NCBI GenBank assembly: GCA_025964795.1
Contig: JAOPYC010000090.1
Location: forward strand, 1-64,000
DNA from: Marmoricola sp.
GTDB taxonomy: Bacteria; Actinomycetota; Actinomycetes; Propionibacteriales; Nocardioidaceae
Length of the DNA stretch: 64,000 bases
Direction: 5' to 3'
Shown here: one piece after another, positions 1 to 64,000 of the stretch
Position numbering within the stretch: the first letter of the stretch is position 1
Layout of the letters: every line of letters begins with the position of its first letter
Notes under the pieces: model-generated
Told to the model about the DNA's origin: nothing
Database searches by the model: none
What the model saw: the letters and a program-made list of their open reading frames with translations, nothing else
Position numbers and translations under genes: made by a program

Positions 1-1
1 G

Positions 2-499
2 CGCGGCCTCGAGGAGGTGCGCCGTGCGGCGGCGGCCTGGCCCGCGGCCGCGGTGCTCTCCGGCACGGACGCCACCGCGGCCCGGGTCGCCGCGCTGGCG
101 GCCGACGTGGACGTGCTCCACCTGGCCGGGCACGGGCGGCACACGCAGGAGAACCCGCTGTTCTCGGCCGTCGAGCTGAGCGACGGGCCGTGGTTCGGCT
201 ACGACATCGACCAGCTGGCGCGGACCCCGGAGACGGTCGTGCTGTCGGCGTGCGAGCTCGGCCGGGTCTCGGTGCGGTCCGGCGAGGAGGCGATCGGGAT
301 GAGCGCCGCGTGGCTGCATGCCGGAGCCCGCACGGTGCTGTCCTCGCCCGTGCTGATCGCCGACGACGTCGCCTGCGAGGCGCTGGCCCACTGGCACGCG
401 CTGGTGGCCCGGGGAGCCGCACCGGCCGACGCCCTGGCCGAGGTCGCGGCGGCCGCCGACGACGTCGTCCCGCTGCTGAGCTTCGGCGCGGGCTGGTGA
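2..499 (+). CDS. CHAT-domain protein, C-terminal part (5' end outside window)
   Basis: The frame is open from the first bases of the window, so only the C-terminal ~165 residues are present; the internal GTG at 17 is unlikely to be the true start. The visible part matches a caspase-like CHAT domain: an HLAGHG block (second His near nt 131-133) and an SACELG block (Cys codon 251-253) supply the His/Cys dyad, followed by the usual GxxxxWLxAGAR-type segment. CHAT proteins are separase/caspase-like proteases, often with N-terminal TPRs and sometimes part of defence or signalling systems. The N-terminal architecture cannot be seen, so its role is undetermined. It ends 6 nt before the convergent paaK stop. 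Confidence 0.85.
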   Translation, partial: RGLEEVRRAAAAWPAAAVLSGTDATAARVAALAADVDVLHLAGHGRHTQENPLFSAVELSDGPWFGYDIDQLARTPETVVLSACELGRVSVRSGEEAIGMSAAWLHAGARTVLSSPVLIADDVACEALAHWHALVARGAAPADALAEVAAAADDVVPLLSFGAGW

Positions 500-505
500 G
501 ACGGC

Positions 506-1798
506 TCAGCGGCGGTCGCTGATCCGTTTCGCCTTGCCCAGGGAGCGTTCCAGCGAGTGCGGGGCGAGCACGTCGACGTGGACGGTGATGCCGATCCGGT
601 GCTTGATCCGGAACCGCAGCGCGGCGCCGAGGGCCTCGGGGTCGTGCACCCCGGACGGCAGCTTCGCCGCGTGCTCCACCTGGACCAGCAGCTCGTCCAG
701 GTTGCCCGGTCGGCTGAGCACGCACAGGTAGTGCGGCGTCAGTCCCTCGATGGCCAGGATCTGCTCCTCGACCTGCGAGGGGAACACGTTCACCCCCCGG
801 ACGATCATCAGGTCGTCGGTGCGACCGGTGACCTTCTGCATCCGCCGGAAGGTGGGGTACGCCGTCCCGGGCAGCAGCCGGGTCAGGTCGCGGGTGCGGT
901 AGCGCACCACGGGCATCGCCTGCTTGGTCAGCGAGGTGAACACCAGCTCGCCCTCCTCGCCGTCGGGCAGCACCTCGAGGGTCACCGGGTCGACCACCTC
1001 CGGCAGGAAGTGGTCCTCCCACACGTGCAGGCCGTCCTGGGTCTTGGCCGACTCCTGGCTCACGCCGGGTCCCATCACCTCGGACAGGCCGTAGATGTCG
1101 ACCGCGCGGAGGCCGCTGCGCTCCTGAACCGTCGTCCGCATCTCGTCGGTCCAGGGCTCGGCCCCGAAGATGCCGACCTCCAGGCTGGTGTCGTGCGGAT
1201 CGACGCCCTGGGCCTCGAGCTCGTCGAGGATGCTCAGGAAGTAGGACGGCGTCACCATGATGATCCGCGGCTGGAAGTCGAGGATGAGCTGCACCTGGCG
1301 CTCGGTCATCCCGCCGCTGACCGGGACCACCGTGCAGCCGAGTCGCTCGGCACCGTAGTGGGCGCCCAGGCCGCCGGTGAACAAGCCGTAGCCGTAGGCC
1401 ACGTGGCATAGGTCGCCGGGACGCCCGCCCGCCGCCCGGATCGAGCGGGCCATCAGCTCGGCCCAGGTGTCGAGGTCCTCGCGGGTGTAGCCGACCACGG
1501 TCGGCTGGCCCGTCGTACCGCTCGAGGCGTGCACCCGGGCGACCTGCTCGCGCGGCACCGCGAACATGCCGAACGGGTAGTTCTCGCGCAGGTCGGCCTT
1601 GGTCGTGAACGGGAACCGAGCCAGGTCCCCCAGCTCGACGAGGTCCTCGGGAGTTACGCCGGCGGCGTCGAAGGCACGGCGGTAGTGCGGCACCCGCTCG
1701 TAGGCCGACCGCAGCGTGCCGCGCAGCCGTTGGAGCTGCAGGACCTCCAGCTCGGGACGTGTCATCGCCGGGATCTCCCCGGGAGTCTGGCCGGCCAT
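506..1798 (-). CDS. paaK: phenylacetate-CoA ligase
   Basis: Adenylate-forming ligase that would activate phenylacetate (or a related aryl acid) to its CoA ester, the entry step of the paa ring-epoxidation pathway. Signatures: the P-loop SSGTTGQPT near residues 92-100, DIYGLSEVMGPG near 245, the TGRTDDLMIVRGVNVFP hinge near 340, and the small C-terminal PaaK domain. The ATG at 1798 has a GAGGG element 8 nt upstream and gives ~430 aa, the usual length. An in-frame ATG-ATG at 1838-1843 would add 15 residues but sits inside the operator array. No other paa genes are in the window, so the true substrate could be another aromatic acid. Confidence 0.9.
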   Translation of the reverse strand: MAGQTPGEIPAMTRPELEVLQLQRLRGTLRSAYERVPHYRRAFDAAGVTPEDLVELGDLARFPFTTKADLRENYPFGMFAVPREQVARVHASSGTTGQPTVVGYTREDLDTWAELMARSIRAAGGRPGDLCHVAYGYGLFTGGLGAHYGAERLGCTVVPVSGGMTERQVQLILDFQPRIIMVTPSYFLSILDELEAQGVDPHDTSLEVGIFGAEPWTDEMRTTVQERSGLRAVDIYGLSEVMGPGVSQESAKTQDGLHVWEDHFLPEVVDPVTLEVLPDGEEGELVFTSLTKQAMPVVRYRTRDLTRLLPGTAYPTFRRMQKVTGRTDDLMIVRGVNVFPSQVEEQILAIEGLTPHYLCVLSRPGNLDELLVQVEHAAKLPSGVHDPEALGAALRFRIKHRIGITVHVDVLAPHSLERSLGKAKRISDRR

Positions 1799-1834
1799 GC
1801 CGCCACCCTCGCACTGCCGGGCCTGCGTCACCAC

Positions 1835-1886
1835 TGACATCATCGATGCTTGTTATGACGTCATAGTGATGTCATAGTGGCATCAT
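1835..1886. promoter_or_regulatory. iterated TGAYRTCAT operator array in the divergent paaK / RHH promoter
   Basis: Four related 9-mers: TGACATCAT (1835-1843), TGACGTCAT (1856-1864), TGATGTCAT (1867-1875) and TGGCATCAT (1878-1886). The last three are spaced exactly 11 bp. ATGACGTCAT at 1855-1864 is a perfect palindrome. A plausible -35 TTGTTA (1850-1855) and -10 CATAGT (1873-1878), 17 bp apart, put transcription start at about the ATG at 1885, so the RHH gene is probably leaderless. The array covers the whole promoter and fits binding by ribbon-helix-helix dimers, most simply the product of the downstream gene. Confidence 0.65.
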
Positions 1887-2409
1887 GGAACTCACTCCCT
1901 TCGTCGACCGGCTCCGGCGCGACCTGTCCGACGCCGCGGCCGCCGGGGGGGCCGAGGCCCAGGCCGCGGCCGACCGGCTCGCGCTGGCCCTGGACCCCGC
2001 CACCCGGATGATGCTGCTCGAGGCGCTGTCGGAGGCGGCCGCCGAGATCACCTCGGCCCTCGACCACGACGCGGTCGACGTCCGGATGAACGGCCGCGAG
2101 CCCGACTTCGTCGTCACCCGCCTCCAGGCCGACGAGCCTCCCGCGACGCCTCCGCCACCGACGCCGCCCACTCCCCCCGAGCCCGAGGACGACAGCCAGT
2201 CGCGGATCACCCTGCGCCTGCCCGAGTCGGTCAAGGCCCGGGCCGAGGAGGCTGCGAACCAGATCGGCCAGTCGCTCAACGCCTGGCTGGTCGACGCCGT
2301 CCGCGACGCCCTCGACGGCCGGCGGGTCGACCTGCAGGTCGCCAGCAGCCGCCTCACCGTCACCGACGACGGAAGTCGTCGCAAGCAGGTCCGGGGCTGG
2401 GTCCGATGA
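1885..2409 (+). CDS. ribbon-helix-helix (Arc/CopG/HicB-like) DNA-binding protein
   Basis: 174 aa. The N-terminal ~80 residues are helical and Ala/Leu-rich. A proline linker (about 85-100) follows, then a ribbon-helix-helix segment at about 106-144 with SRITLRLPESVKARAEEAA followed by a SLNAWLVDAVRDAL helix, as in CopG/Arc/HicB-type regulators. The start codon lies inside the operator array, consistent with leaderless autoregulated expression. Its stop overlaps an ATG (ATGA) at the DUF4097 gene, so the two are co-transcribed. Similar genes are often named HicB-family antitoxins, but no HicA-type toxin is adjacent, so a pure transcription regulator is more likely. Confidence 0.75.
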   Translation: MELTPFVDRLRRDLSDAAAAGGAEAQAAADRLALALDPATRMMLLEALSEAAAEITSALDHDAVDVRMNGREPDFVVTRLQADEPPATPPPPTPPTPPEPEDDSQSRITLRLPESVKARAEEAANQIGQSLNAWLVDAVRDALDGRRVDLQVASSRLTVTDDGSRRKQVRGWVR

Positions 2410-2453
2410 CCCCCACCCGGAGACCCAGCCCCACTGGAACAGGAGAGCTCATC

Positions 2454-3290
2454 GTGCACACCTTCGAGACACCCGACCCGACCATGCTGATGGTCCGCAG
2501 CTCGGCCGGCCACGTCACCGTGACCGCCGGCGACACCGACCGCACCACCGTCGAGCTGACCCCCCTGAACGCCGCCGGCGAGCAGGCGGTCGCCACCGCC
2601 ACGGTCACCCAGCGCGGCGGCGGGATCGTCGTCCACCTGCCGCACCAGCGCGGCGGGCTGTTCCGCCAGGGAGCCTCCGTCGACGTGGTGGTGCACTGCC
2701 CGACCGGGACCGCGCTCGAGGTGCGGACCGACGCGGCCGACGTGCAGGCGACCGGGACCTACTCCCGGGCCTCGGTCACCTCCGGCTCGGGGACCATCGA
2801 GGTCGACGTGGTGACGGGCACGGCCAACCTCAGGACCGGCTCCGGCACGGTCACCGCCACCGACGTCCGTGACGCGCTCGTGGCCGCTACGGGGTCGGGC
2901 AACGTCCGCGTCGGCCACACGGCCCGGACCGCCAAGGTCACCGTCGGCTCCGGCGACATCTCGATCAGTGAGCTCGCCGGCGACGTGGTCACCAAGACCG
3001 GCTCCGGTGACGTCGAGGTGGACCGTCTCGACGGCGCGCTGACGACCAAGACCGGCTCCGGCAACCTGACCGTGCGCCGCGCCGTCGCCGGGTCGGTCCT
3101 CGCCAAGGGGGCCAGCGGCAGCGTCACCATCGGCGTCGAGGAGGGCACGGCGGCCTGGCTGGACGTGTCCACGCTCACCGGCCGCGTCCGCCAGGAGCTC
3201 GGCGAGGCAGCCCCTCCCACGGACGGCGACAACCGCGTCGAGATCACCGCGCACACCGTGAGCGGCAACCTGCGGGTGCACCGATCATGA
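2454..3290 (+). CDS. DUF4097-family beta-strand repeat protein
   Basis: 278 aa of repeated short beta strands with a recurring T-G-S-G-(D/N/T) turn (TGSGNV, VGSGDI, TGSGDV, TGSGNL), typical of DUF4097 putative-adhesin right-handed beta folds. No signal peptide or membrane helix is seen, so it is probably cytoplasmic. The GTG at 2454 is preferred: AGGAG lies 8 nt upstream and the protein then begins MHTFETPDP, like family members. The ATG at 2406, overlapping the previous stop, would add 16 residues. It is co-transcribed with the RHH gene. The biochemical role of this family is unknown. Confidence 0.8.
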   Translation: MHTFETPDPTMLMVRSSAGHVTVTAGDTDRTTVELTPLNAAGEQAVATATVTQRGGGIVVHLPHQRGGLFRQGASVDVVVHCPTGTALEVRTDAADVQATGTYSRASVTSGSGTIEVDVVTGTANLRTGSGTVTATDVRDALVAATGSGNVRVGHTARTAKVTVGSGDISISELAGDVVTKTGSGDVEVDRLDGALTTKTGSGNLTVRRAVAGSVLAKGASGSVTIGVEEGTAAWLDVSTLTGRVRQELGEAAPPTDGDNRVEITAHTVSGNLRVHRS

Positions 3291-3365
3291 GCCGGCGGAC
3301 CTTCGGGTCGGCCCAGCGCTGGCCGAGGAACCCGGTCCCGGCCGTGACCCAGGCCCAGCCCCGCC

Positions 3366-4121
3366 TCAGAGCGCTCGGGCGAACAGGGCCTGCAGCTCGG
3401 TGAAGTGCCGTTCCGTGGCGGCCTCGTCGTACATCGATGTGTCGGCCATCGAGTAGCCATGGGCGGCGCCGGCGTACACCTCGTTCCGGCTCGTCAGGCC
3501 CGCGTCCGCCAGGGCCTGGCCCAGCACCGCGACGGCCTCGGCCGGCATCGACCGGTCCTGGTCGGCGTGACCGAAGACGAACTCCGCCATCGCCGTCCGC
3601 AGGCTGTGGTGGGGGCTGTCCTCGTCGTCGGTGACCAGCCCGCCACCGTGGAAGCCGCCCACCGCCGCGACCTCCGGGTCGAGGCCGGCGGCCCGCACCG
3701 CGAGCCGGGCTCCCATGCAGTAGCCCGTGGTGCCGACCGGGCCGTCGGCGACACCGGGGAGCTGCCGCAGCGCCGCGAGGTAGACCGGGATGTCGTGCGC
3801 GGCCCGCTCGCCGGTCAGGCCCCTGACCCTGGGCATCACGCCCTCGAAGAACGCCTCGCGCTCCCCCGGCTCCCGGAGGTCGGCGTGGGGCGCGAGGTCC
3901 TCGGCGCGGCCGTCGCGGTAGAACGCGTTGGGGGCGAGCACGACGTAGCCCCAGTCGGCGATCCGCTGGCACATCTCCGCGATCCGCGGGCGCAGCCCGA
4001 TCGCGTCCATGAAGAACACCACGCCGGGGTGCGGCGCGCCGTCCGTCGGACCACTGCTGGGACGGGCGACGTACGCCTCGGCCACACTGGAGCCGGCCAT
4101 CGGAATCTCGAGAACGTCCAC
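3366..4121 (-). CDS. dienelactone hydrolase family protein
   Basis: 251-aa alpha/beta hydrolase. The catalytic triad is visible: Cys135 in GYCMGA (the cysteine nucleophile typical of dienelactone hydrolases), Asp187 or Asp189 in GHADQD, and His221 in AAHGYS. The family hydrolyses dienelactone in chloroaromatic degradation, but many members act on unrelated esters and lactones. No other chlorocatechol genes are nearby, so the substrate is unknown. It is a stand-alone gene facing away from the lipoprotein gene. The 75 nt to the DUF4097 stop hold nothing recognisable. Confidence 0.88.
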   Translation of the reverse strand: MDVLEIPMAGSSVAEAYVARPSSGPTDGAPHPGVVFFMDAIGLRPRIAEMCQRIADWGYVVLAPNAFYRDGRAEDLAPHADLREPGEREAFFEGVMPRVRGLTGERAAHDIPVYLAALRQLPGVADGPVGTTGYCMGARLAVRAAGLDPEVAAVGGFHGGGLVTDDEDSPHHSLRTAMAEFVFGHADQDRSMPAEAVAVLGQALADAGLTSRNEVYAGAAHGYSMADTSMYDEAATERHFTELQALFARAL

Positions 4122-4180
4122 GCGGTCAGGCTAGCCACGAGCACCACGGGCCGGGGCACCGCCCGGAGGGAGGAGCGCGC

Positions 4181-4804
4181 GTGAAGGTCGTCCTGCCGCT
4201 GCTCGTCGCGCTCGTGCTGACGGCCGGCTGCGCGGCGCCGCAGGACGAGCGGCCGGAGCCCTCCGCGGAGGCCCCGGGTACGACACCCAGTGCGACACCC
4301 CGTGCGTCTTCCGGCGCGACGTCCGGCGCGACGCCCGCGCAACCGTCCGTGACCCGCTCGGCCACGACCTACCCGGAGCCGCGGCCGGCCTCGCCGCGCG
4401 TGGGCGAGTCGTTCACCGCCGCGATCCTGGCGAGCGGTGGCTGGGTCGAGGCGCGCGTCACGGTGACCGCGGTCGACAGCCCCGCGTACGACGCTCGGGT
4501 GCTGCTCTTCCGGTGGAAGGCGACCAACATCGACGACCACGCGCTGGCGGCACCCGTCGACCCGATCAGCTATCGGTTCGCGGGCCTGGACGACCGGGAC
4601 CGGCGTACGCGGACGCTCGGCTACGAGCCCGGCTCGAGCGCGCGCGGGTGCCGGATCCTGCCGGGGCGGGTCCGCTGGAAGCCCGGGCAGACGATCCACG
4701 GCTGCTCGGCCCAGGAGCTCCCGGCCGGCTCGCGCCTCGCCCGCGTCGCGTTCCTCAGCGGCGACCCGCGCAACCCGCAGACGGTGGAGTTCTTCCTCGA
4801 CTAG
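4181..4804 (+). CDS. secreted lipoprotein of unknown function
   Basis: 207 aa. The GTG start has a GGAGGGAGG ribosome site. A short hydrophobic signal ends in the lipobox LTAGC (Cys17), so the protein should be lipid-anchored outside the membrane. A low-complexity Pro/Thr/Ser/Ala linker (about 22-65) leads to a ~130-residue beta-rich domain beginning VGESFTAAILASGG, loosely like DUF4352-type lipoprotein domains. That likeness is not firm. Two cysteines in the C-terminal domain (ARGCRIL and IHGCSAQ) may form a disulfide. The 3' end overlaps the convergent LigB-like gene by 4 nt. Confidence 0.75.
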   Translation: MKVVLPLLVALVLTAGCAAPQDERPEPSAEAPGTTPSATPRASSGATSGATPAQPSVTRSATTYPEPRPASPRVGESFTAAILASGGWVEARVTVTAVDSPAYDARVLLFRWKATNIDDHALAAPVDPISYRFAGLDDRDRRTRTLGYEPGSSARGCRILPGRVRWKPGQTIHGCSAQELPAGSRLARVAFLSGDPRNPQTVEFFLD

Positions 4805-5394
4805 CGGTGGGTGAGGTCCCAGCGGGCGACCCACCAGGCCACGCCGTAGGGCGCCTCGGCGTAGCTGACGTAGGCCACGACCTCACGGTCCCGGGCCAGC
4901 TCACCCAGTAGGCGCAGGGCCGGCACGCCTTCGCACCAGAGCTCCTCGCCCTCCTCGGGGTCGAGGGCGGCCAGCGACTCCGCGTCTCCGGAGCGCAGGG
5001 CCAGCTCGATGCGCTCGTCGAAGGCCACCGCGTCGGGGTGCAGGTGGCCGGGGGCCTTCTCCCCACGGCGCGCTGTGCCGTCGGCCATCACGACCAGCGT
5101 GGTCGGCTCGGAGACCTTGAGCAGGCCGGCGGCGGCGTCGGGCAGCGCGAGCCGGGGCTCGAACGCGACCGGTCCCAACAGCGTCGTTGCGACGCGATGG
5201 CCGAGCGGCTCGGTGATCCCGCGGGCGGCGTTGGCCTCACTCACGGGTACGGCGAGCACGACGACGGGGTGCCCCGCGGGCAGCGTCGAGGTGGCCATCG
5301 CGCACGCGGCGCGCAGGCCGGCCACCGGGTCGTCCACCGACCGCGGTGACAGCAGCGCCGGCGGACTGGGCAGCACCAGCACGGTCTCGATCAT
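4801..5394 (-). CDS. class III extradiol dioxygenase subunit B-like (LigB-like) protein
   Basis: 197 aa, last gene of the gpgS-folP2 operon; its ATG overlaps the folP2 stop (ATGA). The N-terminus resembles the LigB/MEMO fold start (VLVLPSPPALLSP). True extradiol enzymes have a metal-binding His at the P-H-P-P position; here it is Ser, which argues against ring-cleavage activity. Alanine-rich LigB-like proteins of unknown role are common in actinobacteria. The family call rests mainly on this N-terminal block and on context. Confidence 0.5.
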   Translation of the reverse strand: MIETVLVLPSPPALLSPRSVDDPVAGLRAACAMATSTLPAGHPVVVLAVPVSEANAARGITEPLGHRVATTLLGPVAFEPRLALPDAAAGLLKVSEPTTLVVMADGTARRGEKAPGHLHPDAVAFDERIELALRSGDAESLAALDPEEGEELWCEGVPALRLLGELARDREVVAYVSYAEAPYGVAWWVARWDLTHR

Positions 5395-6254
5395 GCTCGG
5401 CCCCGGATGGTCCGCGCCGGCGATCGCCGGCCGAGGATGACGTCGACCATGTCGACGACCTGCCGGGTCTCGGTGACCTCGTGCACCCGGAAGATGCGGG
5501 CGCCGTGCAGGGTGGCGAGCGCCGTCGCGGCCAGGGTCCCGGTCAGCCGCTCGCCCACGGGCAGGTCCAGCGACTCCCCCACGAAGTCCTTGTTGGACAG
5601 CGACACCAGCACCGGCCAGCCGGTCGCGACCAGCTCGTCGAGGCGGCGGGTGAGGTCGAGCGAGTCCTGCGTGGTCTTGCCGAAGTCGTGGGCCGGGTCG
5701 ATGACGATGCTGTCCCGGTCGACGCCCGCGGCGGCCGCCCGTTCGGCGTATGCCGTGGTGTCGGTGATCGCGCTGGCCACCACGTCGGCGTACTCGATGC
5801 GGTGGGGGCGGGTACGCGGGACCACGCCGCCGGTGTGGGTGCAGATGATCCCCGCGTCGTACGCCGCGGCGACGTCGACCAGCTCGGGGTCCGCCCCGCC
5901 CCACGCGTCGTTGAGCACGTCGGCCCCGGCCTCGCACACCGCGCGCGCGACCGACGCGCGCCAGGTGTCCACGCTGATCACCACGTCCGGGTGCAGCGCG
6001 CGCACGCGCTCGACGAACGGCACCGTGCGGCGCATCTCCTCCTCGGCGTCGATCTCCGCCCCGGGCGCCGCCTTGATGCCGCCGATGTCGACGATCTCGG
6101 CCCCCTCGGCGACCACCTGGGCGACCCGGTCCAGTGCCTTGTCCTCCGCCCACGTCGCCCCCTGGTCGTAGAACGAGTCGGGGGTGCGGTTGACGATCGC
6201 CATCATCAGCCGCCGGTCGTCCGGGAAGGACTGCCGGCCGAGACGGAGCGTCAT
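5391..6254 (-). CDS. folP2: dihydropteroate synthase homologue of the FolP2 type
   Basis: 287 aa, TIM-barrel DHPS-like. It retains family blocks (VNRTPDSFYD near 21-30, VDIGG near 55-59, SVDTWRASVA, NDAWGG, DPAHDFGKT, SNKDF). The substrate loop is altered: DIGGIKAAPG replaces the canonical DIGGESTRPG. This matches actinobacterial FolP2, which in mycobacteria sits beside gpgS and has been reported not to act as a functional DHPS. A role linked to GpgS is therefore more likely than folate synthesis. Its ATG overlaps the gpgS stop (ATGA) and its stop overlaps the next start, so translation is probably coupled. Confidence 0.85.
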   Translation of the reverse strand: MTLRLGRQSFPDDRRLMMAIVNRTPDSFYDQGATWAEDKALDRVAQVVAEGAEIVDIGGIKAAPGAEIDAEEEMRRTVPFVERVRALHPDVVISVDTWRASVARAVCEAGADVLNDAWGGADPELVDVAAAYDAGIICTHTGGVVPRTRPHRIEYADVVASAITDTTAYAERAAAAGVDRDSIVIDPAHDFGKTTQDSLDLTRRLDELVATGWPVLVSLSNKDFVGESLDLPVGERLTGTLAATALATLHGARIFRVHEVTETRQVVDMVDVILGRRSPARTIRGRA

Positions 6255-7201
6255 GGTGGGAATCCTTGCACTCCCCCGGATGCGCCGATCGCGGGCGGGC
6301 GCTCCACCAACGGGATCTCGCGGCGGACGGTGGCGACCTCGGCGCCGACCTTGCGGGGCTGGTCCAGGGCGACGTGGTCGGCGGCGGAACCGGTGGAGCG
6401 GCGGGTCGAGGCCGCGAGGATCTGGGCCGCCATCCCGCCGAGGTCGTGCAGGCTCTGGTGCCGGTGGGCGCGGCGGCCGAGATCCACCTGGGCGATCGCC
6501 GCGGGACCGAGGAGGCGGGCGGTGTCGATCAGGGCGGCCAGCTCGACGGCGTACCCGGTGGGCACGCAGAGCCGCTCGAACAGGTCGCGTCGTACGGCCC
6601 ACTCGCCGGCGAGCGGCTGCACCAACCAGCCCAGCTCGGGCCACTCCAGCGCGATCAGCGGACGCGCCACCAGCTCGGTGACCCGGCCACCGTCGAGGGA
6701 CGCGTCGCCGGCGGCGTCCTCCCCCGCGGTCCGCTCGTAGAACCCTTTCACCAGGGCGATCCCGTCGCCGGTCAGCAGCGGTCCCAGGAGCCCGGGGACG
6801 AAGTGCGTGTCCCAGTCGACGAGGTCGGCGTCCATGAACACGATCAAGTCGCCGCGCGTCACGAACAGCGACTTCCACATCGCCTCGCCCTTGCCGGCAT
6901 GGGTGCCGAGCTCGGGGCGGATCTCGTGCGATCGGTGCACGACGGCACCCGCGTCGCTGGCCACCGTGAAGGTGTCGTCGGTCGAGTCGGAGTCGATCAC
7001 CACGATCTCGTCGAGCAGGCTCGTCGTCTCCATCAACGCCGACCGGACCCTGCTGACCACCGCCCCGACCGTCGCCGCCTCGTTGCGCGCGGGCACCACC
7101 AGGCTGGTCGTCAGGCCTGTCTCCGCCTTGCGCCGCAGCAGCGAGGTGAGGTCCCAGTCCTGCCAGCGGTGGGTGCGCTCACCGTGCGCGTCGGGCTTCA
7201 C
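6251..7201 (-). CDS. gpgS: glucosyl-3-phosphoglycerate synthase (GT81)
   Basis: 316 aa. A retaining GT-A glycosyltransferase that transfers glucose from NDP-glucose to 3-phosphoglycerate, the first step to glucosylglycerate and methylglucose lipopolysaccharides. Seen: the nucleotide-binding VVPARNE (35-41), the GKGEAMW loop (103-109), the metal-binding DAD in VFMDADLVDW (about 124-126), and the PLAGEWAVRR and HRHQSLHDLG blocks typical of GpgS. The gpgS-folP2 order is the same as in mycobacteria. First gene of a three-gene operon; the glucosylglycerate phosphatase gene is not in the window. Confidence 0.92.
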   Translation of the reverse strand: MKPDAHGERTHRWQDWDLTSLLRRKAETGLTTSLVVPARNEAATVGAVVSRVRSALMETTSLLDEIVVIDSDSTDDTFTVASDAGAVVHRSHEIRPELGTHAGKGEAMWKSLFVTRGDLIVFMDADLVDWDTHFVPGLLGPLLTGDGIALVKGFYERTAGEDAAGDASLDGGRVTELVARPLIALEWPELGWLVQPLAGEWAVRRDLFERLCVPTGYAVELAALIDTARLLGPAAIAQVDLGRRAHRHQSLHDLGGMAAQILAASTRRSTGSAADHVALDQPRKVGAEVATVRREIPLVERPPAIGASGGVQGFPP

Positions 7202-7250
7202 GTCGCAAACCTAGACTCGGGGTGCGACGACGCGACCGGAGGAGCACCTC

Positions 7251-7421
7251 GTGGACCGCAAGAAGGCCTACTTCTGGCTGATGGGCACCTGCATCGCCCT
7301 GATCGTGCTGGCGTGGAACGTGGTGCGGTTCTGGTCCGTCCCGGCAGCCGTGGTGATGAGCGTGATCGCCGCGGTGATCCCGCCGATCGCCGTCATCGTC
7401 GGGAACCGCGGCCAGTCCTGA
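7251..7421 (+). CDS. DUF3099 small membrane protein
   Basis: 56 aa. The GTG start has a GGAGGA ribosome site 7 nt upstream. The sequence starts MDRKKAYFWLMGTC and has two hydrophobic helices split by a short RFWSVPAA loop, with the VVMSVIAAVIPPIAVI block characteristic of DUF3099. It should be an integral membrane protein with a short positive N-terminus. It is divergent from gpgS, with 49 nt between starts. Function unknown. Confidence 0.8.
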   Translation: MDRKKAYFWLMGTCIALIVLAWNVVRFWSVPAAVVMSVIAAVIPPIAVIVGNRGQS

Positions 7422-7510
7422 GCCATCAGAGCTGGTCGAGCTTCTCCTGCATGCTCGAGGCCACCTGGTCGGCCAGCGGCCGCCCACCACGCGGTTGGCA
7501 GGATGGGCCC

Positions 7511-8119
7511 ATGTCGTACGACGTCGGCCGCCGCGAGGAGCGCTGGACGCAGCGCCTGCCCGGCGCCTTCGTGATGGTGGGGCTGACTCTCGCCGCCCTG
7601 TGGGGCACCGAGCTCGTCGACTCCTCGACGGGCGGCCGGCTGGACACCTACGGCATCCGCCCACGCAGCCTCGACGGCCTGGAGGGGATCGTGTTCGCGC
7701 CGTTCCTGCACGCCGGCTTCGGGCACCTGTTCTCGAACTCCGTCGTCTTCGCGGTGCTCGGCGTGATCGCGTACGCCGCCGTCCCGCTGGGCCGGTTCGT
7801 GGGCGTCATCGTGATCACCATGCTCAGCAGCGGGTTCGGCGCCTGGCTGTTCGGGGCGCCCGACACGCTCGTGATCGGTGCGAGCGGCGTGATCTTCGGA
7901 CTGCTCGGCTTCCTGCTGTTCCGCGGCTTCGCCGAGCGCAGCCCGGGGGCGATCACGATCAGCATCATGATGCTGATCGTCTACGGCAGCACCATCTCGG
8001 GGGTCCTCCCGGGGGCGTCGTACATCTCCTGGCAGTCGCACCTGTTCGGCTTCCTCGGCGGGGCCGGAGCCGCGTTCCTGCTGCGCCCGCCGCGCCAGCA
8101 GCGGGCCGGCTGGCGCTAG
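7511..8119 (+). CDS. rhomboid-family intramembrane serine protease
   Basis: 202 aa, about six membrane helices. The catalytic dyad is visible: Ser125 in VIGASGVIFG and His177 in SWQSHLFGF. The HxxxN motif in helix 2 is present (GHLFSNS, His72/Asn76). Rhomboids cleave membrane-anchored substrates within the bilayer; the substrate here is unknown. The ATG at 7511 is chosen because upstream sequence in this frame loses coding character; only a weak AGGATG precedes it. The 89 nt between it and the DUF3099 gene hold no clear feature. Confidence 0.87.
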   Translation: MSYDVGRREERWTQRLPGAFVMVGLTLAALWGTELVDSSTGGRLDTYGIRPRSLDGLEGIVFAPFLHAGFGHLFSNSVVFAVLGVIAYAAVPLGRFVGVIVITMLSSGFGAWLFGAPDTLVIGASGVIFGLLGFLLFRGFAERSPGAITISIMMLIVYGSTISGVLPGASYISWQSHLFGFLGGAGAAFLLRPPRQQRAGWR

Positions 8120-8155
8120 CGGTCGACGACACGCCTGGCGCGCGGCGCGCCCGCG

Positions 8156-8836
8156 TCAGATGTCGGTGATCCGGATGCCCGCATGGGCCTTGTAACGGCG
8201 GTTGACGCTGATCAGGTTGGCGGTGAGCGCCTCGACCTGGTGGGCGTTGCGCAGCCGTCCGCCGTACACCCCGCGCACCCCGGGGATGGTTCCCGCCAGG
8301 TCCTGGACCCGGTCGCAGGCCTCGCGGTCCTCGCCCTCCCCCAGCACCAGCACGTCGGTGTCGACGGTGGTGACCTCCGGGTCCTCGAGCTTCACGGCAG
8401 AGACGTTGTGGAAGGCGCCGATGACTGTGGAGTCCGGTAGCAGCGCGGCCGCCTGCTGGGCCGCCGACCCCTCCTCGACCTGCAGCGCGTAGGCGCCCTG
8501 CTTGTCGAAGCCGAGCGGGTTGACGCAGTCCACCACGATCTTGCCGGCGAGGGCCGGGGCCAGGTCGCGCAGCAGGTCACCGTGCCCGTCCCAGGGGACG
8601 GCGACCACGACGATGTCACCGGCCGACGCAGCGCCGGCGTTGTCGGCACCGGTCACGGTGCCACCCGTCGCGTCGGCCAGGGTCTGCGCGGTCTCGCTCG
8701 CGCGCTCCGCACTGCGGCTGCCGATCACCACGGGCAGGCCGGCCGCGGCGAAGCGGCGGGCGAGGCCACGGCCCTGCGGGCCGGTTCCGCCGAGGACGGC
8801 GATGGTCGTGTCGGTCAGGGATGCGGGCAGGCTCAT
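8156..8836 (-). CDS. npdG: NADPH-dependent F420 reductase
   Basis: 226 aa. F420:NADP oxidoreductase exchanging hydride between F420H2 and NADP. It has an N-terminal Rossmann motif (VLGGTGPQGRGLARR), the SRSAERA segment expected for NADPH selectivity, VVAVPWDGH, VDCVNPLGFDKQG, and the C-terminal GVYGGRLRNAHQVE helix common to Fno proteins. The ATG at 8836 has AAGGAG 5 nt upstream; a longer in-frame start (8878) adds an unlikely Arg-rich leader. Known actinobacterial Fno genes supply reduced F420 to many reductases and luciferase-like enzymes, one of which lies at 62.6-63.6 kb. Confidence 0.9.
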   Translation of the reverse strand: MSLPASLTDTTIAVLGGTGPQGRGLARRFAAAGLPVVIGSRSAERASETAQTLADATGGTVTGADNAGAASAGDIVVVAVPWDGHGDLLRDLAPALAGKIVVDCVNPLGFDKQGAYALQVEEGSAAQQAAALLPDSTVIGAFHNVSAVKLEDPEVTTVDTDVLVLGEGEDREACDRVQDLAGTIPGVRGVYGGRLRNAHQVEALTANLISVNRRYKAHAGIRITDI

Positions 8837-8887
8837 GGGTCTCCTTCGGGTCGGCCCCCATCTTGGCCCGTTCGCCACCCGAGGTGC

Positions 8888-10153
8888 TCAGCGGCCCACC
8901 AGGACCGCCATCCGGTTCACGAGCTCGGCGGCCTGGAGCACGAGCGGGATCGGCAGGGCGTCCACCCCGTCGCCTCCCAGCGAGTCGACGATCGCCACGA
9001 CGTCCAGCTCGTCCAGGGCCCGGTGCAGCGCGATCCCGGCCGGGACGGCGCCGAGGTGTGCCTGCACCGACGGGTCGAGCCGGTGCCACACCCGCTGCCA
9101 GGCCCATGAGGCGTCGTCCGGGTCGACCCGTGCGTCCGGGAACGCCGCCGCAGCCGGTGGTCGAGGAGCCGGCAGCCGTCCTGCCGAGACGAGCGTGGCC
9201 ACGGCGAGCCCGCCGACCAGGGTCGAGTGGTAGACGGTGCCCAGCACCCGGCGTACGGCGTCCTGGTGGTCCTCGGCGGGTTCAGCCTCGGGCAGCCCCG
9301 GGCCGGGGACGAAGCCGTAGTGCCGCCAGGTGTCACGCAGCACCTGCCAGCCGAACCACTGGATCGTCGTCCAGTCGGTGCCCAGCAGCGCCGGGACCAT
9401 CAGCAGCTCGCCGAGCAGGTCCAGGTCGTCCTCGTGGAGCGCCTTGAGGACCAGGGCGTCCGCCGTCCCCGCGAGAAGCGCCGTGTCGACCGTGGCCGGG
9501 AGGGGCACGCGACCGAAGTCGGTGGCGTAGGGCAGTGCGTGGCTGAAGGCGTAGGCGTCGTCCACGGTGGCGTGCACCAGGTCGACCCCCTGACCGATCG
9601 GGGTCAGCACCAGCGCGGGGTGGGCGAGCTCGGCGTCCCCGAGGACCAGCGAGCGGATCCAGGCCACGTCGAGCAGCCGGTAGGGCACGCGTTCCGCAGC
9701 CCCGGCCGCCGAGGACCCGAGGGCCGCGCGGGCCAGCTCGTCGAAGCCGGCGTCGACGCAGCCGAGCTGCTGCAGGCAGGCGTGGGCCAGGAGGTGGGCG
9801 GCCGCGCGCGAGGGGCGTACGACGAGCAGGTTCCGCGTCGCGGCCGACCTCGCCACGGGCGCGATCCGGTCCGCGAGCGCGGCGATGCGGACCCGGTCCG
9901 GCTCCTCGCGCAGCACGCGCTGGGCCAGCCGGAGGAGCATCGCCACCTCGGCGACCTCCTTGGTGAAGTCGGCGCCCGGCCGGTTGCTGGACCGGTTGCT
10001 GGGCCGGTGGCTGAACCGGGTGCTCGGCGCGAGCACGACGTGCTCGACGAGCAGCTCGGCGACGTCGAGGGCCGAGCGGACGAGCTCGAGCGCATGCCCG
10101 GAGGAGCGGTCCGGGGTGGGCCGGACACTCCTCCGGGTCATGCCCTGCGTCAT
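8888..10153 (-). CDS. uncharacterised protein, DUF6895-like
   Basis: 421 aa, mostly alpha-helical and Ala/Leu-rich. It has a DAYAFSHALPYATDFG block near the middle and no signal peptide. I associate this block with DUF6895 proteins, but from memory only. A short repeat of (S/R)NRSSNRP character (PSNRSSNRPG) lies near residue 45. The ATG overlaps the stop of the upstream 84-aa gene (ATGA), so the two proteins are made together and probably work together. No catalytic motif was identified. Confidence 0.6.
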   Translation of the reverse strand: MTQGMTRRSVRPTPDRSSGHALELVRSALDVAELLVEHVVLAPSTRFSHRPSNRSSNRPGADFTKEVAEVAMLLRLAQRVLREEPDRVRIAALADRIAPVARSAATRNLLVVRPSRAAAHLLAHACLQQLGCVDAGFDELARAALGSSAAGAAERVPYRLLDVAWIRSLVLGDAELAHPALVLTPIGQGVDLVHATVDDAYAFSHALPYATDFGRVPLPATVDTALLAGTADALVLKALHEDDLDLLGELLMVPALLGTDWTTIQWFGWQVLRDTWRHYGFVPGPGLPEAEPAEDHQDAVRRVLGTVYHSTLVGGLAVATLVSAGRLPAPRPPAAAAFPDARVDPDDASWAWQRVWHRLDPSVQAHLGAVPAGIALHRALDELDVVAIVDSLGGDGVDALPIPLVLQAAELVNRMAVLVGR

Positions 10154-10404
10154 CGCTGCTGGACCCGCTCGATCGCGAACCCGAGCTGCTGGACCTCGGC
10201 CGCCACCTGGACCACGTCCCCGAAGTGGGGGCCGATGTGCATCGTGAACTTGTAGCAGATGTCGCCCGGCTCGAGCTCGACCCCGGCCTCCTTGAGTGCT
10301 CCCTGCACCTCCTGGGCCTGGCTGAGGAGGACGTCGAGGTTGATCGCCCCGACCTTCTCCAACGCCTTCAACGTCGCTACCGAACGGTCGCTGATCTCCG
10401 TCAT
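10150..10404 (-). CDS. small conserved-looking protein coupled to the DUF6895-like gene
   Basis: 84 aa, acidic N-terminal half predicted helical, then a GDICYKFTMHIGPHFGDVV segment with the only Cys (position 49) and two His. Strong AAGGAG ribosome site 6 nt before the ATG. It is first in a two-gene unit with a 4-nt overlap. No family was recognised. It lacks the obvious leader/core features of a modified peptide precursor, although the small-gene/large-gene pairing is reminiscent of one. It could equally be a small subunit or chaperone partner. Confidence 0.65.
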   Translation of the reverse strand: MTEISDRSVATLKALEKVGAINLDVLLSQAQEVQGALKEAGVELEPGDICYKFTMHIGPHFGDVVQVAAEVQQLGFAIERVQQR

Positions 10405-10537
10405 GACTGACTCCTTGCTGTCCGCGAGGCCCGGCCTCCCCTGCTGGCGGCCGTCCGTTGCCTCGCTGGTGCCAAGAGGGGGCGAGCAGCGGTCGTGATA
10501 CCTCGCGGTGCGGTGGATCGGGTCCTACGCTGCTGAG

Positions 10538-11389
10538 ATGAGCAACGACCTGCCGACCCTCGCCGTCACCGGCTCGACCGGTGAGCTCGGTCGCCGCGTG
10601 GCCCAGCGGCTCGCCGCCTCCGACGTGCGCCAGCGGCTGCTGGTCCGCGACCTGTCGCGCGTGCCCAGGGTGGACGGCGGCGTGCCCGTCGAGTTCACCG
10701 GCTACCGCGACCCGGGCTCCGCCACGAAGGCGCTGGAGGGCGTCACCACCCTCTTCATGGTCTCCGCCGCCGAGAGCGCCGATCGGCTGGGCGAGCACAA
10801 GGCCTTCATCGACGCGGCCGCCGCGGCCGGCGTACGCCACGTCGTCTACACCTCGTTCCACGGCGCCGCGCCCGACTCGACGTTCACCCTGGGGCGCGAC
10901 CACTTCAACACCGAGGAGCACATCCGCGCGAGCGGGATGGAGTGGACGTTCCTCCGCGACAACTTCTACCTCGACTTCCTGCCGGAGATGGTCGGTGAGG
11001 ACGGCGTCATCCGCGGTCCGGCCGGCGACGGCCTGGTGTCCGCGGTGAGCCGCGAGGACATCGCGGCCAGTGCCGCGGCGGTGCTGGCGGAGCCGGGCGC
11101 CCACGTCGGGACGACGTACCACCTGACCGGCTCCGAGGCGCTGTCGCTGTCCACCGTGGCCGAGACGATCTCGGCCGCCCAGGACCGCAAGGTCAGCTTC
11201 CACGACGAGACGATCGAGGAGGCCTACGAGTCACGCAGGCAGTGGCCCGCACCCGACTGGCAGTACGACGCCTGGGTGAGCACCTACACCGCGATCAGGG
11301 CGGGCGAGGTCGCCGACGTGACGCACCACGTGCTCACCCTGACCGGTCGTCCGCCACTGACGCTGCAGGAGCTGCTCCGCCGCACTTGA
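10538..11389 (+). CDS. SDR-family NAD(P)-binding oxidoreductase (NmrA/QorB-like)
   Basis: 283 aa. Atypical short-chain dehydrogenase with the N-terminal TGSTGELGRRVAQRLA nucleotide-binding motif, TTLFMVSAAES, VRHVVYTSFHGAAP, and the WTFLRDNFYLDFLP block typical of NmrA/quinone oxidoreductase 2-like proteins. These act as NAD(P)H-dependent reductases or redox sensors; the substrate is unknown. Upstream (10405-10537) is the divergent promoter region shared with the 84-aa gene. It is followed by metY but separated from it by 79 nt with its own likely promoter. Confidence 0.83.
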   Translation: MSNDLPTLAVTGSTGELGRRVAQRLAASDVRQRLLVRDLSRVPRVDGGVPVEFTGYRDPGSATKALEGVTTLFMVSAAESADRLGEHKAFIDAAAAAGVRHVVYTSFHGAAPDSTFTLGRDHFNTEEHIRASGMEWTFLRDNFYLDFLPEMVGEDGVIRGPAGDGLVSAVSREDIAASAAAVLAEPGAHVGTTYHLTGSEALSLSTVAETISAAQDRKVSFHDETIEEAYESRRQWPAPDWQYDAWVSTYTAIRAGEVADVTHHVLTLTGRPPLTLQELLRRT

Positions 11390-11468
11390 CGTCTCACCCC
11401 CTGGTCACCCAAAGTGCAGTTGATCGGTGTACTTATTCTGAGAAGACCCGCTCAACGAGGAGACCTGA

Positions 11469-12758
11469 ATGTCCTACCGTCCCGAGACCCTGACCGTCCA
11501 CGCCGGGCAGGAGGAGCCGGACTCCGCGACCAACGCGCGGGCCGTGCCGATCTACCAGACGACGTCCTACGTGTTCGACGACACGGAGCACGCGGCGAAC
11601 CTGTTCGCGCTGGCCGAGCCCGGCAACATCTACACGCGCATCATGAACCCGACCCAGTCGGTGTTCGAGGAGCGGATCACCCAGCTCGAGGGCGGTGTCG
11701 GCGCCCTCGCCACGGCGTCGGGCTCCGCCGCGACGACGTACGCCGTGCAGAACCTCACCTACGCCGGCGACAACATCGTCGCCATCTCCACGCTCTACGG
11801 CGGCACCTACGCGCTGTTCGCGCACACCCTCCCCCAGTTCGGCATCGAGGTCCGCTTCGTCGACCCCAACAAGCCCGAGGACCTCGCGCAGCACGTCGAT
11901 GACAAGACCAAGCTCGTCTTCGCGGAGACCATCGGCAACCCGAAGCTCAACGTCGTCGACATCCGCGGCTGGGCCGACGCGGCCCACGCGCTGGGCCTCC
12001 CGCTGATCGTCGACAACACCGCGCCGACGCCGTTCCTGTGCCGTCCGTTCGACCTGGGCGCCGACATCATCGTGCACTCGGCGACGAAGTACATCGGCGG
12101 CCACGGCACCTCCATCGGAGGGGTGATCGTCGACTCCGGCAAGTTCGACTGGAGCGCCCACGCCGAGCGTTTCCCCGGCCTGACCCAGCCCGACGGGGCC
12201 TACCACGGGGTGGTGTGGACCGAGGCCGTCGGCGAGATCGCCTTCATCATCCGCGCGCGCACGGTGCTGCTGCGCAACACCGGTGCGGCGATCGCCCCGC
12301 TGAACTCCTGGCTGTTCCTGCAGGGCCTCGAGACGCTGCACCTGCGCATGGAGCGGCACAGCTCCAACGCGCTCGCCGTCGCGCAGTTCCTGCAGAACCA
12401 CGAGCTGGTCTCGTGGGTCAGCTATCCCGGGCTGGCTGGCTCCGACCAGAAGGAGGTCGCCGACCGCACCTACATCGCGGGCCGCGGCTACGGCGGGCTG
12501 GTCAGCTTCGGCGTGAAGTCCGGGCGCGACGGCGGCAAGCGCTTCGTCGAGGCGCTCGAGCTGTTCAGCCATCTCGCGAACATCGGTGACGCCAAGTCGC
12601 TCGCAATCCACAACGCCACCACCACGCACTCGCAGCTCACCCCCGAGGAGCTCGAGCTGGCCGGCGTGCCGGAGGACCTCGTCCGGCTCTCGATCGGGAT
12701 CGAGCACGTCGAGGACCTGATCGCCGACCTCGACCAGGCCCTGGCCGCCGCCAAGTGA
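11469..12758 (+). CDS. metY: O-acetylhomoserine aminocarboxypropyltransferase (sulfhydrylase)
   Basis: 429 aa. PLP enzyme converting O-acetylhomoserine and sulfide to homocysteine in direct-sulfhydrylation methionine synthesis. Seen: YTRIMNPTQ, ATASGSAA, VDNTAPTPFLCRPFDLGAD, and the PLP lysine Lys207 in HSATKYIGGHG. Ribosome site GAGGAG at 11457-11462. metX, which makes its substrate, follows after 28 nt. The 79-nt upstream gap is too short for a SAM-IV-type riboswitch and none was recognised. Confidence 0.93.
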   Translation: MSYRPETLTVHAGQEEPDSATNARAVPIYQTTSYVFDDTEHAANLFALAEPGNIYTRIMNPTQSVFEERITQLEGGVGALATASGSAATTYAVQNLTYAGDNIVAISTLYGGTYALFAHTLPQFGIEVRFVDPNKPEDLAQHVDDKTKLVFAETIGNPKLNVVDIRGWADAAHALGLPLIVDNTAPTPFLCRPFDLGADIIVHSATKYIGGHGTSIGGVIVDSGKFDWSAHAERFPGLTQPDGAYHGVVWTEAVGEIAFIIRARTVLLRNTGAAIAPLNSWLFLQGLETLHLRMERHSSNALAVAQFLQNHELVSWVSYPGLAGSDQKEVADRTYIAGRGYGGLVSFGVKSGRDGGKRFVEALELFSHLANIGDAKSLAIHNATTTHSQLTPEELELAGVPEDLVRLSIGIEHVEDLIADLDQALAAAK

Positions 12759-12786
12759 CCCACCCAGTGAGTCACTCAGCCACACC

Positions 12787-13887
12787 GTGTCCGTAGGCCT
12801 GGTCAGCACCGAGCGGGTCGTCCTGCACGACGAGGACGACCCGCTGGTGCTGTCCGGCGGGGCCACGCTGGCGCCCGTCGAGGTGGCCTACGAGACCTAC
12901 GGGACGCTCAACGAGGCCCACGACAACGCGATCTTCGTCTGCCACGCGCTGACGGGCGACGCCCACGCCGCCGGGCACCACGGCGACCCGGCGCGCCCCG
13001 GCTGGTGGGACAACCTGATCGGGCCGGGTCGCCCGCTCGACACCGACCGGTTCTTCGTGATCTCGCCCAACCTGCTCGGCGGCTGCCAGGGCACGACCGG
13101 GCCGAGCTCCACCGACCCGGCGACCGGCCGCGCCTACGGGACGGGCTTCCCACTCTTCTCGATGTCCGACCTGGTCAGCGTCCACCGCCGGCTGCTGCGA
13201 CACCTGGGCATCGACCGGCTGCACGCCGCGATCGGCGGTTCGCTCGGCGGGATGCAGGTCCTGCAGTGGACGATCGACGCCCCCGACGAGATCGGCAGGG
13301 CCGTCCTGGTGGCCGCCTCCTCGCTGCTCTCGGCCCAGAACATCGCCTTCTCCGCCGTCGCGCGCACCGCGATCCTCTCCGACCCGGACTTCCGCGACGG
13401 GCAGTACGCCGCGGCCGGCACCCGTCCCGCGGCCGGCCTCTCCGTGGCCCGGATGATGGCGCACATCACCTACGTCTCCGAGCAGCTGCTCGACGAGAAG
13501 TTCGGCCGGGACCGCGTGTCCGACGGACCACCGCGGATGGGCACCGACTTCCAGGTCGAGTCCTACCTCGCCCACCAGGCCAGCTCCTTCCAGGCCCGGT
13601 TCGACGCGCTGTCCTACCTCTACCTGACCCGGGTGATGGACTACTTCGACCCGTTCGCCGACCCGCGCGCCGCCGCTCGCGCCGCGTCGTACGACACCCG
13701 GTTCCTGGTGCTGTCCTTCGACAGCGACTGGCGCTTCCCCACGCACCACTCGGTGCGGCTGCGCGAACAGCTCGCCGCCGCCGGCGCGATCAGCGAGCAC
13801 GTCGAGATCGCGTCGAGCTGGGGGCACGACTCGTTCCTGCTGAAGCCGCCCGGCTACCACGAGCGGGTCGCGCAGTTCCTGGCCTGA
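12787..13887 (+). CDS. metX: homoserine O-acetyltransferase
   Basis: 366 aa alpha/beta-hydrolase-fold acyltransferase making O-acetylhomoserine from homoserine and acetyl-CoA. Nucleophile Ser152 in GGSLGGMQ; the Asp in LSFDSDWRF (about 315) and the His in WGHDSFLL (about 347) complete the triad. NLLGGCQGTTGPSS and MSDLV are family landmarks. The GTG start lacks a strong ribosome site. A small dyad TGAGTCACTCA (12768-12778) sits in the gap after metY. Cotranscribed with metY as a two-step module. Confidence 0.93.
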   Translation: MSVGLVSTERVVLHDEDDPLVLSGGATLAPVEVAYETYGTLNEAHDNAIFVCHALTGDAHAAGHHGDPARPGWWDNLIGPGRPLDTDRFFVISPNLLGGCQGTTGPSSTDPATGRAYGTGFPLFSMSDLVSVHRRLLRHLGIDRLHAAIGGSLGGMQVLQWTIDAPDEIGRAVLVAASSLLSAQNIAFSAVARTAILSDPDFRDGQYAAAGTRPAAGLSVARMMAHITYVSEQLLDEKFGRDRVSDGPPRMGTDFQVESYLAHQASSFQARFDALSYLYLTRVMDYFDPFADPRAAARAASYDTRFLVLSFDSDWRFPTHHSVRLREQLAAAGAISEHVEIASSWGHDSFLLKPPGYHERVAQFLA

Positions 13888-13992
13888 GCTCCTGGCCTGA
13901 GTTCCTGGCCAGCTCTCCCGGGGCGGTTCCCGGGAGCACGCGCAGGGACTAGCGTCGAGAGCGGACGCACCCACCTGCCGAGCGGAGCCCCC

Positions 13993-16245
13993 ATGCCGGA
14001 CCTGGACATCGACGCCCTCCTCGCCGAGCTCACGCTCGAGGAGAAGGCCAGCCTCGTGATCGGCGGCGACTTCTGGCACACCGCTCCCGTCGAGCGCCTC
14101 GGCATCGAGCGCGTCATGGTGGCCGACGGCCCGCACGGCCTGCGGATGCAGCCGGACGGGGGTGACCACGTCGGCATCGGGGGCAGCGCGCCCGCCACCT
14201 GCTTCCCGACGGCAAGCGGGCTCGCGTCCTCGTGGAACCGGTCGCTGGCGGCCGAGGTGGGCGCGGCCCTGGCCCAGGAGGCGCGCGTCCAAGGGGTGTC
14301 GGTGATCCTCGGTCCCGGCATCAACATGAAGCGATCACCGTTGTGCGGGCGCAATTTCGAGTACTTCTCCGAGGACCCCTACCTCGCCGGTGAGCTCGCC
14401 CTCGCGATGGCCGCAGCGATCCAGGAGCAGGGTGTCGGCACCTCGCTCAAGCACTACGCCGCCAACAACCAGGAGGACGACCGCCTTCGGGTCAGCGCCG
14501 AGGTCGACGAGCGGACGCTGCGCGAGATCTACCTGCCCGCCTTCGAGCGCGTGGTCACCGGCTGCCAGCCGTGGACGGTCATGTGCGCCTACAACAAGGT
14601 CAACGGCACCTACGCCTCCGAGCACCACTGGCTGCTCACCGAGGTGCTGCGCGAGGAGTGGGGGTTCGAGGGACTCGTCGTCTCCGACTGGGGCGCCGTC
14701 CACGACCGGGTGGCGTCGCTGGTCGCCGGTCTCGACCTGGAGATGCCCCCCTCGAAGGGCCGCAGCGACGTCGCCGTGGTCGAGGCGGTCTCCTCCGGCG
14801 CGTTGGCGCCCGAGGTGCTGGACCGCGGCGTACGACGGGTGCTGCGTCTCGTGTCGCAGGCGATGCCCACCAAGGACGCCACCCCGCCCGAGCCGGCGTA
14901 CGAGGCCCACCACGCGCTGGCCCGTCGCGCGGCCGCCGAGTCGGCCGTGCTGCTGCGGAACGACGGGACGCTCCCGCTGGCGCTGAGTGACGGCCAGACC
15001 CTCGCGGTGATCGGGCCGTTCGCCACGGCTCCGCGCTACCAGGGCGCGGGCAGCTCGCAGGTGAACCCGACCACCCTCGACGTACCGCTGGACGAGCTGC
15101 GCGCCCAGCTCCCCACCCACGTGCACCTGACCCACGCCGACGGCTTCGGCCTCGACGACTCCTCGAACGACGCGGCCCTGCTCGCCGAGGCCCGCGACCT
15201 CGCGAGGCAGGCCGACACGGTCGTGCTGTTCCTGGGGCTGCCCGCAGCTGCGGAGTCGGAGGGGTTCGACCGCACCCATCTCGAGCTGCCCGCCAACCAG
15301 CTCGCGGTGCTGGAGACCGTGGCGCAGGTCAGCAACCGGGTCGTGGTCGTCCTGGCCAACGGCTCGGTGGTCCGCACGTCCGCCTGGGAGGACCGCGTCG
15401 GCGCGGTGCTCGAGTGCTGGCTCGGCGGCCAGGCCGCCGGCGGCGCCGTCGCCGACCTGCTCACCGGTGCGGGCAACCCGTCGGGCAAGCTCGCCGAGAC
15501 GATCCCGCTGCGGCTGGAGGACAACCCGTCGTACCTCAACTTCCCGGGTGACTCGCAGAAGGTCGTGTACGGCGAGGGCCTGTTCATCGGCTACCGCGCC
15601 TACGACGCGCTCGCGCTCGAGGTGAGCCATCCGTTCGGCTTCGGGCTCTCCTACACGTCGTTCTCGCTCGGATCCCCGTCGGTCTCGGTGGCGGGATCGG
15701 TCGGGGACGAGCTCTGCGTCTCGGTCACCGTCCCGGTGACCAACACCGGGGCCGTCGAGGGGGCGGAGGTGGTGCAGGTCTACGTCAGCGACCCCGCCGC
15801 CAGCGTGCGTCGGCCGGAGCAGGAGCTGAAGGGCTTCGCGAAGATCTCCTTGGGCGCCGGGGAGTCGGGCGAGGTGCAGGTCGACCTGGACGAGCGGGCG
15901 TTCTCGTACTGGTCCACCCGGCTGGGCCGCTGGGTGGTCGAGGCGGGCGAGTTCGTGCTGCGCGTCGGCACCTCCTCCCGTGATCTCCCCCATGCGCACT
16001 CGATCGACCTGGACGCCCCGTCCGTCGCCGGCCCCCTCGACCGTGACTCCACCCTCCACGAGTGGCTCGCCGACCCCCGGGGCCGCGACGTCCTCCTCGG
16101 CGCGTTCGACTCCACCGGCAGCGCCGGCTTCATCGACGACGACCTGATCCACGTCATCGGCACCATGCCCCTCTCCACCCTGGCCGGCTTCGGCCTCGGC
16201 GGCTTCAACCACGACCTCCTCGACAAGCTCGTCAGCGAGCTCTGA
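13993..16245 (+). CDS. glycoside hydrolase family 3 beta-glycosidase
   Basis: 750 aa with the full GH3 layout: a TIM-barrel domain containing the nucleophile Asp232 in GLVVSDWGAVHD and the substrate-binding KHYAANNQE, an alpha/beta sandwich domain (VLLRNDGTLPL, then VIGPFA), and a C-terminal fibronectin-III-like domain (NTGAVEGAEVVQVYV). Likely a beta-glucosidase or related exo-glycosidase. No signal peptide, so it is probably cytosolic. An extra ~60-residue tail (LHEWLADPRGRDVLLGAF...) resembles the tails of some actinobacterial GH3 enzymes. No sugar transporter or regulator is adjacent. Confidence 0.9.
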   Translation: MPDLDIDALLAELTLEEKASLVIGGDFWHTAPVERLGIERVMVADGPHGLRMQPDGGDHVGIGGSAPATCFPTASGLASSWNRSLAAEVGAALAQEARVQGVSVILGPGINMKRSPLCGRNFEYFSEDPYLAGELALAMAAAIQEQGVGTSLKHYAANNQEDDRLRVSAEVDERTLREIYLPAFERVVTGCQPWTVMCAYNKVNGTYASEHHWLLTEVLREEWGFEGLVVSDWGAVHDRVASLVAGLDLEMPPSKGRSDVAVVEAVSSGALAPEVLDRGVRRVLRLVSQAMPTKDATPPEPAYEAHHALARRAAAESAVLLRNDGTLPLALSDGQTLAVIGPFATAPRYQGAGSSQVNPTTLDVPLDELRAQLPTHVHLTHADGFGLDDSSNDAALLAEARDLARQADTVVLFLGLPAAAESEGFDRTHLELPANQLAVLETVAQVSNRVVVVLANGSVVRTSAWEDRVGAVLECWLGGQAAGGAVADLLTGAGNPSGKLAETIPLRLEDNPSYLNFPGDSQKVVYGEGLFIGYRAYDALALEVSHPFGFGLSYTSFSLGSPSVSVAGSVGDELCVSVTVPVTNTGAVEGAEVVQVYVSDPAASVRRPEQELKGFAKISLGAGESGEVQVDLDERAFSYWSTRLGRWVVEAGEFVLRVGTSSRDLPHAHSIDLDAPSVAGPLDRDSTLHEWLADPRGRDVLLGAFDSTGSAGFIDDDLIHVIGTMPLSTLAGFGLGGFNHDLLDKLVSEL

Positions 16246-16309
16246 CCCCGCCGAGGCGACCAAGACTTTCTGAGAAGCTTTCCCATCCCCACCGAACAGG
16301 GGGAATCTC

Positions 16310-16331
16310 GCCGCCAGTCGGAGCTGGCGGC
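16310..16331 (+). terminator. GC-rich hairpin after the GH3 gene
   Basis: Perfect 8-bp stem GCCGCCAG / CTGGCGGC with a 6-nt loop, in the 180-nt gap between the GH3 stop and the VOC gene. No T-run follows, which is usual in high-GC actinobacteria. Could be a terminator or part of the leader of the VOC gene. Confidence 0.4.
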
Positions 16332-16425
16332 CCAGTGCAGCGGCGGCCTGCCGATTCAGCCCTTCCCGACGGCCGAGCGCGAATACTGGCTCGCCCGGGG
16401 CAGGTCGCGCCCCTAGGTTGACCCC

Positions 16426-16803
16426 ATGACGACGTTGAGGCAGCTCCAGGTGACCTTCGACTGTGCGGACCCTGCGCGCGTCGCTCTCTTCTGGTCCGAG
16501 GTGCTGGGCTACGACGAGGAGCACGACGACTCGGACGCGGCATGCGTCGATCCCACGGGCGTGGGCCCGCGGCTGTACTTCCAGCGGGTGCCCGAGGGCA
16601 AGGTGGTCAAGAACCGGCTGCACCTCGACGTACGCGTCGGCACCGGGCTCGTGGGCGAGGAGCGCCTGGCCGCGCTCGAGGCCGAGTGCGCTCGGCTGCT
16701 CGAGCTCGGCGCGACCCGCGTCCGGCTGATGCTGGCCGACGAGGAGAACGAGTCGTGCCTGGTCATGCAGGACGTCGAGGGCAACGAGTTCTGCCTCGAC
16801 TGA
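16426..16803 (+). CDS. VOC-family (glyoxalase-like) protein
   Basis: 125 aa. One vicinal-oxygen-chelate unit: the VTFDCADPARVALFWSEVLG start, RLYFQRVPEGKVVKNRLHLDVRV in the middle, and a VMQDVEGNEFCLD end, as in glyoxalase-like domain proteins common in actinobacteria. His (RLHLDV) and Glu (GNEFCLD) are candidate metal ligands. The reaction is unknown. Stand-alone gene, convergent with the YihY gene 10 nt downstream. Confidence 0.85.
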   Translation: MTTLRQLQVTFDCADPARVALFWSEVLGYDEEHDDSDAACVDPTGVGPRLYFQRVPEGKVVKNRLHLDVRVGTGLVGEERLAALEAECARLLELGATRVRLMLADEENESCLVMQDVEGNEFCLD

Positions 16804-16813
16804 GCCGTGATGC

Positions 16814-17782
16814 CTAGGGGTCGGGGTCCTCGGGCGGGTGGAAGCTGACCTCGACCTCCTGGAACCCCTTCGAGCGCTGCGCCTTGGCCTGGTCGGTGTA
16901 GGAGCGGCGGTCCCCCCGGGTCAGCTGCACGTTGTCGGTAAAGGGGGTCAGCAGCGAGCGCGGGAAGAGCTTGTCGACGCGCACCGCGTTGAGCTCGGCG
17001 CACAGCACGACCGCGATGGCCGTCACGTAGAGGAAGGCCAGCAGCCCGAGGACCAGGGCGAAGACGCCGTTGGTCGCGGACGCGTCCTTGACCACGTGCT
17101 TCACGTACACGACGCCGAAGGTCTGCAGCAGCTGCCAGACCACCGCTGCTGCGACCGCCCCGGGAGCCACCTGTCGCAGTGTCAGCGCTCGGCCGGTGGC
17201 CACGCGGAAGGTGAACACGAAGACCGCCGCGTTGACGACGAAGGAGGCCGCCAGGAGGAGGACCTTCCCGACGAGGCCGAAGGAGCTGCCGCTGAGGGCC
17301 GACAGCACGCAGGTGGCGAGCACCGCGAAGCCGGCCGTGACCAGCAGCAAGAGGCTCCGCCCGCGCGACTTGATCGGGTTGGGCCGGCTGTTGCGCGGGA
17401 CGGCCCACGCGGTGTTCATCGCGTTCTGCACCGCCTGGCCCACCCCGAGGCCGCCGTACAGCGAGCCGAGGATCCCGACCACCAGGCCCACCGTGCCGCC
17501 ACCGATCTGCTTGGACTGGCCGAGCTGGTCCCCGACCACTGGGAACTGGCTCAGGGCGGAGTCGAGCACCCGCTGCTGCAGGTCCGGGTTGCCGGCCAGG
17601 GCGATCCCCAGGATGGTCGAGAGCAGCAGCAGGAGCGGGAACAGCGAGAGGAAGGCGTAGTAGGCGATCAGCGCAGCGAGGTAGCCGCCACCGTCGTCGA
17701 AGTACTTGTAGAGCACGGCCAGCGGGAAGCTGGCGGCAGGATGGCGCCGCTGGAACTGGTCCAGCCGGTCAACAACGGCCAC
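16814..17782 (-). CDS. YihY/BrkB-family integral membrane protein
   Basis: 322 aa, about six membrane helices with the family's LAALIAYYAFLSLFPLLLLL helix, the NAMNTAW block after a Gly-rich loop, and LGLLAFLYVTAIAVVLCAELNA near the C-terminus. The charged C-terminal tail (about 270-322) is cytosolic. The family was once called ribonuclease BN by mistake; it is not a nuclease, and its true role is unknown (transport has been suggested). It lies 78 nt downstream of the MerR-DICT gene on the same strand. Confidence 0.87.
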   Translation of the reverse strand: MAVVDRLDQFQRRHPAASFPLAVLYKYFDDGGGYLAALIAYYAFLSLFPLLLLLSTILGIALAGNPDLQQRVLDSALSQFPVVGDQLGQSKQIGGGTVGLVVGILGSLYGGLGVGQAVQNAMNTAWAVPRNSRPNPIKSRGRSLLLLVTAGFAVLATCVLSALSGSSFGLVGKVLLLAASFVVNAAVFVFTFRVATGRALTLRQVAPGAVAAAVVWQLLQTFGVVYVKHVVKDASATNGVFALVLGLLAFLYVTAIAVVLCAELNAVRVDKLFPRSLLTPFTDNVQLTRGDRRSYTDQAKAQRSKGFQEVEVSFHPPEDPDP

Positions 17783-17860
17783 GCCGGCACCTCACCTCGG
17801 GACGGCCCCGACGGTCGCGGGATCTCCATGCTCGCGTACCCGGAAGTGACCGAGGAGATG

Positions 17861-18763
17861 TCACTCGCCGATGCGGTCGACGTAGGCCACCATCCGGTTG
17901 AACAACGCGGTCACCGACGCCACGTCCGGGGTGTGCGGCTGGTCAAGGAGGTTCCCGGACTCGCCGCCGGCCGCCCGGGCGCCGTACTGCGCGGCCACGG
18001 AGGCACAGACCCGGGCGGCGTCGTGCACGGCGGCGCCGTCCACGGTCCACATCGACTCGAAGAGTCGCTTGCGCTCCGGCACGTCATCCTGGCCCGGCAG
18101 CTCCCACGCGGTGAGGGCGACCGGCAGGTCGCGCGAGTCGCACACCACCGCCCACTCGCGGCGCATCGGGGCGTCCGCCGGCAGCGCGATCTGGACGGGC
18201 GAGGCATCCGGGTCCGGGTCGGCGAACTCACCGAACACGGTCGTCCCGGCCGACACCCGAGCCAGCTCCCTCCACCGCGCCTCGGCGTGGCGGTAGTAGC
18301 GCTCGTGCTGGAAGGCGCCGTAGATCGTGGCGCGGTCGGCCTTGGCGCAGAACTCGTCCTCGATGGCCCAGGACAGGGCCAGCAGCGTGGACTTCTTCAG
18401 CCGGTGCACGCCGAGCTGGGGGTGCTTGCGGCGCAGGAACGCGTAGACCGACGGGGCCGCCGGCTCGGCGTCCGCCATCGCCTGGGCGATCGCGATCTCC
18501 AGCCGGGTGCCGGCGTCCTTGTGGCGTACGACGGCCAGGATCGCCTCGACGTCCTCCTCGCGGTAGCGGCGGTGGCCGCTGTCGAGCCGCTGCGGCACCG
18601 GGAACCCGTGGCGCGACTCCCACATCCGCAGCGTCGCGGGAGCGAGGCCGGTGCGCTCGGAAAGGTCGCCGATCGACAGCGTGGCACCAGCCTGAGCGGG
18701 TACGTCGTCCTCGGCTGTGACCCGCGTGACGCCGACTTGCGCATCCGGCTTCGGTGAGTTCAT
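17861..18763 (-). CDS. MerR-family regulator with C-terminal DICT sensory domain
   Basis: 300 aa. MerR winged-helix DNA-binding region at about 30-80 (LSIGDLSERTGLAPATLRMWE, GHRRYREEDVEAI). A ~200-residue DICT-type domain follows (LKKSTLLALSWAIEDEFCAKA, FGEFADPDP, EWAVVCDSRDLPVAL). DICT domains are thought to be sensory and often linked to light or second-messenger input. The ATG at 18763 is preferred, with TATGCT 6-7 nt upstream suggesting a leaderless transcript; upstream TTG codons also fit. Divergent from an FHA gene, with an 8+5+8 inverted repeat between them. Confidence 0.85.
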   Translation of the reverse strand: MNSPKPDAQVGVTRVTAEDDVPAQAGATLSIGDLSERTGLAPATLRMWESRHGFPVPQRLDSGHRRYREEDVEAILAVVRHKDAGTRLEIAIAQAMADAEPAAPSVYAFLRRKHPQLGVHRLKKSTLLALSWAIEDEFCAKADRATIYGAFQHERYYRHAEARWRELARVSAGTTVFGEFADPDPDASPVQIALPADAPMRREWAVVCDSRDLPVALTAWELPGQDDVPERKRLFESMWTVDGAAVHDAARVCASVAAQYGARAAGGESGNLLDQPHTPDVASVTALFNRMVAYVDRIGE

Positions 18764-18774
18764 GATGGGAGCAT

Positions 18775-18795
18775 ACCTCAACAAAGCGTTGAGGT
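18775..18795. promoter_or_regulatory. inverted-repeat operator between merR-DICT and FHA genes
   Basis: ACCTCAAC-AAAGC-GTTGAGGT: perfect 8-bp arms with a 5-nt spacer, overlapping the probable -10 region of the MerR gene. A second, weaker dyad TTGA-N4-TCAA overlaps its right edge (18795-18806). MerR-type dimers bind such repeats within promoters, so autoregulation and control of the divergent FHA gene are likely. Confidence 0.6.
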
Positions 18796-18820
18796 TGATT
18801 GTTCAAATTTTGGAGTCGGC

Positions 18821-19288
18821 ATGACAACGTTCAGCCGTAGCGCCAGCAGTGAACCCACGACCACGCACGCTGACGATCGCACAGGGGCCCCTCGACTCGT
18901 GGTCAAGCTGGAGGACCGGTGGGAGGGAGAGGGCCAACCCGTCTTCTGGCTCTCCAGCGATCTGATGATCATCGGCTCCGACCCCGTGTGCGACATCGTC
19001 CTGCCCGACGTCGAGCGCCTGCACAGCGTCGTGTACCACGACGACCGGGACGAGTACGTGATCGACAACTGCGGCCCCGAGATCCGCGTCCACGGAGCGG
19101 TGGTCGAGGACTCGGCCATCCTGCGCACGGGCGCCCGGATCGACATCGGGCCGCACACGCTCTCCTTCTTCCGCGAGGAGTACGCCGACCACGGCCGCCC
19201 GTTCGGCGGTCGTGAGGGCGGCGAGATCGGCCATCAGCGCAGCCAACCCCCGCGTCCCTCCGATGAGGAGCCGGCGCCCGGCCGCTGA
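18821..19288 (+). CDS. FHA-domain protein
   Basis: 155 aa. A forkhead-associated fold is suggested by the strand/loop order MIIGSDPVCDIVLPDVERLHSVVYHDD, then YVIDNCG...IRVHGAVVEDSAILRTGARIDIGPHTLSF. FHA domains bind phosphothreonine peptides, usually from Ser/Thr kinases. The canonical GR at the first loop is GS here and the S/R-x-x-H is RLHS. N- and C-terminal tails look disordered. Expressed divergently from the MerR-DICT regulator; no kinase is nearby. Confidence 0.78.
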   Translation: MTTFSRSASSEPTTTHADDRTGAPRLVVKLEDRWEGEGQPVFWLSSDLMIIGSDPVCDIVLPDVERLHSVVYHDDRDEYVIDNCGPEIRVHGAVVEDSAILRTGARIDIGPHTLSFFREEYADHGRPFGGREGGEIGHQRSQPPRPSDEEPAPGR

Positions 19289-19293
19289 TGGTT

Positions 19294-19330
19294 GGACCGG
19301 CCCCACCACCCCCCGTCGAGGGGCCGGTCC
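19294..19330 (+). terminator. hairpin 1 after the FHA gene
   Basis: 11-bp perfect stem GGACCGGCCCC / GGGGCCGGTCC with a 15-nt loop, starting 6 nt after the FHA stop. Very stable, no T-run. Likely terminator. Confidence 0.65.
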
Positions 19331-19339
19331 CATCAAGTC

Positions 19340-19373
19340 GGGGGCTCCGCACACCACCCCGTGCGGAGCCCCC
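19340..19373 (+). terminator. hairpin 2 after the FHA gene
   Basis: 13-bp perfect stem GGGGGCTCCGCAC / GTGCGGAGCCCCC with an 8-nt loop, 9 nt after hairpin 1. The two back-to-back hairpins insulate the FHA gene from the SDR gene at 19412. Confidence 0.7.
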
Positions 19374-19411
19374 GCACCCTGTCCCCCGCTCGACCAAGGA
19401 AGAGAGAACTC

Positions 19412-20365
19412 ATGCGCGTGCTCGTCACCGGTGCCACCGGCTACGTCGGATCACGGTTGATCCCCGAACTGCTGGAGCGGGGTCACGAGATCTACGCCGC
19501 CGTCCGGAAGGAGGGCGCGGTCGACGACTACCCCTGGGGCCGGGCCGTCACGCCGCGGCTCTTCGACATCGAGGAGCCGGGCCTGATCCGCTCGGCCGTC
19601 ACCGGCATGGACGCGGTCGTCTACCTGGTGCACTCGATGGAGTCCGACGACTTCGTCACCAAGGACCGCGAGGCCGCACAGCGCGTTGCTGCCGCCTGCG
19701 AGGACGCCGGGGTCGGGCGCGTCGCCTACCTCTCCGGCCTGATCCCCGACAGCGACCTGTCGGACCACCTGCGCTCGCGCCTGCAGGTCGAGCAGGTCTT
19801 CCTCGAGTCAGCGGTCCCCGCGACCGTGCTGCGAGCGGCGATGGTCATCGGGGCGGGCTCAACGTCGTTCGAGATCCTGCGCCGGCTGATCGAGCGCGTC
19901 CCGCTCACCCCGATCCCCGCCTGGATGCTCAGTCGCCTCCAGCCGGTGGCGACCGAGGACGTCGTCCACCTCATCGGGTGCGCGCTCGAGGGCGAGCCGC
20001 ACAACCGGCACTTCGACGTCGGCGGCGACGACGTCCTCACCTACCCCGAGATCCTGGCGCTGATGGCCGACGTCGCCGGCAAACGGCGACGCCAGCTGAT
20101 CCTCCCCTTCGCGCCGATGATGCTGGTCGGCTGGATCGTCGCGTGGATCACCAGGATGCCGCGGCCGACCGTCGTGTCGCTGGTCGAGAGCCTGACCGAG
20201 GACATGGTGTGCGGCGAGGACGACGTACGCCGCGACCTGGCCGGGCCCGACCACCGGTTCGTCCCGCTGCGCGAGGCCTTCGAGCGCTCGCTGGACGACG
20301 GCGGCCCCGACGGGACCAGTGTCTTCGGCGACGTCCAGTCCGAGGCCGTGACCGACCCCGCCTGA
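19412..20365 (+). CDS. NAD(P)-dependent epimerase/SDR-like protein
   Basis: 317 aa. Extended/atypical SDR with the N-terminal MRVLVTGATGYVGSRLIPEL nucleotide motif, VVYLVHSMES, GVGRVAYLSGL, and a C-terminal half that includes a hydrophobic stretch (LPFAPMMLVGWIVAWITRMP). That stretch suggests membrane association, as in some complex-I NDUFA9-like SDRs. The ATG at 19412 follows AAGGAAGAGAG; the longer frame upstream runs through the terminator hairpins and is rejected. Substrate unknown. A kinase gene follows 24 nt later and may be cotranscribed. Confidence 0.82.
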   Translation: MRVLVTGATGYVGSRLIPELLERGHEIYAAVRKEGAVDDYPWGRAVTPRLFDIEEPGLIRSAVTGMDAVVYLVHSMESDDFVTKDREAAQRVAAACEDAGVGRVAYLSGLIPDSDLSDHLRSRLQVEQVFLESAVPATVLRAAMVIGAGSTSFEILRRLIERVPLTPIPAWMLSRLQPVATEDVVHLIGCALEGEPHNRHFDVGGDDVLTYPEILALMADVAGKRRRQLILPFAPMMLVGWIVAWITRMPRPTVVSLVESLTEDMVCGEDDVRRDLAGPDHRFVPLREAFERSLDDGGPDGTSVFGDVQSEAVTDPA

Positions 20366-20389
20366 GCCGCTCCGTGAGAGCGTGACCCC

Positions 20390-21274
20390 ATGGGCTCGTT
20401 GGTGGTCGTCGGAGGCGTGAACCTGGACCTGACCGTGCAGGCCGGGTCCCGGCCGGCCGGCGGGGAGACGGTCGTCGGCAGTGGACCCGTCGCCTCGTCC
20501 GGGGGCAAGGGTGCCAACCAGGCCGTGGCCGCGGCGTACGCCGGGGCGCGGGTGCGGCTGTGCGCCGTGGTCGGCGACGACGCGGCGGGGACCGAGCAGC
20601 TGGACCAGCTCCGGGAGAGCGGGGTCGACGTCTCGCGGATCCGCACGGCGACCGGGACGGCGACCGGGACGGCCTTCATCCTGCTCACGCCCGACGGCGA
20701 GAACTCGATCGTCGTCGGCACCGGCGCCAACGCCGACCTCGGGCCCGACGACGTGGCCGCGGCCGTCGAGGGCGACGCCGACGTGGTGCTCGCGCAGACC
20801 GAGCCAGGGGTCGGCCCGGTCGAGGCCGCCGCCGAGCACGCACGCCGGCGCGACGCCCGCTTCGTGCTGAACGCCGCTCCGGTGGAAGGGCTCCCCGCCG
20901 GCGTGCTGCGCCAGGCCGACCCGCTCGTGGTGAACGAGCACGAGGCCGCCGACCTGCTGCGCGGGCTGGTGGACGACGTCGCGTCCGGGGACCTGGCCCA
21001 GGCACTGCGCGCACACCTCGGCTGTGCCTCCGTCGTGGTGTCCCTGGGCGCCGAGGGCGCGCACGTCGTCGCGGACGGGACCGACGAGCGGGTCACCTCG
21101 CCATCGGTCAGCGCGGTGGACACCACCGGCGCCGGCGACGTCCTGGTCGGCGTCGTCGCGGCCCGGCTCGCCGACGGCTGGGACCTGGTGCGCGCCACCG
21201 AGGACGCCTGCGCGGCCGCGGCCCGGGCCGTGACCAGCGAGGGTGCGCGCGGCTACCTCACTCCCGGCTCGTGA
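20390..21274 (+). CDS. rbsK: PfkB-family carbohydrate kinase, ribokinase-like
   Basis: 294 aa. Ribokinase fold: the N-terminal GGVNLDLTVQ and SGGKGANQAVAAA substrate block, AQTEPG, VNEHEA, and the C-terminal ATP/anion-hole motif DTTGAGD with Asp250 as catalytic base. This is the usual ribokinase signature, but pseudouridine, adenosine or other sugar kinases share it. No ribose transporter is adjacent, so substrate and symbol are tentative. Its 3' end overlaps the convergent FetB-like gene by 17 nt. Confidence 0.82.
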   Translation: MGSLVVVGGVNLDLTVQAGSRPAGGETVVGSGPVASSGGKGANQAVAAAYAGARVRLCAVVGDDAAGTEQLDQLRESGVDVSRIRTATGTATGTAFILLTPDGENSIVVGTGANADLGPDDVAAAVEGDADVVLAQTEPGVGPVEAAAEHARRRDARFVLNAAPVEGLPAGVLRQADPLVVNEHEAADLLRGLVDDVASGDLAQALRAHLGCASVVVSLGAEGAHVVADGTDERVTSPSVSAVDTTGAGDVLVGVVAARLADGWDLVRATEDACAAAARAVTSEGARGYLTPGS

Positions 21275-22007
21275 CGACGTACGGCGTCCGCCCGGCCAGC
21301 CGAGTCACCACGATCCCGGTGATCGTCATCGTCAGCGCGATGCCGGCCAGGACCACCAGCTGGAACTGAGCCGCCACCGCCGGGCTCGCGCCACCGAACA
21401 GCGCGCCGACGAAGGCGCCGGGCAGCGTGACCAGGCCGGTCGACTTGGTCTGGTCGAGGGTGGGCAGCAGCGACTCGCGTACCGCCTCCCGGCCGATCTC
21501 CTGGTGGGCCTGCGCGGGCGTGGCCCCCAGGGAGAGCCAGGCCTCGACCTCGTCGCGGCGGGCGTGCGCGCCGCGCAGGAAGTTGCGGCCGGACAGGGTC
21601 GCCGCGGTCATCGAGTTGCCGATGATGATGCCGCCGACCGCCACGACGTAGCGCACCTCGAGGTCGACCAGCCGGAGCGCGAAGATCACCACGAGCGTGG
21701 ACAGCGCACCGCTGAGCACGCCGACCACCGCCGTACGACGCCCGTGCCACAGCTCGTGGAGCCGGCCCATCGCCGTCCAGGAGGCCGTGCTGAGCATCAG
21801 CACCACGAACACCGCGACCGTCGCCGGCACCTCGAGGATGCCGCGCAGCAGCAGCGCGATCGCGGTCAGCTGTACGACGGCCCGCAGGATCGCCCACAGG
21901 GGGAACAGCCCCAGGCCGATCCGCGCCCAGAGGCCGAGGGCGAGGGTGAGGCCGGTCAGGACGAGCAGCCCCGCCCCGAACCACAGGTAGTGCAGATGGC
22001 CGCCCAC
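21258..22007 (-). CDS. UPF0014 / FetB-like ABC transporter permease
   Basis: About 249 aa, ~7 membrane helices. UPF0014 landmarks: [49 protein letters not shown], and [31 protein letters not shown]. In E. coli FetAB exports iron. No ATPase (FetA) gene adjoins it here, so the partner must be elsewhere or the protein acts differently. The start is uncertain: GTG at 22007 is chosen; GTG at 22031 would add 8 residues. Divergent from the PEP synthase regulator gene. Confidence 0.83.
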
Positions 22008-22057
22008 ACAGGCATTCTGCTTGACTCGCACCCAGGGACGGACCGAAGGGGAACGAC

Positions 22058-22873
22058 ATGGACGACGTGGTGCCGGTGTACTTCCTCTCCGACAGCACGG
22101 GCATCAGTGCCGAGACGATGGGCAACGCGCTGCTCATCCAGTTCCCCGCGCTGCGCTTCGAGCGCACCCTGATCCCGTTCATCTCCTCGGTCGACGAGGC
22201 CCGGCAGGTGGTGGCCCGGCTCGACGAGGCGTTGGACACCAGCCCACGGACCCCGCTCGTGTTCACCACCGCCGCGAGCGAGGAGGTCCGGCTCGAGCTC
22301 CGCAAGACCCGCTGCCCGCTGATCGACTTCTTCGACCTGCACATGCAGCAGGTCGAGGCGATCCTCGAGACCCCCGGAGAGCGGCTGGCCGCCCGGCTGC
22401 ACGGGGTCGGCGACATCAAGCGCTACAACAGCCGGATGCAGGCCATCGAGTACACCATCGAGCACGACGACGGCCAGAGCGTCCGCAGCCTCGACAAGGC
22501 CGACGTGATCCTGGTGGCACCCTCGCGCTGCGGCAAGACACCCACCGCGATGTACCTCGCGCTCCAGCACGGGCTCTTCGTCGCGAACTACCCGATCGTC
22601 GAGGAGGACCTCGAGGTCACCGAGCTGCCCCGCCCGGTGCGGCACCTGCGCGAGCGCTGCTTCGGCCTGATCACCTCGCCGCAGCGGCTCTCGGCCGTCC
22701 GGCAGGAACGGCGCCCGGGCTCGCAGTACGCCTCGCTCGAGCAGTGCACCTTCGAGCTCCGCCGCACCCAGGCGATGTTCAACCGGCACCACCTGCCGGT
22801 CGTCGACTCCTCCACGAAGTCGGTCGAGGAGATCTCCACGATGATCCTGCAGCGGCTCAAGACCATGAGGTGA
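22058..22873 (+). CDS. ppsR: PEP synthase / pyruvate phosphate dikinase regulatory protein (DUF299)
   Basis: 271 aa. Bifunctional ADP-dependent kinase and Pi-dependent pyrophosphorylase that switches PEP synthase or PPDK off and on by threonine phosphorylation. Signatures: the [19 protein letters not shown] start, [28 protein letters not shown], a P-loop-like [18 protein letters not shown] (about 150-167), and the [19 protein letters not shown] block. It precedes ppsA by 47 nt and is surely cotranscribed, which makes PEP synthase its target. Confidence 0.92.
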
Positions 22874-22920
22874 CGCAGAATGGCCCGAGAACGACGCAGC
22901 CCCCGGAACCAGGAGACGCC

Positions 22921-25295
<2,375 letters not shown>

Positions 25296-25299
<4 letters not shown>

Positions 25300-26459
25300 A
25301 GGGGCCTCCTGGGCTCCCGCGCGCTCGGCACGACCAGCGCCGAGGGGATCAGCACGACGGCCACCACCAGCAACGCCTTCAGGGTGCCCACGTGGTCGGC
25401 GACGAAGCCGAGCAGCGGCGGGCCGGCGAGGAACGCGCCGTACCCGATCGTCGAGACCACGCTGACCCTGGCCGCGGCCCGGCGGGGGTCGTCGGCGGCG
25501 GCGCTCATCCCGACCGGGAAGCCCAGCGAGGCACCGAGACCCCACAGGACGATCCCCGCGATCACCACGACCGCCACCTGGCCGAAGACGATCAGCAGCA
25601 CTCCCCCGGCGGCGGCGACCATGGTGCCCCAGAGCACGGGGACGCGGCCTAACCGGTCGAGCAGCACGGGCCCGACCACCCGGCCGGCGGTCATGGCGCT
25701 GACGAACACGGCGAAGCCGCTGACGCCGACCCAGTGCTCCACGTCGTACCCGTCGACGAGCGCGAGCGCCAGCCAGTCGTTCGCGGTGCCCTCGGTCAGC
25801 GCCAGGGCCAGCACCATCAGGCCGATCAGCAGCGTCTGCGGCTCGCGCCAGGCCGTCCAGGCCGAGGGCCGCGGCTCGTGGTGCTCGGCGACCGGCTCGT
25901 CCGGGAGGAAGGCGCGCGAGCTCACGTAGAGCGCGGCGACCCCGAGGACGGCCAGCACCGGCAGGTGCCAGACCGTCGGCACGTCGAGGGCGATGGCCGC
26001 CGCCCCGACCCCGGAGCCGACGACCGTGCCGAGGCTGAACGCGGCGTGGAACCGCGGCATGATGTTGCGTCCGAGGTGCCGCTCCACCGCGGCGCCCTCG
26101 ACGTTCATCGAGACGTCCCAGGTGCCGGTGCCGACGCCGTACAGGAACAGCCCGACCGCAGCCGGCCAGACCACGTCCGCCGCGAGCGCGAGGGAGACGG
26201 CGACCAGGCCGACCAGGGCGCTGAGGCCGCCCAGCCGGATCACCGCGATCGTGCCGAGGCGCTCGAGCAGTCCTCCGGTCGTCGGCATCGCCAGCACCGA
26301 GCCGGCCGCGATCGCCAGCAGCAGCAGTCCGAGCTGGCCGTTGTCGAGCCCCAGGGAGTCGCGCACCTCGGGGATCCGTGAGATCCAGCTGGCGAACAGC
26401 AGGCCGTTGAGGAAGAACACCAGGCCGACGGCGTTGCGCGCGGCGAGGGTGGTGGTCAC
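25296..26459 (-). CDS. MFS transporter
   Basis: 387 aa with about 12 hydrophobic helices and a central loop ([18 protein letters not shown]). The N-terminus ([27 protein letters not shown]) and [13 protein letters not shown] in helix 5 are typical of a small MFS subgroup related to fucose/FucP- or YbjJ-like carriers. Substrate unknown. Single gene; its 3' end overlaps ppsA convergently by 4 nt. Confidence 0.86.
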
Positions 26460-26485
26460 GGGGCCCAGCAGATCAGATGACCCCG

Positions 26486-28033
26486 TCAGGCGCCGCAGGC
26501 ACCCTTCTTGGCCTTCGCCGGGCTGCAGTAGCTGGTCTTCAGGTAGGGGGACCGGACGATGCCCTGGTTGACCCGGATCACGCCGGTGTCGCCCACCCGC
26601 GGGACGCGGCCCTTGATGAGCTTGCGGTTGCCGATCGTCACCTTGGTGATCTTGGCCTGCGCGCTGGCGGTGCCCGCCGGGGCGTCGGCGACCGGGTCCG
26701 TGAGCTGGTAGGTCAGCTTGACCACGATCTCGCAGCAGCCGTTGCTGAGCGTCTCGATGCCGACCCCGTCGCCGGTGATCGCCAGCAGCCGGGTGTGGCC
26801 CGACCAGTAGCCGACGAGCGCGGTGAAGTCAGGGGCGGCCCGCCTGACGTCGATCTGCTGCGGTGCCGTGGGCTGGGTGGTGGCCAGCTTCTGGGCCTGG
26901 GTGCGGAGCAGGACCGGCGTGCTCGGAGCGGTCAGGAGGGGCGTGAGCAGGGCCCCGCGCGCGCCGTACACCCGCACCAGCTTGGGCTGCGAGAAGCAGC
27001 CGGCGAGCATGGCGTCGCTGCCCTCGCCCAGGCTCTTGCTGCACTGGGGCATCGCCAGGAAGGACTTGACGGCCGTGTTCGCGTTCGTCGCGCGCGCACC
27101 GAAGCTGGCCACCCGCAGCGAGAGGGCGCGCGCCGTCGCCTGCAGGAGGCGCAGTGACTGGATCGTGGCGTTGGAGCCGGCGCTGACCGAGAGGCCGGTG
27201 AGCGGCTCGAGGTCTGCGTCGTACGTCACGCTGCGGCCCGACGCCAGGAAGTCGCTGGTGGTGCCGAGGAGGTCGATCCACGGCGCGTTGACGGCCGGGA
27301 CCTGCGGGGCCGTGACCACGGGGACCTTGGGGTGCGCGACCTGGATCGGGCCGAACAGGCGGTTGGTCACCTTCAGGACGCGCTTGTCGTTCTCGAGCCC
27401 GAAGCACCACTGCAGCGTGGGGTTCTTCGTCGACACCACGGAGTAGCCGAGCTCGCGGGCCGTGTCCTTCGCCGCGCAGTCCGGCTTCGCGACCGTCTTG
27501 TCGACCCCGGAGGTCAGGCCCTTGGTCAGCTCGGCCTGGAAGCTGGCCAGCGCCGAGTCGGTGTCGACCGACAGGACGGCCAGCTGGTTCAGGCTCCGGG
27601 TGGCGTAGCGGACGTGCTGCTGGTCGGGGGTGAGCATCCCGGGCTGGTAGGTCCAGGGCTTCCCGGCCCCCTCGCGGCTGGCCACGACGAGCGAGGTGGT
27701 CGTGGGTACGGCGTTGTCGAGCTTGACCGTCAAGGTGGCGGGGTGGTCGAGCCGCCCGGCCGGCTCCACGGAGTAGATAGGCGAGACGAAGTCGAGGTTG
27801 GCGCCGCTCTCGGTGCCCGGCGAGGAGCCGGTCACGCTCAGGGCCACCCCGACGGGCAGCCCCGTCGCGGTCACGTCCGGGACCGGCGGCGGGGTCGACG
27901 CGCTCGGCGTCGGCAGCACCGTGGCCTGCTTCGGCGCCTCGTTGGTGCCACCGCACGCGGTCGCGGTGAGCACCACGACCATCGCCACCAGCACGCGCGT
28001 CAGCCCGGCCACCGGCCGTCGTTCGTGCCGCAT
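26486..28033 (-). CDS. large secreted lipoprotein of unknown function
   Basis: 515 aa. Signal peptide with lipobox LTATAC (Cys27) followed by a Thr/Pro/Ser linker. The mature part is beta-rich and has ten or more cysteines, including CCEIVVK near residue 445 and several C-terminal ones, suggesting disulfides. An N-terminal mature segment (LDFVSPIYSVEPAGRLDHPATL) resembles Ig-like surface domains. No catalytic motif was found. Exported and lipid-anchored. Stand-alone; 26 nt upstream of the MFS gene on the same strand, so it could be cotranscribed with it. Confidence 0.75.
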   Translation of the reverse strand: MRHERRPVAGLTRVLVAMVVVLTATACGGTNEAPKQATVLPTPSASTPPPVPDVTATGLPVGVALSVTGSSPGTESGANLDFVSPIYSVEPAGRLDHPATLTVKLDNAVPTTTSLVVASREGAGKPWTYQPGMLTPDQQHVRYATRSLNQLAVLSVDTDSALASFQAELTKGLTSGVDKTVAKPDCAAKDTARELGYSVVSTKNPTLQWCFGLENDKRVLKVTNRLFGPIQVAHPKVPVVTAPQVPAVNAPWIDLLGTTSDFLASGRSVTYDADLEPLTGLSVSAGSNATIQSLRLLQATARALSLRVASFGARATNANTAVKSFLAMPQCSKSLGEGSDAMLAGCFSQPKLVRVYGARGALLTPLLTAPSTPVLLRTQAQKLATTQPTAPQQIDVRRAAPDFTALVGYWSGHTRLLAITGDGVGIETLSNGCCEIVVKLTYQLTDPVADAPAGTASAQAKITKVTIGNRKLIKGRVPRVGDTGVIRVNQGIVRSPYLKTSYCSPAKAKKGACGA

Positions 28034-28111
28034 CGTTCGCCCCTGCCCTAATCGAAACTCCTGGTCTCAGGAACGGTACGTGGGTTCGAGACCGTTTTGT
28101 GCGTTTTCCAA

Positions 28112-28130
28112 CGACACGCGAAACGTGTCG
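28112..28130. promoter_or_regulatory. inverted repeat upstream of the lipoprotein gene
   Basis: CGACACG-CGAAA-CGTGTCG: perfect 7-bp arms, 5-nt spacer, 79 nt before the lipoprotein start. Could be an operator or a leader hairpin. The rest of the 237-nt gap holds only the terminator-like hairpin at 28194-28236. Confidence 0.35.
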
Positions 28131-28193
28131 CACGGGCCGTAAGTCGGCTCAGCCCGCCGTCACCGGGCGGCCGACCCGACCGCACCGGGGACG

Positions 28194-28236
28194 AGGTGGT
28201 GGATCACACGCAGCATCACGGTGCGATCAACCACCT
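28194..28236 (-). terminator. hairpin downstream of the DUF2470 gene
   Basis: AGGTGGTGGATC / GATCAACCACCT: 12-bp arms with one mismatch and a 19-nt loop, 35 nt past the DUF2470 stop in the direction of its transcription. Candidate terminator. Confidence 0.45.
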
Positions 28237-28270
28237 GGTCCGAACCCACACCCGCGGATCGAAGGCCGTC

Positions 28271-29074
28271 TCAGCAGCTGAACCCCGGCTCGTCGGGCGC
28301 CACCCGGCGGAGCAGGTCGTCGAAGGCCTCGCGGAGGTCGCAGCCGCAGGCGACCGGCTTGGCGAAGGTGAGGCGCCGGTCGAGGTGGCGGCCCTCGGCG
28401 TACAGCCGCAGGACGATGCCGAAGCGGTCCATCGCAAGAGGGCGTACGTCGATGGAGTCGTCGAGGCCCTCGTGGACGGCCCTGGCGAGCGTGCGCAGCA
28501 GCCGGGTGTGGTCGAGGAGGAGGTGGGGCAGCCACTGCGACTCGAGCTCGATCATCGGGTCGGGCAGGGCGGCGCGGTACTCCTCGACCGGGATCTCGAC
28601 GGACGGGCCACCGGCCCCTGCCCCGCGCTCGCACTGCCAGGTGAGCATCACCCGGGTGGGCTGCATCCGCAGCACCGGCCCGGCGAGCTCGACGTCCTGG
28701 GGGTCGGGGCCGGCGAGGTGCTCGCGGATGCCGGCGGGGAGCGGCTCGATGGCCGGGCGCATCGGCCCGGTGAGCCGGAGGCTGCCGCGGATGCGGTCGT
28801 GCTGCGGCACCGTGGCCACGTCCACCGCGGTCACCGTGACGACCTGGGCCGGCAGCCGGGGAGCCACCCGGAAGATGGCACCGGGCGAGTCCGCCGGGGC
28901 GAGGAACAGCAGCGACCCGTCGATCCCGACCGCGTGCCGACCGACCTCGTGGGTCAGGTTGAGCACGCCGACCCGCAGCCCTGTCGCCGAGGCGATGATC
29001 GTGCGGGCCCGTTCGGCTGGGGCGAGCGAACGCCTCCCCGGCTCGGTGACGGGTCGGGTACGGGACCTGCTCAC
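28271..29074 (-). CDS. DUF2470-domain protein, predicted iron-regulated
   Basis: 267 aa. The N-terminal half resembles flavin/heme-utilisation split-barrel proteins (VGRHAVGIDGSLLFLAP, VTVTAVDVATVP). A DUF2470-like region seems to lie in the C-terminal half; that assignment is from memory. DUF2470 occurs in HugZ/HutZ-type heme-degrading proteins, so a part in heme or iron handling is plausible. A near-consensus DtxR/IdeR box lies 20 nt upstream of the GTG start and would repress it in iron-replete cells. The last residues (PVACGCDLREAF ... FSC) have a Cys cluster. Confidence 0.65.
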   Translation of the reverse strand: MSRSRTRPVTEPGRRSLAPAERARTIIASATGLRVGVLNLTHEVGRHAVGIDGSLLFLAPADSPGAIFRVAPRLPAQVVTVTAVDVATVPQHDRIRGSLRLTGPMRPAIEPLPAGIREHLAGPDPQDVELAGPVLRMQPTRVMLTWQCERGAGAGGPSVEIPVEEYRAALPDPMIELESQWLPHLLLDHTRLLRTLARAVHEGLDDSIDVRPLAMDRFGIVLRLYAEGRHLDRRLTFAKPVACGCDLREAFDDLLRRVAPDEPGFSC

Positions 29075-29093
29075 CGGAGCACCATCTCAGTCA

Positions 29094-29112
29094 TTAGGTA
29101 AGGCTAGCCTAA
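29094..29112. promoter_or_regulatory. DtxR/IdeR iron box
   Basis: TTAGGTAAGGCTAGCCTAA matches the published consensus TTAGGTTAGGCTAACCTAA at 17 of 19 positions and keeps the dyad. It lies 20 nt upstream of the DUF2470 start and 100 nt upstream of the aldehyde dehydrogenase. The DUF2470 gene is the closer and more likely target of the Fe2+-bound repressor. Confidence 0.85.
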
Positions 29113-29211
29113 CAACTTTCTACGGTCACCCCGTGGCCCGAGCCCTTGCTTCGCGGGTGCCGCTCCGACAGCCTGACCACACCATCCCGGACCCACACAC
29201 CAGGAGCACCG

Positions 29212-30645
29212 ATGAGCCAGGTCGACCTCACACCCGAGCAGGCATCCGAGGGCTCGGCGGTCTCCCCCGTCGACGCCGCCCAGCTGGTGGCGCGGTTGCG
29301 GGCGACGTACGCCGCGGGCCGGACCAGGACGCTCGGCTGGCGCCAGCAGCAGCTGGCCGCCCTGGGACGGATGCTGGTCGAGCGCGAGGACGAGCTGATC
29401 GAGGCCCTCCGGGAAGACCTCGGCCGGGCGCCGTTCGAGGCCTGGGCGGCCGACCTGCGCGCCACCGCCCGCGAGGTGGAGGACCTCCAGCGACACCTGG
29501 CCACCTGGATGAAGCCCCATCGGCAGAAGGTGCCGTGGCTCTTCCGGCCGGGCCGGGCCGACCTGATCCACGAGCCGCTCGGCGTCGTCCTGGTCATCGC
29601 GCCGTGGAACTACCCCGTGCAGCTGCTGATCGCGCCGCTCGCGGCCGCGCTGGCGGCCGGCAACGTGGTGGTGTGCAAGCCCTCCGAGGTGGCGCCGGCG
29701 ACCTCAGCTGCGATCGCCCGCATCCTGCCGCTCTACCTCGACCCCTCGGCGGTGGCCGTGGTCGAGGGCGGCATCCCGGAGACGACGGCTCTGCTCGAGC
29801 AGCGCTGGGACCACATCCTCTACACCGGGAACGGCTCGGTGGGCCGGATCGTCGCGGCGGCCGCGGCCAAGCACCTCACGCCGGTGACCCTCGAGCTCGG
29901 CGGCAAGTCACCCGTCATCGTGGCGAGGGACGCCAACGTGAAGCTGGCCGCGAGCCGGATCGCGTTCGCGAAGTTCCTCAACGCCGGACAGACCTGCGTC
30001 GCCGCCGACCACGTCTGGGTCCACGCCGACCTCGCGGAGAAGTTCCTGGCCGCGATGAGGTCGGAGATCAGCAAGCGCTACGGGTCGAACCCGCGCGCGA
30101 GCAAGGACTTCGGCCGGATCATCAACAGCCGCCACGCCCAGCGGATCAAGGACCTGCTCGACGGGCGCGGCTACGAGGTGGTCGCCGGCGGGGAGGTCGA
30201 CGTGAAGGGCAAGTACGTCGCCCCCACCGTGCTCCGCGACGTCAGCCGCGACGCAGCCGTGATGAACGAGGAGATCTTCGGCCCGGTGCTGCCGGTGCTG
30301 ACCTTCGAGGACCTCGACGAGGTGACCGACGCGATCAACGAGGGCGACAAGCCGCTGGCCCTCTACCTGTTCACGGCCTCGGACCACACCGTCGAGCAGG
30401 TGCTCGCCACCACCTCGTCGGGCGGCATGTGCGTCAACGACGCGATCAGCCACCTGCTGGTGCCGGCCCTGCCGTTCGGCGGCGTCGGCGACAGCGGGTA
30501 CGGCGCCTACCACGGCCGGTGGGGCTTCGAGACGTTCAGCCACCGCCGCGCCGTGCTGCGTCGCCCGTCGTGGCTGGTCGACGCCCCGATGCTCAACCCG
30601 CCCTACCCGAGGTGGAAGGCCCGGCTCACCCGCAAGGTGTTCTGA
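29212..30645 (+). CDS. aldehyde dehydrogenase family 3-type
   Basis: 477 aa. NAD(P)-dependent oxidation of aldehydes to acids. Catalytic Glu228 in LELGGKSP and Cys262 in NAGQTCVA are present, with APWNYPVQL, the EEIFGPVLPV cofactor block, and a C-terminal LVPALPFGGVGDSGYGAYHG typical of class 3 enzymes. The hydrophobic C-terminal tail of some membrane-bound ALDH3 proteins is absent. CAGGAGCACC precedes the ATG. Promoter region shared divergently with the iron-boxed DUF2470 gene. Confidence 0.92.
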   Translation: MSQVDLTPEQASEGSAVSPVDAAQLVARLRATYAAGRTRTLGWRQQQLAALGRMLVEREDELIEALREDLGRAPFEAWAADLRATAREVEDLQRHLATWMKPHRQKVPWLFRPGRADLIHEPLGVVLVIAPWNYPVQLLIAPLAAALAAGNVVVCKPSEVAPATSAAIARILPLYLDPSAVAVVEGGIPETTALLEQRWDHILYTGNGSVGRIVAAAAAKHLTPVTLELGGKSPVIVARDANVKLAASRIAFAKFLNAGQTCVAADHVWVHADLAEKFLAAMRSEISKRYGSNPRASKDFGRIINSRHAQRIKDLLDGRGYEVVAGGEVDVKGKYVAPTVLRDVSRDAAVMNEEIFGPVLPVLTFEDLDEVTDAINEGDKPLALYLFTASDHTVEQVLATTSSGGMCVNDAISHLLVPALPFGGVGDSGYGAYHGRWGFETFSHRRAVLRRPSWLVDAPMLNPPYPRWKARLTRKVF

Positions 30646-30649
30646 GCGT

Positions 30650-31243
30650 TCAGCCCTCGACCGTGACGGTCGCCTTGTCCGGGTAGAAGGCCAGGTGGCC
30701 CTTGATCTCGGACACCGCGTCGTAGGCCTCGTCGTACGTCCATGCGGCGTCGGTGACGGTGCCCTCCGGCGTCGCCAGCGAGAAGTAGGACGCGTCCCCC
30801 TTGAAGGGGCAGTACGTCGACGTCTCGGTGCGCGACAGCAGCGCGGGGTCGACGTCGGCGATCGGCACGTACTGCACCGGCGGGTAGGAGGCCTCCTGCA
30901 GGGTCAGCGAGGAAGTCGTGTCAGCGATGACGGTCCCACCCACGACGACCTGCACGCGGCCGGCGGTCGGCGAGATGGTGATCGGGTGGGAGGCGTCGGG
31001 GATCTTCTGCTCACGGGTCATGAGGGGGGTAACCACGTTGGCCGCCGGGGTATGCCCACGTGGCCCGGCCAACGTCTCGAGAGCCGTGCGTACGGCGTCG
31101 ACCTCTTCATCCTCGGCAAAGGCGACGCGCGCGTACACCTCGAACCCCGGCGGACCGAACCGGACCAGGTCCCACCAGGAGACGTCGGCCTGCAGCAACC
31201 ACTGCGCGGCGTCCCCGTTCTCGGCGCATCGGATGACACTCAC
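30650..31243 (-). CDS. DUF427-domain protein
   Basis: 197 aa. The C-terminal ~110 residues are a clear DUF427 domain: HPITISPTAGRVQVVVGGTVIADT, EASYPPVQYVPIADVD, and TYCPFKGDASYFSL. The N-terminal ~85 residues (MSVIRCAENGDAAQWLLQADVSWWDLVRF) form an extra, unidentified segment. Function of the family is unknown. Convergent with the aldehyde dehydrogenase, 4 nt apart. Confidence 0.85.
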   Translation of the reverse strand: MSVIRCAENGDAAQWLLQADVSWWDLVRFGPPGFEVYARVAFAEDEEVDAVRTALETLAGPRGHTPAANVVTPLMTREQKIPDASHPITISPTAGRVQVVVGGTVIADTTSSLTLQEASYPPVQYVPIADVDPALLSRTETSTYCPFKGDASYFSLATPEGTVTDAAWTYDEAYDAVSEIKGHLAFYPDKATVTVEG

Positions 31244-31296
31244 CGGATTAGTCTGGCGCAGGCTGCTCGAGCGGTCACCGGGGCAGACTCACCACG

Positions 31297-32592
31297 ATGG
31301 AGGCGAAGTTGACGACACCACCGATCGGCGCCGGGCGGGAGCGGCAGGGGGCGGTCTACCGGGCCGGCGTGCTCGGAGCGGCCCCCTCCGTCCCGGTCGA
31401 GGCCGCGCTGCTCGAGGAGCGGGCGCACGCGGTGATGTCGCGCAAGGCGTGGGCCTACGTGGCCGGCGGCGCCGGTGAGGGTACGACGATGCGGCACAAC
31501 CGGGCCGCGTTCGAGCGCTGGCGGATCGTCCCCCGGATGCTGCACGGCACGACGACCCGAGACCTCTCGACGTCGGTCCTGGGCACCGACCTGAAGGCGC
31601 CGCTGCTGATCGCCCCGGTCGGCGCGGGAGCTCTGGTCACGCCCGACAGCGATGTGCACATCGCCCGCGGAGCAGCGGCCGCCGGGACGCCGTACGTCTT
31701 CTCCTCGCAGGGCTGCAGCCCGATGGAGGAGACGGCCAAGGCGATGGGTGACGTGCCGTTCTGGTACCAGCTGTACTGGTCCACCGACGAGCCCCTGGTC
31801 GACTCGATGATCCAGCGCGCCGAGGCCTGCGGGGCCAGGGCGCTGGTCGTCACGGTGGACACTACGACGCTGGGCTGGCGGCCGAAGGACCTCAACCTCG
31901 GCTCGCTGCCGTTCGCGCAGGGAGCGGGCATCGCGCAGTACACCTCCGACCCGAGGTTCGTGGAGATCATCCGGCAGCGGATCGCCGCCGCCGGACCGGC
32001 CGAGAAGGTGAAGGTCACCGCCGCGGCGGTCCGGAGCCTGCTGGAGATCACCCGCAACTACCCGGGCCGGTTCCTCGACAACCTGCGCTCCAAGGAGCCG
32101 CGGGCGGCCGTCGAGACGTTCCTCGACATCTACTCCAACCCGGCGCTGTCGTGGGAGCACCTCGCCACCCTGCGCGGCCGTACGACGCTGCCGATCCTGC
32201 TCAAGGGGGTCCTGCACCCCGACGACGCGGCGCAGGCGCTGGAGGCCGGCGTCGACGGGCTGATCGTGTCGAACCACGGCGGCCGCCAGGTCGACCACAG
32301 CATCGCCGCGCTGGACGCGCTGGTCGGCGTCCGGGAACGCGTCGGGCCCGACGCCACGGTCCTGTTCGACAGCGGCATCCGTTCCGGCGCCGACGCGTTC
32401 CTCGCGCTGGCGCTCGGCGCGGACGCCTGCCTGATCGGGCGCCCGCACCTCTACGGCCTCGCGCTCGCGGGTGCCGACGGCGTCACCCAGGTGATCCAGA
32501 ACCTCACCGCCGAGCTGGACCTGACCATGGGCCTGGTCGGGGCCGCGAGCATCGAAGCCATCACACGGGACCTGCTGGTCGAGGCCCGCTGA
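31297..32592 (+). CDS. FMN-dependent alpha-hydroxy acid oxidase, lactate 2-monooxygenase-like
   Basis: 431 aa. TIM-barrel FMN enzyme: the YVAGGAGEGTTMRHN start, LIAPVGAGALV, QLYWSTDEPLVD, LLKGVLHPDDA, the active-site His327 in SNHGGRQVD, and the phosphate-binding DSGIRSGADAFLALALGAD. The ~60-residue loop between GWRPKDLNLG and SNPALSWEHL is longer than in glycolate oxidase and is typical of lactate 2-monooxygenase (lactate + O2 to acetate + CO2). Substrate remains inferred. Single gene. Confidence 0.87.
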   Translation: MEAKLTTPPIGAGRERQGAVYRAGVLGAAPSVPVEAALLEERAHAVMSRKAWAYVAGGAGEGTTMRHNRAAFERWRIVPRMLHGTTTRDLSTSVLGTDLKAPLLIAPVGAGALVTPDSDVHIARGAAAAGTPYVFSSQGCSPMEETAKAMGDVPFWYQLYWSTDEPLVDSMIQRAEACGARALVVTVDTTTLGWRPKDLNLGSLPFAQGAGIAQYTSDPRFVEIIRQRIAAAGPAEKVKVTAAAVRSLLEITRNYPGRFLDNLRSKEPRAAVETFLDIYSNPALSWEHLATLRGRTTLPILLKGVLHPDDAAQALEAGVDGLIVSNHGGRQVDHSIAALDALVGVRERVGPDATVLFDSGIRSGADAFLALALGADACLIGRPHLYGLALAGADGVTQVIQNLTAELDLTMGLVGAASIEAITRDLLVEAR

Positions 32593-32750
32593 CGCGTCAG
32601 TCCTGGAGCGCCTGCCGCCCGGGGACGGACAGTCCCTGGTCAACCGTGTCTAGACCTCTGGGAATCGTTCCAATCCGAGACGCTGACGGCGTCGAAGCCC
32701 CGTATGACGCACCTCACACATCGGGGGTGCGACCTATCTGGAGGCAACTC

Positions 32751-33005
32751 ATGAGTGAGACCAACCGAAGGAAGTTCCTCGCCGTCGCCGGCGCAGGAGC
32801 AGCGGCCGGAGTCGTCGGCGTCACCGCCGGCCCGGCGTTCGCGAGAGGCACCGAGCGCAGCCAGCAGGCCGCGAGGCAGACGGTCGTGGCGTACGTCGAC
32901 GACCACCGCGGCAGCAAGGTCACGCTGCTCGTCGGCGAGCGCGAGGTCGTGGTCGACGACCGCGACCTGGTCACCGCGATCCTCAACGCCGCTGGGGGTG
33001 AGTGA
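32751..33005 (+). CDS. small Tat-signal protein preceding DUF4331
   Basis: 84 aa. The Tat signal NRRKFLAVAGAGAAAGVVG ends near an AFA cleavage site (about residue 27), leaving a ~57-residue mature peptide with KVTLLVGEREVVVDDRDLV and no Cys. GGAGG lies 7 nt before the ATG. First gene of a three-gene unit with DUF4331. The 158-nt upstream gap contains a small dyad GGAATCGTTCC (32661-32671), a possible ECF-type or repressor site. No family recognised; it may be an exported partner. Confidence 0.72.
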   Translation: MSETNRRKFLAVAGAGAAAGVVGVTAGPAFARGTERSQQAARQTVVAYVDDHRGSKVTLLVGEREVVVDDRDLVTAILNAAGGE

Positions 33006-33006
33006 C

Positions 33007-34383
33007 GTGTCGTCACACCGCGAAGCCCCGGAGATCTCGAAGGACCCGGTCGCCGACGGCACGGACGTCTACGCGTTCATCAGTCCCGACAAGCCCGGCA
33101 CCGTCACGCTGATCGCCAACTTCATCCCGCTGCAGCAGCCGGACGGCGGCCCGAACTTCTACGAGTTCGGCGACGACGTGGCCTACGACATCAAGATCTC
33201 GAACAGCGGCAAGGGCACGGCCGACATCGTCTACCGGTTCCTGTTCACCACGAAGATCCGCAACTCCAAGACGTTCCTCTACAACACCGGGCCGATCAAC
33301 AACATCACCGACAGCACCTGGAACCGGCCGCAGTACTACTCGGTCTCGCGCACGGAGGCCGGCCACACCAAGCAGATGGTGTCGGGCCTCACCTGTCCCC
33401 CGGTGAACGTGGGCAAGCGCAGCACGCCCGACTACGCGAAGCTCGCCGGTCAGGCCGTGCACTCGATGGGCAACCGCCGGGTGTTCGCCGGCCAGCGCGC
33501 TGACGCGTTCCACGTCGACCTCGGCAGCATCTTCGACCTGGGTGCGCTGCGGCCGTTCAACGAGGCCCACCTGATCAAGATGCCGGAGATGAACGGTGTC
33601 AACGCGGTCCAGTCCTACAACGTGCACACGATCGCGTTGCAGCTGCCGATCTCAGACCTGAGCCGCAACGGCGACATCCCCAAGGACCGCACCAAGGCGA
33701 GTGCGGTGATCGGCGTGTGGGCGACCGCGAGCCGCCGGCAGTCGCGGATGTGGGACAAGAGCAAGGGCGCCTACGTCAGCCACGGTCCGTGGGAGCAGGT
33801 CTCCCGGCTGGGCAACCCACTGTTCAACGAGGTGCTCGTCCCGATGGCGGAGAAGGACAAGTGGAACCGGCTGGAGCCCAAGGAGGACAAGGCGTTCGCG
33901 AAGTACGTGAACAAGCCGGAGCTGCAGGGGCTCCTGCCGGCGCTGTACCCGACGGTGTTCCCCAACCTCAAGGCCTACACGAAGCCGCGGGCGGACCTGA
34001 ACGCGATCCTGCTCACCGGCATCCCCTCGGGGGTCGTCCCCGGGTTCCAGAACTACACCGGGCCCGTCGAGTCGGACATGCTCCGGCTGAACCTGGCGAT
34101 CCCACCAGCCAAGAAGCCCGACGACGGGGGCCTGGTCGCGGGCGACGCGGCGGGCTTCCCCAACGGGCGCCGGATCTCCGACGACGTGGTCACCATCGAG
34201 CTGAGGGCGATCGCCGGTGCGACCATCCCGCTGGTCGACAAGTCCTACCAGCCGGACGCCGCGGCCAGCGCCGTCACGGACGGTACGACCAACACCAATG
34301 CCCCACTGCTGAAGGGATTCCCCTACCTGGGCCTTCCCGGCGGCGGCTACCAGACGGTGCCCGGCACCACCAAGGCGTCATGA
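33007..34383 (+). CDS. DUF4331-domain protein
   Basis: 458 aa. The start SSHREAPEISKDPVADGTD is the hallmark of DUF4331, followed by YAFISPDKPGTVTLIANFIPL and NFYEFGDDVAYDIKI; much of the rest is beta-rich. GTG at 33007 is chosen because it gives this conserved start; GTG at 32998 overlaps the previous stop and adds 3 residues. It has no signal peptide of its own. Function unknown; family members are often in oxidative/light-stress or ECF-sigma loci. Its stop overlaps the next ATG by 4 nt. Confidence 0.87.
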   Translation: MSSHREAPEISKDPVADGTDVYAFISPDKPGTVTLIANFIPLQQPDGGPNFYEFGDDVAYDIKISNSGKGTADIVYRFLFTTKIRNSKTFLYNTGPINNITDSTWNRPQYYSVSRTEAGHTKQMVSGLTCPPVNVGKRSTPDYAKLAGQAVHSMGNRRVFAGQRADAFHVDLGSIFDLGALRPFNEAHLIKMPEMNGVNAVQSYNVHTIALQLPISDLSRNGDIPKDRTKASAVIGVWATASRRQSRMWDKSKGAYVSHGPWEQVSRLGNPLFNEVLVPMAEKDKWNRLEPKEDKAFAKYVNKPELQGLLPALYPTVFPNLKAYTKPRADLNAILLTGIPSGVVPGFQNYTGPVESDMLRLNLAIPPAKKPDDGGLVAGDAAGFPNGRRISDDVVTIELRAIAGATIPLVDKSYQPDAAASAVTDGTTNTNAPLLKGFPYLGLPGGGYQTVPGTTKAS

Positions 34384-34718
34384 GCGCCGCGACTGCGCAC
34401 GCCGAGAACCCCCACGCGGGGCAGGGTTCGGTGATCCTCGACATCGGCGGCGACGTGGGTGCCCTCGTGGTCACCATGCCTCCGGGGATGGAGGGGGTCG
34501 AGGTCGAGATCCGGCCGGCACACGGCTCCCCCGCGCACGCCCACCACCCGCACGTGGCGGTCGTCGACCGGCCGACCCCCGGTGGAGTGATTCCGTCGCT
34601 GGTGTTCCCGGAGGTGGAGCAGGGGCGTTACGGGCTCTACCCCAAGGGCACCGACGACCTGCGGCTGATGGTCACGGTCCTGGGTGGGGAGGTCACCTCC
34701 GCGGAGTGGACCGGCTGA
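34380..34718 (+). CDS. small His-rich protein coupled to DUF4331
   Basis: 112 aa, beta-rich. The central segment HGSPAHAHHPHVAVVDRP carries five His in 12 residues, a candidate metal-binding loop. It ends LMVTVLGGEVTSAEWTG. ATGA overlap with DUF4331 implies tight coupling, and the three genes 32751-34718 form one operon. Not recognised as a named family. The pairing suggests a dedicated accessory protein. Confidence 0.7.
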   Translation: MSAATAHAENPHAGQGSVILDIGGDVGALVVTMPPGMEGVEVEIRPAHGSPAHAHHPHVAVVDRPTPGGVIPSLVFPEVEQGRYGLYPKGTDDLRLMVTVLGGEVTSAEWTG

Positions 34719-34772
34719 GGACGCACGTCGCTACCCTTCCCGGGACCGCATCCTGCAGCCCCGGGAGAGGGA

Positions 34773-34985
34773 GTGGCATGTTCGGCGGTCGCGCAGCCGC
34801 CCTCCCACCCCACCACCGGCAAGCTCCGCTACCTGCCGCTCGCGCACCACGACCTGATCGCGGACCAGAAGTCGGTGCTGGTGTCCTTCAGCCGCAACAA
34901 CCCCGACGCCGCGAAGGTCCAGGACGACCCGTTCCTCTACCGACCGGAGTTCCTGCTCGTCACCCTTCCCCGAGCGCCTCGCTGA
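34773..34985 (+). CDS. possible small protein or remnant
   Basis: 70 aa in a frame with coding-like GC3 (KLRYLPLAHHDLIADQKSV, then DDPFLYRPEFLLVTLP). However, the best ribosome site (AGAGGGAG) serves the ATG at 34778 in another frame. This suggests either a GTG start or a frameshift near the 5' end of a decayed gene. Overlaps the 3' end of the FAD reductase by 26 nt. No family recognised. Confidence 0.3.
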   Translation: MACSAVAQPPSHPTTGKLRYLPLAHHDLIADQKSVLVSFSRNNPDAAKVQDDPFLYRPEFLLVTLPRAPR

Positions 34986-36174
34986 GGGGCGCGCGGCGGG
35001 CCAGCAGGTCTCCCCCGCGCTCGTAGTCGTCGTTGGCCTCGTGGGTCAGCACACCGACCAGCTCGCCGGCCGCGTCGGCGTACCAGACCGTGAAGGCGCC
35101 GTCCCCGTGCTCGACGACCCGGAGGTCTTCGAAGCCGTCTCCCCAGGCGGAGTACTTCAACGTGTGCTTGCCGATCTCGCTCCAGAAGCCCGGCGCGTCG
35201 GACCAGGTGTCCGGGTCGCCGGTGCCGCCCGGGCCGCTGGCTGCGGCGTTGGCGCCGACGAGCTGGCCCATCGCGATCGCGTCGCCCCAGTGCTCGACCA
35301 TCAGCGCGCGGCCCGCCACGGCGTGGTGCGCCCGCGCCACGTCGCCGGCCGCCCAGACGTGTTCCTCGCTGGTGCGCAGCTCCTCGTCGACGACCAGGCG
35401 ACCCCCCTCGATGCGCAACCCGGACTCCTCGAGGAAGTCCCTCGACTGGTCGACGCCGACAGCGGCCAGGACGAGGTCGGCCTCGAGCTCGGAGCCGTCG
35501 TCGAGGTGGACCGTGCAGGGCGCCTCGACCTGCTCGACCTGGACCCCGGTGCGCAGCTCGACCCCGGCTGCCGTCAGCCACTCGGCGATCCGCTTCCCGG
35601 CCCACTCCCCCAGCCGGGCCGCCTGAGGCGCGTCCTCCGGCGTGACGAGAGTGGTCCGGACTCCGCGGCCGGCCAGCGAGGCGGCGGCCTCGCAGCCGAT
35701 GAACCCCGACCCGACCACGACCGCCTCGCCGGCCTTGTCCACGGCCTCGACCAGCCGGCGACCGTGCTCGAGGCTGCGCAGGGCGAAGACCGCCGCCTCG
35801 GCATCCGCCCCGGGCAACGGGGTCGGGTCGGAGCCGGTGGCCAGCACCAGCCGCTCGTAGGCCAGCTCCTGACCGTCGTCGGTCCGGACGCGCTGGCGGT
35901 CGGTGTCCAGGGTCTTGACGCGGGTGCCGAGCCGGACGTCGATCCGCTCCAGGACCGCGTCGTCCTCCAGGATCGGCGTAGCCTCGCACGGCTCCTCGCC
36001 GGCCAGGACCGCCTTGGACAGCGGGGGTCGCTGGTAGGGCCGGTCCGGGTCAGCGGACACGATCCCGACGGGTCCCGGCCCACCGGCTTCGACGTACGCC
36101 GCGGCCGCGTGCAGGCCCGCAGGCCCGCTGCCGATGACGAGGAGCCCGAACGACTGGGTGGGAGTTGAGTCCAT
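34960..36174 (-). CDS. FAD-dependent NAD(P)H oxidoreductase (ferredoxin-reductase-like)
   Basis: 404 aa. Two Rossmann motifs: FAD-binding VIGSGPAGLHAAAAY at the N-terminus and NAD-binding VVGSGFIGCEAAASL near 150. Also RPPLSK after the first, the ATGSDPTPLPG loop, and VWAAGDVARA with AVAGRALMVEHWGDA near 290. A C-terminal dimerisation-like domain follows. The layout resembles rubredoxin/ferredoxin reductases and apoptosis-inducing-factor-like proteins. The electron acceptor is not encoded nearby. The ATG at 36174 gives the usual short N-terminus; longer in-frame sequence has no domain. Confidence 0.87.
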   Translation of the reverse strand: MDSTPTQSFGLLVIGSGPAGLHAAAAYVEAGGPGPVGIVSADPDRPYQRPPLSKAVLAGEEPCEATPILEDDAVLERIDVRLGTRVKTLDTDRQRVRTDDGQELAYERLVLATGSDPTPLPGADAEAAVFALRSLEHGRRLVEAVDKAGEAVVVGSGFIGCEAAASLAGRGVRTTLVTPEDAPQAARLGEWAGKRIAEWLTAAGVELRTGVQVEQVEAPCTVHLDDGSELEADLVLAAVGVDQSRDFLEESGLRIEGGRLVVDEELRTSEEHVWAAGDVARAHHAVAGRALMVEHWGDAIAMGQLVGANAAASGPGGTGDPDTWSDAPGFWSEIGKHTLKYSAWGDGFEDLRVVEHGDGAFTVWYADAAGELVGVLTHEANDDYERGGDLLARRAPLSEALGEG

Positions 36175-36237
36175 GGGCTGCCCGTACCCCGCTCGCCCGG
36201 AGTCCACCCTGACCACCTCGCCGGCTCCCGCCTCCAC

Positions 36238-36276
36238 GGTGGTTGAGGAGCGAGCGTCAGCGAGCGCCTCGAGACC
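36238..36276. repeat. Nocardioides-type REP-like element
   Basis: The segment reads GGTTGAGGAGCGAGCGTCAG then CGAGCGCCTCGAGACC. It contains the direct pair GCGAGCG and imperfect outer arms (TTGAGG.. / ..CCTCGAG). I recall such extragenic repeats in Nocardioides and related genomes, often near DUF222/HNH genes as here. Only one copy is in the window, so repetitiveness is from recollection. Confidence 0.55.
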
Positions 36277-36315
36277 CGGCGACGTACTGGTGCGGCGGGG
36301 TCCGGGTCGGTGCGG

Positions 36316-36712
36316 TCAGCAGAAGTGCTGCGGGGCTTCAGGTTTCGGCGGTGGTCGTTCCGAGTTGACGTCGACGGTGCCATGGTGGTCGCGTAGGAAC
36401 TGGTAGCCGTTTGACGCGGATGTGCTCGTTCAGGTCGACCACCGGCTTGACGATCACCTCGGTGTCCCGGTTGCCGCACAGGGCGGCCTCGGACAGGTGC
36501 CCGTAGAGCACCACCTGCCGCGGCTTCCCGGCCCCACCGCCGGCAGCCCGAAGGTCCGGTGCCAGCTGCTGCCGAGCGATCTCCCCCACCGCCATCGCCC
36601 GCCGCACGTCCACCGACTCCGTCGACCCGCCCAGCGCCAGCTGCTCGGCCTCCGCGGACAACGCGGCGTCGAAGTCGAGGGCGTCGGTCAGGTCGGGCTC
36701 GCTCTCCACCAC
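36316..36712 (-). pseudogene. remnant of a DUF222/HNH endonuclease gene (13E12-like)
   Basis: The open frame from 36712 encodes DALDFDAALSAEAEQLALGG and STESVDVRRAMAVGEIARQQ, then CGNRDTEVIVKPVVDLNEH, blocks I know from the middle of DUF222-HNH proteins. The ~30 residues normally between HLSEAA and CGN are missing. After NEHIRVK the sequence jumps, in another frame, to the family's C-terminus (GYQFLRDHHGTVDVNSERPP ending QHFC, stop 36316-36318), so the HNH motif itself is deleted. N-terminus also absent. Clearly non-functional. Confidence 0.8.
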
Positions 36713-36731
36713 CCCGGCGGTCGGGTGCAGG

Positions 36732-37169
36732 TCAGCCGGCGTCGGCCTCGAGCCGGCGGGCCAGGGTGGGGACGACGATCGCCGCGGCCACGGTGTGCAG
36801 GGCGATCAGGGTGGCGGCGGAGGCGGCGTCGAAGCCGAAGGTCAGGTCTGGGACGAAGGACATGGCGGTGAGGGCGAGCGCCGTACGCACGAAGGCGGAG
36901 CGCGGGCGACGCGCCCTGCGTGCCATCACGGCGGCCATGGCGACGCCCAGGAGCGAGAAGATCAGGGTCAGCTGGGCGAAGCCGGCGGTCGGGATGCCGG
37001 CGCCCGTCCGGTCGGCGAACGAGACACCTGCGGCCGAGGCGAGCGCCGCCAGAACGGTGGTGACGACCGAGGCGACGAGCGCCGCGGCCACGCCGTGCCT
37101 CCAGACGGGCAGGCGGTGGACGACGGGGGTGGGAGCTGTGGGGGTGGGGAGCTGCGTGGTGGTGGACAT
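36732..37169 (-). CDS. DUF6069-family membrane protein
   Basis: 145 aa, four hydrophobic helices: VAAALVASVVTTVLAALASA, AQLTLIFSLLGVAMAAVMA, a helix at TALALTAMSFVPDLTFGF, and LIALHTVAAAIVVPTLA. This is the usual DUF6069 pattern. The ATG at 37169 has GAGGAG 5 nt upstream and follows an inserted Thr/Pro-rich N-terminus. Role unknown. Divergent from the YciI gene, sharing a promoter region with a long inverted repeat. Confidence 0.78.
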   Translation of the reverse strand: MSTTTQLPTPTAPTPVVHRLPVWRHGVAAALVASVVTTVLAALASAAGVSFADRTGAGIPTAGFAQLTLIFSLLGVAMAAVMARRARRPRSAFVRTALALTAMSFVPDLTFGFDAASAATLIALHTVAAAIVVPTLARRLEADAG

Positions 37170-37235
37170 GTCGGTCTCCTCGGGTACGGCGGGCCGCTGG
37201 TGCGACTCGCTCTCACCGACTCCACGAACGGGACA

Positions 37236-37306
37236 GCGCGGATACGACAGGGGCGCCGAGGAAATGCCGATCCGAACAAGTTCGTGGCAGGTTGTCGTAT
37301 CGGCGC
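37236..37306. promoter_or_regulatory. long-spaced inverted repeat in the DUF6069 / YciI divergent promoter
   Basis: GCGCGGATACGACA (37236-37249) and TGTCGTATCGGCGC (37293-37306) are inverted copies with one mismatch in 14, separated by 43 nt. Midway is a perfect dyad CGAAC-AA-GTTCG (37273-37284). The position between two divergent starts suggests two operator sites for one regulator. Confidence 0.5.
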
Positions 37307-37368
37307 AGGTGCGTTCGTGGTGGGAGTGAAGGCAGTCACCCGGACCGCCCGGAACGAGGAGAACTGAC

Positions 37369-37731
37369 ATGACGCACTACCTGATGGCCGTGCACGGGCC
37401 GGTCGAGATGAACGAGTTCGGCAGCTATGGCTCCGAGGAGGAGATGGAGGAGGCGTTCGCCGCGACCGGGGCCTTCAACGAGCAGCTCCGCGCGGACGGC
37501 TACTGGGTCTTCGCCGGCGGCCTCGGGGCGGCGTCCACGGCGACCGTCGTCGACGGTCAGGGCGAGACCCCGGTGATGACCGACGGCCCCTACCTGGAGA
37601 CCAAGGAGCTCATCGCGGGCTTCTGGATCATCGACGCGCCCGACCTCGACGTCGCGCTCCGGCTCGCGGCCGAGGCGTCCAAGGCGTGCCGGGGCAAGGT
37701 CGAGGTCCGTCCCTTCGACGGCCTCTCCTGA
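37369..37731 (+). CDS. YciI-family protein (DGPF domain)
   Basis: 120 aa. The MTHYLMAVHGPV start, the GLGAASTATVV central block, and MTDGPYLETKELIAGFWIIDAPDLDVAL are the DGPF/YCII signature. Such proteins are usually encoded beside ECF sigma factors of the SigJ/ECF41-like type, but none is adjacent here. GAGGAG lies 6 nt upstream of the ATG. Function unknown. Confidence 0.88.
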   Translation: MTHYLMAVHGPVEMNEFGSYGSEEEMEEAFAATGAFNEQLRADGYWVFAGGLGAASTATVVDGQGETPVMTDGPYLETKELIAGFWIIDAPDLDVALRLAAEASKACRGKVEVRPFDGLS

Positions 37732-37806
37732 GCAGCGCCGGTCGGCTGTCCCGCCGCGGCCCGTACGGCGATAGGCTCGACCGGTCGAGACGACAGGGGT
37801 GTGGAG

Positions 37807-38118
37807 ATGACGGCGAGCCGCTCTGCTCGTGAGAAGAAGGCCGCCGCGGAGGCCGGCCCGCTGGCCAAGGTGAAGATCGACCTCGACGCGGACCGGCAGT
37901 TCGTCTACAAGATCAGCTGCACCACGTGCGTCGCCCGGGGGACGCTCAGCTGGTCGGCGTACCGCCCCGGCGGCGACAACGGGTTCATGGCCGCGATGGA
38001 CCGCTGGGTCTTCCACCTCACCGAGAAGCACCCCGACGCCGAGGCGCCCTGCCTGGCCTATCTCGGGGCCGCCCAGCAGCGCCTGCACGAGCGCCGCGAA
38101 GCCGCTCCCGGGGCATGA
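37807..38118 (+). CDS. small CxxC protein upstream of the UPF0502-methyltransferase fusion
   Basis: 103 aa. Lys-rich N-terminus, a single CxxC (SCTTCVARG, about residues 37-40), then WVFHLTEKHPDAEAPCLAYL with a third Cys and two His that could complete a zinc site. Start ATG 37807 or GTG 37801. Its stop overlaps the next ATG (ATGA), so it is translationally coupled to the fusion protein. No family recognised. Confidence 0.7.
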   Translation: MTASRSAREKKAAAEAGPLAKVKIDLDADRQFVYKISCTTCVARGTLSWSAYRPGGDNGFMAAMDRWVFHLTEKHPDAEAPCLAYLGAAQQRLHERREAAPGA

Positions 38119-39320
38119 TCGAGCTCCCGGTCCTCACGCCCGAGGAGCAGCGCGTCCTCGGCAGCCTGATGGAGAAGCAGGCGACGGTGCCGGCGTCGTA
38201 CCCCCTCACCGCGAACGCCCTCCGCAGCGCCTGCAACCAGCTGAACAACCGCGATCCCGTGATGGACCTCGACCAGCAGACGGTCGAGCAGACCGCCCGG
38301 ACACTCAAGGACCGCGGGCTGGTCCGGATCGTGTGGGCGGCGACGGGGCGGCGGACGCTGAAGTACCACCAGATCCTCGACGAGCGCCTCGGCCTCGAAC
38401 CCGACGAGCGAGCGCTCCTCACCGTGCTGCTGCTCCGCGGCGAGCAGGCGCCGGGCGAGCTGCGCACCCGCACCGAGCGGCTGCACCCGTTCGCGGACCG
38501 GAGCGTGGTCGAGGACCTGCTCGGCCGGATGGCGGAGAAGCCCGAGCCGTTGGTGCGCGAGCTCGAGCGGCGGCCCGGGCAGCAGGACGCCCGCTGGATC
38601 CATCTCCTCGGACCGGTCCCCCACCAGTCCGCGGGCGTAGCCCCGGTTGACCGGGACGTCGTGATCGCCGCCGGCGGCGACGTGCGCGACAGCCGCGTCC
38701 GGTCGTCGTACGACGTCGTCGCTGGGACGTACGCCGACAGCCTGGTCGCCGAGCTGGGCGGCCTGCCGTTCGAGCGGTGGCTGCTCGACCGGGTCGTCAC
38801 GCACGCAGCCGGTCGACCCGTGGTGGAGGTCGGGTCTGGCCCCGGCCACGTCACGGCCTACCTGGCCGAGCACGGTGCCGACGCCACCGGGATCGACCTC
38901 TCCCCGGGCATGGTGGACGAGGCCCGCCGTCGCTTCCCCGGTCCCGACTTCGAGGTCGGCGACCTCCGTGAGCTGCGCCGACCGACCGCCACGACGGGCT
39001 GGGCGGCCGTGCTGGCGTGGTACTCCCTGATCCACCTCGCCGCCTCCGAGCTCCCGACCGCGCTCGCCACCCTGGTCCGGGCGCTGGATCCCAGCGGCTG
39101 GCTCGTCCTCGCGCTGCACGTGGGCACCGAGGTCAGCCACTTCGACGAGTGGTTCGGCCACGAGATCGACCTCGACTTCGTGCTGCACGAGCAGGAGGCC
39201 GTCGCACGGGTCGTCGAGGGCGCGGGGCTGGTCGAGGTCGAGTGGTACGTCCGCGGACGCGTCGCAGCCAGGAGCGAGACCACCGAACGGCTCTACGTCG
39301 TCGCTCGCAAGCCGGGCTGA
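38115..39320 (+). CDS. fusion of UPF0502/DUF480 (YceH-like) domain and class I methyltransferase
   Basis: 401 aa, one continuous frame. Residues 1-170 are a YceH/DUF480 double winged helix (ELPVLTPEEQRVLGSLMEKQ, TVPASYPLTANALRSACNQ, LLRGEQAPGELRTRTERLH). After a short linker, residues ~195-400 are a SAM methyltransferase: the VRSSYDVVAGTYADSL start, motif I VVEVGSGPGHVTAYLAEHGA, GIDLSPGMVDEAR, and AWYSLIHL. Target unknown. Coupled by a 4-nt overlap to the CxxC protein. Either module alone is common; the fusion implies the winged helices guide or recruit the methyltransferase. Confidence 0.85.
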   Translation: MIELPVLTPEEQRVLGSLMEKQATVPASYPLTANALRSACNQLNNRDPVMDLDQQTVEQTARTLKDRGLVRIVWAATGRRTLKYHQILDERLGLEPDERALLTVLLLRGEQAPGELRTRTERLHPFADRSVVEDLLGRMAEKPEPLVRELERRPGQQDARWIHLLGPVPHQSAGVAPVDRDVVIAAGGDVRDSRVRSSYDVVAGTYADSLVAELGGLPFERWLLDRVVTHAAGRPVVEVGSGPGHVTAYLAEHGADATGIDLSPGMVDEARRRFPGPDFEVGDLRELRRPTATTGWAAVLAWYSLIHLAASELPTALATLVRALDPSGWLVLALHVGTEVSHFDEWFGHEIDLDFVLHEQEAVARVVEGAGLVEVEWYVRGRVAARSETTERLYVVARKPG

Positions 39321-39373
39321 CCCAGCCCGACAGGGGCCGTGCGGAATCCTCGCGGTGCTGGTTGGCTGTCACG

Positions 39374-40765
39374 GTGACGCGAACGCTCGAGGTGGACTAC
39401 CTGGTCGTCGGGGCCGGCGCGACCGGGATGGGGTTCACCGACGCCTTGATCGACCACGCAGCCGACGTGCGGGTCGCTCTCGTCGACCGACGGCACGCGC
39501 CCGGCGGCCACTGGCTCGGGGCCTACCCGTTCGTGCGCCTGCACCAGTCGTCCACGTTCTACGGCGTCGCCTCGACCCTGCTCGGCGGTGGGCGCCTGCA
39601 GCAGAGCGGACCGGAGGCGGGGCTCCACGAGCGCGCCGACCAGCCGACCATCTGCGCCTACTACGACGAGGTCCTGGCGGACCGGATGCTCGCGTCGGGC
39701 CGCGTCGAGTTCTTCCCCGGCTGCGAGTACGACGGGAACCGCGCCTTCGTCTCGCAGCTCTCGGGTGAGCGTTTCGAGGTGCCAGAGCGGTGCCGGGTCG
39801 TCGACGCGCGCTACCTCGCGCCCGACATCCCGGCGGAGGAGCCGCCGCGGTTCGGGGTCGGCGAGGGGGCGCGCGCGATCCCCGTCAACGAGCTGGTTCA
39901 CGTCGAGGACGCCCCGAGCCAGTACGTCGTGGTCGGCTCCGGCAAGACCGCCACCGACGCCTGCATCTGGCTGCTGGCGCGCGGTGTCGACGCCGACGCG
40001 ATCTGCTGGGTGCGGCCACGCGAGCCGTGGATGCTCAACCGGGCGCTGATCCAGCCCGATCCCGCGATCTACCTCGGCATGGTCGCCACGATGATGCAGG
40101 CGGCCGGCTCGGCGAGCTCGCTGCCGGCGCTGTTCCTCGAGCTCGAGGACGCCGGCATCATGCTGCGCATCGACCGCGCGGTGGAGCCGACCATGGCCAA
40201 GGCGCCCACGCTCGGCACGTGGGAGCTCGACCAGCTGCGCACCATCTCCCACGTCGTACGACGCGGCCACGTCGACACCGTCAGCCGCGGGCGGATCCAC
40301 TTCGACGACGGGTCGGTCACCGTCGCGGACGACGCCCTGGTCGTCAACTGCGCGGCCGACGGGCTGAAGCGACGGCCACGCGTGCCGATCTGGGGTCCGG
40401 AGACCATCACGCCGCAACCCGTCCGGGCCGGCTTCCCGTGCTTCGGCGCCGCGCTCACCGGCTACGTCGAGGCGACCCGTGACGACGATGTCGAGAAGAA
40501 CCGGCTGTGCCCGCCGTCGTCGTTCGGCAACACGCTGGTCGACTGGGCGACGATGAACGTCCTCGGGATGCGCAACGCCGCGTCGTTCGGCTCCGAGCCT
40601 GACATCAAGGCGTGGTCCGACCAGGTCGCGCTCAACCCCGCGCGGATCCCGCCGGAGCACCCCGGGTCACCGGAGCTCGACGACGCGGTCGCGCGCCTGA
40701 CGAAACACGGGGGGCCCGGGCTGGCCCGGTTGGACGAGCTCCGGCAGGCTGAGGTCAGCTCCTGA
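39374..40765 (+). CDS. FAD/NAD(P)-binding oxidoreductase
   Basis: 463 aa. N-terminal FAD motif YLVVGAGATGMGFTDALI, then PGGHWLGAYPFVRLHQSS, like flavin monooxygenase-type enzymes. A second nucleotide motif, YVVVGSGKTATDACIWLLARG, is near residue 190, and VVNCAADGLKRRP follows. Likely NAD(P)H-dependent, but no substrate can be inferred. GTG start at 39374 (no good ATG). Ends 11 nt inside the convergent small Cys gene. Confidence 0.8.
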   Translation: MTRTLEVDYLVVGAGATGMGFTDALIDHAADVRVALVDRRHAPGGHWLGAYPFVRLHQSSTFYGVASTLLGGGRLQQSGPEAGLHERADQPTICAYYDEVLADRMLASGRVEFFPGCEYDGNRAFVSQLSGERFEVPERCRVVDARYLAPDIPAEEPPRFGVGEGARAIPVNELVHVEDAPSQYVVVGSGKTATDACIWLLARGVDADAICWVRPREPWMLNRALIQPDPAIYLGMVATMMQAAGSASSLPALFLELEDAGIMLRIDRAVEPTMAKAPTLGTWELDQLRTISHVVRRGHVDTVSRGRIHFDDGSVTVADDALVVNCAADGLKRRPRVPIWGPETITPQPVRAGFPCFGAALTGYVEATRDDDVEKNRLCPPSSFGNTLVDWATMNVLGMRNAASFGSEPDIKAWSDQVALNPARIPPEHPGSPELDDAVARLTKHGGPGLARLDELRQAEVSS

Positions 40766-40985
40766 ACCACCGCCGGCGACGAGGGGTCGGCCGGGGTCGT
40801 TCGCAGACGCCGCAGTCTTGTCGCCCGCAGCCGGTCGGCTCACCGCTGGTGATCAGCTTCAGCGCCTGGTCGAGGTAGGCGTCGGCGAGCTGCCAGACCA
40901 GGTCGATCCGACCTTCGCCGACGGCAGCGTTGACTTCCCACGCATAGCTGTCGTGCAGCTCCTGGAGCTGCTGCTTCTCACTCAT
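40755..40985 (-). CDS. small protein with C-terminal Cys cluster
   Basis: 76 aa. The helical N-terminal two thirds (MSEKQQLQELHDSYAWEVNA, LADAYLDQALKLI) are followed by GCGRQDCGVCERPRP, a CxxxxCxxC arrangement that could bind zinc, and a basic tail. The ribosome site region is duplicated in tandem (40991-41012). A TTGACA-containing promoter lies upstream. Unknown function; similar small proteins appear in related genomes as far as I recall. Confidence 0.65.
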   Translation of the reverse strand: MSEKQQLQELHDSYAWEVNAAVGEGRIDLVWQLADAYLDQALKLITSGEPTGCGRQDCGVCERPRPTPRRRRWFRS

Positions 40986-41081
40986 CCGAACTGCCTCCGA
41001 CCTGCCTCCGACCGGGCGAGCCGGGCCGTTGCGCGGTCGAGTCGCCGTCCCGCCAGTGTGCGCCTGCTCGTGCGATGCCAC

Positions 41082-41108
41082 AACGTAACGACCCCATTGC
41101 CGTGTCAA
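41082..41108 (-). promoter_or_regulatory. promoter of the 76-aa Cys-cluster gene
   Basis: On the minus strand, TTGACA (41108-41103) and TACGTT (41087-41082) are 15 nt apart, slightly short for a housekeeping promoter. They lie about 100 nt before the start. The -35 overlaps the last codons of the GNAT gene. Confidence 0.4.
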
Positions 41109-41641
41109 CCACTCAGGTCCAGTCGGTAGACGACGTGGCGCCGGTCGTCGGCCGGGTTGTCGGGCTCCAGATCGGCCTCGCCCACGCGCCGGAAGCCGGA
41201 GCGCTCGAGCATCCGCCACGAGTCGACGTTGTCGGCGTGCACCGGCACGATCACCGTCCGCGAGCCCGCGGCCCGGATCGGCTCCAGCACGGCACTGACC
41301 ATGGCACTGCCGAGCCCTGTCCCCCGGAGCTCGGGGACGCCGACCAGGTAGTCGATGCTGGCGGCGTCGTCGGGCAGCTCGACGGCGTCCCCCAGCGCGA
41401 TCACGTAGTCGGTCTCGTCGACGTAGCGGTACCACTGGATCACGCCGTACGGCGTCCCGTCGTACGACGCCAGCAGGACGTGGGCGGCGTCGAGGCCGTC
41501 GATCGAGGGACCGTACTGCTCCTCGATCGCGATCAGCGACGGGTCGTCCGCCCACCAGCGCGCGACCAGCGGGTCGCGCAACCAGGTGCTGAGCAACCAG
41601 TAGTCCTCGCGCCGGAACGGCCGCAGCTCGACGTCGGGCAT
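41105..41641 (-). CDS. GNAT-family N-acetyltransferase
   Basis: 178 aa. RimJ/AAC(6')-like GNAT fold: the VELRPFRREDYWLLSTWL start, YVIALGDAVELPDDAASIDYLVG (strand beta4), the acetyl-CoA pyrophosphate loop LRGTGLGSAMVSAVL, and ADNVDSWRMLERSGFRRVG near the end. The resemblance to AAC(6') aminoglycoside acetyltransferases is moderate, so the acceptor is unknown. The gap to the DUF559 gene carries part of a repeat cluster. Confidence 0.85.
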   Translation of the reverse strand: MPDVELRPFRREDYWLLSTWLRDPLVARWWADDPSLIAIEEQYGPSIDGLDAAHVLLASYDGTPYGVIQWYRYVDETDYVIALGDAVELPDDAASIDYLVGVPELRGTGLGSAMVSAVLEPIRAAGSRTVIVPVHADNVDSWRMLERSGFRRVGEADLEPDNPADDRRHVVYRLDLSG

Positions 41642-41674
41642 CCCCCGACGTTAGCCCCGTGGCAGGCCTCCCAG

Positions 41675-41759
41675 GACACAAGGACGATCAGCTCGGATCG
41701 TTCGACGCCGGTTCAGGCGGCGCCACAGGTCGGGCACCAGCGAGCTGATCGTCCTTGTG
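41675..41759. repeat. repeat copies 1 and 2 at the 3' end of the DUF559 gene
   Basis: Copy 1, GACACAAGGACGATCAGC plus TCG (41675-41695), lies just outside the gene. Copy 2 is its exact reverse complement over 19 nt (CGAGCTGATCGTCCTTGTG, 41741-41759) and lies inside the gene, encoding part of its last 17 residues. Together they form a 19-bp perfect inverted repeat around the stop codon, with a 45-nt loop. Confidence 0.85.
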
Positions 41760-42531
41760 GCTCGATCACCGCCGTGACCGTCTCGCGAACGTCGTCCGCG
41801 TCGAACATCACCGGCTTCCAACCGAAGCGCAGGACCAAGTGGCCCTCACACAGGAAGGCGTTGTAGCGCTTCAGGTCACGGGCGAAGGCCACCGCGTCCG
41901 AGTGGAACTCGAAGGACTCGGCCTCGAGCACAATCTTCCTCCCCCGGTCCACGAGGTCGGCGCGGCCGATGTTCCCGACCCACACCTGTGGCTCGAAGCC
42001 CGCGCCGGCGATCTCGATGACGAAGGAGCGCGAACGACCGTTCCTGGGCAGTCTCGCGCAGGCGAGCAGGAGCTCTGTCTTGCTGACACCCTCGCGCAGG
42101 GCGGAGTCCACCACGGTCAAGGCCACGTCGAACGGGAGCAGCCGCACGCAGTCCAGGACGGTGCGGACCCTGGAGGTGGCGCTGGCCTTGAGCTCCTCCG
42201 GAGTGACCTCACCCCAGCGCAGGTCGACCCCGATGCGCCGGTCGGCGGTGACGTTGCGCCCACGTGGCACCAGGACCTGAGGTCGTTCGGGCGGCAGCTT
42301 CACCGGCCATCCCCAGTGGCGGGCCGCGGACAGCAGCGACAGGCATCCGGACAACCGGGTGGCTGCGGCCGCGTGGTCGGTGACGTCCGGGAGCGAGTAG
42401 AACCCGCGTCCTGACCTGACCAACCGGCCTGCCTTCACCGCTCGCCGGATCTCCCCTCGTGTCGCGACGACCCGAAGCACCGAGTAGCGGGCGATCCCAC
42501 CCGCCTCGAGCACCGCCTGCACCACGTCCAC
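41713..42531 (-). CDS. DUF559 (Vsr-like) endonuclease-fold protein with AbiEi-like N-terminal helix-turn-helix
   Basis: 272 aa. Residues 1-50 (AGGIARYSVLRVVATRGEI, GRLVRSGRGFYSLPD) match the winged helix of AbiEi-type antitoxins. Residues ~185-250 have a DUF559/Vsr-like nuclease core: GRADLVDRGRKIVLEAESFE, FARDLKRYNAFLCEGHLVLRFGW. The Asp and Glu of that block are candidate metal ligands. The tail WCPTCGAA adds a CxxC. Usually annotated as endonuclease-domain or AbiEi-like protein; no toxin partner is present. It is bracketed by 18-bp direct repeats. Confidence 0.75.
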   Translation of the reverse strand: MDVVQAVLEAGGIARYSVLRVVATRGEIRRAVKAGRLVRSGRGFYSLPDVTDHAAAATRLSGCLSLLSAARHWGWPVKLPPERPQVLVPRGRNVTADRRIGVDLRWGEVTPEELKASATSRVRTVLDCVRLLPFDVALTVVDSALREGVSKTELLLACARLPRNGRSRSFVIEIAGAGFEPQVWVGNIGRADLVDRGRKIVLEAESFEFHSDAVAFARDLKRYNAFLCEGHLVLRFGWKPVMFDADDVRETVTAVIEPQGRSARWCPTCGAA

Positions 42532-42587
42532 ACCGGCACTTCACCGGCTGTCGCCCGGGTCGGCAAACGGCTGTCCACAGCCCGGGT

Positions 42588-42605
42588 GACACAAGGACGA
42601 TCAGC
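42588..42605. repeat. repeat copy 3 upstream of the DUF559 gene
   Basis: GACACAAGGACGATCAGC, identical over 18 nt to 41675-41692 and in the same orientation, 57 nt upstream of the DUF559 start. Copies 1 and 3 flank the gene as direct repeats 913 bp apart. Confidence 0.85.
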
Positions 42606-42662
42606 GTCAGGGGTCGGCTCATGCGGTCACTCAAACAGGAACCGCTGAGCCATACTCCCCGC

Positions 42663-42968
42663 ATGAGCGAGATGGACTTCGAGTTCGAGGGCCCGATCAT
42701 CGAGTGGCGCGGTCCGGCACCGTTCTACTTCCTGCGGATCCCGGAGGAGGAGAGCGCGGACATCAAGTTCGCCGCCAAGGGGATCGAGTACTGGGGCCAG
42801 GTCCCGGTGCTGGTCCGGATCAACGACGCCGAGTTCACGACTGCGCTCTTCCCGAAGGACGGCTGCTACCTGGTCCCGCTGAAGGTCGCGGCGCGCAAGG
42901 CCGCCGGCATCGACCTCGAGACCGACGGCGTGATCACCGCCGCCCTGAACGTCGCCGGCCGCCAGTAG
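42663..42968 (+). CDS. DUF1905-domain protein
   Basis: 101 aa. FEFEGPIIEWRGPAPFYFLRIPEE, then VPVLVRINDAEFTTALFPKDGCYLVPLKVAARKAAGI, matches the small beta-barrel DUF1905 domain. These are stand-alone or fused to YdeI-type domains; function unknown. CATACT (42651-42656) 7 nt before the ATG suggests a leaderless transcript. Divergent from the repeat-flanked DUF559 gene. Confidence 0.85.
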   Translation: MSEMDFEFEGPIIEWRGPAPFYFLRIPEEESADIKFAAKGIEYWGQVPVLVRINDAEFTTALFPKDGCYLVPLKVAARKAAGIDLETDGVITAALNVAGRQ

Positions 42969-43019
42969 GGCTCACGGGCGGAGTCGGCCAGGGTCACCTC
43001 GACCGCCCCGCAGGGCGGG

Positions 43020-44141
43020 TCATCCTCCGGGAAGCCGCGCCTCGACGGCCCACCCGCCCACCCCCGTCCGCCCCGCGGTGAGCTGGCCACCCAACGCCTG
43101 GATGCGCTCGCGCAGGCCGACCAGGCCGCGGCCGGTGCCGGCGAGCTGGGCATCGTGCCGGGGGACGCCGTCGTTCTCCACGCGTACGGCGAGACCGCGG
43201 CCGCCCCCGTCGATGCTGATCACGATCCGCACCTCCGACCCGGGCGCGTAGCGCAGCGCGTTGGTCAGGCTCTCCTGCACCACGCGGAAGGCGAGGTGCG
43301 CGACCGGCTCCGGGACCGCCTCGCGGTCACCCTCGAAGCGGCACGTGACCCGCAGGCCGCTGCGGCCCGCGCGGGTGACCACCTCGTCGACGAGCGCGAG
43401 GTCCGGCCCCCCGGTCGCAGCGCTCTCCGTCCCGCTGAGCAGCTCGATCAGCCGCTCGAGGTCCTGGGTGCCCTGGCGCGCGGACTCCGAGATGGCCGCG
43501 AAAGCCTCCTTGGCGCGGGCCGGGTCGGCGTCGACCAGCCGCTGTCCCGCGGCGGCCTGGATCACCATCACGCTGATCGCGTGCCCGACGATGTCGTGCA
43601 GCTCGCTGGCGATGCGCGCTCGCTCGTGCCGCAGGGCGATCTCCCCGAACAGCTCCCGCTCCTCCTCGAGCTCCTGCGCCCGGAGCGCCAGCTGGTCGGC
43701 GGTCTCCCGGCGCAGTCGCAGCAACGTGCCCGCGACGTACGGCGGGACCGTGAACATGAGAGCTGCGACCCAGCTGTCCACCTCGGCCAGGTAGTAGAAC
43801 GGCACCAGGTAGGCCAGCCCGCACAGGGCCACCAACCAGGCGCCACGCCCCGACCAGCCGAGCGCCAGGACCGCGAAGCTGGCCGAGAACAGCGCCACCC
43901 CCACGTCGGGGAACCAGCCGCCACCCACGGCGAGCGCCGCGAGGATCAAGCCGAGCGCGGCCACGGACGCGGCGCGCGGCTGGGTCCTCCACCACACCAG
44001 CACGAGCCCACCGGCCAGGACCAGGAGGGAGAAGACGTTGCCGCGCAGCGTCGTCGGCCAGCCGTGCAGCGCGGTCGGCAGCGCCACCAGGAGCAGGACC
44101 CCCAGGACGATGCCCAGCTGCTCGAGCCGACGCACGGCCAC
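43020..44141 (-). CDS. NarL-type sensor histidine kinase
   Basis: 373 aa. Five or so N-terminal membrane helices (about 8-130), a coiled coil (LALRAQELEEERELFGEIAL), a HisKA_3 dimerisation helix with phospho-acceptor His182 in IASELHDIVGHAIS, and an HATPase_c domain with N box VVQESLTNALRYAP, an altered G1 box (ENDGVPRHD) and GTGRGLVGLRERI. GTG start at 44141, 2 nt after the upstream gene's stop. Likely partner is the divergent response regulator at 46020. The signal is unknown. Confidence 0.87.
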   Translation of the reverse strand: MAVRRLEQLGIVLGVLLLVALPTALHGWPTTLRGNVFSLLVLAGGLVLVWWRTQPRAASVAALGLILAALAVGGGWFPDVGVALFSASFAVLALGWSGRGAWLVALCGLAYLVPFYYLAEVDSWVAALMFTVPPYVAGTLLRLRRETADQLALRAQELEEERELFGEIALRHERARIASELHDIVGHAISVMVIQAAAGQRLVDADPARAKEAFAAISESARQGTQDLERLIELLSGTESAATGGPDLALVDEVVTRAGRSGLRVTCRFEGDREAVPEPVAHLAFRVVQESLTNALRYAPGSEVRIVISIDGGGRGLAVRVENDGVPRHDAQLAGTGRGLVGLRERIQALGGQLTAGRTGVGGWAVEARLPGG

Positions 44142-44143
44142 GG

Positions 44144-45313
44144 CTAACCCAGCACGGGAAGCTGCGCGACGGCATTGGCGTGGCCCCGGCTCACCTTGAC
44201 GTCCAGCGACCCGCCGAGGAACTTGGCGCGCTCCCTGGCCCGCGCCACCGCGGCCTTGACGTCGGCGGCCCGGTCGACCGGCCCGGTGACGCGGAGCTCG
44301 AGGGCGTCGTCGTCGAACCGCACGCCCACGTCGATCCGCGACTCCGGCTGGTCGGCGAGGACGTCCACCAGGTGCTCGACGATGCGGTACGCCGAGAGCT
44401 CGACCGTCGCGGGCAACCCGCGCGGGTCGCCGGCCACCGTCAGCCGGGAGTCGGCGTGCGCGTGCCGGGCCAGCAGGGCGTCGAGGTGGGCCACGGTCGG
44501 CGCCGGCGCCAGCGCGACGTCCCCACCGCGCAGCAGTCCCACGAGCTCGCGCATGCCGTCGAGGGTCGCCCGGCTGTCGGTCTCGATCGACGCGAACAGC
44601 TCCCGCGCCTCGGCCGGCTCGAGGTCCTGCCCCGAGTCGGCAGCGGTCGTCAGCTGGCCGAGCCGCTCCTGGAGGAGCCCGTCGAGCTGCTGCGAGAGCC
44701 GGACCCGGTCGTCGGCGACCTCCAGGGCGACCCGCACGTCGCGCAGCTCCTGCAGCTCCGCGGTCCGCGCCCTGAGCTCCGCACTCATCGCGGTGCGGTG
44801 CCGGACCGCGCGGCCGATGCCGAACACGATCAGCACGATCGGCAGCGCGAGCACGACCGGCTCGAAGCCGGTGGTCGCGTCGACCACGAGGACGGCGCAG
44901 GTGAGCAGCACGCCCAGCCCCAGCGAGAGCCAGGCCCGGGCCCGATCGAGGGAGACCGCGCCCAGGTAGGCCAGCACGAACGCGAGAGGCAGCCCGGCGC
45001 CGCACCTGGTCACCCAGCCGAAGAGCAGGTCGTGCGCCACCATCACGACCAGCGCGATCCCGGCGACCGTGATGACGCCCCGCCGCCACCACAGCACCGG
45101 GACCGTCGCCAGCACGAACACCGGGATCATCACCCACGAGCGGGACGACATCTCGTGGACCATGCTGCCCTCGGAGATGGCCGAGACCACGTCCGCGTCC
45201 GGTTGGAGGACGTTCTCGACCATCAGGAAGGCGCCCAGCGCGGTGAGGGCTCCCGCCAGCACCCAGTCGACGGGTCGGATCCCCCGGAAGACCCTGCTGA
45301 CGCCTTCACTCAT
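44144..45313 (-). CDS. degenerate histidine-kinase-like membrane protein
   Basis: 389 aa. N-terminal membrane module of ~170 residues (GIRPVDWVLAGALTALGAFL, SWVMIPVFVLATVPVLWWRR, LLFGWVTRCGAGLPLAF), homologous to the whole neighbouring protein at 45326-45865. A coiled coil and kinase-like region follow, but where HisKA_3 kinases have ELHDxxxH this one has QQLDGLLQ (about 208-215), so the phospho-acceptor His is lost. The ATPase region is also eroded: an N-box-like AYRIVEHLVDVLAD remains but no GxG loop is evident. Probably a regulatory pseudokinase. Confidence 0.75.
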   Translation of the reverse strand: MSEGVSRVFRGIRPVDWVLAGALTALGAFLMVENVLQPDADVVSAISEGSMVHEMSSRSWVMIPVFVLATVPVLWWRRGVITVAGIALVVMVAHDLLFGWVTRCGAGLPLAFVLAYLGAVSLDRARAWLSLGLGVLLTCAVLVVDATTGFEPVVLALPIVLIVFGIGRAVRHRTAMSAELRARTAELQELRDVRVALEVADDRVRLSQQLDGLLQERLGQLTTAADSGQDLEPAEARELFASIETDSRATLDGMRELVGLLRGGDVALAPAPTVAHLDALLARHAHADSRLTVAGDPRGLPATVELSAYRIVEHLVDVLADQPESRIDVGVRFDDDALELRVTGPVDRAADVKAAVARARERAKFLGGSLDVKVSRGHANAVAQLPVLG

Positions 45314-45325
45314 GGCTCGACTCCC

Positions 45326-45865
45326 TCAGGCGGGAACGCGGTCGGTGTCCCGGGCAGGCACGTCGGCGTTCCTCTCCGCACGAGTCTGCACGAAGAACCC
45401 GATGCCGTAGAAGACCAGCGCGAGGGGGACTCCGAGACCGAGAGCACCGAGGCCCCCGGTCGAGGAGTCCTTGACCAGGATGACGACCTGCAGGGCGAGG
45501 ACCCCGACGAGGCCGATCAGGTGGTTCTGCCGGCTGCCGGCGAAGCGGGCCACGGCGTACGCCATCGCGATCGAGAGCGGCAGCGCGAACCCGCAGCGGG
45601 TCACCCAGCCGAACATCGGGACGCTGGCGGCGATCACCACGAACGAGACGGCGATCGCGGCCAGGATGTTGCGGCGGCGCCAGAGGATGGGCAGGGCCGC
45701 GACGACGAAGACCGGGATCATCAGCCACGACTGGGAGTCGAGCTTGTGAGCGAGGTCGGCGTCCGCCCCCGCGTTGACGTTCTCGAAGCCGATCAGGGCG
45801 GCGAGGGCGACCATGACGGCCGTGAGCACGTAGTCGAGGGGCCGGATGCCCTTGAGGATGTCCAT
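45326..45865 (-). CDS. stand-alone membrane sensor module
   Basis: 179 aa, about five membrane helices: KGIRPLDYVLTAVMVALAAL, SWLMIPVFVVAALPILWRRR, VPMFGWVTRCGFALPLSIAM, LVGVLALQVVILVKD, GVPLALVFYGIGFF. Aligns along its length with the N-terminal part of the pseudokinase encoded 12 nt downstream, but has no kinase domain. First gene of the three-gene unit, divergent from the response regulator. Could heterodimerise with the pseudokinase's membrane part. Confidence 0.75.
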   Translation of the reverse strand: MDILKGIRPLDYVLTAVMVALAALIGFENVNAGADADLAHKLDSQSWLMIPVFVVAALPILWRRRNILAAIAVSFVVIAASVPMFGWVTRCGFALPLSIAMAYAVARFAGSRQNHLIGLVGVLALQVVILVKDSSTGGLGALGLGVPLALVFYGIGFFVQTRAERNADVPARDTDRVPA

Positions 45866-46019
45866 CTGCTTTCCTTCCGATCCGGCGCCTGGTTGACCCC
45901 GTTGACCTCACGCTCCCAACGCGGCGGCGTAGTCCGCGTCGGCAGCGAGGACGATCCTCACGCCGCGCGTCATCCTCAAGGAGGACTCGCCCCCGCCCGG
46001 ACGTGGGCACAATGGACAC

Positions 46020-46676
46020 GTGATCAGGGTCCTCATCGCCGACGACCAGGAGCTCGTGCGCACCGGCTTCCGGGTGATCCTCGAGGCGGAGGGCGACATC
46101 GAGGTCGTCGCCGAGGCCGTCAACGGCGTCGAGGCGGTCCGGCAGGCGGCGCTGGTGAAGCCTCGGGTCGTGCTGATGGACATCCGGATGCCGGAGCTCG
46201 ACGGCCTGGCCGCGACGGAGCAGATCCTGCGGCAGGCGGACCCGCCGACGATCGTGGTGCTCACGACGTTCGACCAGAACGAGTACATCTACCGCGCCCT
46301 GCGGGCCGGCGCTGCTGGCTTCCTGCTCAAGGACGCGCCCTCCTCGCGTCTCGTCGCCGCCGTCCGGGCCGCCGCGACGGGCGACTCGCTGATCGAGCCG
46401 TCGATCACCCAGCGCCTGGTCGAGCGGTTCGCCGAGCCGGTGGCGGTCGTCGGCGTCCCGGCCGAGCTCACGCAGCTCACCGAGCGCGAGCTCGACGTCC
46501 TCCGCCTGATCACCCGCGGCCTCTCCAACGCCGAGATCGCCGCGGAGATGGTGGTCGCCGAGACGACCGTGAAGACCCACGTCGCACGCATCCTCAGCAA
46601 GCTGGGCGTGCGGGACCGCGTCCAGGCCGTCGTGGTCGCCTACGAGACCGGCTTCGTCGGCCGCAGCGGCGTTTGA
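46020..46676 (+). CDS. NarL/LuxR-family response regulator
   Basis: 218 aa. The receiver domain has the acidic pair in IADDQE, phospho-acceptor Asp54 in VVLMDIRMPELDG, the T/S at VLTTF, and Lys104 in FLLKDAP. The C-terminal LuxR helix-turn-helix is LTERELDVLRLITRGLSNAEIA ... TTVKTHVARILSKL. GTG start. It is divergent from the sensor/kinase operon and its stop overlaps the TTG of the transporter gene. Likely regulates this locus in response to the canonical kinase. Confidence 0.92.
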   Translation: MIRVLIADDQELVRTGFRVILEAEGDIEVVAEAVNGVEAVRQAALVKPRVVLMDIRMPELDGLAATEQILRQADPPTIVVLTTFDQNEYIYRALRAGAAGFLLKDAPSSRLVAAVRAAATGDSLIEPSITQRLVERFAEPVAVVGVPAELTQLTERELDVLRLITRGLSNAEIAAEMVVAETTVKTHVARILSKLGVRDRVQAVVVAYETGFVGRSGV

Positions 46677-47530
46677 CCACCACCGCCCCCGTCGGCCTCC
46701 CCGTCGTCGCCGCCGTCCTGCTCGCCGCGGTGCTGCACGCCGTGTGGAACGCGATGGCGCACGCCATCGACGACCAGCTGGTCGGCTTCGCGCTGATGGG
46801 CGTGGGCCTCACCGCTGGGTCGGTGGTGATCGTGCTGGTCTCGCCGCTGCCGGCGAGCGAGAGCTGGCCCTACCTCGCCGCCTCGGCGGTGCTGCACGTC
46901 GCCTACAACGCGCTGCTGATGTGGTGCTACCGCATCGGCGAGTTCGGCCAGGTCTACCCGTTGGCGAGGGGTACGTCGCCGTGGCTGGTCGCGATCGCCG
47001 GTGCGGTGTTCGCCGGCGAGCACCTCTCGTTGATCCGGGTCCTAGGCGTCGTCACCATCTCGGTCGGGCTGGCCAGCCTGGTCTTCGTCGGCGGGGTGCC
47101 CACCCGGGCCGCACGCCCGGCGATCGCGGCCGCCCTGCTGACCGGGGTGGCGATCGCGTCGTACACGACCTTCGACGGGCTGGGCGTCCGGCACGCGGGC
47201 TCGGTCGCCGGGTACGCCGGGTGGCTGTTCCTCCTGCAGGGACCGGTGCTGCCGCTGGTGGCACTGGGGCTCCGCCGCCGAGGGCTGTGGACGCAGCTGC
47301 GACCCCACCTGCTGACGGGGCTGACGGGCGGCGTGCTGTCGCTGGCCGCCTACGGGCTGGTGCTGTGGGCCCAGACCCGGGGCGCACTGGCCCCCGTCGC
47401 GGCGCTGCGGGAGACCAGCGTGATCGTCGGGGCCGTGATCGGGGCCGTGGTGTTCGGTGAGAAGTTCGGTCGCTGGCGGATCGTCGCGACGGTCCTGGTC
47501 GCGGGTGGCGTCGTCCTCGTCACCCTGTGA
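46673..47530 (+). CDS. EamA-family (DMT) transporter
   Basis: 285 aa with ten hydrophobic helices in two EamA repeats: VLLAAVLHAVWNAMAHA, PLARGTSPWLVAIAGAVFAGE, and in the second repeat VLWAQTRGALAPVAALRETSVI plus VIGAVVFGEKFG. The likely start is TTG at 46673, overlapping the regulator stop as TTGA. Probably an exporter of a small metabolite; the overlap with the response regulator gene makes it a candidate effector of the two-component locus. Confidence 0.83.
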   Translation: MTTTAPVGLPVVAAVLLAAVLHAVWNAMAHAIDDQLVGFALMGVGLTAGSVVIVLVSPLPASESWPYLAASAVLHVAYNALLMWCYRIGEFGQVYPLARGTSPWLVAIAGAVFAGEHLSLIRVLGVVTISVGLASLVFVGGVPTRAARPAIAAALLTGVAIASYTTFDGLGVRHAGSVAGYAGWLFLLQGPVLPLVALGLRRRGLWTQLRPHLLTGLTGGVLSLAAYGLVLWAQTRGALAPVAALRETSVIVGAVIGAVVFGEKFGRWRIVATVLVAGGVVLVTL

Positions 47531-47578
47531 GCCTCGAGGTGGCAGGATCTGGTGGGACCGGGTTCTCGGACCGGAAGG

Positions 47579-48331
47579 ATGCTCATGCGCCACACCACCA
47601 GCGCGCTCGCCGCCCTCGTCGCCACCGTGTGGACCGACCCGGGCAAGGCACGGGCGGTCGACCGCCCGGCGCTGACCCGGCCCGCGCACCCGCAGCAGTG
47701 GCTGCGCGCGATGACGTCGGCGCAGAGCGGGGACCTGAGCGAGAGCAACCGCACCCAGACCCTGGCGCTCTACGGCGCCCCGGTGCTCGTCCTCGCCCGC
47801 TAGGGCGCGTGGAGCCAGGTCGTCGTACCCGACCAGCCGACGCCGCGCGACGCTCGCGGCTACCCCGGCTGGATCCCGACCGTGCAGCTGACCCGCAACC
47901 CGTCGTACGGCGCGGCCACGGCGAAGCGCCCGTTCGCGCTCGTCGACCGCGGCATCGGCACCGGGCTCTTCTCCGGCAGGAAGCTGCGGCACCGGGTGCT
48001 CGCGCTGAGCCTGAACACCCGGCTGCCGGTGATGGGCCGGACGAGGAAGGCCATCCAGGTCCTCACCCCGGCCCACGGGCGCAAGTGGCTCCCGAAGGCG
48101 CGAGCGTCGGTCTACCGCAGCGAGGCGGCCATCACGCGGCCGACCGGGCGCGACCTCGTGCGCACGGCGAGGACGTTCCTGCGCCAGCCCTACGTGTGGG
48201 CGGGGCGTTCGGGCTTCGGCTTCGACTGCTCGGGCCTGACCGGGACCGTCTACCAGGTCCACGGGATCACCATCCCGCGCGACTCCGGGCTGACGGCTCA
48301 GATCGGCATGGCGATGAACGGTGACGAGTAG
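47579..48331 (+). pseudogene. disrupted NlpC/P60 (C40) peptidase gene
   Basis: One reading frame is split by an in-frame TAG at 47801-47803. Before it are SH3-like remnants (LYGAPVLVLAR), and after it GAWSQVVVPDQPTPRDARGY, PGWIPTVQLT, then the NlpC/P60 core FLRQPYVWAGRSGFGFDCSG with the catalytic Cys (48227-48229). The frame ends 32 residues later, before the region that normally carries the catalytic His, and runs 34 nt into the convergent aldo/keto reductase. The export signal is also missing. Cell-wall hydrolase in origin, now inactive. Confidence 0.8.
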
Positions 48332-49164
48332 TCACCGTCGCGGGCCAGCTCGTCCTCCGCCGCGTCCACGGAGGTGCGGTTGGCCTCCGCGTGGATCAGC
48401 ATGCCCAGCAACCCGACGTCCCCGGCGGTCGGAAGACCGGTCACCTCGGGGTGGGACAGCACCCACGAGACCGCGGCGGTGATCCGGTCCTGGTCCGCGT
48501 AGGGCTCGTACCAGGTGGCGTGCGAGTGGTCGGAGCCCTCGGGCCAGTTGCGTCGAGACACCGCCTTGATCGTCATCAGGCCGGCGTCCTGGCGCCGGAC
48601 CTCGTCGACCAGAGCCTGGTAGTCGGACCGGTAGGCCTCGTCGCGCCACAGCACGGGGTTGAGCGGCGTCAGCACGGTCGCGAACGGATGGCGGCGCAGC
48701 GCCTCGAGGTGGGTCGCCGGGGCCTGGTCACCGTGACCGGTGATGCCGATGGCTCCGACCAGGCCCTCCTCCTGGGCCCTGATCGCCGCCGACAGCGCCC
48801 CTTCGGGACGGGTTGCCGCGTCGAGCTCAGCGAGGTCGCCGATGGCGTGCAGCTGCAGGAGGTCGACGCGGTCGGTCTGCAGCCGGATCAGGGAGTCGTT
48901 GATCTGCCGCCAGGCCGGCTCCTCGTCCCGGAGGCCCGTCTTGGTGGCCAGGAAGATGCGGTCCCGGATCTGCGACATCCACGGACCCAGCCGCAGCTCG
49001 GCCTCGCCGTAGTCGGCCGCGACGTCGAAGTGGTTGAGGTCCCCGTCGAGGGCCTCCTGGATCGAGCGGTCGGCGACGTCCTGCGTCACCTCGGCCAGGG
49101 CCGCGGCCCCGTAGATGAGGACCGAGCTCTGGTGCTCGAGGCGTCCGAGCCTGCGCTTCTCCAT
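48298..49164 (-). CDS. aldo/keto reductase
   Basis: 288 aa. TIM-barrel oxidoreductase: the [20 protein letters not shown] start, [16 protein letters not shown] (catalytic Asp/Tyr), [10 protein letters not shown] (catalytic Lys), [12 protein letters not shown] (in place of LLLLHWP; His retained), and a [10 protein letters not shown] block. Probably NADPH-dependent, substrate unknown. A C-terminal segment ([19 protein letters not shown]) resembles the cofactor-binding end of the family. Overlaps the broken NlpC/P60 gene by 34 nt, which probably means the latter was truncated. Confidence 0.87.
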
Positions 49165-49257
49165 GCCGACCACTCTTGCCTCCGGCACCCGAGCAGGCAA
49201 CCCCTGGCGCCACGATCGAGGAGGCCGGCTCGCCGGATCTTGACTACCCTCGGGCAG

Positions 49258-49599
49258 ATGAGCCGGATCTCCACCGTCAGCGTCGCGTCGGTCTACCCCC
49301 ACTACCTGGCGAAGGTCGAGAAGAAGGGACGGACGCAGTCCGAGCTCGACGAGGTCATCGAGTGGCTGACGGGCTTCGACGAGTCCGCGCTGCGGGCCCA
49401 CCTGGCCGCGGGGACGACGTTCGAGGACTTCTTCGCCGAGGCGCGGCTCAACCCGTCGGTGTCGCTGATCACGGGCGTCGTCTGCGGGATCCGCGTGGAG
49501 GAGATCGAGGACCCCTTGATGCAGAAGATCCGTTACCTCGACAAGCTGGTCGACGAGCTGGCCAAGGGCAAGGCGATGGAGAAGGTCCTGAGGACCTAG
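49258..49599 (+). CDS. DUF2200-family protein
   Basis: 113 aa. [50 protein letters not shown] and [20 protein letters not shown] match DUF2200 end to end. Small soluble helical protein of unknown role. TACCCT 7 nt upstream of the ATG suggests leaderless transcription. Its stop overlaps the convergent thioesterase gene by 4 nt. Confidence 0.9.
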
Positions 49600-50093
49600 C
49601 GCAGCTTCAACGCGCCCGAGAGGTGGGGCTCCCAGGGCAGCTCGTCCTGCGAGGCGATGTGCTCGTCCAGGGCTGCCGCGACGTCCTCGGGCCACGGCGC
49701 CGTACGACGGGTCTCCATGTCGATGTGCAGGAGGATCTCCTCCATCACGAAGCTCAGCCGCTGGTTGGTGTCGTCGAGGAGGTAGACCAGCGCGTGCGCG
49801 GCCCGCTCCGAGCGACCGAGCAGCCGCACCCGCGAGGAGATCTCGGCCCCGGTGAGCAGCTCGGCCAGGTAGGTCAGATGGTGCTCGGCCGAGAAGCAGG
49901 CGTGGCCCCGGGCCGGCCAGTCCTGCGGGATCCCCAGCGCGACCAGCGACTCGTCGAGCCCCTCACTGGCGATGCCGGTGTAGTGCCGGACGTTGAGGTG
50001 CCCGTTGGCGTCCTCGAACGGCACCGGCACCGGTTGCACGGTGTAGGCAGGCAGGTCGACGAGCTGCTCGTACGTGGGGTGGGTTGGGCTCAC
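49596..50093 (-). CDS. acyl-CoA thioesterase, hotdog fold
   Basis: 165 aa. Hotdog thioesterase of the 4HBT/YbgC type: [20 protein letters not shown] carries the D-x-N-G-H-(L/M)-N motif with the active-site Asp, then [18 protein letters not shown] and a strand HALVYLLDD. Likely hydrolyses acyl- or hydroxybenzoyl-CoA esters. Single gene. Confidence 0.85.
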
Positions 50094-50167
50094 GGACCGT
50101 GACGCTACCGGGTGCCGCCGGCGCGGCGGCCCGCGCGGGGGTGCCGATGGACGGTCCGTCCTGAGGG

Positions 50168-50593
50168 TCAGTCGTCGAGCAGGGCGGCGAGCTCGTCGTC
50201 GAAGTCGACGTGCGCGCTCTCCTGGCCGACGGGGACCGAGACCAGCATCGCGGTCAGGAACCGGTCGACGTTGCGGGTCTCCGTCTGGACGAGGACCTCA
50301 CCGTCGGGCGAGCGCAGCTCGATGATCACCACGGCGTTGCCCTCGGAGCTCAGGCACGGCCACAGGTGGACGTCGCCGTCGCCGGTGGGCTCGTAGCGTC
50401 CCTCGAGGAACAGCTCGCGACCGAAGGTCCACAGCACCTCCTGGGCGCCGGTCTGGAAGACCATGGTGACCGCGAACGGGTCGGCAGGGTCGTAGACCAG
50501 CTCGGCCTCGAGGGCGGTGGCCTCACCTTCGGGGTCCACGAACTCCAGGCCGAGGGTCTGGCTGACGATCTGGGCACTGGTGGTCTGCTTCAT
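50168..50593 (-). CDS. SsgA-family sporulation/cell division regulator
   Basis: 141 aa. VYDPADPFAVTMVFQTGAQ, VLWTFGRELFLEGRYEP, GDGDVHLWPC and RNVDRFLTAMLVSVPVGQE are the SALP (SsgA/SsgB-like) signature. In Streptomyces SsgB recruits FtsZ to sporulation septa; in non-sporulating relatives the role is presumably in division or wall synthesis. The upstream 220 nt (50594-50813) is unusually T-rich (run of six T at 50724-50729) and may hold its promoter. A close SsgB orthologue is possible but not proven. Confidence 0.88.
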   Translation of the reverse strand: MKQTTSAQIVSQTLGLEFVDPEGEATALEAELVYDPADPFAVTMVFQTGAQEVLWTFGRELFLEGRYEPTGDGDVHLWPCLSSEGNAVVIIELRSPDGEVLVQTETRNVDRFLTAMLVSVPVGQESAHVDFDDELAALLDD

Positions 50594-50813
50594 GGCTGCT
50601 CCTGCTGGTTGGTGTCGGGCCCCCTGTGCAAACCCGTCACGCGATGAGTCGAGTGTGCGCAGCCCGGGCGGTCAACGGCGCGAAAGCCGGCGAGTGTCCG
50701 TTATGTCCCCCTGGTGGGCTAGTTTTTTCAGGCTGCTGGTCTATTTTCGCGTGTCGTTGGTCTAGTTCAGTCGGAACCATCCTCTTACTCGCCTCCGCGG
50801 GTAGCCTGTTCCC

Positions 50814-50993
50814 GTGGTGATGTACCGGTTCCTCGATGCGATGGGGGAATCCCTCGACGAGCGTGAGTTTCCCGACCACGCGGCCGCCCTCGAGTGGGCC
50901 ACTGCGGAGGACGAGCTGGATGCGGAGGTCCAGCGCGTCGAGTACCGCGAGCCGGGTGGGGACTGGCGCTGGGCCGGACCCTTGCTCGGCTGA
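50814..50993 (+). CDS. small acidic protein
   Basis: 57-59 aa. Start at GTG 50814, GTG 50817 or ATG 50820. TAGCCT (50802-50807) lies 6 nt before the first GTG, the geometry of a leaderless actinobacterial gene. The sequence MYRFLDAMGESLDEREFPDH, then AALEWATAEDELDAEVQRVE and GDWRWAGPLLG, has normal coding GC3. Unknown function; too short for most gene callers. Confidence 0.55.
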   Translation: MVMYRFLDAMGESLDEREFPDHAAALEWATAEDELDAEVQRVEYREPGGDWRWAGPLLG

Positions 50994-51032
50994 GCCCACC
51001 TGTGCGGGCATCCCCAGCTACTTCGCGGCCCC

Positions 51033-51560
51033 GACACCCCGCACCTCTGGCTGGACGGTCTGATCGCCGACACCCTCGCGACCCTGGTGATCTTCGGGTT
51101 CAGCCGCCCAGCACAACTCCAGCTTCTACGACGCCTGGTGGAGCGTGCTGCCGCCGCTGCCGGCGATCTACTGGTGGGCGGCGGGGCCGTTGGCCTTCGA
51201 CGACCTCCGGTGCTGGCTGGTCCTCGGCGTGATCCTGGTCTGGTCGGTGCGGCTGACCGCCAACTGGATCTACGCCTTCCCGGGTTTCCCGCACGAGGAC
51301 TGGCGTTATCCCCTGCTGCGCGAGGGGAAGGGCGCGCTGGAGCCACTCGTCGACCTCTTCGGGATCCACCTCATCCCCACATGGCAGGTGTTCCTCGGCA
51401 TGACGCCGGTCTACCTGGCCGTCACCCGGGCTGAGGAGGACGTCGGGTGGATCGACGCCGTGGCCGTCGTGATCGGTCTCGGTGCGGAGGCGCTCGACCG
51501 CGCATACGCCGAGCCCGGCCAGTCAGGAGGCAGAACTGCGGGCGCCGCCGTGGCGGCGCC
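51033..51560 (+). pseudogene. decayed DUF1295 / steroid 5-alpha-reductase-like membrane protein gene
   Basis: Frame 0 encodes DTPHLWLDGLIADTLATLVI then FGFSR up to about 51107. The continuation NSSFYDAWWSVLPPLPAIYW lies in frame 1 from about 51113, so a frameshift falls between. Then VRLTANWIYAFPGFPHEDWR, ALEPLVDLFGIHLIPTWQVF and GMTPVYLAVTR are clear DUF1295 blocks. The expected N-terminal helix is missing, and the C-terminus diverges after IGLGAEALDRAYAE into unrelated sequence that ends at 51600. Confidence 0.75.
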
Positions 51561-51600
51561 TGTCACGATCGATGACCATGCGTATTGCGATGGCAGCTAG

Positions 51601-51850
51601 CGCGCCAATCGCCAGGCAAGGCCACGCCGACTGAAGGTCGAGGACGCCGAGGATCGGAGCTCCAATGAGGCGGTCGTCGGCGTGACGACGGCCAACGACG
51701 TCCAATCGCGGCCACCCGCGCGATGCGACCCATACGACCGAGGGAGCTCCAAGTCGTCCGGCGGAACCGGCTAGGTCTGCTGACCTGCCCCATTCGTGCA
51801 GCAGACCCTCGTGACAACAGAGGGAGCCGGAATGATCGCTGAGAGCGGGG
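51601..51850. other. gap between the decayed DUF1295 gene and the glycosidase-like gene
   Basis: 250 nt with lower GC than the core genome. The minus strand is open and encodes a hydrophobic stretch (AWPCLAIGALAAIAIRMVID) followed by a basic tail, which could be the end of a small membrane protein. No convincing start was found. Probably junction debris. Confidence 0.4.
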
Positions 51851-54271
51851 TCAGGCGTGGAACTTCTCGTGACGGATCGCGTCGAAGTCATAGGTGCCGA
51901 ACGAACGTTCGAGGTCATAGAGCCCGTAGGCCGCCTGACCGTTGGTGAGCGCATTGCAGGTGTCGTTGTCATCACCCTTGAGCTTGTTGACGGCTCCGGA
52001 GAACTCGGTGGTGTCGGGTGCGCTGAGCCAGTAGGAGGTGAGCACCCCTTCGCACTGGATGCCCGGCGCGACATAGCCGTGGTCGTTGGATGGCGTGGAG
52101 AGGGCGTACTGCATGCCGTACTCGACCAGTTCCGCCACGTCGAACAGCTCCCGGTTGCCGGCATGGACGGCGACGTTGGCGAGGTCTCCGGTGAACTCGA
52201 GGAACTCGTTGTCCAAATAGCTGCCGGAGGCGATGACGTCGCAGCCGGCCCAGCCGGTGGATTGGAAGTGAGACCGCTCGAGGAGGGTTCCCTCGGGGAA
52301 CGGGACGTTCCACAGGTAGACCCAGGAGGCGAGGATCTTGGCCGACTTCACCGACGCCGCCAGGTGGCGCTCGTCATGGGTGATTTCGTAGGCCTTCAGC
52401 AGAGAACGCATTACGAACATGACACCGACCGAGTCGGTCTTCACCGACTTGATGTGGGTGGTGTCGTTGAGACCGCCCATGTAGAGGGTCGGTCCCACGA
52501 AGGTGTCGATGATGAAGTCGGCTGCCTTGGCGGCGGCGGCCTTGTACCTGTCCTTGCCGGTCAGTCGGTGCAGCGCAGCGAGGATAGGGATCGGGAAGAT
52601 CGTTCCGCTCTTCTGCTCTGCGTACGACGCACCGAACCAAGCCGCAGGTGAGGTGAGTCCTTCTCCCTGGGGGTCATAGGCCCTGTACCAGGAACCGTCC
52701 TCGGCTTGGGTCGAGAGCAGGAACTCACCGAACCGCTGTCCAGCTTCCAGCCACTTCGCCTCGACCCTGCCGGTCGCTTCGTAGGTGAGCAGCAGTGGGT
52801 AGACGGACTCGCACATCGTCCGGAGGTAGTTGCCTTCGAGTCCGCGCAGCTCCCGGGCGATGGGACTGAGGGCTTCGGCGATCTGTCGGCCGACGTAGCG
52901 GCGTACGTCGTCTTCGCCGTTGGCGTACTGGAAGGGCATCAAGATGCCGGTGAACCAGTGGGTGAAGGTGTCGTTGACGGGGTCGAAGATGCCGTGCGTG
53001 AACCCGTTGGGGGCCTGGCAGTGTTTGACGAAGAAGTCGAGCACGGTCTTGGCGCGCTGGACATACAGCGGGGTGTGGGTCTTCTGGCCCCACAGCGTCT
53101 GCACGTAGGCGAGCAGTGCCTGGTCCCCGGAGAACCCGAACTCGATCAATGATCCGAGGGTCTTGCCCGTTCGCGGCGAGAAGTGCACGAGGTAGCCGGC
53201 GGGCTCTCTGGGGTTCTCCTCCGGCTCCCACTTCCTGTAGTACAGCTGGGTCAGCAGCTGGCGCTGCTCGATCGATTCCTCCAGGCTCACCCCTGGGGTG
53301 GGCCGCGTGGTCTCCAGCGTGTCGCGCTGACGGAGGAAGAGTTCCCAGATCGCCTCGGTCAGGTCCGCGGTGCGGCTGATGCGGAACTCGTAGCTGACCG
53401 ACATCATCTGCCCGGGAGTATTCGGAGCGAAACCCGCCCAGCCCCGTCCGTCGGTGTCGAGGCTGAAGCTGTGCTCCTCGCAGAACGGGAAGCTGCCACG
53501 GAGGCTGATCTGGTCCTCGACGGGTGCGAGACCGAGCGAGCCGATGCCGGTGTCCTGGACGAAGTAGCGGTTCGTGAGCTGGTCGGTGGACAGGAGGGTG
53601 TCGAAGGTGGGTGCGCTCGTTCGCGAGACGGTGTAGGTCAGACCGCTTCGCGGGTCACGAGCGAGCACACCGAGCACACCGTTCTTGTCGTCGCGAAGGT
53701 CCTGGGCGTAGGTGCCGAGGTAGTCCTCGCGACCGTCTCCGTCAGCGTCGTTGCGGTTGTACAGCGTGCTCGGGAGGAAGAACTGCCACTCGGCCGCGGC
53801 TGCCGCGGAGGAGTCGGTCAATGCGACGAAGGCGACGCGGACACCTGGGGAGCGGCCCTGTTCGATCACGTGCGCGTCCCGGTGCAGCTGGAATCGGCCG
53901 GCGTCGTCGGTCCGGTAGTCGTCGCGGACCTCCAGTACCGTCCCGTCCTCGAGCGTGAGGGACGCGTGCGCAGTCCAGGACGCTCCTGCGCCTTGGTCGA
54001 TCGACGCGTACCCGTGGCTCGTGAGGGACGAGCCGAGCGTCTCGACGAGGATCGGCGTGCTCAGGCGGAGCCTGTCGCCCCGGGCTGTGATCAGGTCCGG
54101 AATGAGGCCGCGATCGGTGCTTGCAACAGCGAGACGTGCGGACACGAGGTCGATGCTCTCCTCTCTGGTGGCCAGGGGGGTCGACGGCCCTGCGGGCACC
54201 ATCCCCTCAACACATGTATACGGGCATCGTGCCAGCCAGCCATCGACGAAGGTCGTCATCCCCTCATCCAC
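51851..54271 (-). CDS. large glycosidase-like protein, (alpha/alpha) toroid, probably acquired
   Basis: Up to 806 aa. The N-terminal ~300 residues are beta-rich and contain the DADGDG calcium-loop-like run in YNRNDADGDGREDYLG, like the beta-sandwich of large glycosidases. The rest looks like an (alpha/alpha) toroid (NYLRTMCESVYPLLLTYEAT, GSWYRAYDPQGEGLTS, SGTIFPIPILAALHRLTG), typical of glycosidases and lyases acting on polysaccharides. No family could be named. No signal peptide. The start is uncertain: ATG 54271, 54259 or 54202, the last two both preceded by TGAGGGG. Codon use is visibly less GC3-biased than neighbours, and it lies between decayed genes. Confidence 0.6.
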   Translation of the reverse strand: MDEGMTTFVDGWLARCPYTCVEGMVPAGPSTPLATREESIDLVSARLAVASTDRGLIPDLITARGDRLRLSTPILVETLGSSLTSHGYASIDQGAGASWTAHASLTLEDGTVLEVRDDYRTDDAGRFQLHRDAHVIEQGRSPGVRVAFVALTDSSAAAAAEWQFFLPSTLYNRNDADGDGREDYLGTYAQDLRDDKNGVLGVLARDPRSGLTYTVSRTSAPTFDTLLSTDQLTNRYFVQDTGIGSLGLAPVEDQISLRGSFPFCEEHSFSLDTDGRGWAGFAPNTPGQMMSVSYEFRISRTADLTEAIWELFLRQRDTLETTRPTPGVSLEESIEQRQLLTQLYYRKWEPEENPREPAGYLVHFSPRTGKTLGSLIEFGFSGDQALLAYVQTLWGQKTHTPLYVQRAKTVLDFFVKHCQAPNGFTHGIFDPVNDTFTHWFTGILMPFQYANGEDDVRRYVGRQIAEALSPIARELRGLEGNYLRTMCESVYPLLLTYEATGRVEAKWLEAGQRFGEFLLSTQAEDGSWYRAYDPQGEGLTSPAAWFGASYAEQKSGTIFPIPILAALHRLTGKDRYKAAAAKAADFIIDTFVGPTLYMGGLNDTTHIKSVKTDSVGVMFVMRSLLKAYEITHDERHLAASVKSAKILASWVYLWNVPFPEGTLLERSHFQSTGWAGCDVIASGSYLDNEFLEFTGDLANVAVHAGNRELFDVAELVEYGMQYALSTPSNDHGYVAPGIQCEGVLTSYWLSAPDTTEFSGAVNKLKGDDNDTCNALTNGQAAYGLYDLERSFGTYDFDAIRHEKFHA

Positions 54272-54433
54272 AGACCGGGTTCTTCGGCCGAGTTGAGGAA
54301 AGCAACCTGGCTTCGGGCAGACCCGTCACCGATGTGCGCCGACTGGCGCCGGTGTGTCGCGCCTACCCGCCCCCGTGGCCGAGGGACAGCGCAGCGCTGA
54401 CCGCCGCCACGGCACTCCGAGAGCTGCACCCGG

Positions 54434-54600
54434 GTCGATGACCTGCGCCAGCTCGCGTCCCGGACGGGCATGAAGGAGCTGACCGTGCGCGTCCTCGTGC
54501 ACTCGGCGGCCCTGGGCAGCGAGGGCGACGCGGCGGCGGCCGTCCTGCTCGCCGCAGACATCGACAACCCGAAGCAGCAGGCCCTCGCGGGCGCCAACGA
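54434..54600 (+). pseudogene. fragment resembling the C-terminal region of a LuxR/AfsR-type regulator
   Basis: The in-frame segment VDDLRQLASRTGMKELTVRV, then LVHSAALGSEGDAAAAVLLA and ADIDNP, has the helical TPR-like character of the ATP-binding LuxR/AfsR regulator tail. It has no upstream gene body: the 5' side (54272-54433) is non-coding, and after ADIDNP it dissolves before the next gene. Family assignment is weak; decay is more certain. The stretch 54272-54433 shows nothing else. Confidence 0.4.
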
Positions 54601-54657
54601 TGAGTCGGCCCTCCGACCCAGGTCTGCCTCCTCGAACCCACCGACGAAGGAGCAGCG

Positions 54658-55524
54658 ATGACCTCACCCGAGAGCCACACCCTGGAGGTCCACGGCGCCA
54701 GCCTGGGCTACGACGTACGCGGAGACCTGCCTTCCGTCGACACCGTCCTGCTGATGATCGGCTCGCCCATGGGCGCCGAGGGATTCACCAGCCTGGCCGG
54801 CCACTTCACCGATCGGACGGTCGTCACCTACGACCCGCACGGGGTGGGTCGCAGCCAGCGCAGCGACGGGAGGAGCGAGACCACGCCCGCGGACCACGCC
54901 GACGACCTGCACCTGCTCATCGAGGCGCTCGGCGCCGGACCGGTCGACGTGTTCGCCAGCAGCGGCGGGGCCGTCAACGGGCTGGCGCTGGTCGCGGCCC
55001 ACCCCGAGCAGGTGCGCACCCTCGTGGCGCACGAGCCCCCGCTGGCCGACCAGCTGCCCGACCGGGAGCAGGTCATCGCGGCCTGCGAGGGCATCCACGC
55101 CACCTACCAGAAGCTCGGCCAGGGTCCGGCGATGGCGAAGTTCCTCGCCGTGGTGATGCACCAGGGGGAGTTCCCGGAGACGTACGGCGAGCAGCCCTCG
55201 CCCGACCCGGCCGCCTTCGGCCTGCCGACCGAGGACGACGGCAGCCGCAACGACCCGCTGCTCGGGCAGAACATCCGGACCTGCACCTCCTACGTGCCGG
55301 ACTACGAGGCGCTGGCGACGGCGTCGACGCGCGTCGTCATCGCCTACGGCGAGGAGTCCGGCGAAGGGCTGGCCGCCCGCGGCGGACGCGGCGTCGCCCG
55401 CCGGCTGGGCCTGGAGCCCGTCGCCTTCCCCAGCGACCACGGCGGGTTCCTCGGCGGCGAGTTCGGGCAGCACGGCGACCCGGACGCGTTCGGCCCGAGG
55501 TTGCGCGAGGTGCTCGGCTACTGA
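54658..55524 (+). CDS. alpha/beta hydrolase
   Basis: 288 aa. Canonical fold: LMIGSPMGAEGF (oxyanion region), TYDPHGVGRSQRSDG, nucleophile elbow VDVFASSGGAVNGLALVAAH with Ser102, LVAHEPP, and a late His in FPSDHGGFLGGE. The last Gly of the classic GxSxG is kept; the first is Ala. An Asp acid is likely in the EESG/AYGEE region but is not certain. Substrate unknown. GAAGGAG lies about 6 nt upstream of the ATG (54647-54653). Confidence 0.85.
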   Translation: MTSPESHTLEVHGASLGYDVRGDLPSVDTVLLMIGSPMGAEGFTSLAGHFTDRTVVTYDPHGVGRSQRSDGRSETTPADHADDLHLLIEALGAGPVDVFASSGGAVNGLALVAAHPEQVRTLVAHEPPLADQLPDREQVIAACEGIHATYQKLGQGPAMAKFLAVVMHQGEFPETYGEQPSPDPAAFGLPTEDDGSRNDPLLGQNIRTCTSYVPDYEALATASTRVVIAYGEESGEGLAARGGRGVARRLGLEPVAFPSDHGGFLGGEFGQHGDPDAFGPRLREVLGY

Positions 55525-55812
55525 GCGGAACCCGATGCTCCCGACCCGTGGTGAATCCGCGGGTCTCGGCGTACGGTGGAAGGCGAGCAGTCGCCCGGGT
55601 CCCCGGTGACGTCCGCGAACGGTTTCTCGTTCCTCCTTCATCGGTTGCAGCCGGCAACGGAACCCTGTTTCCGCATTTCGTGGCGCGTCCAAACGCGTCG
55701 CGCTGAGTGGCCCTCGTGCTGGATCCCCCCGTTCTGGACCTGGGCCACTCTGTTGCGGGCTTCCCCTGGCCGGCATCGCGTACGCCGGGGTCCGCGGGGT
55801 ACAGGGCCGGCG
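55525..55812. other. 288-nt gap before the phosphatase gene
   Basis: No gene, hairpin or repeat stands out. It contains a T/C-rich stretch (GGTTTCTCGTTCCTCC) and a few near-palindromes that are too weak to name. It presumably holds the phosphatase promoter. Confidence 0.4.
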
Positions 55813-56619
55813 ATGACCACCGAACCGCGCCCCCGCATCACCATCCCGACGGCCCCCAACCTGCGTGACCTCGGCGGCTGGCCGACCCGGGACGGAGGCC
55901 GGACGCGGACCGGCCTGGTGTTCCGCTCCGCCGAGCTCAGCGGGCTGACCGAGGAGGACCTCGCCACGTTCGGGGAGCTCGGCCTGCGCACGGTGTGCGA
56001 CCTGCGTACGACGCACGAGATCGACGCCCAGCCCGACGTCCTGCCCGAGGGCCTGACCCCGACGCACCTGGACGTGCTCGCCGACCAGGAGATGGCCGCA
56101 CCGGCGGAGATCCGGGAGATGTTCGCCCAGCCCGCGCTGGCCGGCGAGCTGCTCGGCGACGGGCAGGCCGAACGCTACTTCGAGCAGGCCTACCGCGACT
56201 TCGTCACCCTGCCCTCGGCGCGCACCGCCTACGGCTGGCTGTTCCAGTCCATCGCCGACGCCGACGGCGCACCGCTGCTGTTCCACTGCGCGACCGGCAA
56301 GGACCGCACCGGCTGGGCCACGGCCGCCCTGCTCCTGCTGCTCGGCGTGAGCGAGGCCGACGTGATGGAGGAGTACCTCCAGACCAACACCGACCTGCTG
56401 CCGATGATCCAGCCCTGGCTCGACCAGTTCAGCGCGGTCGGCGGTGACCCCGAGCTGCTCCGCCCGATCGTCGGGGTCCAGGAGAGCTATCTCGAGGCGG
56501 CGCTGGAGCAGCTGCGCACGTCGTACGGCGACGTCGAGAACTACTTCACCGAAGGCCTCGGCCTCTCGCCGCAGACTGTCGAACGGCTGCGCTCGGTGCT
56601 CCTCGAGAGCGCCGACTGA
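55813..56619 (+). CDS. tyrosine/lipid phosphatase, MPtpB-like
   Basis: 268 aa. The P-loop HCATGKDRTGW with nucleophile Cys159 is the HCxxGKDRTG form of the PtpB-type dual-specificity phosphatases (Y_phosphatase3) that act on phosphotyrosine, phosphoserine and phosphoinositides. NLRDLGGWPTRDGGR at the start and FRSAELSGLTEEDLATFGEL then VCDLRTTHEID are family landmarks. In pathogens PtpB is secreted, but no signal is visible here. Substrate unknown. Confidence 0.9.
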   Translation: MTTEPRPRITIPTAPNLRDLGGWPTRDGGRTRTGLVFRSAELSGLTEEDLATFGELGLRTVCDLRTTHEIDAQPDVLPEGLTPTHLDVLADQEMAAPAEIREMFAQPALAGELLGDGQAERYFEQAYRDFVTLPSARTAYGWLFQSIADADGAPLLFHCATGKDRTGWATAALLLLLGVSEADVMEEYLQTNTDLLPMIQPWLDQFSAVGGDPELLRPIVGVQESYLEAALEQLRTSYGDVENYFTEGLGLSPQTVERLRSVLLESAD

Positions 56620-56634
56620 GCGGCAACCACACGC

Positions 56635-58200
56635 TCAGCCGGCGCCGATCAGGGTCGCCTTGATCTCGGTCTTGAGCACCTTGCCGACCTTGGACCGCGG
56701 CAGGTCCGCCCACACCTCGACCTGCTTGGGCGACTTCACGCTGCCGATGCGCTCCTTGACGAAGGCCGAGAGGTCCGGCCCGGAGACCAGCTGGCCTGGA
56801 CGGAGCTGGACGACGGCCGTGACCCGCTCGCCCCACTTGTCGTCGGGCAGCCCGATCACCGCGCAGTCGGCGACCGCCGGGTGCTGCATCAGCGCCTGCT
56901 CGACCTCGGTCGAGTAGACGTTGAACCCACCCGTGATGACCATGTCCTTGGCGCGGTCGACGATGAACAGGAAGCCGTGCTCGTCGACGTAGCCGATGTC
57001 GCCGGTGTGGTGCCAGCCGTGCGCCGCGGCCTCCACGGTCGCCTCCGGGTTGCGGTAGTAGCCGCGCATCACCAGCGAGCTGCGGATCACGATCTCCCCG
57101 CGCTCACCGTGGTCGAGCAGCACACCGTCCTCGCCCATGATCGCCACCGTGACCAGCGGCGTGGGCCGGCCGGCCGAGGCCAGCCGCTCGTGGGCGATCG
57201 ACCCGTCGGAGAGGAAGTGGTCGGCCGGCGACAGCGCCGAGACCATCATCGGGGCCTCGGTCTGGCCGAACAGCTGCGCCATCACCGGCCCGATGCGGGT
57301 GAGCGCCTCTTCGAGCCGGGTGGTCGACATCGGGGCCGCGCCGTACCAGAAGCACTGCAGGGACGAGAGCTCCGCCGAATCCAGCTTCGGGTGGTCGAGC
57401 ACCATGTAGATCAGCGTCGGCGGGAGGAAGGTGTGCGTCACCTCGTGCAGCGCCACCAGGTCGAGGAACCGCTCGACGTCGGGCGTGCGCATCACCACGA
57501 TCTCGCCGGCCTTGGCCAGCACCGGGAAGCAGAGCACGCCGGCGGCGTGGGTGAGCGGGGCGAGCGCGAGGTAGACGGGGCGCTCCGCGAACGGATAGCT
57601 CATCAGGGTGATGGCCGTCATCGTCTCCAGGTTGGTCCCGGTGAGCATCACGCCCTTGGGCTTGCCCGTGGTGCCCCCGGTGCCGACGATCATGGCGAGG
57701 TCGTCGACGGAGGGTTCGTCGAGCGAGGGCGCGTCCGCGTCGGCGTGGGCATCGGCGTGGGCGAGGAAGTCCTGCCAGGAGAGGGATCCCTCGACCTCGG
57801 GGTCGGCCTCGCCGTCGAGGGGGACGACGGTGCGCAGCTGGGGCAGCTCGGCGCGGATCTGCTTCACCAGCGGGGCGAACGACTTCTGGTGGATCAGCAC
57901 CGTGCAGTCGAACAGGTCGAGCAGCTGCCGGTTCTCGGACGCCTCGTTGCGGGGGTTGATTGGGCACCAGACCGCGCCGGCCCGGCTGATCCCGAAGACG
58001 CAGGTGAACGCGACCGGGTCGTTGGCCGACAGGATCGCGACCTTGTCCCCCGGGGCGACCCCGAGCCCGGCGAGCGCCGCGGCGATGCGGAAGCTGAGCT
58101 CCCGCACCTGGGCGTACGACGAGCTGGTGCCGTCGGTGGTCAGGCAGGGAGCCCCGGGATCCACCGAGGCCCCCTTGTCCAGGTAGTCGACCAGTCGCAC
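56635..58200 (-). CDS. AMP-forming acyl-CoA synthetase (FadD-type)
   Basis: 521 aa. ANL superfamily: the P-loop MIVGTGGTTGKPKGVMLT near 195, FWYGAAPMSTTRLEEALTRI, FGQTEAPMMV (A4), YYRNPEATVEA, WHHTGDIGYVDEHGFLFIVDR (A7/A8), and the catalytic Lys near the end (PRSKVGKVLKTEIKA). Third gene of the minus-strand operon after the SDR and DUF5938-like genes. GTG start at 58200, six bases after the preceding stop. Substrate (fatty, steroid-like or aromatic acid) is unknown; the operon suggests a lipid-like one. Confidence 0.9.
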   Translation of the reverse strand: MRLVDYLDKGASVDPGAPCLTTDGTSSSYAQVRELSFRIAAALAGLGVAPGDKVAILSANDPVAFTCVFGISRAGAVWCPINPRNEASENRQLLDLFDCTVLIHQKSFAPLVKQIRAELPQLRTVVPLDGEADPEVEGSLSWQDFLAHADAHADADAPSLDEPSVDDLAMIVGTGGTTGKPKGVMLTGTNLETMTAITLMSYPFAERPVYLALAPLTHAAGVLCFPVLAKAGEIVVMRTPDVERFLDLVALHEVTHTFLPPTLIYMVLDHPKLDSAELSSLQCFWYGAAPMSTTRLEEALTRIGPVMAQLFGQTEAPMMVSALSPADHFLSDGSIAHERLASAGRPTPLVTVAIMGEDGVLLDHGERGEIVIRSSLVMRGYYRNPEATVEAAAHGWHHTGDIGYVDEHGFLFIVDRAKDMVITGGFNVYSTEVEQALMQHPAVADCAVIGLPDDKWGERVTAVVQLRPGQLVSGPDLSAFVKERIGSVKSPKQVEVWADLPRSKVGKVLKTEIKATLIGAG

Positions 58201-58205
58201 GGCAC

Positions 58206-59342
58206 TCAGGCCTGGACGGTCAGGACCGGCTCCGACACGAGCCCGAACGACCGGAGCACGCCCAGCAGCTCCCGGTGCCCGAAAGCCTGGCAGCCGGAGG
58301 CGAAGCCGACCCGCTTGGGCGGCTGCATCAGCAGGGAGTACGCCGCGTAGGCCTGCAGGAGTCCGGTCTGCTTGTAGTTCTGGTTTCCGTGGATCACGCA
58401 GTGCGCCCGACCGAGCGGACCCGAGGCGTGCACGGAGTCCAGCGTCTTGTTCAGCCTCGGGTTCTCCCGGGGCGGCATCGTGTTCATCACCTGCGCGGCG
58501 GTGGCCGACAGGGCGGCGTACTTCTCGTCGGGATCCATGTCCTTGGTCGCCTCGAGCGCGCCCGCCACGATCTGCGGCACGCCGAGCATGAGCGCCTTGT
58601 TGAACACCCCGCCGAGCGCCTTCACGTTGGCCACCCGGGGGTCCTTGCGGTACCAGACCGGGTGCGACGTCCCGCCCCACGGCAGCGCCAGGGCGAGCTC
58701 GTGCTGGCCGGGGATCGCGAGCTGGTAGTGCCCGGCCTCAGGATCGAAGGGCACGTAGGCGTTCTGCTCCAGGTAGTGCGCACCGGAGAGCGCGGCGTTG
58801 AACAGGATCGTCTGCGTCGAGGCGATCGTCGGGCTGCCGCCCCAGAACACCGCGATGTCCAGGGTGTCGAGACCCGGCGCCTCGAGCGCGACCTCGGCGG
58901 CGATCTCGCCGGTGGTGTACATCTGCGCGATGCCCGGCGACAGCAGCAGGCCGGCGGCTGCGAAGTCGGCGCCGTACTGCTCGTCGCAGGTGATCAGCCA
59001 GTCCTGCTCACCGGTGGTGTCGGTGTAGTGGGCGCCGGCGGCGAGGCAGGCCTCGACGACCTCCGGTCCCCACTTGCTGAACGGGCCGACGGTGTTCAGC
59101 ACCACGGAGGCGCCCCTGAACAGCTCGGTGAGCGATGCCACGTCGTGGGCGACCTGGACGATCTCGTAGTCGGCGGTCTCGATGCCGGCGACGTTGCCCT
59201 CCATCGAGGACTTGAGCTTGCCCTCGTCGCGACCCGCGGCGACGAAGGGGACGTTGTACTCGCGGAGGTACTCGCAGATCAGGCGTCCGGTGTAGCCGGA
59301 GGCGCCGTAGACGATCACGGGCTTGTCGGTCATGGCGCTCAC
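58206..59342 (-). CDS. saccharopine-dehydrogenase-like / trans-acting enoyl reductase-type protein (DUF5938-like)
   Basis: 378 aa. Rossmann motif VIVYGASGYTGRLICEYLRE, then VVLNTVGPFSKWGPEVVEACLAAG and HYTDTTGEQDW, as in the saccharopine-dehydrogenase/trans-acting enoyl reductase family. The C-terminal part (FNKALMLGVPQIVAGALEAT, TMPPRENPRLNKTLDS) is the DUF5938-like extension. The GTG start overlaps the SDR stop by 4 nt; ATG 59333 is an alternative. Probably reduces an acyl or ketone intermediate. Confidence 0.8.
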   Translation of the reverse strand: MSAMTDKPVIVYGASGYTGRLICEYLREYNVPFVAAGRDEGKLKSSMEGNVAGIETADYEIVQVAHDVASLTELFRGASVVLNTVGPFSKWGPEVVEACLAAGAHYTDTTGEQDWLITCDEQYGADFAAAGLLLSPGIAQMYTTGEIAAEVALEAPGLDTLDIAVFWGGSPTIASTQTILFNAALSGAHYLEQNAYVPFDPEAGHYQLAIPGQHELALALPWGGTSHPVWYRKDPRVANVKALGGVFNKALMLGVPQIVAGALEATKDMDPDEKYAALSATAAQVMNTMPPRENPRLNKTLDSVHASGPLGRAHCVIHGNQNYKQTGLLQAYAAYSLLMQPPKRVGFASGCQAFGHRELLGVLRSFGLVSEPVLTVQA

Positions 59343-60136
59343 ATCCCCATTCCGCCGTCGACCGGCAGGCCGACACCGTTGACGAACCGGGACGCGTCCG
59401 AGGCCAGCCAGACCACGGCGTCGGCCATGTCGGCCACCTCGCCGAGACGGCCCGACGGGGTCAGCTCGATGACGGCCCCGACGGCCGCCTCCGGGGACTC
59501 GAAGAGGCCCAGCGCGGCCATGTCGTTGGCCAGGCCGGCACCCATGGCGGTGGGGACCAGGCCGGGGTAGACGCAGTTGACGCGGACGCCGTAGCCGAGC
59601 TTGCCGGCCTCCATCGCGGCGACCTTGGTGAGCCGGTCGACCGCCGACTTGGTGGCCGAGTAGATCGGGATGCCCGGGAACGCGATGGTCGCAGCCACCG
59701 AGGAGATGTTGATGATGCTGCCGCCCTGGCCCGCCACGCCCTCGGGGCGCATGGAGCGCAGGCCGTGCTTGATGCCCAGGGCGGTCCCGAGGATGTTCAC
59801 CTCGAGCATGGTGCGGATGTCCTTCGGGTCGACCTCGGTCATCAGGCTGCTGATCTCGACACCCGCGTTGTTGACCAGGATGTCCAGGCCGCCGAAGTCC
59901 TGCGCCGCCGCGACGACGGCGTTCTCCCAGCTGGCCTCGTCGGTGACGTCGAGGTGCACGAAGCCGTGGCCCTCGCCCTTGAGCGAGTCGGCCACCTTCT
60001 CCCCCGCCTCGTCCTGCAGGTCGCCCACGACGACCCGGGCTCCCGCGGCGGCCAACGCCTGCGCCATCCCCTCACCGAGGCCTTGGGCCCCTCCGGTCAC
60101 CAGGGCGGTTCGCCCGGTCAGGTCCAGGTCGGTCAT
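59339..60136 (-). CDS. SDR-family oxidoreductase
   Basis: 265 aa classical SDR: TGxxxGxG motif VTGGAQGLGEGMAQ (about 14-24), NNAGVEI, catalytic Ser in INISSV and YxxxK in PIYSATKSAVDRL, and a C-terminal NGVGLPVDGGMGM. GAGGAG lies 5 nt upstream of the ATG. Likely a 3-hydroxyacyl-CoA- or hydroxysteroid-type dehydrogenase. First gene of the SDR / saccharopine-like / acyl-CoA ligase operon, whose promoter contains the TetR operator array. Confidence 0.92.
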   Translation of the reverse strand: MTDLDLTGRTALVTGGAQGLGEGMAQALAAAGARVVVGDLQDEAGEKVADSLKGEGHGFVHLDVTDEASWENAVVAAAQDFGGLDILVNNAGVEISSLMTEVDPKDIRTMLEVNILGTALGIKHGLRSMRPEGVAGQGGSIINISSVAATIAFPGIPIYSATKSAVDRLTKVAAMEAGKLGYGVRVNCVYPGLVPTAMGAGLANDMAALGLFESPEAAVGAVIELTPSGRLGEVADMADAVVWLASDASRFVNGVGLPVDGGMGM

Positions 60137-60187
60137 GGGAGCTCCTCTTCGTCGAGTGTGTGGCGCGGTCACAACGTGCCGCTCGGT

Positions 60188-60247
60188 CTTGACAGTTGTC
60201 AAGACTTTCCTTGACATTTGTCCAGAAGATCTCGGCCGACTGTCAAG
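60188..60247. promoter_or_regulatory. TetR operator cluster between SDR operon and tetR
   Basis: Perfect palindrome CTTGACA-GT-TGTCAAG (60188-60203), a second imperfect copy CTTGACATTTGTCCAG (60210-60225), 22 bp (two helical turns) centre to centre, and a half-site TGTCAAG (60241-60247). All lie in the 178-nt divergent region, so one repressor can control both directions. Confidence 0.75.
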
Positions 60248-60314
60248 ATCGCGTCGATCCCGCCCGGATCTCCCGTAGGGTGACGCCCACATCGAGCGTG
60301 CAAGGAGGTGACGC

Positions 60315-60950
60315 ATGGCTGGCGCGACCACCACCAAGACAATCCGGCGTGCTCCCGCCGACAAGTTCGACGAGCGCCGCAACCAGCTCGCCGAGTCGGC
60401 GCTGCGCACCCTGGGCGAGCTCGGCTACGCCCGCACCAGCCTCCGCGAGATCGCGAACAACTCGGAGTTCAGCCACGGCGTCGTGCACTACTACTTCTCC
60501 GACAAGACCGAGCTGATCGTCTACTGCGTGCGCTACTACAAGGCCCAGTGCGTACGCCGCTACGACGGCGTCGTGGCCGACTCGACGACCCCCGCAGAGC
60601 TCCTCGACGCGTTCGCCGCCAAGCTGGTCGAGACACTCCAGGACGAGGCGCCGATGCACCGCCTCTGGTACGACCTGCGCACGCAGAGCATGTTCGAGGA
60701 GACACTGCGCGAGGCCGTGCTGATGATCGACCAGACCCTCGAGGACATGATCTGGCGGGTCGTCTCCCGCTACGCCGAGCTCAGTGGTGCGGAGGTCGCG
60801 ATGACCCCGGCTGCGGCGTACGGCGTGCTGGACGGGCTGTTCCAGCAGGCGCTGCTGACCTACCTGCTCGCCGACCCGCAGGCGGCCCTCGACGAGCTCG
60901 TCGGCCAGGTGCACGCCTTGATGCCTCTGACCCTGAGCCCGCACACTTAG
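60315..60950 (+). CDS. TetR/AcrR-family regulator
   Basis: 211 aa. N-terminal TetR helix-turn-helix: ALRTLGELGYARTSLREIAN, then FSHGVVHYYFSDKTELIVYC. The C-terminal ligand-binding domain has a Cys-containing stretch (YCVRYYKAQCVRRYDG). The operator cluster lies just upstream, so it is autoregulated and controls the divergent SDR operon. The molybdopterin/flavin-reductase genes follow in the same direction 26 nt later and may be cotranscribed. Inducer unknown. Confidence 0.92.
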   Translation: MAGATTTKTIRRAPADKFDERRNQLAESALRTLGELGYARTSLREIANNSEFSHGVVHYYFSDKTELIVYCVRYYKAQCVRRYDGVVADSTTPAELLDAFAAKLVETLQDEAPMHRLWYDLRTQSMFEETLREAVLMIDQTLEDMIWRVVSRYAELSGAEVAMTPAAAYGVLDGLFQQALLTYLLADPQAALDELVGQVHALMPLTLSPHT

Positions 60951-60976
60951 ACCCTGTCGTCGAGAGAGGAAGCGCG

Positions 60977-61576
60977 ATGGCCATCTTCACCCGCGGGTTC
61001 GGAGGCCGGCGCGATCCGGACGCCGTGGCGCTACCGCCCGGACAGCACCTCACCGAGGGTTTCCCGGTGCTCAGCGCCGGGCCGACGCAGTACGTCGAGC
61101 CCGAGGACTGGTCGTTCACGCTCACCACCGAGACCGACGAGAAGCAGACCTGGTCGTGGGACGACCTGATGAACCTGCCGAGCGAGGACGTCGAGGTCGA
61201 CATCCACTGCGTCACCCGCTGGTCCAAGCTGAAGTCGCGCTGGCGCGGGGTGCCGGTCGACGCGTTCTTCGAGGACTCCGAGAGTGAGGCCGACTACGTG
61301 ATGGCCCATTCCTACGGGGGTTACACGACCAACCTGCCGCTCGAGGACCTGCTCGACGGCAAGGCCTGGGTGGTCCACGAGTACGACGACGGCCCGATCC
61401 CCGCGGAGCACGGCGGGCCGGTGCGGCTGCTGGTGCCGCACCTCTACTTCTGGAAGTCGGCCAAGTGGCTCAGCGGGTTCACCATGATGACCGGCGACGA
61501 GCCCGGCTTCTGGGAGGGCTTCGGCTACCACAACTACGGCGACCCGTGGCGCGAGGAGCGGTACGCCGGTGACTGA
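60977..61576 (+). CDS. molybdopterin-dependent oxidoreductase (sulfite-oxidase-like, YedY-type)
   Basis: 199 aa. Moco-binding sulfite-oxidase fold: WSWDDLMNLPSEDVEVDIHC with the Mo-ligand Cys78 in IHCVTRWSKL, WRGVPVDAFFEDSE, YTTNLPLEDLLDGKAWV and HGGPVRLLVPHLYFWKSAKW. No Tat signal, so it is cytoplasmic, unlike YedY (MsrP). Its 3' end overlaps the ferredoxin-reductase-like gene by 8 nt, implying an electron-transfer pair. Confidence 0.9.
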   Translation: MAIFTRGFGGRRDPDAVALPPGQHLTEGFPVLSAGPTQYVEPEDWSFTLTTETDEKQTWSWDDLMNLPSEDVEVDIHCVTRWSKLKSRWRGVPVDAFFEDSESEADYVMAHSYGGYTTNLPLEDLLDGKAWVVHEYDDGPIPAEHGGPVRLLVPHLYFWKSAKWLSGFTMMTGDEPGFWEGFGYHNYGDPWREERYAGD

Positions 61577-62354
61577 GGCGCCCGCCCGCACCCGCGGCAA
61601 GGTCGGCGGTCCGCGACCACGATGGTTCCCGGCACGGCTCGTGGGGCTGCGTTCGGAGACGGCCACCGCGCGCACGTTGACGTTCCAGGTGCCGGGCTGG
61701 CCGGGTCACCTGGCGGGCCAGCACGTCGACGTACGACTGACCGCGGCGGACGGCTACTCCGCCCAGCGGGCCTACTCGATCTCCGCACCCGCGGACGGCG
61801 AGCAGGTGTCGATCACGGTGCAGGAGGTCGGCGACGGCGAGGTGTCGCCGTACCTCGAGGAGGGGATGGAGCTCGGCGACCAGCTCGAGGTCCGCGGTCC
61901 CATCGGCGGCTGGTTCGTCTGGTCGCCGTCCTCCGAGGCTCCCGTGGAGCAACCCGTCCTGCTGATCGGCGGCGGCTCCGGCGTCGTGCCCCTGATGGCC
62001 ATGGTGCGCGAGCGCGCCCGCTCGGGCAGCCGGGCGCCGTTCCGGCTCGTCTACTCCGTGCGGTCGCCCGAGCAGGTGCTCTACGCCGCGGAGCTGGCTG
62101 AGCTCTCCTCGACCGACGGCCTGGTGGTGGACCTCCTGCACACCCGGACGGCACCGCCCGACGCAGCTCGGCCCGTCGGGCGGATCACCCCCGAGGACCT
62201 GGCCACTCCCCCTGGCTGGCCGGCCAGCCCGCCGCCCCGGGCCTACGTCTGCGGCCCGACCGCCTTCGTGGAGCTCGCCATCCCGCTGCTCCTGGACCTC
62301 GGCTACACCAACAAGACCATCCGCGCCGAACGCTTCGGACCCTCAGGAGGGTGA
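61569..62354 (+). CDS. ferredoxin/flavodoxin-type oxidoreductase (FAD/NAD(P)-binding)
   Basis: 261 aa. FNR-like two-domain enzyme: the FAD site RAYSISAPAD, then VRGPIGGWFVW, and the NAD(P) site LLIGGGSGVVPLMAMVRERA; a CGPTAFVEL near the C-terminus. It lacks a C-terminal 2Fe-2S domain, so electrons should pass to a partner, most simply the molybdenum enzyme encoded just upstream. GTG start at 61569. DUF6510 follows 2 nt after its stop. Confidence 0.9.
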   Translation: MTEAPARTRGKVGGPRPRWFPARLVGLRSETATARTLTFQVPGWPGHLAGQHVDVRLTAADGYSAQRAYSISAPADGEQVSITVQEVGDGEVSPYLEEGMELGDQLEVRGPIGGWFVWSPSSEAPVEQPVLLIGGGSGVVPLMAMVRERARSGSRAPFRLVYSVRSPEQVLYAAELAELSSTDGLVVDLLHTRTAPPDAARPVGRITPEDLATPPGWPASPPPRAYVCGPTAFVELAIPLLLDLGYTNKTIRAERFGPSGG

Positions 62355-62355
62355 C

Positions 62356-62637
62356 ATGAACTCCCCCATCGACACCTCGGGCGAATCCGCCCTGGACGGC
62401 AGCGCTGCCGCCGGCCCGTTCGCCGACGTCTTCGCCGGCGACGTCAGCGCGGCCGTCGTGACGTGCGGCGGCTGCCGGTCGTCCGCCGTGTTCGCCGAGC
62501 AGCACGCCTACCTCGGCGCCCCGGGCACCGTGCTCCGCTGCCCCGGGTGCGACCACGTCCTGGCCCGACTGGTGCAGACCCCGACCGAGGTGTGGCTCGA
62601 CCTCAGCGGGTCGTCGTCCTGGCGGTTCCCGCTCTAG
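62356..62637 (+). CDS. DUF6510-family protein
   Basis: 93 aa. Two CxxC knuckles (TCGGCRSSAVF and CPGCDHVLARLV) make a probable zinc or iron-sulfur site. It begins MNSPIDTSGESALDGS and ends SSSWRFPL. It follows the flavin reductase in the same unit and overlaps the convergent luciferase-like gene by 4 nt. The molybdenum enzyme, reductase and DUF6510 order looks like a conserved unit; a metal or electron-transfer role is inferred. Confidence 0.85.
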   Translation: MNSPIDTSGESALDGSAAAGPFADVFAGDVSAAVVTCGGCRSSAVFAEQHAYLGAPGTVLRCPGCDHVLARLVQTPTEVWLDLSGSSSWRFPL

Positions 62638-63653
62638 GCGGTCGGGCTCCAGCCGAGCGCCGGGCCGAGCCTGGTGGCGATGTCGGAGAGGATCTGCACG
62701 TAGTCCTCGTGCTCGAAGGAGAAGGGCAGCGCGAAGGCCACCTCGTCGACCTCCCGGAAGCCCGCGTGGGCGTAGAGCCGCTCGGCGATCTCCTCCGAGG
62801 TCCCGACGATGTCGGGCGCGAACATCATCCGCGCCGGTCCCTGGGGCTCGGCCGTGCGGGCCATCCGCGACTCGGCGTACTTCTGGTACTTCGCCGCCTG
62901 CTCCGTGGTCGCGGTGTCGGTCGGGACGACCACGAGTCCCTGGGAGACTCGGGCCCTCGCCCCGTCGGGGTGGTGCTCGCGGAACCTCTGGATGTGGGAG
63001 AGCTGGATGTCGGCGAAGGCTTGCCACTCCTCGGCCTTGACGACGCTGCTGGTCAGGAAGTTCATCCCGTGCTCGCCGGCCCACTGGGCCGAGCGGAGGC
63101 TGGCGCCGCCGTACCAGAGGCGGCTGGCCAGCCCCGCCGAGTGGGGCTGGACGCGGTCGGCGAACTGCTCGATGCCGACAGTGCCCTCGAAGGGGCTGAC
63201 GACCTCGCCGCGGACCATCCGCAGCAGCCGCTCGACACGCTCGTAGGTGAAGTCCTCGACGTCCATGGCGTCGGGGTAGAGAGCTTCCTTGACGTCGTCC
63301 CAGCGCATCGGCGGCCCGACGCTCAGCCCGGGGTTGAGCCGCCCGCCGGAGAGGAGGTCGACGGTGGCCAGGTCCTCGGCCAGTCGCAGCGGGTTCTCCC
63401 AGCCGAGCGGGATGACCGCCGTGCCGAGCTCGATCCGGCTGGTGCGTTGGGAGGCGGCAGCAAGGATCGCCACCGGCGAGGAGATCCCGAACTGCAGGTG
63501 CCGGTGCCGGACCCACGCGCTGTCGAACCCCAGCTGCTCCCCGAGCTCGATGACTCGCAACGTCGACTCGTGACCGGGGCGGGGGTCGTCGCCGTCGAAG
63601 AGGCCGATGGTCAGGAAACCCAGCTTGCGCAGCGGCGCCGAGGGCACGGGCAC
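62634..63653 (-). CDS. LLM-class flavin-dependent oxidoreductase
   Basis: 339 aa. Luciferase-like (bacterial-luciferase TIM barrel): FLTIGLFDGDDP, GFDSAWVRHRHLQFGISSPV, IELGTAVIPLGWENPLRLAEDLATVD, SGGRLNPGLSVG, and GVEQF-like loops. It could use FMN or F420; no F420 motif was decisive. GTG start with GAGGAG upstream. Substrate unknown. An Fno-type F420 reductase at 8.1-8.8 kb shows the organism makes F420. Confidence 0.88.
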   Translation of the reverse strand: MPVPSAPLRKLGFLTIGLFDGDDPRPGHESTLRVIELGEQLGFDSAWVRHRHLQFGISSPVAILAAASQRTSRIELGTAVIPLGWENPLRLAEDLATVDLLSGGRLNPGLSVGPPMRWDDVKEALYPDAMDVEDFTYERVERLLRMVRGEVVSPFEGTVGIEQFADRVQPHSAGLASRLWYGGASLRSAQWAGEHGMNFLTSSVVKAEEWQAFADIQLSHIQRFREHHPDGARARVSQGLVVVPTDTATTEQAAKYQKYAESRMARTAEPQGPARMMFAPDIVGTSEEIAERLYAHAGFREVDEVAFALPFSFEHEDYVQILSDIATRLGPALGWSPTA

Positions 63654-63794
63654 GGTGGACTCTCCTCGATGGACGGCAGTCGAGTAAGCCTATCGACCTG
63701 CTGCGCAACTGATCCGGGGTGTCGAGAGAGGAGGGCCGGTCGTCGTACGTCCTGGCGGCGCGGTCGGCGACCAGCATCCCGGAGCAGAGCTACC

Positions 63795-64000
63795 TCAACG
63801 AGAAGGCCGCGGAGGTCTGACCGCCGCCAGCGCCGCGACCACGGCCTGCACGGCGGGTGACTCGGCCATGCTCCGGCGGTGCACGGCGACGATGGCGCGG
63901 GTCGGCACCGGGTCGTGGGCGCGCAGCGCGACCAGGTCGTCGGCCAGCTCCTCGCGGCCGAGCCGGGGCACCAGGGCGATGCCCAGCCCCGCCTGGACCA
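63795..64000 (-). CDS. LysR-family regulator, C-terminal part (5' end outside window)
   Basis: The last 68 codons: VQAGLGIALVPRLGREELAD, then VALRAHDPVPTRAIVAVHRR, SMAESPAVQAVVAALAAV, from the periplasmic-binding-protein-like effector domain of LysR regulators. The stop is at 63795-63797. The helix-turn-helix lies beyond the window. The gap 63654-63794 holds a short plus-strand frame ending 63820 that is not convincing. Its target may be upstream of the window. Confidence 0.8.
   Translation of the reverse strand, partial: VQAGLGIALVPRLGREELADDLVALRAHDPVPTRAIVAVHRRSMAESPAVQAVVAALAAVRPPRPSR

Follow-up and report, generated by a model that had tools for sequence, protein, structure and literature searches.

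A phased array of short palindromes at an actinobacterial ribbon-helix-helix–Toastrack operon: a probable autorepression operator on a predicted leaderless promoter

The region considered here lies near the left end of a 64,000-nucleotide stretch of Marmoricola sp. DNA, referred to in its entirety as the window. At this locus, a gene encoding a ribbon-helix-helix (RHH) regulator diverges from paaK, and a DUF4097/Toastrack gene follows the RHH gene as the second gene of its putative operon. Positions 17 to 499 presumably encode the C-terminal part of a probable CHAT-domain protein, judged by eye from an HLAGHG motif. The features relevant to the present analysis are these:

506 to 1798, minus strand: paaK, phenylacetate-CoA ligase (TIGR02155, E 3.9e-202), the divergent neighbor, judged to be outside the system
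1835 to 1842, no strand: upstream candidate operator box TGACATCA, offset -21 from box 1
1850 to 1855, plus strand: predicted -35 element TTGTTA (TTGACA in most homologues)
1856 to 1863, no strand: candidate operator box 1, TGACGTCA, a perfect palindrome
1867 to 1874, no strand: candidate operator box 2, TGATGTCA
1873 to 1878, plus strand: predicted -10 element CATAGT, 17 bp after the -35 element and the commonest hexamer at this place (18 of 78 homologues)
1878 to 1885, no strand: candidate operator box 3, TGGCATCA, its left half conserved in homologues
1885 to 2409, plus strand: RHH regulator gene, 174 aa, predicted leaderless, with the RHH domain at about residues 98 to 143 and predicted contact residues R107, T109, and R111
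2406 to 3290, plus strand: DUF4097/Toastrack gene, with a probable GTG start at 2451 behind AGGAG at 2441 to 2445

The first-pass annotation of this DNA described three TGAYRTCAT-like boxes spaced 11 bp apart and a fourth box 21 bp before them, and this observation is confirmed. Read as 9-mers, the boxes are TGACATCAT (1835 to 1843), TGACGTCAT (1856 to 1864), TGATGTCAT (1867 to 1875), and TGGCATCAT (1878 to 1886); their starts, at 1835, 1856, 1867, and 1878, are 21, 11, and 11 bp apart, and the fourth box departs from TGAYRTCAT at one position. Because single boxes occur in the window at chance frequency (18 matches with at most 1 mismatch, 17.2 expected), the signal is the arrangement of the boxes rather than the boxes themselves. 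Specifically, the triple TGRYRYCA-N3-TGRYRYCA-N3-TGRYRYCA has one exact match, unique in the window, and a match arose in 0 of 100 shuffles of the window even with 3 mismatches allowed.

The array is closely fitted to a promoter. Boxes 1 and 2 exactly fill the 17-bp spacer between the -35 and -10 elements, and box 3 covers the predicted transcription start together with the A of the start codon at 1885. The earlier suggestion that the boxes overlay a leaderless -35/-10 promoter holds with respect to the promoter, which fits, and needs amending with respect to the overlay: boxes 1 and 2 lie between the two elements, and box 3 sits on the last base of the -10 element and on the start codon. With 6 nt separating CATAGT (1873 to 1878) from the ATG, and with the same placement of -35 and -10 elements at the 78 homologous loci described below, the RHH mRNA is predicted to be leaderless and to start at 1885. 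A scan for strict consensus promoters reported none at this site because the window's version is weak, matching just 8 of 12 consensus positions. When homologues are aligned on box 1, the -35 element is TTGACA (65 of the 78 match 5 or 6 of its 6 positions), and the spacer and the -10 element hold their register.

The array was also said to lie directly upstream of a gene for an RHH protein, and domain searches bear this out. Residues 98 to 138 match the HicB family PF05534 (E 1.2e-05; 25.6 bits against a cut-off of 21), and this short C-terminal stretch is the only part of the protein with a HicB match. A profile of the family, compared with solved structures, matches DUF1778 antitoxins and Mnt and Arc chains over the RHH part. 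The best solved relative of the RHH domain is 6ajm (E 0.00081), Arc sequences are matched weakly (E 0.033), and MetJ is not found by sequence in this comparison. The N-terminal domain of about 80 residues (1 to 80) is conserved and has no Pfam match above cut-off. An AlphaFold model built from a two-sequence alignment was too poor to use (mean pLDDT 43.8).

The RHH gene is widespread, with homologues in 79 of 149 genomes of the family (here, Nocardioidaceae), 101 of 296 class genomes, and 53 of 396 phylum genomes. The family matches numbered 83, and 78 were analyzed; the set omits G045, where base 7 of the contig is already the first base of the gene, as well as G052 and three weak matches. 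Boxes 1 and 2, taken as a pair and allowing at most 2 mismatches in 16 positions, precede 78 of 78 family homologues and are exact in 68, with one of the 78 rows registered on an upstream pair. Box 1 begins at -29 or -30 from the ATG at 74 of the 78 loci. Among 535 control windows 200 to 900 bp upstream, one has the pair at 2 mismatches and none at fewer. Phylum-wide, with L031 dropped as a duplicate of L002 and three partial proteins also dropped, the pair lies upstream of 170 of 186 distinct homologues; the 16 without it belong mostly to distant branches. Thus, the boxes are conserved upstream of orthologues, a requirement that the first-pass annotation itself set for its reading. The converse search points the same way: the pattern TGACRTCA-N3-TGRTGTCA occurs at 60 distinct places in 58 of the 149 family genomes, 55 of them within 120 bp upstream of an RHH gene, and the reversed pattern has 0 matches in the same genomes. 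G052, outside the set of 78, likewise carries the pair in the genome pattern search.

Further boxes upstream of the pair are optional, yet their placement is not random. The 78 family loci contain 93 exact upstream boxes, and 85 of these stand at -21/-22, -32/-33, -43/-44, or -53/-54; the -21/-22 position is occupied 48 times, including by the window's box at 1835. The -11 position, one helical turn before box 1, is skipped, since a box there would overlap the -35 element. In the family, the upstream boxes have a period of 10.6 bp with a vector strength of 0.94 (random positions reach at most 0.32), and beyond the family (69 boxes in 92 loci) the period is 10.9 bp and the strength 0.77. Phasing at 10.6 bp is what loading of dimers on the same face of B-DNA predicts.

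A second kind of comparative evidence connects the boxes to the RHH protein itself. Among the 186 distinct homologues, R107 and R111 are invariant in all 185 rows that have letters there, and residue 109 is Thr, Ser, Asn, or Ala. Proteins with Thr109 face TGAYRTCA (position 3 of 436 half-sites: 359 A, 76 G, 1 C), and proteins with Asn109 face TGGYGCCA (G at position 3 in 127 of 144 half-sites); because the pair search was built to favor these two bases at position 3, the counts compare A with G, and the C entered through an allowed mismatch. With Ser109, G occupies position 3 in 22 of 92 half-sites, and with Ala109 in 0 of 8. Counted by locus, at least 3 of 4 half-sites carry G at 34 of 36 Asn loci versus 3 of 132 Thr/Ser loci. 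A tree, from which two Ala-109 rows were left out, gives about 4 changes at residue 109 and 1 to 4 independent pairs, none of them in the opposite direction but too few for significance. Residue 109 therefore tracks the box sequence, Thr or Ser with TGAYRTCA and Asn with TGGYGCCA, on few independent changes. Separately, at two distant homologues with Ala at 109 (L272 and L276), the boxes read TGATATCA, with a different centre.

The partner of the RHH gene is nearly constant. The DUF4097 protein matches PF13349 (E 1.5e-16; 61 bits against a cut-off of 22.9). Its open frame overlaps the RHH gene, and GTG 2451 is its likely start because homologues align mostly from about residue 14 to 20 and AGGAG precedes the GTG. 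Where enough DNA is available to judge, a DUF4097 gene comes after the RHH gene at all 30 family loci and at 98 of 104 others (128 of 134 overall). Of the 55 loci with sufficient sequence downstream, 13 have an ABC ATPase gene after DUF4097, as do G003, G112, G499, and G171; no such gene is part of the window's operon. DUF4097/Toastrack is described in PMC11237479 as an intracellular envelope-stress domain, and the same survey records, in actinobacteria, an operon that combines Toastrack and ABC genes with an RHH regulator, the gene association seen here. No operator or promoter accompanies that operon in the portion of the survey considered here, and the corresponding portions of PMC6510168 and PMC4803016 do not touch on the RHH-Toastrack association. 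Our literature search found nothing on this operator and no description of how this RHH family is regulated.

We consider that the array is very probably the autorepression operator of the RHH-DUF4097 operon: conserved, phased boxes overlie the RHH gene's own promoter and start codon, which makes it very probable that the protein represses its own operon. The assignment of the boxes to the downstream RHH gene, also made in the first-pass annotation, gains comparative support from box conservation and from the tracking of a contact residue by box sequence. The notion is that one RHH dimer would bind each 8-bp palindrome TGAYRTCA, with R107, T109, and R111 of the beta-ribbon reading the major groove. 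Dimers one helical turn apart would load side by side on the same face of the DNA, presumably cooperatively. With boxes 1 and 2 filling the -35/-10 spacer and box 3 covering the start and the ATG, occupancy of the array would exclude RNA polymerase. Upstream phased boxes would be extra sites that probably tune the response. We speculate that the releasing signal probably acts through the N-terminal domain (residues 1 to 80) of the RHH protein, the Toastrack protein, or both. Repression is the more probable direction of control, although the sequence is also compatible with activation.

Could the operator also serve paaK? The first-pass annotation raised this possibility, noting that the array reaches a longer possible start of paaK. 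The geometry in this genome invites the idea: there are only 86 bp between the paaK start (1798) and that of the RHH gene (1885), the box at 1835 lies 37 bp from the paaK start, and any paaK promoter must, given such a short gap, be in or next to the array. A divergent operator through which the RHH protein also controls paaK is nonetheless unlikely. Of the 78 family loci, only those of the window and of G066 have paaK next to the RHH gene, and in G066 the two genes are again divergent and the RHH start (25920) is 684 bp from the first aligned paaK base (26604); at the other family loci, no paaK is found in the stretch examined, about 1 to 1.5 kb upstream in most. In 14 other genomes, the paaK orthologue is without the boxes, the best pair near its start having 4 to 6 mismatches, and the -21 box, whose position follows the phase of the RHH promoter, is frequent at loci without paaK. 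Likewise, the longer paaK start at 1843 reads ATGATG, letters supplied by the box itself; it has no counterpart in the orthologues of those 14 genomes, and most orthologues align only from about residue 20 to 30. On synteny, distance, and lack of boxes, we rejected paaK as a target: the coupling of the two genes is not supported, and paaK appears to adjoin the array by chance. Incidental interference with paaK in this one strain is possible.

Other readings concern the identity of the binding factor, the nature of the operon, and the level at which the boxes act. The label under which databases list the homologues, "toxin-antitoxin system HicB family antitoxin," would make the operon a toxin-antitoxin module with DUF4097 as the toxin, and a two-gene operon with an RHH autorepressor is, according to PMC4803016, typical of type II systems. 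We regard this as quite improbable, given that the partner at 128 of 134 loci is DUF4097/Toastrack and not HicA or another toxin, that neither protein has a convincing PADLOC match, and that the Toastrack domain is linked to envelope stress in the text of PMC11237479 cited above. Palindromes by themselves name no protein, and binding by the RHH product is inferred from sequence, so that some other transcription factor might bind the boxes and control the module; the chance of this is slim, as the pair is nearly confined to the RHH gene (55 of 60 places), just two of the 70 family genomes that lack an RHH match carry it (in one case at the edge of a contig, right where the gene would be expected to start), and the box sequence follows residue 109 of the RHH protein. 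Finally, boxes 1 and 2 could form an RNA hairpin near the start codon that acts on translation. Positions 1830 to 1900 do fold at -22.9 kcal/mol (z -2.65), but any tandem of near-identical palindromes folds in this way, the hairpin lies upstream of 1885, where the mRNA is predicted to start, and the further boxes keep the helical period of DNA, also upstream of the -35 element. An RNA element is thus the most improbable of these readings, a very remote prospect.

An autorepression operator of this design has well-known relatives. In phage P22, Arc dimers occupy two subsites about 11 bp apart between -35 and -10, as boxes 1 and 2 do here. The present array differs in being longer, open-ended, phased, and extended over the start codon; the protein has an extra N-terminal domain, and the operon is chromosomal and includes Toastrack. 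MetJ recognizes the core GACGTC in 8-bp tandem palindromes, a basic residue reading G and a Thr reading A. The likeness extends to the GACGTC core and to R107 and T109, which would face G2 and A3; in contrast to the abutting 8-bp boxes of MetJ, the spacing here is 11 bp, and no methionine genes are present. The best solved relatives of the RHH domain, listed as a DUF1778 protein and KacA, we take to be of the AtaR/TacA type. Unlike these and other RHH antitoxins, the present protein has no acetyltransferase toxin as partner, and, unlike HicAB, no HicA. The Omega repressor of pSM19035, an RHH protein that loads cooperatively on arrays of short repeats (PMC4803016), uses heptads, whereas the array here consists of phased 8-bp palindromes at 11 bp. 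Taken as a kind, an RHH autorepressor on tandem palindromes, an operator like those of Arc and MetJ, is strongly supported by the sequence comparisons.

If so, a widespread, unstudied actinobacterial operon gains a concrete, testable operator and promoter, and a misleading "HicB antitoxin" label is corrected. In addition, natural protein-operator pairs that covary at one contact residue and one base pair should be useful for testing the RHH recognition code. A broader picture, which we offer only tentatively and consider rather doubtful as a whole, is that of a phylum-wide family that combines an RHH regulator, Toastrack, and an optional DrrA-like exporter and that may sense envelope stress. 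Its promoter would be leaderless and bear an extensible phased array; specificity would be set largely by residue 109, with Thr or Ser reading TGA and Asn reading TGG, a natural one-residue switch; and the operator would also stand at an exporter gene elsewhere in two genomes.

These last sites are among the five of the 60 pair places that are not at an RHH gene (in G032, G001, G034, G068, and G055). In G032, the contig ends just where the gene would start. In G001 (C41; L123, 1495 to 1540) and G034 (C6; L124, 1540 to 1590), the pair overlies the leaderless ATG of a gene, located elsewhere in the genome, for a DrrA-like ABC ATPase (TIGR01188, 291 bits, below the 312 cut-off); in G034, this reading frame seems to be interrupted, through either decay or assembly. 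Because the nearest DrrA-like homologues (in G012 and G001; 47 to 49% identity) have no boxes, this target is limited to two genomes, too few for a regulon. Exact pairs also occur away from any RHH homologue at G068:C106:2433 (L126, near 1534) and G055:C188:82593 (L127, near 1594); as inverted repeats, these may be something else. In the window's own genome, the pattern search gives one more place at 1 mismatch (C168:33275) and 11 at 2 mismatches, and since the control gives 9 matches we claim no further targets there. The place C23:24639 (2 mismatches), near a DrrA-like gene, we attribute to chance; it lies about 40 bp before the likely start and has no promoter grammar.

A related arrangement is seen in another RHH family. 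A TGGCGCCA pair 11 bp apart lies on a predicted leaderless ATG at G015:C21:10928 (L160, near 1429) and G026:C1:16633 (L161, near 2134). By eye, we assign the gene there to a different RHH family, FitA/VapB-like, with a VapC-like frame after it. The promoter-operator grammar at these two sites is the same as that described above.

Follow-up and report, generated by a model that had tools for sequence, protein, structure and literature searches.

The 64,000-nucleotide stretch of Marmoricola sp. DNA analyzed here (the window) contains, on the minus strand at 41713-42531, an AbiEi-like plus Vsr-like (DUF559/MTES_1575) gene with an open frame of 272 codons (272 aa), which is single copy in the genome. 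Its neighbours, read from sequence alone, are acetyltransferase-like and DUF1905-like, and an AbiEii nucleotidyltransferase was not apparent in the window. The 18-mer GACACAAGGACGATCAGC occurs exactly at 41675-41692 and 42588-42605, both on the plus strand, and an inverted copy with one mismatch lies at 41744-41761 on the minus strand. These are the only matches in the window at up to three mismatches, compared with 0.06 expected from dinucleotide shuffles, and none of 100 shuffles reached three. The three repeat copies at or near the gene that had been reported in a first-pass annotation were thus confirmed in position, far above shuffle expectation. The annotation had also taken two of them for equal direct-repeat brackets; the copies are real, but their layout is that of inverted doublets with fixed spacing, complete on the 3' side and represented by one arm on the 5' side.

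On the 3' side, a complete inverted doublet (41675-41761) straddles the stop codon of the gene. The gene-distal arm CACAAGGACGATCAGCTCG at 41677-41695 (plus strand) and the arm at 41741-41759 (minus strand) are perfectly inverted over 19 nt and separated by 45 nt, the arms being GACACAAGGACGATCAGC(TCG) at 41675 and 41741, and the stop codon falls within the 45-nt interior. The inner arm lies in the coding end and is read as encoding PQGRSA(R), after which the frame continues with WCPTCGAA to its stop. The CxxC tail noted in the first-pass annotation is conserved in two orthologues, and it is encoded inside the 3' doublet. On the 5' side, the single arm GACACAAGGACGATCAGC at 42588-42605 (plus strand) is read as the surviving gene-proximal arm of a second doublet whose distal arm was lost; this arm sits where homologues have the gene-proximal arm of an upstream doublet. 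Between this arm and the gene, a DnaA-box-like sequence, CTGTCCACA, lies at 42571-42579. Its TGTGGA precedes the start codon by 48 nt, a position shared with homologues; in the genus this core typically lies 47-49 nt before the start. The motif TT[GA]TCCACA, which we take to be a DnaA box in actinobacteria, was found with at most one mismatch within 110 nt before the start of 30 of 67 homologues; the control rates were 1 in 72 for the starts of other genes and 12 in 1340 for random positions. Across Actinomycetia, for example at loci L150, L152, and L204, it lies about 48-60 nt before AbiEi-DUF559 start codons.

The proposed Vsr-like core and AbiEi-like region were borne out by the predicted fold of the intact orthologue in a related genome, G009 (locus L019; pLDDT 89.5), which consists of a wHTH (residues 1-49), an AbiEi C-terminal-like region (51-176) and a Vsr-like nuclease domain (177-280). 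The AbiEi-like part matched S. agalactiae AbiEi (6y8q; Z 10.7, 122 residues, 3.2 A) and Rv2827c (1zel; Z 6.7), and the nuclease domain matched NGO0050 (3hrl; Z 13.3), the homing endonuclease I-Bth0305I (3r3p; Z 12.6) and Vsr (1cw0; Z 11.6) over 91-98 residues. Profile searches with 21 proteins gave MTES_1575 in 16, DUF559 in 12 and AbiEi_4 in eight, and no named NCBIfam family above its cut-off. The wHTH and AbiEi C-terminal-like region are shared with the antitoxins of AbiE type IV toxin-antitoxin systems, and DUF559 genes with an AbiEi-like region are usually taken for toxin-antitoxin remnants; what sets the DUF559 protein apart from those antitoxins is its nuclease domain and its link to dispersed sites. 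Similarly, the nuclease domain resembles the Vsr/EDxHD nucleases in fold and profile matches (Pfam DUF559 and MTES_1575), but here it is joined to an AbiEi region and associated with palindromes, and no intron, intein or methylase context was seen.

The window protein itself differs from its homologues by an in-frame deletion of 21 codons between F170 and V171 (42021-42022, minus strand), with loss of the NPFES.LRA helix, a conserved part of the nuclease domain. The FES motif, with the conserved acidic residue of the first nuclease helix, is present in homologues and absent from the window protein; by position its E would correspond to the acidic residue that comes first in the EDxHD set. In the structural model the helix is gone, and pTM is 0.57 compared with 0.85 for the intact orthologue. 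Because the 21 lost residues include the conserved FES motif, the window copy is probably nuclease-dead.

Full-length orthologues were identified by tblastn in G009 (58% identical) and in a further genome, G003 (54%), and both share the C-terminal peptide RS.R.C.TC..A and the terminal doublet of the window gene, the outer arms having changed in a complementary way. Elsewhere in the genus, AbiEi-DUF559 genes have doublets of other sequences in this position, often together with a second doublet of the same arms and spacing before the start codon. Within the class, a homologue was present in 87 of 158 genomes. At an IR score of at least 12, a doublet lay over the stop codon of 27 of 67 DUF559 genes, the controls giving 2 in 64 for the ends of other genes and 1 in 268 for random positions; about 40 of the 67 homologues were without a strong doublet by this test, which counts against the reading preferred below. 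An upstream doublet with the same arms and spacing was found at 21 of about 68 loci, in a tally made by hand, which required at least four letters more than the best match elsewhere in the locus (for example, 37 of 38 letters compared with 19 elsewhere). Doublet arms differ between gene clades, and across 33 loci they track protein relatedness (Mantel r about 0.26; reached in 0 of 2000 permutations), as would be expected from shared descent alone or from coevolution; this coupling was assignable to no single domain of the protein. The association, in which lineage-specific palindromes bracket the same type of nuclease gene across actinobacteria, is solid.

By the first-pass annotation's own terms, an 18-mer confined to this locus would have refuted its reading, but the 16-mer core CACAAGGACGATCAGC recurs elsewhere in the window's own genome (G000), with eight exact and four one-mismatch matches over eight contigs. 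The matches comprise inverted arm pairs 66-67 nt apart with unrelated interiors, together with single arms. Pattern searches, on which all doublet copy counts rest, allowed lengths of 60-82 nt and found six of these family-1 doublets in G000, eight in G009, three in G003 and five in G010, always with a core of 68-70 nt; the 20 remaining genomes of the genus had none, and a reversed-pattern control also gave none. Among 342 genomes of the family, only these four contain more than one copy. Shorter-arm matches outside them in the family-wide search were single and of scattered spacing and were read as chance, as were arm matches outside Marmoricola (Rhodobacteraceae and others). The single arms in G000 were considered as independent sites and, by inspection, are better read as decayed doublets, a decay that a dead nuclease in this genome would fit.

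The inner arm ACGATCARYTCG is common to all four species. The outer 8-10 nt of the arms are also largely complementary, yet species-specific (CACAAGG; CCCGAACG; GTGC.GGAC), indicating that the two arms changed together within a genome. At one orthologous place behind a TadE-like gene, where the DNA is 74% identical, the doublets of G000 and G009 bear the outer arms of their own species. The centre of the doublet holds a weak motif, CAGGCG.GG, at roughly 18 nt from either arm; pairing of the family-1 interior is near chance, and no Rfam family reached its threshold, the only match being a sub-threshold one to sbcD. Interiors of copies within one genome are saturated with differences, which suggests either that copying is slow or that the copies are held by selection for another reason. 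This saturation, and the persistence of family-1 doublets in G010 without a family-1 gene, count against a REPIN-like reading. At one locus of G009 (L102; C1:2823300-2829300), a family-1 doublet adjoins a tRNA-like gene (GCCCGTAGCCCAACAGGCAGAGGCACC...), and the counterpart in G010 is a family-3 doublet.

Two further families were likewise found dispersed in genomes that carry their own gene. Family 2, ACATGCGAATGT-N41-ACATTCGCATGT, has the arms of DUF559 genes in G006, G008, G016, G018 and others; it is dispersed in 10 of the 342 genomes, and every copy is exactly 65 nt long under a pattern that allowed 54-84 nt. G000 holds 11 copies, nine with perfect arms and two with one mismatch, and no family-2 gene was found in its 92%-complete assembly, which again counts against the preferred reading; a candidate for a decayed family-2 gene on contig C138 was not convincing. 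Conserved positions in the family-2 interior (G.G.C....G) are dyad-symmetric, with neighbours that vary freely on each side and are not stem-like, and this suggests recognition of duplex DNA rather than of a stem. Family 3 has arms, GCGGACACAAGT, that also belong to the second of the DUF559 genes in G010; it numbers 10 copies in G010 and seven in G003, and its doublets are only 69-71 or 80-81 nt long. Since 10-11 bp is one helical turn, this step suggests paired proteins on one face of the duplex. In G008 (L127; C37 14930-15155), two family-2 doublets lie 161 nt apart and have the same left part of the interior (CGCTGCCGGGGCTGCTGAGCGCC), the clearest sign of local doublet copying.

With genes called by a simple codon-composition method, about 28 doublet places were convergent, 20 tandem and few divergent, mostly close behind gene 3' ends. 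A site at a ROK gene is filled in G009 and G010 and empty in G003 and G000. At the typA site, G009 and G003 have the gene, and the allele in G010 is only about 45% identical and has other arms; the flanks in G009 and G010 are 94-98% identical (L105, G009 C1:3458300-3464800; L183, G010 C2:452600-455000). The difference would reflect either an allele swap or very fast divergence. In G000 only 106 nt remain between the same typA flanks, and the G000 orthologue lies in the window instead. An empty site thus exists at typA, whereas the lack of one in any strain would, by the first-pass annotation, have refuted its reading. Two further intergenic sites have different palindromes in the sister species G009 and G010, one of the G010 palindromes belonging to its third family. 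Classical IS/MITE elements combine terminal inverted repeats with a target-site duplication; no clear duplication was evident at the two best empty sites (ROK and typA), and no insertion event within a species was caught, both points against mobility.

In REPIN/RAYT systems, conserved inverted ends at a set spacing enclose a variable middle, and the resident nuclease gene lies between the same ends (PMC3116915; Bertels and Rainey, 2011). The present repeats are alike in being dispersed inverted doublets with a conserved arm, fixed spacing and a less conserved interior; in being intergenic and largely behind genes, with lineage-specific arm families and single arms as remnants; and in having an associated nuclease gene flanked by the same arms. 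They differ in that the gene encodes an AbiEi plus Vsr-like protein rather than a tyrosine (Y1/HUH) transposase, the defining RAYT enzyme (Y1_Tnp, PF01797) giving no match at E <= 1 in the window's genome with 10 of 14 controls positive; in copy number, which is about 3-11 per family and genome and not hundreds; and in the 3' doublet, which overlaps the coding end of the gene. CGTC-tagged REPs are likewise palindromic repeats mostly behind genes and without an assigned RAYT, but they have stems of 8-9 bp and loops of 4-5 nt, occur mainly in Alphaproteobacteria and have no assigned enzyme (PMC3733652).

We consider it somewhat more probable than an even bet (roughly 0.55) that the locus belongs to a REPIN/RAYT-like system built on an unrelated nuclease, with mini-palindromes and a resident DUF559 gene. 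The sequences themselves show doublets bracketing the gene, arms specific to each gene, a fixed spacing, dispersed copies that lack a gene, and sites present in one species and absent from another; mobilisation of the doublets by the enzyme is what we infer. The 18-mer would then be the arm of a REPIN-like palindrome with two inverted arms at a fixed distance (core 68-70 bp) and a variable interior, and the DUF559 gene would be the resident nuclease gene of the family, combining an AbiEi-type DNA-binding region with a Vsr/EDxHD-type nuclease. Binding of the arms would fall to the AbiEi part, probably in pairs along one face of the DNA, given that spacings in one family differ by 10-11 bp; the Vsr-like domain would nick or cut at the arms; and through repair or replication doublets, and now and then the unit that includes the gene, would be copied elsewhere, usually to spots immediately downstream of a gene's 3' end. 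The window copy would probably be a decaying resident that has lost the catalytic-region helix and part of its 5' doublet. The earlier suggestion of a small selfish or mobile cassette, with its own repeats as the sites of the protein, gains from the same-arm doublets on both sides of the gene in relatives, from the dispersed gene-less doublets and from the occupied and empty sites. It needs correction in that dispersed copies are without the gene; cutting, insertion or binding would be putative roles of the protein. Copying of the gene cassette together with its repeats was rejected, as the protein occurs once in the genome.

The strongest rival is a binding-site network, in which the protein is a DNA-binding regulator or chromosome organiser, the doublets are useful to the host and selected, and the gene is bracketed through self-regulation. 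It owes this rank to arms that are near-perfect around saturated interiors and to G000 and G010, which keep doublets whose gene is missing. Known AbiEi-family proteins bind inverted repeats in their own promoters (PMC7319586). Moreover, the inner conserved positions are dyad-symmetric and not consistently paired, as for duplex recognition, the spacing classes are 10-11 bp apart, and the window protein is still an open frame after loss of the nuclease helix. However, doublets lie mostly just behind gene 3' ends and not in promoters, the stop codon of the gene itself lies under a complete doublet, and site sets differ between close species and can be empty. We regard a network as unlikely, though deserving serious weight. 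A homing-like replacement is a weaker candidate still. Here the nuclease would cut foreign or allelic intergenic palindromes, repair would swap the hairpin, or the hairpin plus gene, and spread would occur by gene conversion between strains and not by transposition. The two G009/G010 intergenic sites with different palindromes between conserved flanks, the divergent typA alleles within near-identical flanks, and I-Bth0305I among the nearest catalytic folds would agree with this, but independent insertion at favoured spots behind genes would explain the shared positions as well, and homing by itself gives no copying route for copies dispersed over non-homologous sites within a genome. We consider such replacement improbable. 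Homing endonuclease genes interrupt their own recognition site or sit in an intron or intein; the gene here has full doublets on both sides and not a split site. Ordinary transcription terminators or 3'-end RNA hairpins would account for complementary arms behind genes and between convergent genes, but they are very improbable given 41-57 nt between core arms, discrete lengths, the same arm at unrelated sites in one genome, species-specific outer arms and the lack of any Rfam family at threshold.

Beyond this locus, we suggest tentatively, at somewhat less than even odds, that a new and widespread class of bacterial mobile palindromes has AbiEi-Vsr (DUF559) proteins as its enzymes. A Vsr/EDxHD nuclease unrelated to HUH transposases would bind paired duplex arms and cause doublets to be copied or replaced, and the DnaA-box-like motif ahead of the start codon might link this to replication. 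The open-licence literature held nothing relevant on DUF559 with palindromes or on REPINs in Actinobacteria, and the partnership of nuclease and mini-repeat looks undescribed. To our knowledge, REPINs have so far been tied to RAYT transposases. If the REPIN-like reading is true, a second, unrelated nuclease family has lineage-specific doublets, the REPIN life style arose more than once, and a very common "unknown" actinobacterial gene, DUF559 with an AbiEi-like region, gains a function. Ready test systems would then be available in genomes that combine an intact gene with a few doublets each.

Other palindromes were encountered in these genomes. In G009 (L188; C1:1152300-1153500), close to the position orthologous to L109, a CCCCATGTAACGCGG...CCGCGTTACATGGGG palindrome, for which no gene with such arms was found, takes the place of the family-1 doublet of G010. 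In addition, downstream of the ROK gene (G009 C1 near 917424-917550) lies a palindrome of the CCCGGACGTCCGGG type that recurs many times in G009, G010 and G003 and probably represents another dispersed repeat family.
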